Shown here: positions 1-64,000 of the stretch, in pieces
Numbering within the stretch: position 1 is the first letter of the stretch
How the letters are laid out: each line of letters starts with the position of its first letter
Made by a program: the position numbers and the translations under genes
NCBI GenBank assembly: GCA_029237695.1
Contig: CM055265.1
Coordinates: 110,968,773 to 111,032,772 of the forward strand
Origin: Conchocele bisecta
Taxonomy: Eukaryota; Mollusca; Bivalvia; Lucinida; Thyasiridae
DNA length: 64,000 nucleotides
Direction: 5' to 3'
The notes under the pieces: model-generated
The model's database searches: none
Told to the model about the DNA's origin: nothing
What the model saw: the letters and a program-made list of their open reading frames with translations, nothing else

Positions 1-315
1 CGAAATATAGGTCAAGGTCAAATATAGATCAGGGGTTATTGATGTGCATCACTAGGAGATGAAATTGTCCAAGTATGGTGGGTGTAGGGCCAGTAGTATT
101 GCATATACAAACTTGACTAAAAACCTTAACCAAGGTTGACTAAAAACCTTAACCAAGGGGAATTAACCAAGTAATTCAAGAGGAAATGTAGGTGAAGGTC
201 AAATATAGATCAGGGGTTATTGATGTACATCACTAGGAGATGAAGTTGTCCAAGTATGGTGGGTGTAGGGCCAGTAGTATTCCATATACAAGCTTGACTA
301 AAAACCTTAACCAAG
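1..315. repeat. Two direct copies of an interspersed repeat
   Basis: The block with TATAGATCAGGGGTTATTGA and GGTGGGTGTAGGGCCAGTAG occurs at about 11-130 and 191-312, ending in repeats of TTGACTAAAAACCTTAACCA. No coding potential seen. Confidence 0.7.
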
Positions 316-345
316 GCGTGACGGTGACGCCGGGGTGACAACATC

Positions 346-720
346 AGCTCTACTTATTCTTCGAATAGTCGAGCTAAAAATGAATATTTAGGCGAAACAG
401 TTTCCTTGTGGTATCCCAGGGTGGATCACTTTGTACAATTAATAAGAGCACGCGGACATGGTTGTCTAATGTATAAATGTGATCTCCGTAAAGCATTTCG
501 CCAGATTAGTTTGGATCCCAGTGAGTACCACAAAGCTATCATTTCAAGGGTCATTTAATGTTCGACACTGTGTTCGACACTCAGTATGGGCCTTAGAAGT
601 GTCAGTTACATTTGTCAAAGGTTAACAAACGCAATTGTGTTTATCATGTTATTAATTGATATAGCCATTCTGAATTACCTTGACGATCTTGTTGGAGTAG
701 AAAAACCAAACAAGAAATGC
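346..720 (+). pseudogene. Broken DIRS-like reverse transcriptase fragment
   Basis: One frame (to the stop at 556) reads NEYLGETVSLWYPRVDHFVQ and CDLRKAFRQISLDPSEY. A second frame (586-712) reads YICQRLTNAIVF and LNYLDDLVGVEKPN, which carries the catalytic YLDD motif. Together these are the RT core blocks of tyrosine-recombinase (DIRS/Ngaro-type) retrotransposons, split by a frameshift and a stop. No RNase H or recombinase remains visible. Confidence 0.65.
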
Positions 721-890
721 GTCTGTCGAACGCGGATGCCACCTGCAGCATATTTGAGAAACTCTGACAAAGTGGATAACCGAAAAGTGTGATGGACGGA
801 CAGACGGATGGTCCAAACACTATATGCCACCCGTTTCTTCGAAACCCGGTGGCATAATAATGCTCAATTTTCATATTTAGCATTAAAGAG
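721..890. other. Unassigned spacer with repeat remnant
   Basis: Contains a GGACGGACAGACGG run typical of dispersed bivalve repeats. Nothing else recognised. Confidence 0.4.
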
Positions 891-3163
891 TATGGTCATG
901 ACGCCAGTTTTCGGGGTAGTCGGAGTTTTCGGGGTATTCACATATTTTGTAATTTGTAGACATGTGTGCAGCCGCGATGTGCTTTACGTCACGTAATTAA
1001 AACAAGCATGACGTTACCTATAGTAAGTTCTTAAAAAATGACACAAAATCCAGTGTTTGGACCAAATACTGGTAATTTTTGCCATTTATTTCATTTTGTT
1101 CACGAGCCTACCGTGATTTTCGTGATTTTCTGCGTCCGCCATTAATCTGCTCTTTAATATTGTTAAAATCATAATCAAGGGAACATTTTCAAGTTTTCCT
1201 TCACTGTGCCTCATTCATCTGCGTGATGATCTTATAGCCAATGAAAACTCGACGAATTAGCAAATGTATCGACACTTTCGGAACATACCCCGAAAACCAT
1301 AAGTCAATATTCAAGATGGCCGACTCATGTGTTGCAAAAACGAGCTGACGCGAATTTTAATCTAACAACAATCTTATTTTGAAGGCAACAAACATTGAAA
1401 GGAATGTTCATCATTCTATTGAACTAACAATTTAGCTCATATGTTATGTTTGATAAAAGGCGCTAGTTGATGAACTTGTTAATACCCCGAAAACTAGACC
1501 CACCATCATACTTTGGAAAAGTGTGGGATTGAGGAATCCAAAGATAAATCTTGCCCTCAGTTCACGCGCATGGTATGATGGTGGGTCTAGTTTTCGGGGT
1601 ATTAACAAGTTCATCAACTAGCGGTTTTTATCAAACATAACATATCATACGATCCTCTAACTTTTCTCGTTCTATCGCGAGATTTACGGGTTACGTCACT
1701 TCCATTACACTTGTGCGTTCAACCGAAGCCAGATGAAAGGTCACAAATGCCAAGTTAGAAAAATGCAATTTAAACAGGACTAATATATTGCCAAACAGCA
1801 CAACACACCTAAATGTTGTGTTTTCCACTAATCCCATTAACCCCCTCCATTAAAATCCGGATTTCGATAGGAAAACTTACACATAAATGAGTTCGCTTGA
1901 ACCCGTATGTTGTTTACATGTTTATCAATGGAGGTCACGTAATATTTGTAGGTAGAAAGGCACTAATAATGTAGGAATATGGATTTTCATTCAGTCACCA
2001 CCTTGACCTATTTTTTTTTAAATTGTCACTTTTAAGTTCGTCCACATCAGTCCAATACCTCCATTTATCAGCAGATATATGCAATCTGGTCTCTGTTTTT
2101 GTTATTCCCATTGTGGACGAGTACCACATGCAGAAGGGATTGAAATGTCTTACTCCAAAAATAGACATTACCACTTTAAAAAAGTATTAAACCAACAAGC
2201 TGAAACTTCATATTGTTTAATTTGTTTAATCTAGCAAATTATATTTTCCAAGTTGGCAATCGTTTGTCTAATCATTTAAGTTCGAAACAATATGTATCGT
2301 GACCCCTGAACGCAATGGTACATTATGCAGACACAATTTGTGGGGTGTTTTCGAACCGGGCACCTGCACCGGAAGAGCATATGACGTCATAGGGTCAGAG
2401 GTCGCGACCTTCACGGTACGCTGGAGGTGGCCATTTGTAGACGAGCGTGTTTTGAAAGTAAACAATTGCATTTCTCCGTGCTTTTGAAGCCAGTAAACGC
2501 AATATATATACAGATAATTGCATTATATTTGCATGTAACTAATAAAAAAAGGTTTATACTCTTATTATTTATTACGCATGTTGTTTAATATCGTTAGAGT
2601 CTCGAATTATGAGCAGTCCAGGTTATGAGCTAAATTGTTAGTTCAATAGAATGATAAAACATTTCTTTCAATGTTTCTTGCCTTCAAAATAAGATTGTTG
2701 TTAGATTAAAATTTGCGTCAGCTCATTTAGCAACACATGAGTCAGCCATCTTGAATATTGACTTATAGTTGGAGTTTTCGGGGTATGTTCCGAAAGTGTC
2801 AATAAATTTGCTAATTCGTCCCGAGTTTTCATTGGCTATACGATCATCACGCAGATGAATGAGGCACAGTGAAGGAAAACTTGAAAATTTTATCTTGATT
2901 ATGATTTTAACAATATTAAAGAGCAGATTAATGGCGGACGCATAAAATCATGAACATCAATGACCTAAATGGCAAAAATTACCAGTATTTGGTCCAGACA
3001 CTGGATTTGGTGGCATTTTTTAAGAACTTACTATAGGTAATGTCATGCTTATTTTAATTACGTGACGTAAAGGACATCGCGGCTGCACACATGTCTACAA
3101 ATTACAAAATATGTGAATACCCCGAAAACTCGGACTACCTCGAAAACTGGCGTCATGACCATA
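891..3163. mobile_element. Foldback element with about 550-bp inverted arms
   Basis: Starts TATGGTCATGACGCCAG and ends with its reverse complement at 3163. Arms run about 891-1440 and 2621-3163. The left junction of the core holds a second palindrome (1461-1637) whose arms include CCCCGAAAACTAGACCCACC. The 1 kb core (1640-2620) shows no transposase that I can recognise. It sits in intron 1 of the divergent DNAJB13-like gene. Confidence 0.8.
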
Positions 3164-3370
3164 TTTGGAGGAGTTCAATTCGACACGGTCACTATGTCAC
3201 TAGAAATAACACCAGAACGCCTTAAAGAAATCACATTACTAGTTGCAAGTTGATTGTTGTTATTAATATTATGAATGATCCGGTCTGGCGGTTAGGTCTC
3301 TCCGTGGAACCACACGAATGGGAAGCTGAAAAAGCTGATGAGAATTAAACTAATGATGTTTGTATCTTAC
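3164..3370. other. Intron 1 start of the DNAJB13-like gene
   Basis: Follows the minus-strand donor. No second J-domain exon and no repeat recognised here. Confidence 0.4.
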
Positions 3371-3438
3371 TTTCTTTTTATATTAGCATCCTCTGCGCTT
3401 CTTGTGAGCTGCAATATGCAGTAATAATCGACACCCAT
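3371..3438 (-). CDS. DNAJB13: DNAJB13-like first coding exon (J-domain start)
   Basis: Read on the minus strand, ATG at 3438 opens MGVDYYCILQLTRSAEDANI, then K-R and a split codon AA at a good donor (AAA|GTAAGA, GT at 3370-3369). This is the start of a class-B J-domain; the Tyr-Arg-Arg-Leu helix and HPD-type loop would be in the next exon. The T-R-x-x-E-D-A-x-I-K pattern is closest to DNAJB13, an axonemal radial-spoke chaperone-like protein; DNAJB1/4/5-type proteins are the alternative. The frame stays open upstream to 3567, but family members start at this Met, so that stretch is probably 5' UTR. No second exon was found in 1..3370, so the rest should lie before position 1. Confidence 0.65.
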
Positions 3439-3862
3439 ATTGAGAAATGTTCTGTTTTTTTTACCGAGAGCTCTAAAATGTTGGTAGAAGTGATTTGCAA
3501 ATGGCGTCGAAATGCCTAGCAACGACTGTGAAGTGTTAGTAATGTACGTCGAATCTAATATTCGCATTTTGTAATATTTTTGAAAATCAATTTAATTCAT
3601 GATACTTGAGAAAACATAATGCTAATAAAAATTATTAGATCATTAATGTAATTATTTCACAAATAATTTCATTTAAATAGTTTAATATATTAGTTTATAA
3701 AGGTTACATATTTATACGAATAATTCGCAATGAATGCGCAATCATATGGACTCCGAGCAACAACTGCAAACAATATGGCGGATGCAGATCAATCATAAAT
3801 CCATGGTCATAATAGCCTAATTCTTGTGATCTTTGGAAAATAGCAACTCTGGACCAGTCGCC
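3439..3862. promoter_or_regulatory. Shared head-to-head promoter of DNAJB13-like gene and CFAP47
   Basis: 424 bp between two divergent start codons. At 3511-3523 AATGCC-T-AGCAAC fits the RFX X-box (GTNRCC, spacer, RGYAAC) at 10 of 12 defined positions, with a perfect right half. RFX factors control ciliary genes. ATGGCG cores (YY1-like) lie at 3501 and 3775. 3571-3720 is AT-rich. Promoter function is inferred from layout. Confidence 0.5.
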
Positions 3863-4012
3863 ATGAATGGTGACATTTCTGGTGTCCGGATAAGTCCGTC
3901 AGTAGTTGAATTTTATGACACAGTTTCAGACACTGTGGAACAGTTGAATATCACTGTCAAAAATATCAGCAAAGGCAGCAAAAGTATTCGATTTTATGGA
4001 CCTAAAACAAAG
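3863..4012 (+). CDS. CFAP47: CFAP47 exon 1 (residues 1-50)
   Basis: First coding exon. The start is the ATG at 3863, the first in frame after the TGA at 3827; an earlier in-frame ATG at 3803 is closed by TAA within six codons. It encodes the first strands of ASH domain 1 (VRISPSVVEFYDTVSDTVEQ). It ends AAG|GTTTGT in phase 0. A still earlier non-coding exon cannot be excluded. Confidence 0.8.
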
Positions 4013-7000
4013 GTTTGTTATCTTGTTGAAGTTTTCCAGCCTGTTTGGTAGTTGTTTAGAGATTTGTGGAGAGTAGTGGTTTGTCAGATATTTACAAAGT
4101 TAAAAGGTCCACGTACTCTATTACAATTGTTAATGAGACCACTTCACACCAAATGAGCAATGCAGGCCGGGTTCAATCCTCTCTCAGGGCAGAGCAGTAT
4201 GTAAGGTGGTATGGTGGTCGCCATGTGTGGACCTCAATAGCCAAGTGCACTGCTGATCCAACGGTCGTGGGTTGGAGCCTCACCGGAGTCCTTCAGCAAA
4301 ACTCCACACGGCTTCAGTCCACCCAGCTGTAAATGGGTACCGCCACCGGCTAATTACTGGGAACCTCGATTGTATTTAAAATTGTATGTATATATGAAAT
4401 AAAATACCTGCGCATAATAACCGCAAGGGGCATGCAAGCTGTATCAATAGATAGACCAGACAACTTGGTACTCTTGTTTATTGTTGGGGCCTTTGGCCAT
4501 ATAACCTCACTGGATTTTTAGCGCACCTTCTGACGTCATAGTCATCCTCGGTCCATCCATCCGTCTTCAAACTTCGAAGACTTAACATTGTGGAAAATTT
4601 GTTATAATTTCTATGTTTCACCAAATTTCACACATGCCTTAATTTCTATAATGATTCTCTATCATGCTGTGAAAAATCAACGACCGTCATACCTCTGCTA
4701 ACCCCAAGGTCACAATTATAGTGCATTCATAAACTTAACATTGAGAAAACATGTTATAATTTCTGTTTCCTTTCACAGGCACCGGGGCGGGATCAACTGA
4801 TCCTGAGAATAGTGCTGCAGTAGCCATTGCTTGTCGTAAAAGGCGACTAAACTGGCTTAACGATTGGGTTCATACTTTCCGGAACCCACTATACCGGATT
4901 TGGCCCTCATGTACATTTTTGGCTTTCTTGTATGTGAGAGTTGAGTCGGGCTATGCCCCATATATAAAAGTAAGATTAGCGCTAATCCTATTACTTTTAG
5001 GGGATGGGATAAATGATGCTGGTGTGGCGAGGGCCTGGCACCAGATCAGGTTGTTCTAATTTCAGGACTGAATATATATTTTGATTGTAAATATTGAGTT
5101 CTGAAGTTGGGATTTACCCCCCTTGGACAGGTGGATATGGGACTCGACCCCGTTGACCCGTCTGCGTGTAGACTCCCTGAGGCTTGTACCTCTATGTCAG
5201 AAAAGCGGACGTTAAACCCTATTCACTCACTCACTCACTCCTTTCACCAAACGTCTTGCTATTTCACACATGCCTTTAACTAATGATTCTCTATCATGCT
5301 GTGACGAATCCACGACCGTCATACCTGCAATAACTTTTTTCTTTTTTTTTGCTTTTGCCAGTGTACTGGTATACCCTCAATACTGAGGCTTATCACCAGT
5401 GAGTGCTTAGAAGGAAAAAAAATAGTGAAATATGAAAAAGATGAGATACAGCAGAAGAGTTAGGAAAGATAAAAGAAGGAAAAGAATACAGAGAAAGAAG
5501 AGTGTTCAAATTTAGTTGAGTCTAGAGTGCTGGATCTTCAAGACCTGTGTCTGGAATGAATCCAGCGACTCTGCCAAGCAAGTGTGAGATGGGAGCTGGT
5601 TCCACTGGATAACGGTCCGAGGGAAAAATGAGAATCATGTGTAGTCGTTTTCAGCACGCATTTGGCGGTATTGATGTTGACGTCTGCCAGTGCCTCTAAT
5701 GAGGTAATCATCTTCGTCAATGGCTACAAGAGAGTTTCTTATTTTATAGAGAATACATAACCTGGCATCGACACGTCTTTGCTCAAGAGATCTCCATTCC
5801 AGACTATGTAGCATGTCGGTCACTAGAAGTGTTATGGTACCTTTTTGAAATGCACCTTGCAGCCCTCCTCTGAACCATCTCCAGTTGATGTACTAATCTA
5901 TATGTTGTATGGTCGGCCTCTATGTCCTTAATGGTGCACTTAGGGTCCCATACAATAGAGCAGTATTCCAGTTTGGGTCGGTCAAGAGATTTATAGGCTC
6001 TTTCTTTAATAGAGGGTGAGTTAATCCTTAAGTTACGTTTAAGGAAACCTAATGTCTGATTAGCTTTAGAGGAGTTAGCGTCAATATATTTGTTCCACTT
6101 CAAGTTGTGGCTAATACTGACACCAAGGTGCTTCATCTGGGGCACTGAGGAGAGTGTATGACCATGAAGAGAGTAGTTATGAAGGATAGGAGATTTCTTA
6201 ATGGTGATGTGAATGACTTCGCACTGTACTATATTGTACATACTCAGGAAGGTCATTAATATATACCAGAAATAGAGCTGGTCCCAGGACTGAGGTATGC
6301 CAGAAAGTACAGGAACAGTTTAGGAAGATTTGCCCTCTAGGACCACATTCTGCGATCTACCACCGAGGAAAGAACCAATCCAGCCCACAGTCGTGCCCTT
6401 CACACCAATACAAAACAAGTTTATAGAGTAGTCTATTGTGAGCAACCTTGTCAAAGGTCTTAGCAAAGTCCATCACTATGACATCGTTTTGTCTACCACG
6501 TTGCATATTAGAGGCAATATCGTGTACAAACTCGATTAGTTGGCTTTCACAGCTGCGTTTTTCAAAACCATGCTGGAGAGGGTAGAGAATGTTGTGGTGT
6601 TTGAGATGTTGCATCGTGTTACTAAACACAATATGCTCAAGGAGCTTACAACAGATACAAGTAAGAGAAACTGGAAGGTAGTTGGAAGGAGTGGTTTTGT
6701 CGCCTGTTTTGTAAATCGGAGTTACATTTGCCTGTTTCCAAACATCTTGGTAACCCCAAGGTTTATGTCACAGTCTTAGTGTGTTCCTACATAAACTTAA
6801 TTGTGAGGAAAATTTGTTTAATTTCTGTTTCCTTTCAACAAACGTCTTGATATTTCACACATGCCTATCATGCTGTGACAAATCCATGATCATAACCTCC
6901 ACTAACCCCAAAGTCAAGGTCACAATCTTAAATTTAACGTTGAGGGAATTTGGTTATAATTTTCCTTTCACCACACTTCTCAATATTTCCTGTTAATGTA

Positions 7001-10000
7001 TATTGTGAAGTTTGTCTTGTAAACCTCAATAAAAGATCAGTATGATAAAAGTATGATTGTGTTCTCTATTATTGAAACCATTTGTGATGTATTTACCCCA
7101 AACAACTCCTCAAACCATTTGTGATGTATTTACCCCAAACAACCCCCCCCCCCCCCCAACCACCCCCAACATTTGTGCCAACAAAAGCATTTGTGTAAGT
7201 GCTCTCGTGCATTTGTATATCTACAGTCTCTCCGTTGTAGCGTGCACACCTATATTCAGTTAAAATACCGTGAGCATAATTATGTAAAAGAAGTCCTACC
7301 TAGAAGACATCCGTATGCAAGTTTATATGGCCTTATAAGGATGAAGAAAGAAGCAAGAAGCTTCTTTGTAATCATTGTATAATAACAAAATTTAATTTAA
7401 AGTACAGTACAGACCATGCAGTGCAATACAAAATATTTGAATATGTGTTTATTGCACTGCATGGTCTGTATTGTACAAGTCTTTAAATGTGAACTAATAA
7501 TCAACTGTTGATGCTTTTTAAAAAAAAATCTTCTCAGTTTTGCAAAGTTTAGTAATATGGACACCAGTGGCCCGTTTCACTAAAATTTGTTTGATAAAAA
7601 TGTTCCCAAGTGCATAAGTCATATATTACCCACCTGATGTATTTCAGAAATTCAAACTAAAAGTGAAGAATCCTGAGAAGCCCCTAGCAACAGGACTATG
7701 TATACCCGCCATTGTGGAATACAGCAGTGCGGAGGAGAGCGAATTCCGAGACAGAATTGTCGTCACTGTGGACGGTGAAGTCGTTGAAATACCGCTTGTA
7801 GCGTGAGTAATGATCTTCATTCACTGATTTGTGGCACAGGCTGGCAATTTGGCTTATGGCTTAGTCAACCATCCAATTCTAGTCACTGATATCACTCTGC
7901 ATTAAGTCTGTTGAGGATCCGTACTGCTGCATAACATGTAATATTGATATGTATCCATGAATAAATGACAAACTGTGTAGAGCGTAATCAGATTGATGTA
8001 CAGGCAGACCTGTAGCCTATTTCACCAACATTGCAAAGTATACTTTTCTAGCAAAGTATACTTTGAGGGAGCAATCATTTATTTTTCCCAAAATGCATTA
8101 CCTCATATACCGGTAGAACTAACGACGGCATATATTTGATGATTAAAAGTATGCAGAATTATTATACTGAATTTATTACATTATCACAGCCAAAATGGCT
8201 GTGATAATGTAATAAATTCAGTATAATAAAAATTAATAACTTTATCCTAAAATTGAAAATTTCTCCCTCAGCTAGATAAATATACTTTGCAATGTTGATG
8301 AAATCGGCTACTGGTCTTTACTTGGCTCAAGTGTCATTATGCGCTATCTTTGTGTGACCCACGTTATTGGAAAGTGAGACATGACGGTCACAATTATGAA
8401 ATAGGCAGTGTGGTTTTGGATGTACATCAAAACGTTGCATATCTCCTGGTTTGTGAGTTGGATCAGACCAAACAGCATCAATAGTTTCCCCACATTGTTT
8501 TCTAACCATTCTGTTACATTCGGGTAACATTGACATACTTTTGTGCGTGTGTGACACTCCTCAACAAATGACTTGTACCAGCCCGTGCCATATTTAATTT
8601 CTGTCCCCAATAAATCATTTCTACCAGAATTTCCACGATCCACCATCTTACCTGACCAAGTCTCGTGTCTTTTGTTAACAGTGTAGACACAGACAATTCT
8701 GTACATTCAGATAGTCTGATCAGGCATTACTCTTTCTTCCATTCAAAAGTTAAGCCTCCATTATGCAGCTTGTACTGAGTAAAGGTCCATATATGTCAAG
8801 CTGCATATCAGGATTTTATATTTTGTCTGGCTACAGTCATGAATTACACTGGACAAAACCTGAGTTGGACCAATTTCTTATGGTGTGTCGCCTGTGTAAC
8901 CCACAGATGGTCAGAATGTTGGTGTCATGAGTGTTTGAATGGATTTCGTTGGTTTTGCACGACAGAAATCGTCAATTATCTACACATCTACCTTCCAAAC
9001 TTTAAAGGGCCCCTTTCTTACTGTCAAAATACCCAAAGGAAAGAAAGCATTTTCAATATTTGGGCAATAAAATTTCCAACATTCGTTGCTTTCAGGATTA
9101 TATCATAAATTTTCAACCAGAAACTCTAAATTTGGGTTCTATCGTTGCAGGAAACAATTATCAATTTGCTGATGCCGATAGAATATGTGAACTGCATTGA
9201 TCTGTTCCTACATTTAAGACATTAAAAACAATACAATTGCGTGACTTTCCAACGAGCCCTCAAAGTGGAGATTACACATATGGCACGCCATTTGATTGGA
9301 TAGCCATTAACCGCGATGTGTCAAAACCCACCTTGTGAAAAGGGGATTTATTGAGTTTTTGTTCCAAGTAAACTCCTGTCGTCCGATAAGGATCTAAAGT
9401 GTTTATACGAGACACAAGGATTTTTTTATTAAAGGTCCTGATCAGACATATCACAAACGTAATACTGGTAGTCCACTTTCTGTTATGATAAGTTTGTATG
9501 TCTACACATATCAATTAATCCCACTCAAATATTATAACAAATAACATAATAAAACTTTCCTTCTTTAACCCTTAGACCGCTATCTTAATTTCTTGTCGTC
9601 TGCTGTTTATTTTCCATTTTTATCATCAATAACATGCTTTGATAGCACTTTAGAATAGTTTACAACATGGTTTGACAGCACTTTAGAATTATTTCCATTG
9701 GAAATGATTCTGAAGTGCTGTCAAACCATGTTTTTATTGAGAAATAAGGCAAGATATAAAAGCAACAGCAGACAACAATTGTTGTGTGTAGCGGTCTAAG
9801 GGTTAATTACACAATTTCAGACATCCATCACAACCTATACTAGAAGTGGAGAAAGTTATTGACTTCGGCAATGTCGTTGCGAACAGTAAAACAATTTCAC
9901 GGGAAATCACGCTCGTCAACCATGGGTCAAAGTCTGGGGAGTTTAAGATCAAGTATGCCGGTGATCAACCGATTGCCATCATGCCAACCAGTGGTACTGT

Positions 10001-13000
10001 CCCACCCAAGAGTGTGCAGATGGTCAAGGTTTGTTGTATTATACTCTTGCTAGCTAAATTTCTTCAGTCACAGTCAAATATGTGGCTGTGATTGGAGGAA
10101 TGGGATTTATGTGTAGCTCCTGATCAAATAGAACACTCCTGTAACCAGGGGACCGTTTCACTAAATAATGTACAACTAAAATGTTCGTTACTGCAAATTT
10201 ATGATAATCTGTAAATGTCACATTAACAATGTTTTGTTGTAAACAATTTTCGGATTTACATTTATTGAGCATAGGCTGCATATGCAGCCTCTGCTCAATA
10301 AATGTAAATCCACCAATTGAAATTTCTAGACGATTCTAAATTTGCACTTACGAACATTTTAGTCGTACAAAGTTCAGTGAAACGTCCCCCTGGTAACTAC
10401 ATATATCTATATTGCTTGTTAGAAGCATGACAGGTGTTTCATTGATGGAATGGTGAACAGTGATGATCCTGATCGTACTGTGCGGATGCACAGGCTGATC
10501 TGGATCTACACTAGTCACAAAATCCATAAGCCCATTTCTCTAGTCACAGCCACACATATGACAGTTGTGTTCATATGGAACTCCAAATATACATAAACTC
10601 AAATAATTAATGCTAGCTCTAATCTACATAAACTCAAAATAATTAATGTTAGCTCTCAATGTTTAAGCTCTAAATGTTTAATGTTAGCTCTAAATGTTTA
10701 ATGTTAGCTCTAAATGTGTAATGTTAGCTCTAAATGTTTAATGTTAGCTCTAAATGTGTAATGTTAGCTCTAAATGTTTAATGTTAGCTCCAAATGTTTA
10801 ATGCTAGCTCAACATGTTTAATGTTAGCTCTAAATGTTTAATGTTAGCTCTAAATGTTTAATGCTAGCTCTAAATGTTTAATGTTAGCTCCAAATGTTTA
10901 ATGCTAGCTCAACATGTTTAATGCTAGCTTTAAATGTTTAAGCTCTAAATGTTTAATGCTAGCTCTAAAGCATTTGGTTTATTTAAAGTTTGCGAGGACT
11001 CCATGCACTTTAAACAGACCAAAATGTATTGATACCATAGTAAATGCAACAGACCATAGTTTTATTCCTTAATCAAGCTCCTGATATGTCACTTGAGAAA
11101 TGCTAATAACATATATGGTCTGTCTAGCTCTTGATCCGTGACTCTAGAAATGTTGCTTATGGCAACCGTAAACAAACAAACTCCTGCAGCCTGATAAGGA
11201 TATGTTTGTTAGAGATGTGACATGTATTTCACGAACCATGTGTTTCACTAAGCGAAGGGCAAACAGCGTAAATCTAGATCAGACTGCACAAAGTATACAA
11301 CTAATACCCCTTTTCAATTGTTTAATTTTACAGATTGAGTTTGTCACAAAGCAACCAGGAAAGGTTTCAGAAGTAGCCAGGTAAGTAAATACAGAGCATG
11401 CAGGCAATTACATACTGTGGCCCTTATATTCGACCTCAGTTCTGGAGTTTAATGATCGGGATTCATCCTTACCGGTATCCCGAATGGAGACCTGGTTTGA
11501 CCCTCAGATACATCTTGTATGTGAGGGTTTAATCTGTTTATACCCATTGTACCAGTAATACGATTATTCCTAATCCTATTACTTTTAGGGGAAGGGGCCG
11601 AGTGACTTTGGTGTGGTATGGACCTGGCACCAGGTCAGGTCTAATTTCAGAGCTGAATATATATTTATTTCGATGTAAACATTCCGTTCTGATTTTGGGA
11701 TTTTCTCCCCAATACAACAGGTTACATGCAAGATCGAACCCGTTGGCCTGTCTTTAAATGGCATTTAATAGCTGTTGATAGGCCATTAAACACCAATAAA
11801 TCAAATCAACCTCAGTTCTGGCATTCCAACGTCAGTGTGACACATATTCGCCCATTTCATGCGGGATACGGTTTCACAGGTATCAACATTCAACAATTTT
11901 ATTCTCTGTAAGAAATTCTTTATTTCATAATGAAAATATATGGTATTGCCGCTCAAGTGACCCATCTAGACTGGATGGTTGAAATGAATGGTAACAACAG
12001 ATACTTTTGGTGAGAAATAGGGAAAATAATCAGGGTTTTTGTTTCAGTGAGAAAAAAAATATGTGTACATGTACCTTTAGCATAGTATGGGTTGTACAGC
12101 GTTTTTGTCGAGCCCGCTTGCGGAAAGCGAGACATAGTGATCACAATGACGTCCGGGTGTCCGTCCGTCCGAAATCTGCGTTAAAGTTTTTAAATACCTT
12201 ATATCTCTGCAGTCCTAAGTCACATTGACTTTGAAACTTCATATGCTTATTAGTCATGATCCATATATTCGTGCTGTATCCCACTCATGCGGCCCCTGTG
12301 CCCAAGGTCAAGGTCAAATGACTTAGAAGTTTGCGTTCCGAAATCTGCGTTAAAGTTTTTAAATACCTTATATCTGTGCAGTCCTAAGTCACATTGACTT
12401 GAAACTTCATATGCTTATTATTCACGATCCATATATTCATGCTGTATCCCACTCATGCGGCCCCTGTGTCCAAGGTGAAGGTCAAATGACTTAGAAGTTT
12501 GCGTTCCGAAATCTGTGTTAAAGTTTTTAAATACCTTATATCTGTGCAGTCCTAAGTCACATTGACTTGAAACTTCATATGCTTATTAGTCGTGATCCAT
12601 ATATTCATGCTGTATCCCACTCATGCGGCCCCTGTGCCCAAGGTCAAGGTCAAATGACTTAGAAGTTTGCGTTCCGAAATCTGCGTTAAAGTTTTTAAAT
12701 ACCTTATATCTGTGCAGTCCTAAGTCACATTGACTTGAAACTTCATATGCTTATTCTCATCATCCATATATTCATTCTGTGTCCCACTCATGCGACCCCT
12801 GTGCCCCTATGTCAAGGTCAAATGACTTATACGTTTGTGTTAAAGTTTCTGTCAAAATTTGCGTTAAAGTTTTCACATACCTACTATCTCTGTAACCGTC
12901 AGTCAGATTTGCTTGACACTTTGTATGCTTATTGGGCATCAAACTTCAAATAAATACACTCTGAGACCATCGAATGCCTCAGCGGGCTCGACATGCGGGC

Positions 13001-16000
13001 CGCGGCCATCTCGTTTCATGATTAAATGTTTTATTTTCAATACATCATGTACATTGTATAGCAATTGAACATAATCTTGATAATAGTATCTAATTATACT
13101 AGACAAGCTACATGCAAAATGTATTAGAAAGTATGTGTTTAGAAGAGCGTAAAATTATGGGAGATAAAGCAGAGAAAAAAAGAAGGAAAGAAGGATTTAT
13201 TATAAACCTCTACTACAAATTGCTCCACACTACCAGTTTAATGCATTTTCACATTGCTGTGCTCTTTGGTAGCATTGCATACTCATTGAGTTAAATTGAC
13301 TTGTAACCTTAACCCTTACACTGATGGATTCAATTTTGTCGTCTGCTAATTATGTTATATTTTCTTTTTTTCTCATAGAAACCTTGACAATTGAAATGAT
13401 TCTCAAGTGCTGTCAATCCATGTTTTTTTATTGAGAAAGATGACAAAATGTATAACAACAGCAGACGACAATTTTCTTTTACCAAATTCTCAGGGTTAAA
13501 TTTTATCGATGCTTTGTTTTCCACCAGAGTGAAGATGGAAGGCCAAGAGACCAGGACGCTGGCGATCAAGGCGAACGTCGTCGAGCAATCTCTCCAGGTT
13601 CTCTCCCTCGAGACGGAGCAGCGGCTGGAGTGTGTGAAGTTCGGCAACACGTACTACGACTCCGACCGAACAGAGTGCGCCCTACTCTTCAACAGTGGGC
13701 CAGAACCCGTGAACTTTGTCGCCATCTTGGACGAGGATGCCATCGCTCAGGAATTGGTAAGGGTATTATTTAGACTTGGCTTATAACTAATATTTGAGGC
13801 CTGAATATATTTTATGTATGTAAATATTCAGTTATGTTTGTGGGATTTACCACCATCCGTACAGGTGAAATAAGGATCCGACCCTGTTTACCCGGTCTAA
13901 AATGACTATAACTGTTGACTCGCTGTTAACCCTTTCCCTGATAGAAAGGACTTTTCACGCCTCTGCAGAAGATGTATATTGAAAACATTGTGGGAAAAGG
14001 AGAAATTGCTTGTAACAAGCAATTTCTCCTTTTCCCACAATGTTTTATACTCTATCAGACAATTTAACCATCATTTGACCCAGCATTTGATTCTTTTATT
14101 CAGATGTTTTGGATTTGGAAGAGTCGAAATATCGCAAAACAGGGAAAGGGTTAAATACCATTAAGCAAACACTCAAACCAGGCATATATATTTTATAAGT
14201 CACTGAATTTGGAAAATCACGTTTTGCCTCCAACATTGCCCAAGATCAGACTGCACGGCCAATGTTAGTCACCATTAAGTCGATCAAACATTGTATATTC
14301 CTCTGAATAACATTTTTAATCAATTTCCGACTGTACAAAGATATTCCTAAGGTTTATTTTCTCAGCCGGGTTAAACATCATATGGTCAATTTTCTCAGCC
14401 GTCGCCCCACAAAACAAACCAGATTGACTATGTTTTTGACCGATACTTTTGTTACCCAACTTCTTGTTAGATGCATCATGAATGTTTCTCCATGCAATAC
14501 TAATGTGTTTCAACACTACTAGCATTTGCTAAACAACATACAACAAAATGAAGCATAACAATGTGCTGTCATTAATTAATTATTGGTGAAACATAATGTC
14601 TATAAATGAATGTGTCTATTTGTTTGCCCAGAACTGACATTGTAATTAATTTCTTTCAGGGCATTGATCTGTCAAAGAGCACGGCCATGGCCCTGGCTGA
14701 CCAGCTGGACAGTAACAAGGTACAAGGCGAGACAAACGTCATCACGTCACTCATCACCGCCATACCGAACCAGGGCATGCTGCAGCCATACGAGAAAATA
14801 CCAATCTTCTTCAGATTCAGTCCGAGGTATGTGGGAATGACATTTTCTTACACAGTGCTCCAGATAAGTTTTGTATCTTAAAAGTATTTATTATACTCCA
14901 GATTTCAAATGCAATGCGTATTTTACAAATGTATTATTGATTTTCTTCCATATTAAATAGGGAACAAATGATAAAAAATAAATCAAATTTAAAAATTTAC
15001 TTATTTTAGCTGCAAAAAGCAAACAGTGTTTGCTCTTTGCAGCTCAACGAAGTAAATTTTCAACTTTTTTTAACTGCATTCTTACTACTCAATGTGTATT
15101 TTCACATTGATGTGAGTATTTTGTACTCCCACATTTGATAATCAATGCGTATTCTGCTAAAATAAGTGCGTAAAATACGACAATACACACCTTATCTGGA
15201 GCACTGTTTACATTTATTGCATAAAATGGACTTTCACAGTGGTGAGCAGTGCGGTCCCAGAACAGACTGTGCGGATGCGCAGTCTGGTCTGGGACTACAC
15301 TGGTCACAAATGTCATACGTCCCATTCATCCAGTTACAGCCACAACTCATTGACTGATTTCATAATATTAAAGAAACTCAGCACAGCATCTTTTCATAAT
15401 ACATTTGACGTTGAATCATCACTCTGTAAGATCCTCTATGTAACACTCACTGAAGATTTGATATTTGCACTAAAATTAATTATTATGGCCCCGCCGAGAA
15501 TCAACAGTGCCCTATAGGTTTCGCCCTGTCTGTCCGTTTATTTTTTGGTAGTTTTTGTAAGAGTTTCTCAAATCACCTATAGGGGCCCTAAGTGCATCAA
15601 CAGACCACATTTTCTAGTTTATATTTATTTCGAAAATGTGCACATCTGATTGGGTATTTTATCTCCTGTGTGAGGACATCTGCAAATTTCTTCTTGTATT
15701 TACAGGTGGAACGCATCAAAGGAAGGTTTTAAAGGACTGGCCAAACCTCCACCCAGAAAGGACTTCGCATTGTTTCTCAAAATCCAGATTATTGGTTCGA
15801 GCCAAGGGTTTCTGGGAGATTCATCAGGTAATTTACATTTGTATCCTCCGAACTGGCATGGCATGGCGGTACATGGTGTTTATGCTATTATTTTGTTACA
15901 AAAGTGCTCTGATCATCATGACTGATAGTTTTTAGTGACTTTTACAGTATAAGCGGTCAAAATTGTATTAATTCACTGTATAAATCAATTGGGGATAACT

Positions 16001-19000
16001 AATGTTGGAGGTCTATCTAATTTCACCAGCACCCTCTTCCTGTGGTCCGTTTAACTTACAAATGTAATTATATTACCAAAAATATCCCCAAAGTATATGA
16101 TAGAAATTGTAGAATAAAATAGAGATTATTTGAATACATAATGTGAACAACCATGTATTTGAAATATGTGGCTGTGACTGGAGAAATGGGGCTTATGGGT
16201 TTTGCGACCAGTGTAGATCCAGATCAGCCTGTGCATCCGCACAGTCTGTTCCGGCTCTTCACTGTTCGCTATTCTATCAATAAAACACCTGTCATGCTTC
16301 TAATAAGCTTTACCGATCGTTATCGGGCTACAGGTGTGTGCTGTTTGCTCAGGAGCTACACTGGTCACAAATCCCATTTCTCCAGTCAAGGCCACATATC
16401 ATCAGAGACACTGTGCATTTACCTACATGCAGCATCTGACCATGTAAGCCCAGACACAGTTCACACTATGCACTTTCTCTATTTCCCAGTGCTCCAGGTA
16501 AGTTTTGTATCTAAAGAGTATTATACCCCCAGATTTCAAATTCTGTGCTTATTTTACTTTTACAAAATGTATTATTGATTTTCTTCCTTTAAATATTAAA
16601 TAGGGAACAAATGATAAAAAATAAAACAAATTTAAAAATTCACTTTATATTTGAGCTGCAAAAAGCAAACACTGTTTGCTTTTTGCAACTCGACTATTAA
16701 AGTAATTTTTCTACTGTATTAAAACATTTTCACTACTCAATTTGAAAATTTGTGTCTATTTTCACATTGCTGTGAGTATTTTGTACTCCCAGTTTTGATA
16801 ATCAATGCATATTCTGCTAAAATAAATGTGTAAAATATGCCAATACGCACCTTATCTGGAGCTCTGATTGCCATCTACATTTAAACTGATACATACATAG
16901 TAGTTGATCACTGTTTAATAATGAAGTGTTTTGAAATGCAGCTCACCATTGAACTGATTTTGAGCATTAAGTTTGAATACATTCTCTTGTTATCATAACT
17001 GCCAGAATTCCAGGAAATGCTTCTCCATTGCAGGCGATGCCTTTGTTGAGATAGCCATGACTGGTACAGCCCTGCCCGTACTGTTGGAACTGTCACCGGC
17101 AAACAAACTCAACTTCGGCGAGGTTCCGGTCGGTGAACACGCAGATATCCTCTGCACGTTGAAGAACAAATCAAACGTGTTGCCCGTAACCTACCAGTTC
17201 CGAAGGATAGCACACTTTATCGCACATCCACCGAACGGCAAGATCACGCCATCTGAGAGTCAGGATATTATCTTCTCGTTTGCACCTAATCAGGCTGGTA
17301 AGTGAACGTGTAATGCCAAGACAAATGTGGATTGTTGAGTTTTTACCAGTGTACCTCCTGAAGCCGATTTCACCAAAATTGCTAAGCATACTTATCTAGC
17401 TAAGTATACTTTGCGGGAGTAATCATTGATATTTCCCGAAATGCATTATTTCATATAGAACTAACAACATTAATGTATACAGAATTATTATAATAAAAAT
17501 TAATAAATTTATCCTTAAATTGAAATTTCTCCCTCAAAGTGTACTTAGCAAGATAAGTATACTTTAATAGCAATTTTGGTGAAATCGGCTACTGATTTTT
17601 CCACAACACGATAGCAAACCATGGATAGCAAACCTGAACAGCATTGCTGCACAGTAAAATGTAGTAAAAATGTTACAATTGAAATCTAATTGTATGCGTG
17701 GCTGTGACTGGACAAATGAGGAGATTATGGGATTTGTAACCAGTGTAGATCCTGATCAAATAGCACACTCCTGTGGCCCGATAACAATCTATATTGCTTG
17801 TTAGAAGCATGACGGGTATTTCATTGATGGAATGGCGAACAGAGTGCAGATCCTGACCAGATTGTACCCATGCAGTACCCATAAGCCCTATTTCTCCAGG
17901 CACAGCCACATATGAGACGCACCATGTGATTTTGTACCCAAGAACATATGTGATTTTTTAGGAAAACTGTGATATTTTCTGTAAATGACGTGAAAAGTTG
18001 ATGGAATTTTCATAGAAATGCGGATTTGCTATGAAAAATTGGTCAACTTTCAACCTCATTTACGGAAAATGTTGTCAATTGTGTAAATATGTTTCATGAG
18101 ATATTGCACTTGTTCTTAGGTACAAAATCACATGGCGTGTCTCATATGATGTGTGCCATCTTGTATGTGTTGCTGAGCTGCATCTCAAAAATAACAACTT
18201 TATAGTCCGTTTCACGAAAGCTGCCCAAATTTTACAGCTATATAGACAATTCAAAAACAATAATTTTTTCGATAATATTAAATTAAAGGAAAATTTAAGA
18301 ATGGGCCTTCTTTTTATTTCGTGAAATTCGGTCAAATATTGATTTTATTATGAAAAATTGATTTGTCTATGGGAATTTAACATGGGGGAAAAAGTGGTAA
18401 GGAAGTGTGGGAGGAGTCAAAAAACGAAAATTTTTGGAAATTGACTCCGAAACTTGACTAGATAGCTTGGATATGATCTAACTAAGAAAACAAAAGTTAA
18501 ATTTTAAAAATCAGTCCAGTATTTCTAAAATTCAAAAAAATTTCCCCTTGTTAAATCCCCATAGACATGGGGATTTAACATGGGGAAATTTTGTTTCGCA
18601 ATAAAATCAATATTTGACCAAATTTCACGAAATAAAAAGAAGGCTCATTCTTTTTTTTTTCCTTTAATTTAATATTATCAAAAGAAATCTTGTTTTTGAA
18701 TTGTTTATATAGCCGTAAAATTTGGGCAGCTTTCGTGAAACAGACAGTAGTATAAATTATTGTAATGTTTTATACTAAAATGATTTGGTTATTCAAGTGA
18801 TTCAATTATATTCTGACTGAAAGTACCGAACGCATTTAAATTATTTTAATGTTTTATACTAAAATGATTTGGTTATTCAAGTGATTCAATATTATATTCC
18901 GACTGAAAGTACCGAACGCATTTAAATTATTTTAATGTTTTATACTAAAATGATTTGGTTATTCAAGTGATTCAATTATATTCTGACTGAAAGCACCGAA

Positions 19001-22000
19001 CGCATATTTTAGTCTCAGTAGGAAAAAATAGCTTGCACGTTGTGTCTGTGGTCACAAAACCAATAAACCTCATTTCTCCAGTCACAGCCACATATGCTTT
19101 TGTACCTAAAAAAATGTGTGATTTGTCATGAAATATATTTAAAGAAACTGTGATATTTTTGTATACGAGACACGCCATCTGATATTGTACCTAAGAACAT
19201 GTGCGATATTTCATGACACGTATTTACAAAATGTACGATAATTTCCATAAATAACAATTTTCATAGCAAATGCGGAATCCAATCATCTTTCGACGTTATG
19301 TACAAAAATGTGATTTTGTATCTGCGTAATTTCATGAAATGTGTTATTAAATTTACAATATTGTCAGTAAATGGCATCAAAAGTTGACAAAATTTTAGAG
19401 TACATGCGGAATTAGAATTATATTCCGCATCACTCTGAACATTTTATCAACTTTTGACTGTATTTATGAAAAATATGGTAAATTTTGTAAACATATTTAA
19501 CGCTAGTGCTCTCTGTAACACCGTATTTTGCTTCCAGGTTCGTTCAAGCCGACCCAGCTGCTGGATGTGGTGGCCCACGTTGCAGATAACCATGACCCGA
19601 CCCTCGCCCACCTCCAGATCATTCACACGATGCACCTACACTTCCTCGGCCAGAGTGACCCGATCACCAAACACAGGGAGGCCAGATTCAACCCAGGTCA
19701 GTATTGTGTATTTGCCAGTTTACCTGTTTTTGTCGCGTCCATTTGAGGACAACACGACGGCAGTCGGCAGATTGGCGTACGTCCGTATGTGCGTCCGGAT
19801 TTAAGTTTTTGGTTAACGTTTTTTCGGTATACTATCAAAGTCTCGTCATGATCCATATTTTCATTCTACACCCCACCTGTGCCCAATGCCAAGGTAAAAT
19901 TACTTTTAAATTTACCTGAAAGTTTTGTTGGATGTAGGTTAAAGTTTTTAAGAACACTATATCTCTGAAACCACTTCGCCAATTCGCTCGAAACTTGACA
20001 AGTTTGTTTATCATCATCCATATTTTCATTCTATGCCCAACCCGTGTGGCCCCTGTGCCCAATGTCAATGTCAAATTACTTTGAAATTTACCTTAAAGTT
20101 TTTATGAAAATTTGGTAAGTTTTTACAGATACTATATCTCAACCGCTTCACCGATTAACTTCAAACTTCACATGGGTAGTATGTGTAAGTGTTAAAGCTT
20201 TTTTGCATTAAAAGTTTTTTTAGTACTATCAAATGCCTCGGTGGGCGCGACATGCGGTCCATGGCCATCTAGTTTTATTTAATAATAATAATAATAATAG
20301 ACTTTATTTAATGAGGGTGACTCATTTAGGCAAAGTCTAATCTCCCATGAGGCCCTCAACACAAAGCACATGTACATGTATATACAAATGTACAGGTTAC
20401 AAGGTAGACAAGACAAAACAGTATAGGTTGATAAGATAAAAAAAAGACATCCATTTAATACATTTGTTGTGGAATGAATTTATTGTTTGAACATTAATTA
20501 TCTGCTTATTGTGCTCACCATGATATTAAAATAATATAGTTATTTATTCAATAACAAGCTTTGCTTTACATACTGACTACATACTGAATACATAATGCCT
20601 GATAACATATTGTCGTATCTTTCATTGACTAGATGTACATATCCAGGTTACTACAAATTAAAACTGGTCGAACAACGTCATATGACGTTTCCGAATGACG
20701 TCAGTATGAAGATGTGACATGAACAAGTCTGGGTTCTTTTCCACAAAAAAATATATTATATTTGCTAATCATCTAGCTTAACCCTTAGAATGCTGGGAAC
20801 GAAAAGTGTCATCTGCTGTTGCTTAATATTTTGCCTTTTTTCTCAACAAAAACATGGTTTAACAGCACTTTAGAATCATTTCCATTGGAAAGGATTCTAA
20901 AGTACTGTCAAACCATGTTTTTCATGAGTAAAATGGCAAATAAAACATAAACAGCAGACGACAAAATTTAATTCAGCATTGTATGGGTTAAAATGTTACC
21001 TTATAATAGATACTACCAGCTAGGCTAGTGTCATTTGATATCAAGACTAGGATACGCTTTACCATTTCCGAGCAAATCCTTCTGATCTTCAGTCATTTTA
21101 GTTAGACTATTAAAAGTTTTGTACCATACTGACTGAAGACATTCTGGCCTTCATCCAATATAGTTTATACCCCAATAAATTCTGGAGAGAAAACATTCCT
21201 ATATGAGACACGCCATGTGATTTTGTACCTTCAGACATCTGCGTAATTTCATGAAATACGTTTACAAAATATGCAATATTTTTTGTAAATGGCGTCAAAA
21301 GTATACAAAATTTTAAGAGTAGGCAGATGTCTGAAAGTACAAAATCACATGGCGTGTCTCATATTGCAGGCATCACACCGTATATCAGTAATGAGGTGGG
21401 CATGTTTGTGGACACGACATTCTCCACATTGGGGGAGGAGCCACGGAACGCCGTTGTCGGCGGCAAGAAGACGAAGCTACACATGCACGGCAAGGTCATC
21501 TCCGACAGGGACATCAAGGTGGCCTTCCCTAATGACCGCACGTACAGCGTACGACCCAGTGAAAGGCACGAACATTACAAGTGAGTCGCCATGGTTACGG
21601 GGTGATTGTAAAAATTGTGGCCTTCTGGCTGAGAACAGGGACCAAACAAATGTTTTCAGAGCTCCAGATAAGTTTTGTATCCTAATAGTATTATACCCCC
21701 AGATTTCAAATTCAATGCGTATTTTACTTTTACAAATGTATTATTGATTTTCTTCCTTGTTAAATAGGGAACAAAGGATAAAAAATAAAGCAAATTTAAA
21801 AATTCACTTATTTGAGCTACAAAAAGCAAACACTGCTTTTGCTGCTCAACTGAGTAAATGTTCAACTTCATTACTGTATTTTCACTACTCAATTTGAAAA
21901 CCAATGCATATTTTCACATTGCTGTGAGTATTTTGTGCTCCCACTTTTGATAATCAATGCGTATTCTGCTAAAATAAGTGTGTAAAATATGCCAATACCA

Positions 22001-25000
22001 CCTTATCTGGAGCTCTGTGCTTTCAATCATGATTTTACATGTAGTACCTTCTGGATTCAGTATGCTTATCTAGTTCGAGTGCACAGTGTAGCTCCAGATC
22101 AGACTGCGCGTGTGACCTTTTCTCAGACATTATTATGAAATGTAACATCTTAACCCTTTCAACACCACAGACCTCTATAGAGACAATGTTTGCAAACAGT
22201 GCAGATCCAGATGAGCCGGCTCGTAACGAGCCGTCTCATCAGGATCTCCACTGTTTGTTAATAATTTTAAACGTCGTACAGATTACCCTTTTAGAAGAAT
22301 GGGATAATTTGAATGAACAAAATTAATGAAATAGCGTGAAACATTGGCATGGAACATCCTATTAAGTTACTTGGTGTTGAAAGGGTTAAATGCTTTATAA
22401 TACAGAAAATATAAAATTCTGACCAGATCAGACTACCAGTAGGTATTACAACAATATAATAATAAATTATCATTTCAGACAGGAAACAAACGTTAGTGCG
22501 TTTTTAGCATTTTTCTTTCACAAAGAATTCTTTCGCAGACAATAAGTAAATATGTATGCAGTGTGAAAACATTTTTTAACCGAGAAATAATTGAAAATAA
22601 AAAATATACAGCAGACGACAAATTTTAATTCCATCTTGTATTGGTTCATATTTGTACCATCCAGCCACAAGAACTTTACCTGGCCAGACGAGGTTCGAAC
22701 ATCCCAGCTTCAGTGTCCGAGCTGCCTTATAACGCTGTTAGAAAAACACCACAAAACTTGTCGTAATGGTGGTAGAAAAGCAATTCCCAGCCCCCGGTAA
22801 CCTTTACAGATTGCAGCACTGGTTGGGGAACACTCTATACAATCTTGGGGTTTGAGTGATTTGTTGGTGTGTGGTTGTTTTCAGGTTTTGCACACAAAAA
22901 TCCGGTCTAATTTCAATGTTTCTGTATTTGTTTCTATAATCATCTTTCACCAAAAAAATTCCAGTTTACTTAATATGCTTAAAAAGTCCAACCTGAACTT
23001 TGAATAAATGTGATGTAGTAATCCTTCCACAAATTCTTTCAATCTTTGTGATTGCACATTTCCATATTTCACTTGGTTATTGCAGACTTCTTACTTCACT
23101 CAATCATATGGTTCTTCTCACAGCACAAACTTTAATATTTTCTCAGTCCTTGAACAATGTGTCTGGAAATGTTTTGTGATGCTATAAAGCTTGTAAATGA
23201 TGATAAAGTTGTTAAAAATTCCTTTGACTGCAAACGTGAGGCTTATTTGCTTTGTGACCAGTGTAGCTCCTTATAAAATTGCAGTTGTCTGTAGCCTGAT
23301 AATTCCAGCACAAAAATATTTACACAATTCCCTAACATTTGATTGGCCCGTAGCTAGTCTCTGTCCAAAGTTTATATCCCAGTAAACTCCCACACCGAAC
23401 TACTTTCCGTAACCGTGAGGCGCAGTTAAAATAATTCTTAAGAAAACGGAAAATAAACACATATTCTTGATGAATTTATTTCAAATGCTGTAATTATAAG
23501 GAATGAATGGCCTTTTTGTTGAATGTATCGGGGATATAAACTTGGAAAAGTCGCGGGAATACTGGACGAAGGCCTTCTGGCCTTCGTCCAGTATTCCCAC
23601 GACTTTTCCAAGTTTATACCCCGATAAATTCCACAAAAAGGCTATTCATTCCTATAATAAAATTGCAGTTGTCTGTAACCTGATAAATTCTTTGTGGGCG
23701 TTGGATTTGCCCATGTCACGTGGATCCATCTCTGCTTAGTCTGTCTTGCCTTGTCCATCCCTCTAATAGCATATTAGCAGGTAACATAACAATGTAACGG
23801 CTGAGTCTGCATACATCATGTGCACTCACACTCGGCCCTTGTCACGGTCTAACATATTAGCATTGTGCAATAGGAGAATGTACTAACTAGGTTAAACTCA
23901 CCGCCTCATCGTCTCCGTCATGTAATGCACATATTTCGACTGTATCGCATATATTAGCAAATTCGGAAACAAATGGGCCAACGGTCATTGGCCTGATACT
24001 TTATGGGCTCATATGCCCGGGTATGGAAGGTCCTCGAGCCATTTCCTACCCTTAAATATAACAAATATAGCATGATAACGATACTTATATATAACCATAC
24101 CAAATTGCAAGCAGATGCAATGAAATTATCTTCAAAAATGAAAAAATATATATTTAAAAAAATTGGCGACCGTTTGAGGACAGCGCAATATAGTCGGCAC
24201 AGTGACATACATATGTACGTGCACAGGGGTGGATCCAGCGTTTGGGGAATTGGGGGGTTGTCCCATTTTCGAGCTCCACTGAGTGGTGCGATTATGCTAG
24301 GGGGGTAAATTTTTTAAATCTATATGTCTGGAAATGCACTTTCCTGTGTTTTACGGCATTTTACGGGGGGGGGGGGGGGGTTGCAACCCCGGAAACCCCC
24401 CTCCAGATCCGCCCCTGGTGTATGCATACATACGTATACCATCAAAGGCTCAACGGGCGCGACATAATATTATGTCAGATATAGTCAGCACGTTGGTGTA
24501 CGTCCATACGTACGTAGTATTTCCGGGTTAAAGTTTTTGATTAAAGCTTTTGGGTATACTATCAAAACCTAGGCGGGCGCGACATGTGGACCGCGGCCAT
24601 CTCATATTTGGAATTGAGAATAAATCTAAATAATAAAACAGAAAATGAATGCAAAAAGGATGATCAAGTTTAAACTTGTGTTTCAATGCCCTATTTTTCA
24701 GGACGATATTCACGCGTGTAGATCGTCACTCGTATGTCGACCCCGACTATGCGTACATTGACGACGAAGACATCAGTCGCCTGAAACACAGGGACAGCTA
24801 TGTACGACTGATGAGGGAAATGAAGGAGAACAGACTCAACAAGAAGAAAGCTAGGTGAGTTAGCTGTATGTTACGTGTGTATTCACAAGTAAATAATTCA
24901 CGCAATATGCAGCTATCAACTCGCAAGGGTTATTCGCAGTCACTTGCATCATAATCTAGCCAACACAGCCCTTGTAAGTACTCTACTTGCCCCTCTTGCA

Positions 25001-28000
25001 GGCCCATACTCCTCCTGTTGGAGACAAGGTTTAAATACATTCATCACAGCTGATTCCTTATTAAATAGGGAACTAAAGACAAAATAATAAAAATCTAAAA
25101 ATTCACTTATTTGAGCTGCAAAAAGCAAACACGTTTGCAGTTCAACTAAGTAAATTTTCAACTTTAATACTGTATTTTCACTACTCAATTTGAAAATCAA
25201 TGCATATTTTCACATCGCTTTCAGTATTTTGTACTCCCTCTTTCGATAATCAATGCGTATTCTGCTAAAATAAGTGTGTAAAATACGCCAATACGCACCT
25301 TATCTGGAGCTCTGTATACTGGATGGAAATATGTAAATGTTGTAATGTCCCTTCAGCTGATGTGCCATACCCACCATATCATTATTATTTCTGATATTCA
25401 GTAGCTTATATGTGGCTGTGGCTGGAGAAATGGGGCTTATTGGTTTTGCGACCAGCGTAGGTCCAGAGCAGCCTGTGCATCCGCACAGTCTGGTCAGGAT
25501 CTGCACTGTTCGCCTTTCCATCAATGAAATACCCATCTAACAAGTAATAGAGATCATTATCAGGCTGTAGGAGTGTGCTATATTTGATCTGGAGCTACAT
25601 TGCATAAGCCCCATTTCTCCAGTCGCAGCCACATATAAATAATTATAATAATTTTACGCTGTTTTCACTATGCTATTATTGTTACCATTTTCAGAGAGTT
25701 CAATGCAACCAACACGTCCACAGACATCGGGATAAAGCCCGCTGCTGGGATACAGCCCAAGAAACTCACACTTGATGAGATCAAGCCAGACCCTCGAAGT
25801 AAGAACTGATGTGTTTGTGATCTATGTAGAACATTATTTATTTATTATTGACATTTGCAATCAAAGTAATAAAATATGTTATTGTAAATACATCACTACT
25901 ATTTTTAGCTCACCTGAGCGAAGCTCATGTGAGCTATTGTTACCGCAATGTGTCCGTCGTCCGTCGTTCGTCGTCGTCGTCCGTGAACATTTTCAAACGT
26001 CTTCTCCTTGGTAACCATTGGGCCTATAGTCACCAAACTTCATGGTCATGGTCCTTAGGTAGGGCGATTACAAAATTGTTAAAATTACGTCATTACGTAA
26101 TCCAAGATGGCCGCCGTCTAAAAATAGCACAAATTCTTCAAAAATCTTCTTCTCAAGAACTGCCAACCGGATTTCGACAAAACTTGGTAGGAATGATCAA
26201 TGTACAATGCTCTTTCAAAGTTGTTAAAATGGTGACCCTGGGGTCAAAAATGGGCATGGCCCGTGGGGTCAAATTGGGGTCAAATTTTATTTTTGACCGA
26301 ATATGGTCATGTCATATATCAAATCGAAGGTATCAACGAGGCGATCACTCTGGTGCATTTTTTGTCGAAATCGGATGGTTATGTCATTCAAGATGGCCGC
26401 CGAAATGTCAAAAGGTCGTTCTTTTATTAGAGATTTCAAAATTCTTCTTCACATGAACCGCTTGGCCCATGGTAGCCAAACTTAAAAGTTATGGTCCATG
26501 GGGGAAGCCTTTTCAGATTTGTTATAATGGATGTCATCGCTAAAGCAAGATGGCCGCCGTCTAAAAATAGCATAAATTTTTATAAGATCTTCTTCTCATG
26601 AACCGCCAGCCGGATTTCGACGAAACTTGGTAGGAATGATTGATGTACAATGCTCTTTCAAAGTTGTTAAAATGGTGACCCCAGGGTCAAAAATGGGCGT
26701 GGCTCGTGGGGTAAAATTTTATTTTTGACCGAATATGGTCATGTCTATATCAAATCGAAGGTATCAAAGAGGCGATCGCTCTGGTACATTTTTTGTCGAA
26801 ATTGGATGGTCATGTCATCTAAGATGGCCGCCGAAAGGTCAAAAGGTCGTTCTTTTATTAGAGATTTCAAAATTCTTCTTCACATGAACCGCTTGGTCCA
26901 TGGTGGCCAAATTTCATAGTTATGGTCCATGGGTGAAGCCTTTTCAGATTTGTTAAAACAGAGGCCGTCGCTAATCCAAGATGGCCGCCATCTAAAAATA
27001 GCGCAAATTGTTAAAAAGATTTCTTCTCATGAACAGCCAGCCAGATTTCGACGAAACTTGGTAGGAATGATCGATGTAGAATGCTCTTTCAAAGGTGTTA
27101 AAATGGTGACCCCGAGGTCAAAAATGGGCGTGGCCTGTGGGGTCAAATTTTATTTTTGACCGAATATGCTCATGTCATATATCAAATTGAAGGTATCGAT
27201 GAGGTGATTGCTCTGGTGCAATATTTGTTGGAATCGGATGATTATGTCATCCATGATGGCTGCCAAAAGATCCATTTATTCAAGATTTTGAACGTCTTTT
27301 TCTCGGGAACCACATGGACGATGCTGGCCGAGGCTGACCAAACTTAAGTTAAGATCCTTGGGTGAAACATTTCCAGATTTGGTAAAATGAGAGTCATCGC
27401 TTAATCCAAGATGACCGCCATCTAAAAATAGCACAAGTTTTTTAAAACACATATGAACTCAATGTCACAGTCTCCTCTGGTGTTCATGGAGTCAGGTGAG
27501 CGAATTAGGGCCATCATGGCCCTCTTGTTCTTATTTCTCATCAAATTTATATGTTGGGACCATTCATTTGGATGAAATGATGATCACCTGATATACGCTC
27601 TGACAGGAAAAATAAGGAAAATAGCAATAGTTCTGAGTATAAAAAGTTCTCTGAATATTCTTTTTGCTATCTTTCTCATCCAATGTATACACTGTATGTT
27701 CATTTGAACCATATCAACAAAACAGTTCAAATAGTGGTTACCTCCATGTGCGGATCCAGGCGGGGGCGTGTCCGGCGCACGCCCCCCTCTAAAATTGGTT
27801 GAGTCTAGAGTTCAGTGACCCACTTTTACGTGGAAAGATCGGATTATTTCCTTATTTCTCATCCAAAGTGTATCTTTTTACAACTCAGTTGAACCGAGTG
27901 GTAACAACATATACTTTTGATGAGGAATAAGAAAAAAAAATGCAGAAAATTATATTTATTTATGAAATTGACGATCATACGTGTCTCATTTGAAATCCAC

Positions 28001-31000
28001 ACCCCCTCTAGACATAAATCCTGGATCCGCCCCTGACCTCAGATGTGTTTACGGAGACATAAGAAACATTACTATTTCTCTTCAGTAACATGATCTATCC
28101 ATAGCATAAAATGTACTGATGTGCTATACCTAATATTGTTTCTATATGTAAATCTATCTGTTCAATTTCAGCACCCACACCACCCAATGCTAACTTCAAA
28201 CTACTGAGCAGCAAGGAGCTTGCCAGTGCTGAGCGACAGGCATCAAGCAAGCCGGTAAGTTCACAGAAATGTCATTTGTTTCTCTATGCATTTTGGCATT
28301 TGGTTACCACAATGAAGGATTGTTTAATCCAGGCTCCATCTCTGACTTTAACTGTAGCTGGGATTTTAAGCTCTTTCACCTGTCACCTGCCTACCATAAT
28401 GATGTATGTGACTGGGAAACATTTTTGTTCAAAGGAAATGTCTCCCTTATGTGAGTATTACGATTATTCGTAATCCTATTTTAGGGGAATTGGCCAAGTG
28501 ACTTCAGTGTGGTATGGACCTGTATTATAGTGCTTGAATATCACATAAACAATATTTCTGATTACTATTAGATATTTGACAGTATCATGATAAGCATACA
28601 GTGTCTTAAGGTTGAGATTTGCAGACTGGCAGATTATCTCAGAGATTCCATTACAATGCTGAACTCAGTGACCAGGTCATATACAGGTTGTTTGGTCACA
28701 TGACTGATATGGTGCCACCTACTGGCAAAGTGGCAAAGCTATTTATAAAATAGGGATACTGTATTCTGATTGGTCAGATCTAAACTGTTGACCCAGGAAA
28801 TACAGGTCTGTTGTGGTCACATGACCAAGGGTTCCCTTCATTCATAATATTGCTTGTGGATTTTGTTTTTAATATTGTCATAATTGCAAATATTTCCTAA
28901 ACATACACAAGTTGTAAACCCATATTTTCACCATAGGTGTAACAGATATAGATGAGTCTTGAACATGTAATTATTGTGTAAATCCTGAATTTGATCAGAA
29001 TTCATCATATTATGCAAGAGACTGCCAGTTTCTATGAGAATGGAATGTTGACATTTCCTCTGAATGATACAGTACATTTGGTATGACATGAGAAATCATG
29101 AGAACTAATTATAAGTTTATACATGCATTATGTTGAAAGTTATTTGCATTTAGAAGCTGTAAAACAAACACACATGTAGAGTTTGCAGGAATATTTCATG
29201 CTAGAAACCTGCCATTGTATGAATACTGCATTTTCATTGGTTGATGGTTAGGGCTAACTGAGGTCACGGTCTGTTTTAGAGTTGAGTTGGATTTTAGACT
29301 TTAGAGAGTAAACATTAGAAATTATCTGTGTTAAAATAAATTAATTATTCCCATTCGAACGAGACGCCACTACTACACCTGGCACCAGGTCCGGTTATTC
29401 TAATCTCCAGTGGAGACGATTCTCATGCGCTGTCAAAACAGGTTTTTATCGAGAAATATTGAAAATAAAACATTTCCAGCAGACGACAAAAATTAATTCA
29501 GCGTCGTAAGGGTTAACAGAGTTAGTTACTAGCCAGCAGGACCAGTATGTTCTGAAATCTACTGGTCCTGCAGGTATTTTACTTGTCCGACAATTAAGCA
29601 ACCTAAAACATTCAAACTTGAAATTTGCACTGCCCAAAACGAAAGCAGGTTTCTTATCTGAATCACTACATATTCTGTGCACCATGAACATGGGATTTTG
29701 TGACTATTGGCATCATATACTATACTAGCCATTCACGATCTGGTTTCCAAGACATTAGAAACATGCGTTTTCATTTTTCTTTGTCATATACTTTTTTCTG
29801 ATTTTTTAGGACATATGAGGCAACATTATTATGTATTGGCCATTTTTTTGTCGAGCCCGCTTGCGGAAAGCGAGACATAGTGATCACAATGACGTCCGGG
29901 TGTCCGTGCGTCCGTCCGGGCACACATTAGGGTACTTATGTGGCTAGCCCCACAGGGTTATGGACTTGGTAAAGGATAGGGTTGGTTACAATTAGCCACC
30001 TAAAAAATCCTTTTATGTGGCTAAAAATCGTTTTATGTGGCTAATATTTAACATGTGATAAGCCACATAAGTATAGTACTGTAAGAACGTCCGTGCGTCC
30101 GTCCATCCGAAATCTGCGTTAAAGTTTTTAAATACCTTATATCTCTGCAGTACTAAGTCACATTGACTTGAAACTTCATATGCTTATTAGTCATCATCCA
30201 TTTATTCATGCTGTGTCCCACTCATGCGGCCCCTGTGCCCAAGGTCAAGGTCAAATGCCTCGGCAGGCTCGACATGCGGGCCGCGGCCATCTGGTTTTCA
30301 CTATATAACCAGGAGAACCAATGGCTTGAAATTTTTACTGGTCCTGTGGTAGAACTACTAGCCTCGGACCACAGGACCAGTGTAAATTTTGAGTCCTGCT
30401 GTGATGTTGCAGGTGCGTGACGGTCTGAATGCCGTGCCCGTGAGCCCCAAACAGAAGCTGGACTGTGGCCGGTACCTCACTCCACAGCAGATGCACCAAG
30501 TTGTCATTGGTAATGGCCAACATTTATTCTTAACCCATTCCATGCTGAGCATACTCAACGAAAAATCCTAAATACCTTTTTCGTTTCTCCACCAAAGTAT
30601 ATGTTGTTACCACTCATTTGAACCGTCTCATCGAGACAGTTCAAATGAGTGGTCACAACATATATTTTCATTGAGAGTTTAAGAAAATTGGAGAGAGAAA
30701 AAATGTAATTGTTGCTACCAGTGAATACATGTATCTGGCTTGAACTGTTAATTGAAGGCTAGTTAATGGGGAAGTATATTACAGTATATTCTACTATTTT
30801 TACATACAGGATTTATTTGACCATAATAAGCGTAGGTCTAATGTTCATAGCACAGATTAAATGAATATCTCAAAAACAATGAAACTACATACTTTAATGT
30901 ATTAGCTATATTGTGATTTGGCAATGGTATAATACAGCCATTTAAAACAGTGTACATGTCAATGTTTTCTTGGGAATGTCAACTGACTTACAAACTCTTC

Positions 31001-34000
31001 TGTTTAAAATGATACTAATGAAATGTTTTCACTTTTAAAATGAAACACCAGTCAATTATCTCTGTAATGATGTCAATTCCAGGCCCACCCGTGTTGGACT
31101 TCGGTCAAGTGTGTCTGCGGTCAATCTCCACCAAACATCTGGACATTGTGAACAACCTTGACCAACATGTGCTGGTTGTGGCCGAGGTAATACAATAATT
31201 ATACCCCCGGCATACGAAGTATGTCGAGGGGTATATAGTTTTCGTAATTCCGTCTGTCCGACAAAGTTAAAAATTTTGGGTACCCATTATCTCTGTAACG
31301 GTAAGTCGGATTTACCTCAAACTTCATATACTTCCTTATCATCATCCATATTTTCATTTCATACCACACCCATACGGCCTTCATGTCCAAGGTCAAGGTC
31401 AAATTACTTATAAATTTGCATCCGTATGATTCGCGTTAATCGTTTCGGGTACCCATTATCTCTGCAATGGTAAGTCGGATTGACTTCAAACTTCATATAC
31501 ATTCTTATCATCATCCATATTTTCATTCCATACCACACCCATGCGGCCTTCATGTCCAAGGTCAAATTACTTAGACATTTGCGTTAAAGTTTTTTTAATA
31601 TTTGCGTTTAAAGTTCTTATTTGTCGGTCTAGGCAGCGGCCAGGCGTATACGTGTTAGATATAAATATAAAATGTGACTGGAGAAATCAACTTTATTGTG
31701 AAATGGTACAAATGGTATAAAACAGTAAAATGTGTCTATGAAATATACATGTGAAAATGCACAGGTTGTGGACGTAACCCTTTACAGTTTCATCATTTTG
31801 TTTGATGTGAATAATGGTTACCAACTTAGTTACACTCTGAAATTACTGCAGGTATAATACTTCTGAAAAATGTCACACTTCTTCACCTGCACTCCTTATG
31901 ATCTCTTTAATACTGATTTAACTCTGCGTGCTAGCGGCAAAATATCCGCCAAATGAATTAGGAGTGTATGTTTTATTTCTCTCTGTAAATATGTCTTGAA
32001 ATTTCATTAAAATTGAGTCCTCAGGGCTCAATGAAATTCCAAGACATATTCATGATATTTACGGGGAGAAATACAAGAAAATATGATGAATTTTTGTCCG
32101 CTAGTTTTGAACTATTTATAGCCAACAAGTTGCTCAGCATGCAAAGAGTTACGGTAAACATTCTGCCATGCTACTAATAATCTTTCCACGTTTTTCAGAT
32201 TGACTGCCGAGAATTGAGACAGAGCAGTCCCTTGTCACAAGTTGTACCCCCAAAGTCCAAGGCTCATCTACCAATTTTATTTGAATCGAATGCCAAACAG
32301 AACTTTCAACGGTAACCTTTAAATACATGTAATAATTTGTACAGTGAACAATAGTTGTGTTTTGTCTTAGTTGCGTAGTGTATATTATTATTTGTATAGT
32401 GGATTCCTTCATTCATTTGGTTTCTGTTATTGTCTTGAATGCTATAAATAGCCTATAATCATACAATACCATAATAACCCTAAATATACGGACACAATTT
32501 GTTTTCGGAAAACCCCTATTCCCTATACAGATGTTATCCAAATATGCTGGTATTGTCATAAACCAGTAGAATCATATTATTCCTATTATATATGTGTTTA
32601 CCTGAATAAATAATTATTCCACTGGTTGTCTTATTTGTCCAGATATAATAATATTTATCTGGAAAAAAAAGAAGTCATTTGTGGCTGTGACTGGAGAAAT
32701 GAGGCTTATGAGTTGCGACCAGTGTTGATCCAGATCAGCCTGTGCCTCCGCACAGTCTGATCAGGATCAGCACTGTACACCATTCCATCAATGAAACATC
32801 ATCAGTCATGCTTCTGACAAGCAATATGGTTATCAGGCTACAGGAGAGTGCTATTTGATAAAGAGCTATATACACTGATCACAAATCCCATAAGTCCCAT
32901 TTCTCCAGTCACGGCCATATTGGTGTTGATGTAAATGGTGGTTCTGTATTTCAGGTCGGTGAGCTACACGATCAACAACTACCACAAGCACCATGTCACT
33001 GTGCTGGCCGAGGTGGTGGCAGTAGCCCTCAAGCTGTCCACTGAGGAACTCGTACTGAGGCCATCACACGGTCTCCCCGCTGACGCAGGTAATATTTAGT
33101 TACCTATGTTAATTGATCCTTGTATGGTACTGTTGGTGTCTCCTTAGCAGTGCTGTACCAGACTATCAGAAACTCAGACAAGCATGAGAAACACCAAGGC
33201 AGAACTAGTAAACGACCAAAGAATGACTAAAAAATTGCCTGTCACAGAATATTGTATATCAGCATTTTTCAATGTACCCCCTGGTGTATCTCAATGTGGC
33301 TACAGCATTACATTGGCAAGACAGGTTATTCATGGCATGTCAAGGATGGGAATGTATGCATATCTTAACCCTTAGACGCTACACACAACAATTGTCGTCT
33401 GCTGTTGCTTTTATATATTGCCTTATTTCTCAATAAAATCATGCTTTGACAGAACTTCAGAATCATTTCCATTGGAAATGATTCTGAAGTGCTGTCAAAT
33501 CATATTGTAAATTATGTTAAGGTGCTGTCAAAGCATGTTTTTTTATGATAAAAATGGAAAATAGAAAACAAACAGCAGACGACAAATAATTAAGATATCG
33601 GTGTAAGGGTTAATAATGAATTCACACTTCATACAAAGTGATCTGAGTTTGTGCTTATAAACATTTTTCAGTACGTCCAAATTATTGCTATATTATCAGG
33701 TAGTTCAATTGGACAAAGGAGAGCATAACTCGGCCTTGTCCAATCAAGCTTCCTGATTTTGAGCATGAGAATGGAGTACATTCTCAGAAAGTTTGATAAG
33801 CATATGCTCGTGTGCATTAAGGACACCGGGCATCTGGTCAGGATATTGTGATTTCAGAGCTGAATGGATATTTAGATGAAACCCTGCCGCTGAACAAACA
33901 TAAATTGCCAATGAATCAAATTATTGTTCTACTTCCAGGTTTCCGAGGCATAATCACACTGTCAAACCCCCTGAACTACCCGGCCGAGTTTACGTGGGCC

Positions 34001-37000
34001 CCGAACCTCGGTGAGAAGGGGACGGCGTTCTCTATCCGCCCGGCCACGGGGGTGGTGGAGCCAACTAAGGACCTGGACTGTGAGGTGGTCTGGCACCCCT
34101 CATACCTCGCCCCGGAGGACGGCTCGTTCTCACTGATGATACACAGTGGCACCACCCTGCAGATGGCTTGTCGTGCCGAGGTGAGGTTATCACTGATGCT
34201 GCAGTCAGCACAGGCATAAAATGTCGTGCGTCGAAATTGGCGCCAGATTTCTGACAAATTCCCATTCAGGAGATACTGCATAAATACATGTATGCTGGTG
34301 CGGAGTGCAGCACCAGTGGTTATAGATGGGGTGATGATGCAGAAAACGGTTCCTTACGATGTTTGTACAATTCTAAATACTGGCCACTTGCACAGTTGGA
34401 TTGGAGTCTAATCGGTTTGCTGAAGACAGGTAGCCTATTTCAGTGAATGGCCTATTTCAGTGAATAGCTCCAGATCAGACTGCGCGGATGCGCAGGTGGA
34501 TCTGGGGCTATGCTGATCGCACATTTCATAAGGTACTTTCTCTCTACTTTCTCTACCACTGGTAAAGAAACATGTAAACAGCTTTGGCAACAATTGCAAA
34601 TTCAATTCATCATGTACATTTGCACAGGTAAATTAACATATCATTTATTCCTCAGACGACATTTGAGATACAGTGAAATCACGATGGCTCGAAATGCGAT
34701 GGCTCGAAATGACGGGCTCGCTCGAAATAGCATTGCGGTCCCGATAAATTTCCCTATATGTTTAATGTAATTTACATGCGATGGCTCAAAATGCAACTCC
34801 TCGAAAAATGCGATCCCTCGAAACATTTTTCAAGTCCCGCGGACTCGTTTCTCGCTATTTTGCTATGCGATGACTCGAAAGTCATGTCAAAGTTTGTGTT
34901 TGGCTGATTTTCACACTTCCATGTCCAATTTATTACGAACAAAGGCCGAACCGCACTCTACCTGTCTATGAAATGTTGTTTCTTTTCAAGTGCAGTTAAT
35001 TGCCTAAAATGGTGCAATTTGATCGTTAACGTTGTTGATTGCGATCAACGATATACGGCGATTTATTAAATATTCTGGGCTTCGGCCACTCGGCGCATTA
35101 ATAGTGTCTGTCGTAAGTCATTGGTCGTGGTAACTCACGGGTTATGCTCGAGTAACCCGAGTATCACAGGAACAACCAGAGTCGTTGCTCGGGTTCAAGT
35201 CGAGTTGGAACCCTAGTAACCCACGTTCTAGTGGTCCTCATGTTATTTGTGTGGCTACCCGAGAAAACGCCCATTAATAATACCGCACTTCCTAGTTAGG
35301 CAGAGATGACTGGTCATGACAAAAAGGATTTGATCTACTGAATTTCCGATCAATGCAGCATTAAATCGGCCTGCACATTCAGTTCGGGACCTGAAATGTT
35401 CGTCCTCGACAGCTATTCATGATGAATAATAGTCTGCAAGTTGATCAGCGTTTACACTGGTCACAAATTAAGTTAAGTATGTTTTGTTGTGTCGCAACAT
35501 TTTACGATTCATGACTTATTCCCGATTTTTTATGGGCGCCGTATAACAACATCGTTTGAGCTGGGCCCATACTACTGTTTCCAGTGACGTCACAACCACC
35601 TGCCACATAGTAAATACTGGAGCTTTTCTCCTTTGATAATAATTGAAATAAAGACAGTTTTGTAAATATATTTAAATACAGTTTATTTAATTTCACATGA
35701 TAACTTTAATCTGCGAATAAATACTATTATTATCTAAAACATGGATACACTCTATTATGCTTTGTTATTTCCTAAATCTGACGGGTACAGTAGTCGACAA
35801 ATATACCAAAATCGCAAGATGCGATGGCTCGAAAGATGCGATCACTCAAACAAAATATGCAGGCCCGTGGCATTTCAAGTATGGAACGCCAAATCTACAT
35901 AAACTCAAATATATATTGCTAGCAACAAATATTTGGAGCTAGCAATAAATATTTGGAGATCTCTCGAAATCATTTGCAGAGCTCTCGAAATCAATTAATG
36001 ATATCTCGAAATCATTTGGAGAGCTCTCGAAATCATTTGTAGCGAGCATTATATAACTTTGATTTGGAGAGCTCTCTAAATCATTTGGAGCTATCTCTAA
36101 ATCATTTGGAGAGCTCTCGAAATCATTTGGAGCTATCTCTAAATCATTTGGAGAGCTCTCGAAATCATTTGGAGAGCTCTCGAAATCAATTAATGATATC
36201 TCGAAATCATATAGAGAGCTCTCGAAATCATTTGCAGCGAGCATTATATAACTTGATTTGGAGAGCTCTCTAAATGATTTGGAGCTATCTCTTAAATGAT
36301 TTGGAGAGCTCTCGAAATCATTTGGAGAGCTCTCGAAATCAATTAATGATATCTCGAAATCATTTAGAGAGCTCTCGAAATCATTTGTAGCGAGCATTAT
36401 ATAGCTTTGATTTGGAGAGCTCTCGAAATCAAGTTATATAATGCTCGCTACAAATGATTTCGAGAGCTCTCTAAATGATTTTGAGATATCATTAATTGAT
36501 TTCGAGAGCTCTCCAAATGATTTCGAGAGCTCTCCAAATGATTTAGAGATAGCTCCAAATGATTTAGAGAGCTCTCCAAATCAAATGTTATATTGCTCGC
36601 TCCAAATGATTTCGAGAGCTCTCCAAATGGTTTCGAGATATCATTAATTGATTTCGAGATATCATTAATTGATTTCGAGAGCTCTCCAAATATTTATTGC
36701 TAGCTCCAAATATTTGTTGCTAGCAATATATATTTGAGTTTATGTAGATTTGGCGTTCCATATTCAAGCCATCGCGATTTCACTGTATATATTTTGAGAT
36801 GTTAAATTGTCTTGGGCTGTAATAATTTATATATTTTGTACTGTAGTTACAGTTAAAAAAATCCTACTGTCTTTAATGGTTAAATCAATTGATGTAATAC
36901 AAATTTCAAATGTAAGTTTGAGGAACTTGACTGCTACAAAATTATTTTTTTATATGCACATGGTTATATTTACACAGCGAAAGAAAAACATAAGATAAAA

Positions 37001-39878
37001 TAAGAATTGGAACAATTCAGGGAGGAATGATTTTCTCTGTGAATCACCATGCAATGAATTGAGATTTATGGCTGTATCTTCTTCTATTGTAGCTTGGGCC
37101 GACCCATGTACAGTTCGTGGAGAGGAGGATCATGTTTGGCCAGGTACCGGTCAACCTGACCACAACAAGGACTGTCCTGCTGGCCAACACTGGACAGAAC
37201 CACGGTTTCTTCCAGGTATGTGTCCAGTATTTATTGTTGTTACAGTACAACATCTCTAAACCTGACGCCGAAAAAAACATTTGTGCCCTTCATTTTGATA
37301 GGTTGTCTCAAAAACACGACATGGTAGCTAGGAAATGGTCTATATCACAATAAAAAAAAGAGGTAAATTTTGAAAATCGGTCGACAGTTATTTTCACGAA
37401 TCTAACTTTAGACCCCATATTAAAATGTCTTTTATGATATTGAGATTTAATATGTAATTGGCCAAAAGTGACATTGGCAAATTTATGTGGCTTTCTGGAG
37501 ATCGTTTCACTAAACTTCGTATGACTAAAATGTTCGTATGGGCAACTTTAGGATCGTCTGGAAATTTCAATTGATGGATTTACATGTATTGAGCATAGGC
37601 TGCATATGCAGCCTATGCTCAATAAATGTAAATCCAATAATTGTTTACAAGAAAACATAGTTAATGTGAAATTTACGGACTATCACAATTTTGCACTTAC
37701 AAACATTTTAGTCGTACAAAGTTTAGTGAAACGGCCCCCTGTTTTCTCGCATCTATAGATGGATGATCCCAACCCGTTCCCCGGCCTACAAGTGAGCCCC
37801 CTACATGGAGTGGTACCGGTGGGCGGGCACGCGGAGTTGTTGGTGAAACTCACCCCGGACGCGATCCTGAAGTTTGACACGCGGGTCCAGGTCTCCATCA
37901 AGGGCGGCAAGACCCTGGAGCTGCGTATGGGCGGCACGGTCGAGTCACCCAGCGTCGATATTGACATGGTGAGTCAGACAGACACTTGTGCACTTACTTA
38001 TGTATGTCTTCTCTGTCGATATTCACATGGTGAGTCAGAATGGTGAACTTGTGCACCGTCTGTGCATGGAGTGGTCACCGCACAGTTTATTTGACACAGG
38101 AACTAATTTAAAACTCTATCATTAAATCGTTGGCAAATTCCTGAAAATGGCAGCAGCCTTTTTCAGGAGAATGTACAGTATGTGCCTACCTGAGGATATC
38201 TAAAATTCCCATCCGGAATTGTTTGTGTCTGGGGATTTTTGTTTGATTTGCAGTCTACCTAATGTCTTGGTCTGCCCACCCCACATGACCACCATTGTTC
38301 AATGAGTTTTGACAACATACTCTTTTTAGAAGAAATTGAGGCATTATTTATCGAACATTTCACACTGTGAACCGTTTACAATGCTGAATTAAATGTTGTT
38401 GTCTGCTGATTATTTCCTATTTTCCACTTTTCTCATCCAAAACATGGAAATGATTCTCAAGTGCTGTCAACCATGTTGTTATTTAAAAAACGAATACAAA
38501 ATATAAAACAATACTAGACCATAATTTTTGTTTCCCACACTCTGCCACATTATATCACCTACCATGCTTGGCCCCAAATGATACTCTTCTATGTCGATGG
38601 GCCGTAAAGCACCATTCCATTCCCGCATTCTAAGGGTTAATTATATATGTAGCCGATTTCATCAAAATTGCAAAGTATACTTATCTAGCAAAGTATACTT
38701 TGAGGGAGTAATCATTTATTTTTCCTGAAATGCATTATTTCATATACATGTATATACTAACGACTGCATATATTTGATGATTAAAAGTATGTAGAATTAT
38801 TTTATTGAATTTATTACATTATCACAGCCAAAATGTCTGTGATAATGTAATACATTCAGTATAATAACAATTAATAAATTTATCCTTAAATTGAAAATTT
38901 CTCCCTCCAAGTATACTTTGCTAGATAAGTATACTTTGTAATGTTGGTGAAATAGGCTACAGGTCTGTAATTGATTAATGAATTTATTATATTCCAGGAC
39001 TCGTTCCACTTTGGCGGAGTATACTGTGGCTCAGGCTCCACCGTTCCTTTCAAGCTCACCAACAAGGTATGTTTCTCAGATAGTCCAGTCACATGTTGCT
39101 TCAAGTAACCAGATGTTATATCCCCTTTTGTGATTTCGAAAGGTTGCCATGTCAAAACATCTGTACAGGTTTAACACACAGGTTGAAATAACGGACCGAG
39201 GTCTATAAATACATTAAATATACCTTAAGATTCTAATAGACGCACGCGTCTATTGGAATCACCACTGGCCATGAAGTCCTAGGTGGGCGTTTAATAGAGG
39301 CACGTGTTATTCAGCAAAGGGAAAATGAGACAAAATATCCGATTTCTACTATCTGAACAAAAACATAACAAAGGGACGTTACTCTCAAGTTTCAAACATC
39401 TGACGGACTTGGTTGTAATGTCTGTCAGTTTATGGACGTTTTTGACCAAGACATTTCGGCTCACTTTGGTCATTATGGTACACTGGGTAAAAGTGTTAAA
39501 ATACTGGTAATGTATAGCAAGACAGCGTCAATTGTTAATGCTGATCAGATTTACGTTTCGGACTGTCACTGTTTCGGACTGTCACTGTTTCGGACCATGG
39601 ACGTGTCGTGTCGGCCCGTGGACGTTTCGGTCCGTATCAGTGCGATTAATTTCAGCCCACGGCCACGTCCAGAACAAGACATATATATACGTTCGCAAAT
39701 ATAATTTCTAGTTCTAATTTTTTCTCAAACACACTGGACTAATCAACTGTCCAGCGTGTTCGAAATTAGTTTGCTTTATTTTGTGTCACCCGTTGTATAT
39801 ACAGGATGACCCGTTTGCAGAGGTTCCTGCTTCCAATTGTGTTATTTGCAGGATGAATGAATGAATGAATGAATGATG

Positions 39879-39924
<46 letters not shown>

Positions 39925-42900
39925 GAACACATGAACATGTGTCATCTGTAGATATAAATTACGAATGAATCATGAACATGTGTTATATGTAGATATAAAT
40001 TACAGTGATTTCCCTCCATAACATGTTACTGTGAAGATATGTCATTGTAGATGATAACGCGGGCAAAACTGGAGTTTGATCTCACGAGATACAAGGACTT
40101 CACTCTCAACTTCCCGGGCTACCAGACACAAGGTGAGATGATACAAACTGTAGCTATTATTTTCTCCCCCACCAGGTGCCCCGAGACGAGGATATCCGTA
40201 TAGTCATACCCACGTGAGATTTCCTTGTCTCATTCTAGTCACGTGCTTGACTCGCATGTAGCAATGATAACTTTTCTAATAGGGCAATTAGCGGCTAATG
40301 TGTCTTACAATTACCTCACAAAATATTGAATATGGTTGATGTATATGGTTTTCAGTGGTTATTGATGCGTTTATTATAGGAATGAATGGCCTTTTTGTGG
40401 AATTTATCGGGGTATAAACTTGGAAAAGTCACGGGAATACTGGACGAAGGCCGGAAGGCCTCGTCCAGTATTCCCGCGACTTTTCCAAGTGTATATCCCC
40501 GATAAATTCCACAAAAAGGCCATTCATTCCTTATAATTCCAGCATTTGAAATAAATTCATCAAGAAAATGTGTTTATTTTCCGTTTTCTTAAGAATTATT
40601 TTAACTGCGCCTCACGATTACGGAAAGTAGTTCGGCGTGGGAGTTTACTGGAATATAAACTTTGGACAGAGACTTGCTACGGGCCAATCAAATGTTAGGA
40701 AATTGTGTAAATATTTTTGTGCTGGAATTATTAGCACGTGATAGTGTCATGACATTTGACCCATTTGTTGACATGATGAACACGTTGAATGTATCAAAAG
40801 TCACATACAGTCAGCGAATAAAAAGTTGAGTCTTTTTCTGGGTCTGATAAATATTTTGAAATTCGCAAAATATGGTCCATATGGGGGCGAGAAAAAGTAT
40901 CCCTCATCTGCACTGGTGTGGGACTAAGAGTATTCCATATATACTCCGGTGTGTGACAAGGATATTCCACCCGAGTGGTCAGAATATGTTGTCAGAAACG
41001 AGGCTTTGCCGAGTTTCTGACGACATATTCTGACCACGAGGGTGGAATATCCTTAGTCACACACCGGAGTATATCTGGAATACTTTTTCTCGCATACCTA
41101 CTAAGTCCAGAAACATGTTTAGCCATAGTATGCCATCAACGAACCACCATGGTATAATACTAACTTTTTCTTTATATGCTGTCTCCAATACAACCACTCG
41201 ATCGCATTACCCGTATCAACAAATGGGTGTAAATTTACACCAACAAATTAGAGTCCTACATTGGATCAAAACATTTAACACATAACGGCCCAATAAAAAT
41301 ACGGTCTGGAGACGCCCATGATATGATGTAAACCCAATTACTACATACACAAAATAAATAGGACGCAGTACGAGACCAACTCAGATAAATATTGAAAATA
41401 GACCATATATCCTCGATTCAAATTTGTACAGTAATGTTTACAGAATCATTTCATTTTTTTATTTTGAGTATTTATTGCAATTCCGAGACGCTGTCTTCAA
41501 TTACGCAAATATCAGTCCGCCGAAAATTTCACTCCGACGGACATTTGTCATTTCAACACGTTGCCGTTTTCAAGAAATTCTTGCTCACTGGATTATTAAA
41601 CAAATATTCCAACCACTATCAACTAAGAATCAACAACATACGAGGTAAATATTTTGCTGTCAATTACATGTGTTTTTTTTAAATAATAATCATGTATTCA
41701 GTATTCGGCCAACTGATTTACAGACGCACCTTACACAACTCGTCCCACAAATTTACGCAAATTTGATAAAACTGGATAAAACATGAAATAAATAATAGCC
41801 TACATAACAAATCCAGAGCGATGTTGTTGACATTGTTGTCTACTGACAGTACTGTACGTGTAGAGAGCGTGTGTTTGTAAACAATCCAGACGACGTTTGG
41901 AAGCCAATACACAAAAAGTAGTTCCGGCAGTGTGTGACAGGTCGGCCGTGTGAGATAGCCGTGTGAGACAGAAAAATCCCACATGGGCGTGGCTTCGTAA
42001 ATAACATTGAAATGGACTATGGGTATGCGAGAAAATGATATTCCGCCCTTGTGATCAGAATATGTCGTCAGACCAATGTATTCTGACACTCGGGTGGAAT
42101 ATCCTTGTCCCACACCAGTTTAATATAATGTATACTCTTAATCACATTGCTTCTATAGTAGAATAATACTGTATATTTTCTGAAAAGTAATAAAAAATGC
42201 ATTTGCTTTATTTCATTTTGCCAGCTTTAGACATCATTTCCTAGACATAGTAGACTACCAATCTGAAGGTTGACGGTTCGATCCATGAGTCTGCCCTTTA
42301 TTGAAGTTTCATTTAACCCTTACTACACTGAAATAAATTTAGTCGTCTGCCAGACATGTTTTATTGTCAATATTTCTCGACCAAAACCTGTTTTGACAGC
42401 ACATGAGAATCGTCTCGACTAGAGACGATTCTCATGTGCTGTCAAAACCGTTTTGTTTTTTTTGTTAGAATTAAGCCAGCGTAGTGAGGGTTAGAACACT
42501 TAAATGTTCCATCTGACATGTTCATCTTTGTCACACCTGCTTGTGGACATCGCGATATAGTCGGCACATTGGCGTATGTACGTCCATACATCCGTACATA
42601 AATACAGATGTTGTTGAACAGAAGTAATTTCCCACCCATTGAAATCCCATAGACTTGCATGTATTTGTAACTGTGCTTGTTAGCATGTTACTTCAAATAT
42701 ACTGTACAGATTGTAATGAAATAAAATGCATTGAATAGCAAATAGATTTGCACAGAATTTGATTCATCTGTGTATTCAATATTCAAAGTAGTTTACAAGA
42801 TGCATGCAGTTAAACATATAGGAAATTTTTGGAAATACTGTTCCCATTGACGTCAATGGTGACATCGCTCGAAAAGTGATGTCAAATAATTACGCCATAT

Positions 42901-45900
42901 TTAAAAACATGTATCTATCGAAGTACTTGTGATAATCAGTAACCAAAACATTCATATTCTGCATAAATCTTAATTCTTTCAAACACTTTATATTTCATTC
43001 AAATTGGTAAAGTATCTACTATGCTACATATTTGAGAGTAAAGATGGAAATACATGCAAGCCTATGGGATTTTAACTTTGGGGAAATTACTTCTGTCCAC
43101 CTACTGTACTGTATATGCGTCCGGCTTAAAGTTTTTGGTTAACGTTTTTCGGTATATGTTACTATCAAAGCCTCAGCCATCTAGTATGAGACTCAAACCA
43201 TTGCAGCAACACTAACCCATAATTTACGTGTGCCATGTTGCAGACGACTACAACTTCCAGGTGTTGAACCCGGGCATGTACTCCATCACGCTGCAGGCAG
43301 AGGAGGTGGTCGAGGGCGAGATTGTCTTCATGCCCACCGAGGTACGCGATGGCGGCATTCTTACCAGTAGTCAGTGATTATAATACTTTCTGAAAATAAT
43401 TTTAACAATTAGGATATATGTATAAATTGGGTCCAATTTAATGTGCATTTTCTGGTCATGTAATGAGGTAATGTCAACGATATGAAAGTTATTCAATGCT
43501 GATGTAAATGTGGTGATTTCCTGTTGGAAAAAATGGGACATATTATGTATTCAAATTATACGGGTGGTCAGACTGGCAGGCGGGCAGCAGGCTGTTTCAC
43601 AGCTTGTCCACTCAATAACTAGAGTTCTACTTAACGTATCGCAACCAAATTTGGTATACAATTTTTCAGATGAAGAAGCCAATCCATTTTCGAAAATTTC
43701 CAATGACTTATATCCCCTTGGCAGCCATTTTTAATTATCACACTCTGTATCCTTGTCCACGCAATAACTCAAGTTCTACTTGATGGATCGTAACCAAAAT
43801 CCGTATTCCTGTTTATAACGGCAAGACGAAGAACCCTATTCATTTAAAAAATTTCTGATGACTTATCTCCCCTTGGTGGCCATATTTTATTTTGAACTGT
43901 ATCCTTGTCCACACAATAACTAAGTACTACTTGATTGATCGTAACCAGATTCGGTATACATGTTTATCACTACAAGACTAAGATCCCTATTAATTAAAAA
44001 AAATCTTTGATGACTTATCTCCCCTTGGTGGCCATTTTTATTTTCACACCTTGTATACTTGTCCACACAATAATTCAAGTTATACTTGACTGATTATAAC
44101 CATATTTGGTATACATGTTGATCACGGCAAGACGAAGAAACTTAATGCTGTTCATTTTTTATTTTCGCACACTGTATCCTTGTCCACGCAACTCAAGTTC
44201 TACTTGACCGATCGTAACTAAATTCGGTATACATGTTTATCAAGGCAAGATGAAGAAGAAAATTAGTTGTCAAAAATTTCCATTTTTAATTTTCGGACTT
44301 TGTATCCTTGTCCACGCAATAACTCGAGCTCTACTTGACCGATCAAAACCAAATTCGGTATACATGTTGATCACGGCAAGACGAAGAAGCCTATTGCTTT
44401 TCAAAATTTTCTGATGACTTATCTCCCCTTGGCGGCCATTTTTATTTTCACACTGTATCCTTGTCCATGCAATAACTCGAGTTCTACTTGACAGATCGTA
44501 ACCAAATTCGATATACATTGTACATGTCTATCACAGCAAGATGAAGAAGCCTATTGATTTTCAAAATTTTCTGATGACTTATCTCCCCTTGGCGATCATT
44601 TTATATTTTCACACTCTATCCTTGTCCACGCAATAACTCAAGTTCTACTTGACCAATCGATGACTTAAACTCCCCTTTGCGGCCATTTTTAATTTTCGGG
44701 CACACTGCTCGTAAAAAAAGAAAAGTTTAACGAGATTAAGTGGGATCAAAGTAAGGTCTCAAACATGTTGAAATGGTCGCAATTGTTAATTTAGTATCAA
44801 TCTTTTGTGTTCTTTTATTCACAACCAACACTTCTCTGTTACAGGTTGCGGCCTATGACTTTGTCCTACCGGTCGTGATAAACCACCTGGGCGCCCCATC
44901 GCCCGCCCCGACCCCTTGCCCCCCCACCCCCGCACCGTCCAACAAGATGAGCCTACAACACATCATCAACCCGAAGCCCCAGCCATGCCACGTGGTGACG
45001 CCACGGAAACACGTGATCGCCACGGCGCTACGACAGCCGTTGCAGCTCTCCACCAACAGGATAGAGTTGTACGCGCCGTCCTCGTTCTTCGATCCCTCTT
45101 TACAGACCGGGCAGATGCAGTCGAAGGTAATGGCAATCTTCTGTATGCACCCTGTGAAAGTACCAAATATAGCACACTCCTGTACTACTGTAGCCTGATG
45201 ACGATCTATGTTGCTTGTTAGAAGCATGCCGAGTGTTTGACGGAATAGCGAACAGTGCAGATCCTGATCAAACTGTGCGAATGCATCTGGATTTACACTG
45301 GAAGCAAAACCCAGTCACACCCCCACATATTAAACATAATAACTGTATGTATAAATGTATGACTACCTTGAGCTACAATCAAATGTCCTTGAATGGTCAC
45401 TGGCCTACAACAACCCCCTCTACAACAGAGGGATGGGATGGGCTACGGGTTAGAACACCTGACTTCCAATCCGGAGGTTGTGGATTCAAACCTCGCCTAG
45501 GGCATCAAAAAATACTTTCACAGTATTTCCATCCCACTGGTACGTTGGATGAGACTTAAACTGTTGTCCCGTCTCTATATGACATTAGCTGTTAAACCCT
45601 TTCACTTTCACGTTTTTCTCTACAATAGGCTACTTGCTGAGTTTTATATTTGGACTGCCAGTTGGCAAAAAGGACCATGTGACGTTTGCAACCAGCATAA
45701 CCACAGCCCCCGCATCAGCCCGATCTGATCAGGGTCTATGCTGTTCGCCTTTCACTGAAGTAGCATTAGTGTCATCAGCAAAACTATTAGAGTATGCAAG
45801 GTGATCTTAATCTACTATTGTTGGAAATGTCGTATTAATCCTTAGACCGCTACACACAACAATTGTCGTCTGCTGTTGCTTATATATCTTGCCTTATTTC

Positions 45901-48900
45901 TCTCAATTAACATGGTTTGACAGCACTTCAGAATCATTTCCAATGGAAATGATTCTAAAGTGCTGTCAAACCATGTTGTAAATTATTCTAAAGTGCTGTC
46001 GAAGCATGTTTTTGATGATAAAAATGGAAAATAGAAAATAAACAGCAGACGACAAAAAAATTAAGATAGCGGTGTAAGGGTTAATCTACTATTGTTGCAA
46101 ATGTCGTATTAAAGGTCCATTTTCTCAGCTGCCTGTGCTATTGTGTAAACTTAACTAAAACATTATATGTACAATTCCAGGGGACAATACTGGTGAACAA
46201 TTCTGACAATGAGATTACATGGGGCATTGACCTGCGCAGCACCAACAAGGCTATAGAGGCGGGGGTGTTCAAGTTTGTGCACCCATCTGGGGCACCGTTC
46301 ACCAACCCGACCGGTGAACCAACAAAGGGCATCGAGGGAACCCTGAAACCCGGGGAAACTCAGCAGTTGGCCGTCATGTTCTGTCCCAGTAAGTATGATT
46401 TGTACGATGGAATTATGTTTGTCTGCTGTTTACTTTTTCTTATTAAAAAATATGCAAGAACAGCAGGTTGCCGTCATGTTCTGTCCCAGTAATTATGATT
46501 GCGTGACGGAATTTTTATCGTCTGCTGTTTACTTTTTATTTTCCATTTTTTCTCATGGAAAAACATACTTTGACAACTCTTTAGAATCATTTCCATTGGA
46601 AATGGTTGTCTAACCATGTTTTATTGACAAAGAAGACAAACTGTGCAAGAACAGCAAACGACAATGTCCTGTTCCACCTTTTAAGGGTTAATGTTTCTAA
46701 ATATCTTGGAACCTTCTACAGCATCTTGAAGATAATGCATATGAAATAACTTTACATACATATCTACATGTATTTTGTATTTTCATATTATGGTCCATTC
46801 ATATGGCCATCATAATCAAAATCCTGGCTTAATGGCGTCATTTTGGTTAGCATTTTTAAAAATTGGTGTTAACTATTTTTGTAATTCATTTTCTTTTGCA
46901 ATTTTCTCCTTTTCTTTTAACAATTTTTGTCGCGCCTCTGCTTGCGGACAGCGTGATATAGTCGGCACATTGGCGTACGTACGTGCGACATGCGGACAGC
47001 GTGATATAGTCGGCACATTGGCGTACGTACGTGCGACATGCGGGCTGCGGCCATCTAGTCTTTTTCATTTTCAATATTCAATATGAGTTTTCTAACCAAT
47101 GTGATAATTTTGTTTTCATTTGCTAGCTGTTTGCACGAGTCATGTGATTGGTCTTGTTGTTGTATCTGATTGTTGTTGTTGTTGTTGTTGTAGCGGAGCC
47201 AGGGAAGTTTGAAGGCCTGTTCCCGGTGGTGCTGAATGACAACTACGACAAGCCGTACCAGTACCTACAGGTGGTGGCCCAACTGAAGGCCCCGACCCTA
47301 TGGTTCGATCCCCTGGCCATCGTCCTCACACCCGTCCCACTGCTGACCGACGTCACCTCCGAGTTCACACTCCACGCGGCACAGTTTAAGAAGTAAGTAC
47401 AGTATACCAGGCTAGTTTATTTTGATATCAAATTCATCTTGTGGCCGTTTCACTAAACTTCGTACATCAAAAATGTTCATACGTGCAAAATTATGATAGT
47501 CTGTACATTTCACATTAACAACGTTTTCTTGTAAACAATTATTGGATTTAAATTTATTGAGCGTATGCAGCCTATGTTCAATAAATGTAAATCCATTAAT
47601 TAAAATTTCCAGACGATCCTAAATTTGCACTTATGAACATTTTAGTCGTACAATGTTTTGTGAAACGGCGGGCCCCAGGTGAGGCTAGGAAACGTGCAAG
47701 ATTGCTTGGCGAGCCGATGAATTCTTACCATTTCCTAATAATGCCCGATAAACTTGATATCAAAAGACACAAGCGTGGTATTCAATTTATCAAGTATTTT
47801 TATGCCAGAGGATGAGAAATTCATTGAAAAGAATGTGTACCATAATAACCCTAATTATTCGGACACCATTTATTTTGGGGAAACACTATAGGAATGAATG
47901 GCCTTTTTGTTGAATTTATCGGGGTATAAACTTGGAAAAGTCGCGGGAATACTGGACGAAGGCCGGAAGTATTCCCGCGACTTTTCCAAGTTTATATCCT
48001 CGATAAATTCAACTAAAAGGCCATTCATTCCTTATAATTCCAGCATTTGAAATAAACTCATCAAGAAAATGTGTTTATTTTCCGTTTTTAGCCAGGTTTT
48101 TTTTAAAAAAATCCAGGCTGTTGGATTGACGAAAGCCGGGCGGGCGGGTGGCGTCCACAATCAATGTTAAATTTTCGTGTTTGAGTCCATTTCTTTGTTA
48201 CTGTACCACCTAGGACCACCAAACTTTCACAGCTTCATAATCAAGGGGTGCCCACCACATATCACTATCCAACATGTTACTTTTTTTTTAACTTGACCAA
48301 TTTTTTCCGCGCAGTCGACTTAGCCATTTTCAATGTTAAGTTTTCGCGTTTTCAATGTTAAGTTTTCGTGTTTAAGTCCATTTCTTTGGTACTGTACCCC
48401 TAGGCCACAAACTTTACAGCTTCTAATCTTTAAGTACCCACCACATATCACTATCCAACTGGTTCTTTTTTTTTTTATCTCACTCGCGCAGTGACTTACC
48501 ATCAATGTTAACTTTTCGCCTTTACCAATGTTAGTTTTCCGTTTTAAAGCATTTCTTTGGTACTGTCACCTAGGACCACACTCACAAGCTTCTAACCAAG
48601 GGGTGCCTACCACATACAACTATCCAACATGTGACCATTTTTTTACCTTCACCTATTATTTCTACGTAATTGACTTAGCCATTTTCAACGTTAACTTTTT
48701 AACGTACGTCTGGTTAGAGTTTTTTGGTTAAAACTTTTTCGTTATACTATATCTCTGCAACTGCTTCGCCCCCCATTACCTTGAAACTTCACATGGGTGT
48801 TTATCATCATCCATATTTTCATTCTAACCCCCAACCGTGCGGCCCCTGTGCCCAATGTCAAGGTCAAATTACTTTGAATTTTTTTGTTAAAGTTTTTTCG

Positions 48901-51900
48901 TGTACTATATCTCTGCAACTGCTTCACCCAATACCTTGATACTTCACATGGGTGTTTATCATCATTGTTGCACCTGCTTGCGGAAAGCGCGATCCTGTGC
49001 CCAATGTCAAGGTCAAATTACTTTGAATTTTTAATTTTTTTGTTAAAGTTTTTTCGTGTACTATATCTCTGCAACTGCTTCACCCAATACCTTGATACTT
49101 CACATGGGTGTTTATCATCATTGTCGCATTCTGCTTGCGGAAAGCGCGATCCTGTGCCCTATGTCAAGTTCAAATTACTTTGAATTTTTCGTGTACTATA
49201 TCTCTGCAACTGCTTCACCCAATACCTTGATACTTCACATGGGTGTTTATCATCATTGTCACACCTGCTTGCGGAAAGCGCGATATCGTCAGAATTTTGG
49301 CATACGTCCGTCCGTTCGTCCGTGTGTCCGGTTAAAGTTTTTTGGTTTAAGTTTTTCCATCTACTATATCTATTTTTTTAGTGTCCATGCCTCGCCCCAA
49401 GGCGCGACATGCAGGCCACGGCCACCTAGTCTACAAAAAGTGGGTATAATTATGTTATCCAAGTGTCTATGCTTGGAAAAAACCTGGCCTTCGTGGCTTT
49501 GCCTCGTTTCTTGTTTTTAACTTGGCCCATATTTTCCGCGCAGTCGACTTAGCCATTTTCAACGTTAACTTTTTAACGTACGTCTGGTTAGAGTTTTTTG
49601 GTTAAAACTTTTTCGTTATACTATATCTCTGCAACTGCTTCGCCCATTACCTTGAAACTTCACATGGGTGTTTATCATCGTCCATATTTTCATTCTAACC
49701 CCCAATCGTGCGGCCCCTGTGCGCAATGTCAAGGTCAAATTACTTTGAATTTATTTGTTAAAGTTTTTTTGTGTACTATATCTCTGCAACTGCTTCACCC
49801 ATTACCTTGATACTTCACATGGGTGTTTATCATCATTGTCGCACCCGCTTGCGGAAAGTGCGATGTCGTCGGCATTTTGGCATACGTCCGTCCATCCGTC
49901 CGTCCGTACGTCCGTGTGTCCGGTTAAAGTTTTTTCGTTAAAGTTTTTCCATCTACTATATCTATTTTTTTAGTGTCCATGCCTCGCCCCAAGGCACGAC
50001 ATGCAGGCCACGGCCATCTAGTCTACAAAAAGTGGGTATAATTATGTTATCCAAGTGTCCATGCTTGGAAAAAACCTGGCCTTCGTGGCTTTGCCTCGTT
50101 TCTTGTCTTAAGAATTATTTTAACTGCGCCTCACGGTTACGGAAAGTAGTTCGGCGTGGGAGTTTACTGGGATATAAATTTTGGACAGAGACTTGCTACG
50201 AGCCAATCAAATGTTAGGGAATTGTGTAAATATTTTTGTGCTGGAATTATATAAAAATATATGGTTTCCCCACAGCAGTGAGTGTGCCAATATTTAGGGT
50301 TAGTATGTCGGTACTGGTTTAATCACAATAGCAATGTATTTGGATATAATTTGCTTTGGGAAATTTCCCAAAAGCAAACTGTGTCAGAATATTTAGGGTT
50401 ATGACAGTAGTTGGTATTATCCTGATGTCATTTGGTAATATGTGAAGCTGTCTGACCAAAAAAATGTCAGCGAAAGTAGTTTTGAATCCGTTGTAAAACA
50501 GATATGCATATCTAGCCAATGCAGTATAGTACAATTTGTTATCAGTCAACCTGTTTCTAAGAAAAAATAGTGAGTCTACATTTACTTTAACTGATATATC
50601 TTTCATCAAATGAAAACTATATGTTTTTAAATATTCCCATTTGTTATTTAAGGCTGATGGTTGTTGCTTCTCTGTTTAATTTTGCTTATTCTACCGTGCC
50701 AGGGCTACACAGATCCAAGTTCACCTACCAGAAGTGGAATGTGAGGACGGCAGCATAATTTCTCCTTTGAAGGTCATATTTCCCGAAGGTCAAGGTCAGT
50801 GAATTTGAATGTGGCAGAAACATTACGTTTGTTTCACGAACTTGAAATATTATTTGTAGCTGATGGCAGAAATTAGTACATGTATATTAGTTAATTAAAT
50901 TTTCACATTTCACACCGGTTGAAAATGCCATAGTCTCAATTTTTCCAGTCACAGCCACAATATTTAATTGTGTTAGAAGATCATAACAATATAAATCCAG
51001 TATTTTTCCATAAATTTATTCTTGAAAATGGATAAATTTATCCAGATTTCATTAAAATTCTGTCCCATGCAGAGGTGCGAGCTTGCTGCGGAGACGAAGG
51101 TCAGATAGAGCCATACAGCCTGTGCTGCAATGTCACGTTCTCCAGCCCGAAGCCCGTCTCATTTTCCGAGTTTATCAAGTTCTCCTGGGAGGGCGGTGGG
51201 ATATTCTCCCTGCTGGTGACCGCCACGGCCGACAACTGCCTCATGAGTTGTTACCCTTTCCTCGCTCTACACCGGACCGACCACCAGATTGTGTGTGAAC
51301 AGGTGAGTTAGCTGGTCCCCCCACCCCACTTGGAGTGCGGTGGGATATTCTCCCTGCCGGTGACCGCCACGGCCGACAACTGACTCATGAGTTGTTACCC
51401 TTTCCTCGCTGTACACCGGACCGACCACCAGATTGTGTGTGAACAGGTGAGTTATCTGGCTCCGCCACCCTTCCCCTGGCCATCCCCTGGGAGGGTGGTA
51501 TTAGGGTGATTATCATTGATCTCTTGAATTTGTCTTGTAATTTTAGACTGACTCAAATGCTAGTTGAAAGTGGCAATTAAACCAATTGTAGGTCTTGGCG
51601 CCTAAGGGCTTTAAGACGATCTCCAAAATATTCAAATATTAGTCCACTTATAAGAAGGGGGTGTTTTTTTCCTGAAAATATGAAAATTACTTCCTGTTAG
51701 TTAATAGGCCATTGAAATGCCAATCTATCACTACTGTAGGGCTCTGCACGTAAGGGGAGTAAGACTGTGTCCAACATTTTCAAATTATACAAGTTGCTAG
51801 GGCATTGAAATGCCAATCTGTTCATAGACTATTGAAACGGCAATCTATCACTTTTGTAGGGGTCGGCACCAAAGGGCCGAAAGACAATATCCAAGGAGAG

Positions 51901-54900
51901 CCTGACCAACACGGGCGAGGCGGTGTTCGTGCCGTGCCAGACTCCACAGCTCAACAGTCGGCCGAGCACGAGCGCGACCAGCTCCAACTTCCAGGTTTCC
52001 TCGTCCAGCTACGAATCGTCCGCCAGTGTCACAGGTATGTCCAATATTGATATCTACGTTATTCTCTTCACAACATTCCATAGAGGGAAAATTCTCAATT
52101 TTTTATTTCAAATTTAAAGTGTATGATGTGACCAACATTTGAACTGTCTCTTTGAACATATACTTTCTTGCAGAAATAAAAAAAAGTAGAAAATAATTGT
52201 ACTTCAAGATTATGAACATAGGCCATGTTCCTTCTTTGAACCCTACATATACAGTCAAACCTCCACAAAGGGTCACCTCTCTACCAGAAACCTCTCTCTG
52301 TAAAGCCGAATGTAATTTGAATGTATATTTTACCTCTATAAAACAGCTACCTCTGTACAACAGCCATTCTTGTGTCTTTCCACATGGCAATGGTCTATGA
52401 ATGTGAGGTCGCACTGTATCTGCATGATTCCATGAAATTTGCTCTTTGGAAGTTTAGAAATACCCATGACTAACTCATTCAGTTGTTGTTAACTTCCTTT
52501 CGATTTTCAGATTTATAATACCCAGAAAGAATAATGAGAAATCTCCAGTGTTTACCAATTTATCAAATATAGTATATCATATATGTGACTGTGACTGGAG
52601 AAGGTTTTGAGGCCAGTATAGATCCAGATCAGCCTGTTCATCGCATCCGCACAGGCTGATCTTGATCTGCAATGTTCGCCGTTGCCATTAATGAAACACC
52701 CGTCATGCTTCTCTCGAGCAATATATTTCAGGCTGCATGAGTGTTCTATTTGATCAGGCTTTAAATGACCTTAGCTGTTGATAGGCTGTTAAACACTAAT
52801 AAATCAAATCCATTTGATCAGATGATATACACTGGTCACAAATACCATAAGCCCTATTTCTCCAGTCACGGCCACATATATATCGGTACCAAAACAATTT
52901 CGCTACCCAAACTTGCCTCCATAGACTCAACAGACCAGAGCACACCAGTGAACCGTGACGGAGCCATGAACAAGCCTCCGTCCGACTCGGAGATGGGTAT
53001 GCCACGGATGAACCAGGACCTGGCGTCTCGCTCCCTCGGCTCCGCCATGTTCCCAGACGAGGATTCCGAGGAGGGGATATTCCACATGGAGGTGCTGCTC
53101 TCCGTACAGCGCTGGTTTGCGGCCCAGGGCTGGCCCGGTGGACCGTTCCCCATCGCCATACCACACTCACTCAGGATGTAAGTTTGTGGACCATTCCCCA
53201 TCACCATGCCACATTCACTCGGGATGTAAGTTTGTGGACCATTCCCCATCACCATACCACACTCATTCAGAATGTAAGTTGGTGGACCATTCCCCATCAC
53301 CATGCCACATTCACTCGGGATGTAAGTTTGTGGACCATTCCCCATCACCATACCACACTCACTCAGGATGTAAGTTTGTGGACCATTCCCCATCACCATG
53401 CCACACTCACTCAGGATGTAAGTTTGTGGACCATTCCCCATCAATATACCACACTCATTCAGAATGTAAGTTGGTGGACCATTCCCCATCACTATACCAC
53501 ACTCACTCAGAATGTAAGTTGGTGGACCATTCCCCATCACCATGCCACACTCACTCAGGATGTAAGTTGGTGGACCAATCCCCATCGCTATACCAAACTC
53601 ACTCGGTATGTAAGTTGGTGGATCATTATCCATTGCCATACCACACTCACTCAGGATGTCAGTTGGTGGACCATTCCCCATCACTCACTCGGTATGTAAG
53701 TTGGTGGATCATTATCCATTGCCATACCACACTCACTCAGGATGTCAGTTGGTGGACCATTCCCCATCACCATACCATTGTAAGCTGGCCATTCCCCATC
53801 ACTATACCACACTCACTCAGTGTGTAACTTGGTGGACCATTCCCCGTCACTATACCACACTCACTCTGGATGTAAGTTGGATTGTCGGTGGACCCTTCCC
53901 CGTTACTATACTAAACTCACTCAGGAAGTTGATGGACCATTCCTCATAGCCATACCACACTTGCTCAGGGTGTAAGTTTGTGGACCATTCCCCGTCACTA
54001 TACTACATTCACTCAGGATGTAAGTTGGTGGACCATTCCCCATAGCCATACCACACATCATCAATGAAGTTGTCCTGCTTCTAACAAGCAATGTAGAACG
54101 TTATTCGACTACAAGAATGTGCTATTTGATCAGGAGCTACACTGGACAAATCCCATGAGCCCCATTTCTCCAGTCACAACAACATTTGAGCAGAGCAATA
54201 AAGCCACAATCAATACTTGGTCACTAAAACTGTAGGTTGTAGAATTTTGTCTGCACATTTCACTCATCTTTCTTGGAGATGATGGGGTGTTGGGTGCTGG
54301 TGGCTGGGCCATTAAGTAAAAGTACATTAAAATGTTAACTGATTTAATGGAGCTGTCAATGTTACTTATATGTCCCAGGAATATTTGTGGCACAAAACGA
54401 GGAAGGTATGTTTTAACAATAAAGTTAGCTTTCATGTTTGTTGATTGATTAAAAACAAACATGTGCCCAAATATAGCATATTATGGCCCATCTAACATAT
54501 GCATGATCATATTATTCTGTGTTTGGGCCCAGGTTTGCTTAGGGCAATTCCAGAATTAATCTGGTGGGGGCTGGGGCACTTTTTTTCAAACACCACCACC
54601 CATAACAATTTTCGTTGACCCCCAGCAACCATCAATTTATAATATTACCGAACCCCGCCACCCATCATTTAGAAAGAAGAAAAAAACCCACCCCCCCTGT
54701 CAATAAAAAAAAAAAGCCAGCCCCACCACCCATCCATAAAAAAAAATAATATGTCGACCCCACCACCCATCAATAAAAATTACTGACCCACCTTATAAAC
54801 AAAGGAAAGTAATGCCCATAACGAGCGACCATACGTACTTAGAATAACAGCTGACATAACGCGCGGTAAACTGAAATGGCCTGCGTGACAATTGACATTT

Positions 54901-57900
54901 ACGTTCAAACAAGATTTTCACGGTGTGTAATCGATCGTATTTCCTCGCCACCATATGAAACCCGACTCGAGAAACACAAATTAAGTTGTTGAATTCTGAA
55001 TTTGTCAATAGTTTGCGCGGTCTAAGAAATCAAACAAATGTGAAAATAATTTTGTTTTTACAAAATATTAGACTCGTCTAAGGAGATAATGTGCTTGTTG
55101 TGGATGGGTGGGTATGGCGGTATATTTTTTTATGTTACAATCTCGTGTATTTGCGATCTCGCCTTCCGCTTTTGGAAATCCGATTTGCCCATGCATGTGT
55201 AGACAGCATGCACGTTGGATTTGCGTTCTACATGTATGTACGCACATATTTATAAAAGCATGCTAGTTCGAATTGTGTTCTACGTACGTACGTGCATGTA
55301 ATGTATGCAGAAAACTCAATTTCACCCGAAATTTAGTACAATAAATAGCGTTAATAGGAACCTGCCAATCTCTGTATTCTATGTCTCTGACGAGACGTAT
55401 GGTAATTACCGATAACACCATTGATTTTTTGCAGTTTTACACTGCGAACCCACAATTTCCCGCGCGTATTTTTTCGTTCGGGTGGACAAAAACACGCGGG
55501 ACGTGACGTATGGTAATTACCGATACCACCATTAATGTTTTGCAGTTTTACACTGCGAACCCACAATTAAATAATTGCCGTGTTTCACTTGATCCCATAA
55601 TTAAATAATTGCCGGTTTTCACTGGAGCCCATAATTAAATAATTACTGTTATTCACTGGCCCCCACCATGCATCAATTAGAATTTCCTGTGGACCAAACC
55701 ACCCATACATTTTAATTTCATGCAGACCCCACCACCCATCAATAAATAATTTGGGTGCCACCCACCCCTCCCTCCCCCCCTCCCCCCATGTTTCATTTTG
55801 GAATCACCCTTACTGTAAAATTGATGTTACCAAATGACTACAGTGTAATGACCCAACATAAACAAGTTGGCATTGTTTCTTTTACAAAAACAATGGTTTA
55901 CATACGCATTGCATGGCATAATATATTACCTGATAAATAGAATACCAGGCCAGTGTCATTTGACAACAAGATTATCAGACTCGGCTTGTGAACAGTAAGA
56001 ATTCCTTGGCAAGCATCGGAATTTCACATGTTTCCTAGCCTTGCTTTATAATCTTAATATAAAATTAATTAGCCTGGTATTCTCTATGTTTTTGTAATAA
56101 TTATAGTATTATTATTTTTTTATTTGTGCTATGCTGTAGTTATAAGTTTATTGTTGAACACGTTCATTTATAGTTATTGTTATTTTTTATTTGTGCTATG
56201 CTGTAGTTATAATAAGTTTATTGTTGAAGATGTTCATTTTACAATGTACTTAATTTCACCAGCGGATATACATGGCCTATAATTACAAAATATTATAAAT
56301 TGAAGTTTTTACCAACTTAGCTTCCAATCAGCCATGCACCATGGTAGGATATAAATGTGCATGTTTGACTGACTAAACCCTTAGAATGCCGCAAACGTAA
56401 ATGCTTGTCTGCTGTTGTGTTACATTAATTGTCTTCCTTCTCAATAAAAACATGGTGTGACAACATTTTAGCATCATTTCCATTGAAACTGATTCTAAAA
56501 TGTTGTCAAATCATGTTTTTTTATCAGAAAAATTGAAACTAAAAAATAATCAGCAGGCGACAAAATTGAATTCAGCATTGTAGGGGTTAACATGGAGACC
56601 TGTGTACCACAGTCACTCGGGATGTAAGTTGATGGACCATTACTCATTGCCATACCACACACACTCAGAGTGTAAGTTGGTGGACCATTCACCATCACTA
56701 CCACACTCACTCAGGGTGTAAGTTGGTGGACCATTCACCATCACTACCACACTCACTCAGGATGTAAGTTGGTGGACCATTCACCATCGCTACCACACTC
56801 ACTCAGGGTGTAAGTTGGTGGACCATTCACCATCACTACCACACTCACTCAGGGTGTAAGTTGGTGGACCATTCACCATCACTACCACACTCACTCAGGA
56901 TGTAAGTTGGTGGACCATTCACCATCACTACCACACTCACTCAGGATGTAAGTTGGTGGACCATTCCCCCATAACCATACCACACTCACTCTGGATGTAA
57001 GTTGAATTGTCGGTGGACCATTCCCCCGCCGTCACTATACTACACTGACTCAGGAAGTTGGTGGACCATTCCTCATAGCCATACCACACTTGCTCAGGGT
57101 GTAAGTTTGTGGACCATTCCCCGTCACTATACTACACTCACTCAGGATGTAAGTTGGTGGACCATTCCCCATAGCCATACCACACATCATGAATGAAGTT
57201 GTCCTGCTTCTAACAAGCAATGTAGAACGTTATTCGACTACAAGAATGTGCTATTTGATCAGGAGCTACACTGGACAAATCCCATGAGCCCCATTTCTCC
57301 AGTCACAACAACATTTGAGCAGAGCACATAAAGCCACAATCAATACTTGGTCACTAAAACTGTAGGTTGTAGAATTTTGTCTGCACATTTCACTCATCTT
57401 TCTTGGAGATGATGGGGTGTTGGGTCTGGGTGGCTGGGCCATTAAGTAAAAGTACATTAAAATGTTAACTGAATTAATGGAGCTGTCAATGTTACTTATA
57501 TGTCCCAGGATTATTTGTCACACAAAACGAGGAAGGTATGTTTTGTAACAATAAAGTTAGCTTTCGTGTTTGTTGATTGATTAAAAACAAACATGTGCCC
57601 AAATATAGCATATTATGGCCCATCTAACATATGCATTAATACATGTGTAGTTTTTGCCTGAAATTTGTTAAGCCCTCTTCCGGATTGCGTGATATTGTGA
57701 TCACAAAGGCGTCCTGGTGTCGTCTATTTGGCATTCATATGCACCCCTCCACCTACCCTTCTACCCATCCAAGTTCTGTTTACTGACAATGAATCGGCAG
57801 ACTCGACATGAGGGCTGCATGCTGATCATATTATTCTGTGTTTGGGCCCAGGTTTGCTTACTGTAAAAATTGATGTTACCAAATGACTACAGTGTAATAC

Positions 57901-60900
57901 GACAACATAAACAAGTTGGCATTGTTTCTTTACATACGCATTGCATGGCATAACACTTAACCTGATAACTAGAATACCAGGCCAAATGTCATTTGACAAC
58001 AGATTAGCAGACTCGGCTTGTGAACAGTAAGAATTCCTCGGCAAGCATCGAAATTTCACACGTTTCCTAGCCTTGCTTTATAATCTTAATATCAAATTAA
58101 TTAGCCTGGTATTCTCTATGTTTTTATACTAATTATAGTATTATTATTTTTTATTTGTGCTATACTGTAGTTATAAGTTTATTGTTGAACACGTTCATTT
58201 ATAGTTATTGTTATTTTTTATTTGTGCTATGCTGTAGTTATAATAAGTTTATTGTTGAAGATGTTCATTTTACAATGTACTTAATTTCACCAGCGGATAT
58301 ACATGGCCTATAATTACAAAATATTATAAATTGAAGTTTTTACCAACTTAGCTTCCAATCAGCCATGCACCATGGTAGGATATAAATGTGCATGTTTGAC
58401 TGACTAAACCCTTAGAATGCCGCAAACGTAAATGCTTGTCTGCTGTTGTGTTACATTAATTGTCTTCCTTCTCAATAAAAACATGGTGTGACAACATTTA
58501 GCATCATTTCCATTGAAACTGATTCTAAAATGTTGTCAAATCATGTTTTTTTATCAGAAAAATTGAAACTAAAAAATAATCAGCAGGCGACAAAATTGAA
58601 TTCAGCATTGTAGGGGTTAACATGGAGACCTGTGTACCACAGTCACTCGGGATGTAAGTTGATGGACCATTACTCATTGCCATACCACACACACTCAGAG
58701 TGTAAGTTGGTGGACCATTCACCATCACTACCACACTCACTCAGGGTGTAAGTTGGTGGACCATTCACCATCACTACCACACTCACTCAGGATGTAAGTT
58801 GGTGGACCATTCACCATCGCTACCACACTCACTCAGGGTGTAAGTTGGTGGCCATTCAACCATCACTACCACACTCACTCAGGGTGTAAGTTGGTGGACC
58901 ATTCACCATCACTACCACACCACTCAGGATGTAAGTTGGTGGACCATTCACCATCACTACCACACTCACTCAGGATGTAAGTTGGTGGACCATTCCCCCA
59001 TAACCATACCACACTCACTCTGGATGTAAGTTGAATTGTCGGTGGACCCATTCCCCCGCCGTCACTATACTACACTGACTCAGGAAGTTGGTGGACCATT
59101 CCTCATAGCCATACCACACTTGCTCAGGGTGTAAGTTTGTGGACCATTCCCCGTCACTATACTACACTCACTCAGGATGTAAGTTGGTGGACCATTCCCC
59201 ATAGCCATACCACACATCATGAATGAAGTTGTCCTGCTTCTAACAAGCAATGTAGAACGTTATTCGACTACAAGAATGTGCTATTTGATCAGGAGCTACA
59301 CTGGACAAATCCCATGAGCCCCATTTCTCCAGTCACAACAACATTTGAGCAGAGCACATAAAGCCACAATCAATACTTGGTCACTAAAACTGTAGGTTGT
59401 AGAATTTTGTCTGCACATTTCACTCATCTTTCTTGGAGATGATGGGGTGTTGGGTCTGGGTGGCTGGGCCATTAAGTAAAAGTACATTAAAATGTTAACT
59501 GAATTAATGGAGCTGTCAATGTTACTTATATGTCCCAGGATTATTTGTCACACAAAACGAGGAAGGTATGTTTTGTAACAATAAAGTTAGCTTTCGTGTT
59601 TGTTGATTGATTAAAAACAAACATGTGCCCAAATATAGCATATTATGGCCCATCTAACATATGCATTAATACATGTGTAGTTTTTGCCTGAAATTTGTTA
59701 AGCCCTCTTCCGGATTGCGTGATATTGTGATCACAAAGGCGTCCTGGTGTCGTCTATTTGGCATTCATATGCACCCCTCCACCTACCCTTCTACCCATCC
59801 AAGTTCTGTTTACTGACAATGAATCGGCAGACTCGACATGAGGGCTGCATGCTGATCATATTATTCTGTGTTTGGGCCCAGGTTTGCTTACTGTAAAATT
59901 GATGTTACCAAATGACTACAGTGTAATGACCCAACATAAACAAGTTGGCATTGTTTCTTTTACATACGCATTGCATGGCATAACACTTAACCTGATAAAT
60001 AGAATACCAGGCCAATGTCATTTGACAACAAGATTAGCAGACTCGGCTTGTGAACAGTAAGAATTCCTCGGCAAGCATCGAAATTTCACACGTTTCCTAG
60101 CCTTGCTTTATAATCTTAATATCAAATTAATTAGCCTGGTATTCTCTATGTTTTTATACTAATTATAGTATTATTATTTTTTATTTGTGCTATACTGTAG
60201 TTATAAGTTTATTTTTGAAAATGTTCATTTTTAGTTATTGTTATTTTTTATTTGTGCTATGCTGTAGTTATAATAAGTTTATTGTTGAAGATGTTCATTT
60301 TACTTCATTTTACCAGTGGATATACATGGCCTATATAAATAACAAAATATTACAAATTGAAGTTTTTACCAACTTAGCTTCCAATCAGCCATGCACCAAG
60401 GTAGGATATAAATGTGCATATTTGACTGACTAAACCCTTAGAATGCTGAAAACGTAAATGCTTATCTGCTGGTGTGTTACATTTTGTCTTCCTTCTCAAG
60501 AAAAACATGGTGTGACAACACTTTAGCATCATTTACATTGGAACTGATTATAAAATGTTGTCAAATCATGTTTTTTTTATCAGAAAAATTGAAACTAAAA
60601 AATAATCAGCAGGCGACAAAATTGAATTCAGCATTGTAGGGGTTAACATGGAGACCTGTATAGAGCCAGCATGTGTATTTAACAGGCCGTTCATCTAATT
60701 TGTCCGTATGATATAACATCCAGACACCTGTAATCGTGCTATGTCAATTTTCGTGCCCACTGCATATCTCGTGAATGATGTCGAACGCGCAGCGTTACGT
60801 CACAATAAAATCATTTATAAAAAATGTCAGTCATGATTCAACAATATATAGGAATGAATGGCCTTTTTGTGGAATTTATCGGAGTATAAACTTGGAAAAG

Positions 60901-63324: not shown

Positions 63325-64000
63325 GTAAGTCATATGGTTGTTGGTGTGGTTTGAATATATTTGAATCTTTTCAGCATGATTGATGAATTTCAGGTGCTGA
63401 GGTTTATTTTCATGATCGCTAACTAGTGTATTGATGGATGAGATGGGGAATTTAATGGTGACCACTGTTGTTATTGTCCTTTGAAGCATTCATATTCTCT
63501 AAAAATCTGAAAGTTTGAAATTGGAGTATGTTCATAAATCATTATTTGGCAACTTCTTAACCTACTGAAAAAGTGTTTGTCATTTACTTAATCCGTATGT
63601 TGTCACATTTACTTAATATGTTAGTTTGTCTGTCATTTGAGACCTTGACCACACAATATTTACTTCATTTGTATATTCACTTCGGAAAGTATCGGAGGGT
63701 ATTTGTATCTTATCAATGACTCCATTCTTACAAGGATTCATACCCTAACAGTGCATGTTAATGGGATTCAAACCTGTATTGTTACATGGCTGTCGTTGTT
63801 TGACACCGCTCACAGCCATGTTCAAACGTACAGTACGTGCTGTTGACCATGGCTGTAGACAATGCTCATTCCGGGGCCAAGCCAACACCAACGTATTGCA
63901 TGTGTCTCATGACGTTACTAAAATGTGCCATTACATCACCAGACCAGTTCACAACGGTCACACTGAAATTTTGAAATTGATGCGGCTGCATCACGCGACG
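63325..64000. other. Intron 31, start
   Basis: After the exon 31 donor. No repeat and no continuation of the CH domain was recognised up to the window end. Confidence 0.4.

Follow-up and report, generated by a model that had tools for sequence, protein, structure and literature searches.

Here, we analysed a window of 64,000 nucleotides of the Conchocele bisecta genome (GCA_029237695.1, contig CM055265.1, positions 110,968,773 to 111,032,772 of the forward strand), which carries exons of the gene CFAP47. All positions given below are those of the window. One of these exons ends in a minisatellite, in which the last part of the exon and the first nucleotides of the intron, including the splice donor, are repeated in tandem. 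Two further arrays with the same donor lie deeper in the same 9.9-kb intron, and splice sites at other boundaries of CFAP47 have copies nearby. The features are collected in Table 1.

Table 1 Features of the CFAP47 locus in the window.
Feature	Position	Strand	Description
Second boundary copy	46361..46537	+	one copy (46461-46537) of the donor at which the exon stops at 46388; copied donor GTAATT
Third boundary copy	51185..51470	+	one copy of the donor end of the exon that stops at 51301; 144-bp step, 94%
Fourth boundary copy	51586..51894	+	acceptor end of the exon that begins at 51860; copies at 51700-51774 and, weaker, 51586-51626
CFAP47 exon (exon 30 in the initial annotation)	52925..53177	+	253 nt; ends in phase 2 (AT|G)
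Array 1	53137..54056	+	48-bp minisatellite; 19 aligned units followed by a partial unit; 14 intact GTAAGT
Founder unit	53138..53185	+	40 nt of exon and 8 nt of intron; holds the authentic donor (53178)
In-frame TAA	53179..53181	+	met by any transcript passing the first donor
Array 2	56597..57204	+	11 GTAAGT; 6 of 11 units are 46 bp; within a 2030-bp block
Array 3	58627..59234	+	11 GTAAGT; near-identical copy of array 2
Next CFAP47 exon	63103..63324	+	joined to 53177

The exon 52925-53177 reads AGG AT|GTAAGT at its end. Translated and joined to exon 63103-63324, it matches CFAP47 in PDB entry 9ijj over 116 residues with an E-value of 1.7e-16, while on its own it reaches only 0.0084. The match runs across the joint 53177/63103. 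This joint is also crossed without an insert by P0025, a 298-residue open reading frame from a public assembly, and by P0026, a protein of Bugula neritina. By this homology the first donor, at 53178, is the coding donor of CFAP47. At the level of homologous proteins, the data fit splicing at the first donor. A 15-kb reading frame with its stops written as X had no match among PDB chains, a result that is uninformative since the frame contains a known exon.

In the frame of the exon, TAA stands at 53179, directly after the first donor, and likewise follows the others of donors 1-10, as the initial annotation had proposed when it stated that the first donor alone keeps the frame open. Since this TAA is in frame past the first donor, every distal donor would yield a truncated protein. 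The exon measures 301-685 nt with donors 2-10, which add 48 to 432 nt to it. For donors 11-14 of array 1 the extension is 518, 694, 794 and 842 nt, respectively, and it grows to 3446-3971 nt for the donors of array 2 and to 5476-6001 nt for those of array 3; the stop at 53179 is contained in every one of these extensions. The further claim that any distal donor adds a multiple of 48 nt together with a stop is correct throughout as regards the stop, but the multiple of 48 nt applies to donors 2-10 only.

The repeat unit of array 1 has 48 nt and is composed of the exon segment 53138-53177 (40 nt, or 41 counting 53137) and of 8 (7) nt of intron. The tandem units begin inside the exon and extend to about 54056, and an alignment of 19 of them shows that they are internally diverse. 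Donors 1-10 follow each other at an exact spacing of 48 bp, from 53178 to 53610. TRF reports a period of 48 with 13.6 copies in 53137-53777, and the window contains 20 occurrences of GATGTAAGT, where shuffles would lead one to expect 0.62. The initial annotation had described a 48-bp array that starts at the exon and has 14 GTAAGT, ten of them at 48-bp steps, with further donors in the arrays downstream; all of these were counted there, the downstream arrays contributing 11 (within 56590-57202) and 11 (within 58620-59232). It had also described the unit as 47 nt of exon plus the donor. Its length of 48 nt is confirmed, but the share of the exon is not, being 40-41 nt with 7-8 nt of intron. In a search of the 1.89-Gb assembly, in which the best candidates alone were scored and very common words were skipped, 7 of 7 matches to array DNA lay at the CFAP47 locus, and a dispersed or mobile minisatellite was ruled out within that search. 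The unit pattern had no match among bacterial/archaeal and viral contigs, as expected of animal sequence. Furthermore, residues 48-240 of P0022, a reading frame of the array, gave 6572 candidates among 5.8 billion proteins, none of them at E <= 0.01.

The direction of descent can be read from the homologues. A search with both exons found 19 proteins, all of which were inspected; 13 contain the array exon and 6 the next exon. Seven of the 13 end one residue past the conserved SLR (GLR in P0014), and P0017 continues only five residues past it. The other five (P0004, P0006, P0008, P0009 and P0011) extend at least 9 residues into the intron, and none of these five informative sequences has a second unit after the homologous exon; P0006, P0008 and P0009 are mutually close and may represent one lineage. 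The sequence of the exon end is kept in Bugula and in the PDB 9ijj chain. Two CpG sites of the exon appear as CA in most array units: the first has A in 17 of the 18 other units of array 1 and C in one, and the second has A in 13 of the 18. The claim that the array arose from the exon is supported by the conserved exon end of CFAP47, by the homologous exons, which in all five informative cases are free of the array, and by the CA reading at the CpG sites. The opposite direction, from array to exon, is ruled out by the homology of the exon end and of the junction to CFAP47.

Three other boundaries of CFAP47 carry nearby copies. Next to the exon that stops at 46388, the copied donor has decayed to GTAATT. 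In the copy next to the exon ending at 51301 the donor is intact and an in-frame TGA lies inside the copy. The authentic copy of this exon end encodes SLLVTATADN, the third residue of which is not P; at this position, P is found in five of six other spanning sequences (P0026, P0027, P0028, P0029 and P0031) and L in P0030. The downstream copy retains P at this residue and has a stop. For the acceptor at 51859, a copy 120 bp upstream has a score of 65, where shuffles reach at most 26; a further, less certain copy scores 32, with 25 for the shuffles. TGTAG is retained in every copy of this acceptor.

With a score of at least 50, 4 of 14 tested boundaries have a copy nearby, a count that includes the array and stops short of L028, the exon that follows beyond the window. 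For comparison, a neighbouring copy was found at 178 of 1281 random complex positions in the window and at 532 of 3563 in 20 sampled stretches of 10 kb (13.9-14.9%), which gives P values of 0.12-0.14. The P value is 0.17 against all positions of the window, 0.10 against those outside 53100-60700, and 0.21 against the genome sample before filtering (4286 positions, 17.3% with a copy). Boundary 47193 would fail the complexity filter; without it, the count is 4 of 13 and P is 0.09-0.12. At a score of 60, the count is 3 of 14 and P is 0.30. Enrichment of boundary copies in CFAP47 is not significant across these counting schemes (P 0.09-0.30), in which the score is crude and the positions are not independent. 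Boundary copies are not clearly commoner than genome-wide tandem duplication predicts, and a modest excess is compatible with a sample of 14. About 15-17% of the sampled positions (loci L008-L027) have a similar copy within 600 bp, and L021 reaches 67%. Elsewhere in the window, at 35946-36724, there is a 21-bp minisatellite whose orientation, by the consensus units of TRF only, seems to flip along its length, giving it the look of a large near-palindrome.

The donors of the array were examined for signs of selection by ranking the donor hexamer among all six-column windows of the 19 aligned units of array 1. Its mean column identity is 0.93, compared with 0.88 overall. Its rank is 10th of 43 for array 1 and 15th of 41 for array 2; for both arrays combined it is 8th of 43. 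No selection on the donors is seen in this ranking, where nine windows of array 1 stand above the hexamer; such conservation is what common descent would give. The three arrays together have 36 intact GTAAGT, which is a high number for pure drift, and homogenisation together with block copying accounts for it. In predicted pairing with U1, 13 of the 14 donors of array 1, including the real one, reach -5.4 kcal/mol and one reaches -6.4, and the real donor is the weakest of seven CFAP47 donors tested. As the donors of array 1 are near-equal in this prediction, the choice among them must rest on position. Because the copies pair about equally well and the real donor is the weakest of the seven, nothing intrinsic is predicted to protect it, and leakage to distal donors is possible under this model. 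The suggestion that the array acts as a decoy or as a tunable splicing switch was not upheld: the donor columns have no special conservation, copies at the other boundaries are about as frequent as at random positions, and one of the copied donors is decayed. A switch role for the array is not favoured.

Arrays of this kind have been described in other animals. Lancelet mirages are minisatellite-like repeats of exon-intron boundaries, found on both sides of exons and unstable in length; the authors suggest that regular splicing is undisturbed, but consider it possible that the copies serve as cryptic sites (PMC3087553). A second report states that no aberrant mRNAs arise from the mirages in lancelet Adh and TnC and adds PGBD5 with similar repeats (PMC3902484). 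The lancelet mirages (Adh3, TnC, globins and PGBD5) resemble the CFAP47 array in several respects. In both, the repeat spans the boundary and carries the splice site, donor and acceptor sides are both affected, the units fall within 10-160 bp, and evolution is concerted with the array ends left out. In CFAP47, the source of the unit is the authentic exon edge, located at one end of the array. The exon unit has a G at position 8 that none of the 18 other units of array 1 shares, consistent with inner homogenisation that does not reach the edge unit. The two cases differ in phylum and in gene. They also differ in size, CFAP47 having 14 intact donors (36 with the block copies) compared with the 3 or 6 units given for lancelet BflGb6.

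Splicing-modifying repeats of human genes are a second group for comparison. The human CBS 31-bp VNTR, c.1444_1467+7(16_21), has a unit of 24 nt of exon and 7 nt of intron (PMC2630376). A rising repeat number is reported to lower CBS activity, and the repeat is called non-coding (PMC5188458); this VNTR is also treated in PMC1395315. Like the CFAP47 array, it has many copies of a unit that straddles the donor (24 + 7 compared with 41 + 7 or 40 + 8). However, length polymorphism and an effect on activity are described for CBS, while the CFAP47 array is known from one assembly. CBS also provides, in 844ins68, a counter-case to early-site preference: this 68-bp duplication copies an intron/exon junction, and there is a strong preference for the more distal of its two sites (PMC2630376). 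In human IFI6 (6-16, G1P3), two downstream repeat units of a minisatellite serve as donors (PMC4526556). There, as in CFAP47, a minisatellite supplies several donors at an exon end, but the downstream units of IFI6 lead to different protein isoforms, whereas a distal donor of CFAP47 leads to a stop. Finally, tandem repeats at exon-intron boundaries change the introns of human paralogs (PMC2812944). The minisatellite expansion at gene boundaries is shared with CFAP47; in the paralogs it is described as giving new introns or longer exons, while the gene structure of CFAP47 seems unchanged. By these analogies, the mechanism proposed in the initial annotation has real precedent and the type of array itself is not new. 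In a limited literature search, covering titles and the starts of abstracts, we found no report of such boundary arrays in molluscs or bivalves.

We favour, with a probability of roughly three in four, the reading of the array as a mirage-type boundary minisatellite that is mostly passive, with leakage to distal donors possible. Most probably it arose as a by-product in a genome that abounds in short tandem duplications and is not a switch. A 48-nt piece, made of the last 40 nt of the CFAP47 exon and 8 nt of adjoining intron, would have been duplicated in tandem, probably by slippage or unequal exchange, and the duplicated unit would then have expanded and been partly homogenised, before the array and its flank were copied in 2-kb blocks. 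The structure of the unit shows that the donors are present as passengers, because they lie inside the duplicated piece. Splicing generally favours short exons and early sites, and for most pre-mRNAs the expected choice would be the first donor, whose exon is the shortest and which is made first. Transcripts from distal donors would carry the observed TAA right after the true junction. Transcripts with a premature stop are targets of nonsense-mediated decay, and those from distal donors would presumably be removed in this way.

Alternatively, the array could be a leaky, length-dependent attenuator, in which some transcripts take distal donors, gain the TAA and are destroyed, and a longer array leaves less full-length CFAP47. 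The near-equal predicted U1 strength of the array-1 copies and the stop after each of donors 1-10 agree with such a role, as do the matching layout and reported activity effect of the CBS repeat and the use of two downstream units in IFI6. Set against the lack of a selection signal on the donors and the normal splicing ascribed to lancelet mirages, these points leave the attenuator improbable, though worth considering. By analogy, competition among near-identical donors, with an immediate stop upon distal choice, might even let allele length set the dose of CFAP47, which we consider somewhat less probable again. If true, this would be a CBS-like dose control of a sperm/cilia gene far from humans, acting via the stop after the first donor.

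The mostly passive reading includes a late copying of blocks, and here the assembly itself has to be considered. An intronic block of 2030 bp is present twice, almost identically, at 56584-60643, with the flank of array 1 as a more distant, third relative. Arrays 2 and 3 align with 606 identical columns, no mismatches and 4 gap columns, as might be seen if at least these two arrays were an assembly artefact. However, the flanks downstream of them show 20 mismatches and 26 gap columns next to 1376 identical columns, and the internal diversity of array 1 is unlike the outcome of a simple repeat error. We regard an artefact as very unlikely; since the arrays are near-identical while the downstream flanks have diverged, the blocks speak for a young duplication more than for a plain error. 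Least credible is a selected function of the many intronic U1 sites, whether as a regulated decoy or as a U1 platform against premature polyadenylation in the long intron (U1 binding within introns suppresses premature polyadenylation, known as telescripting), for although the total of intact donors would suit it, the windows that outrank the donor hexamer and the lack of the array in the informative homologues argue against it.

The array is a clean natural experiment, in which splicing picks among many near-identical donors in near-identical exon context and at regular steps, with only one of them productive. Moreover, the four copied splice sites among 14 suggest that boundary duplications are common where a genome has many short tandem duplications, and common boundary duplications would bear on the origin of new splice sites and introns.
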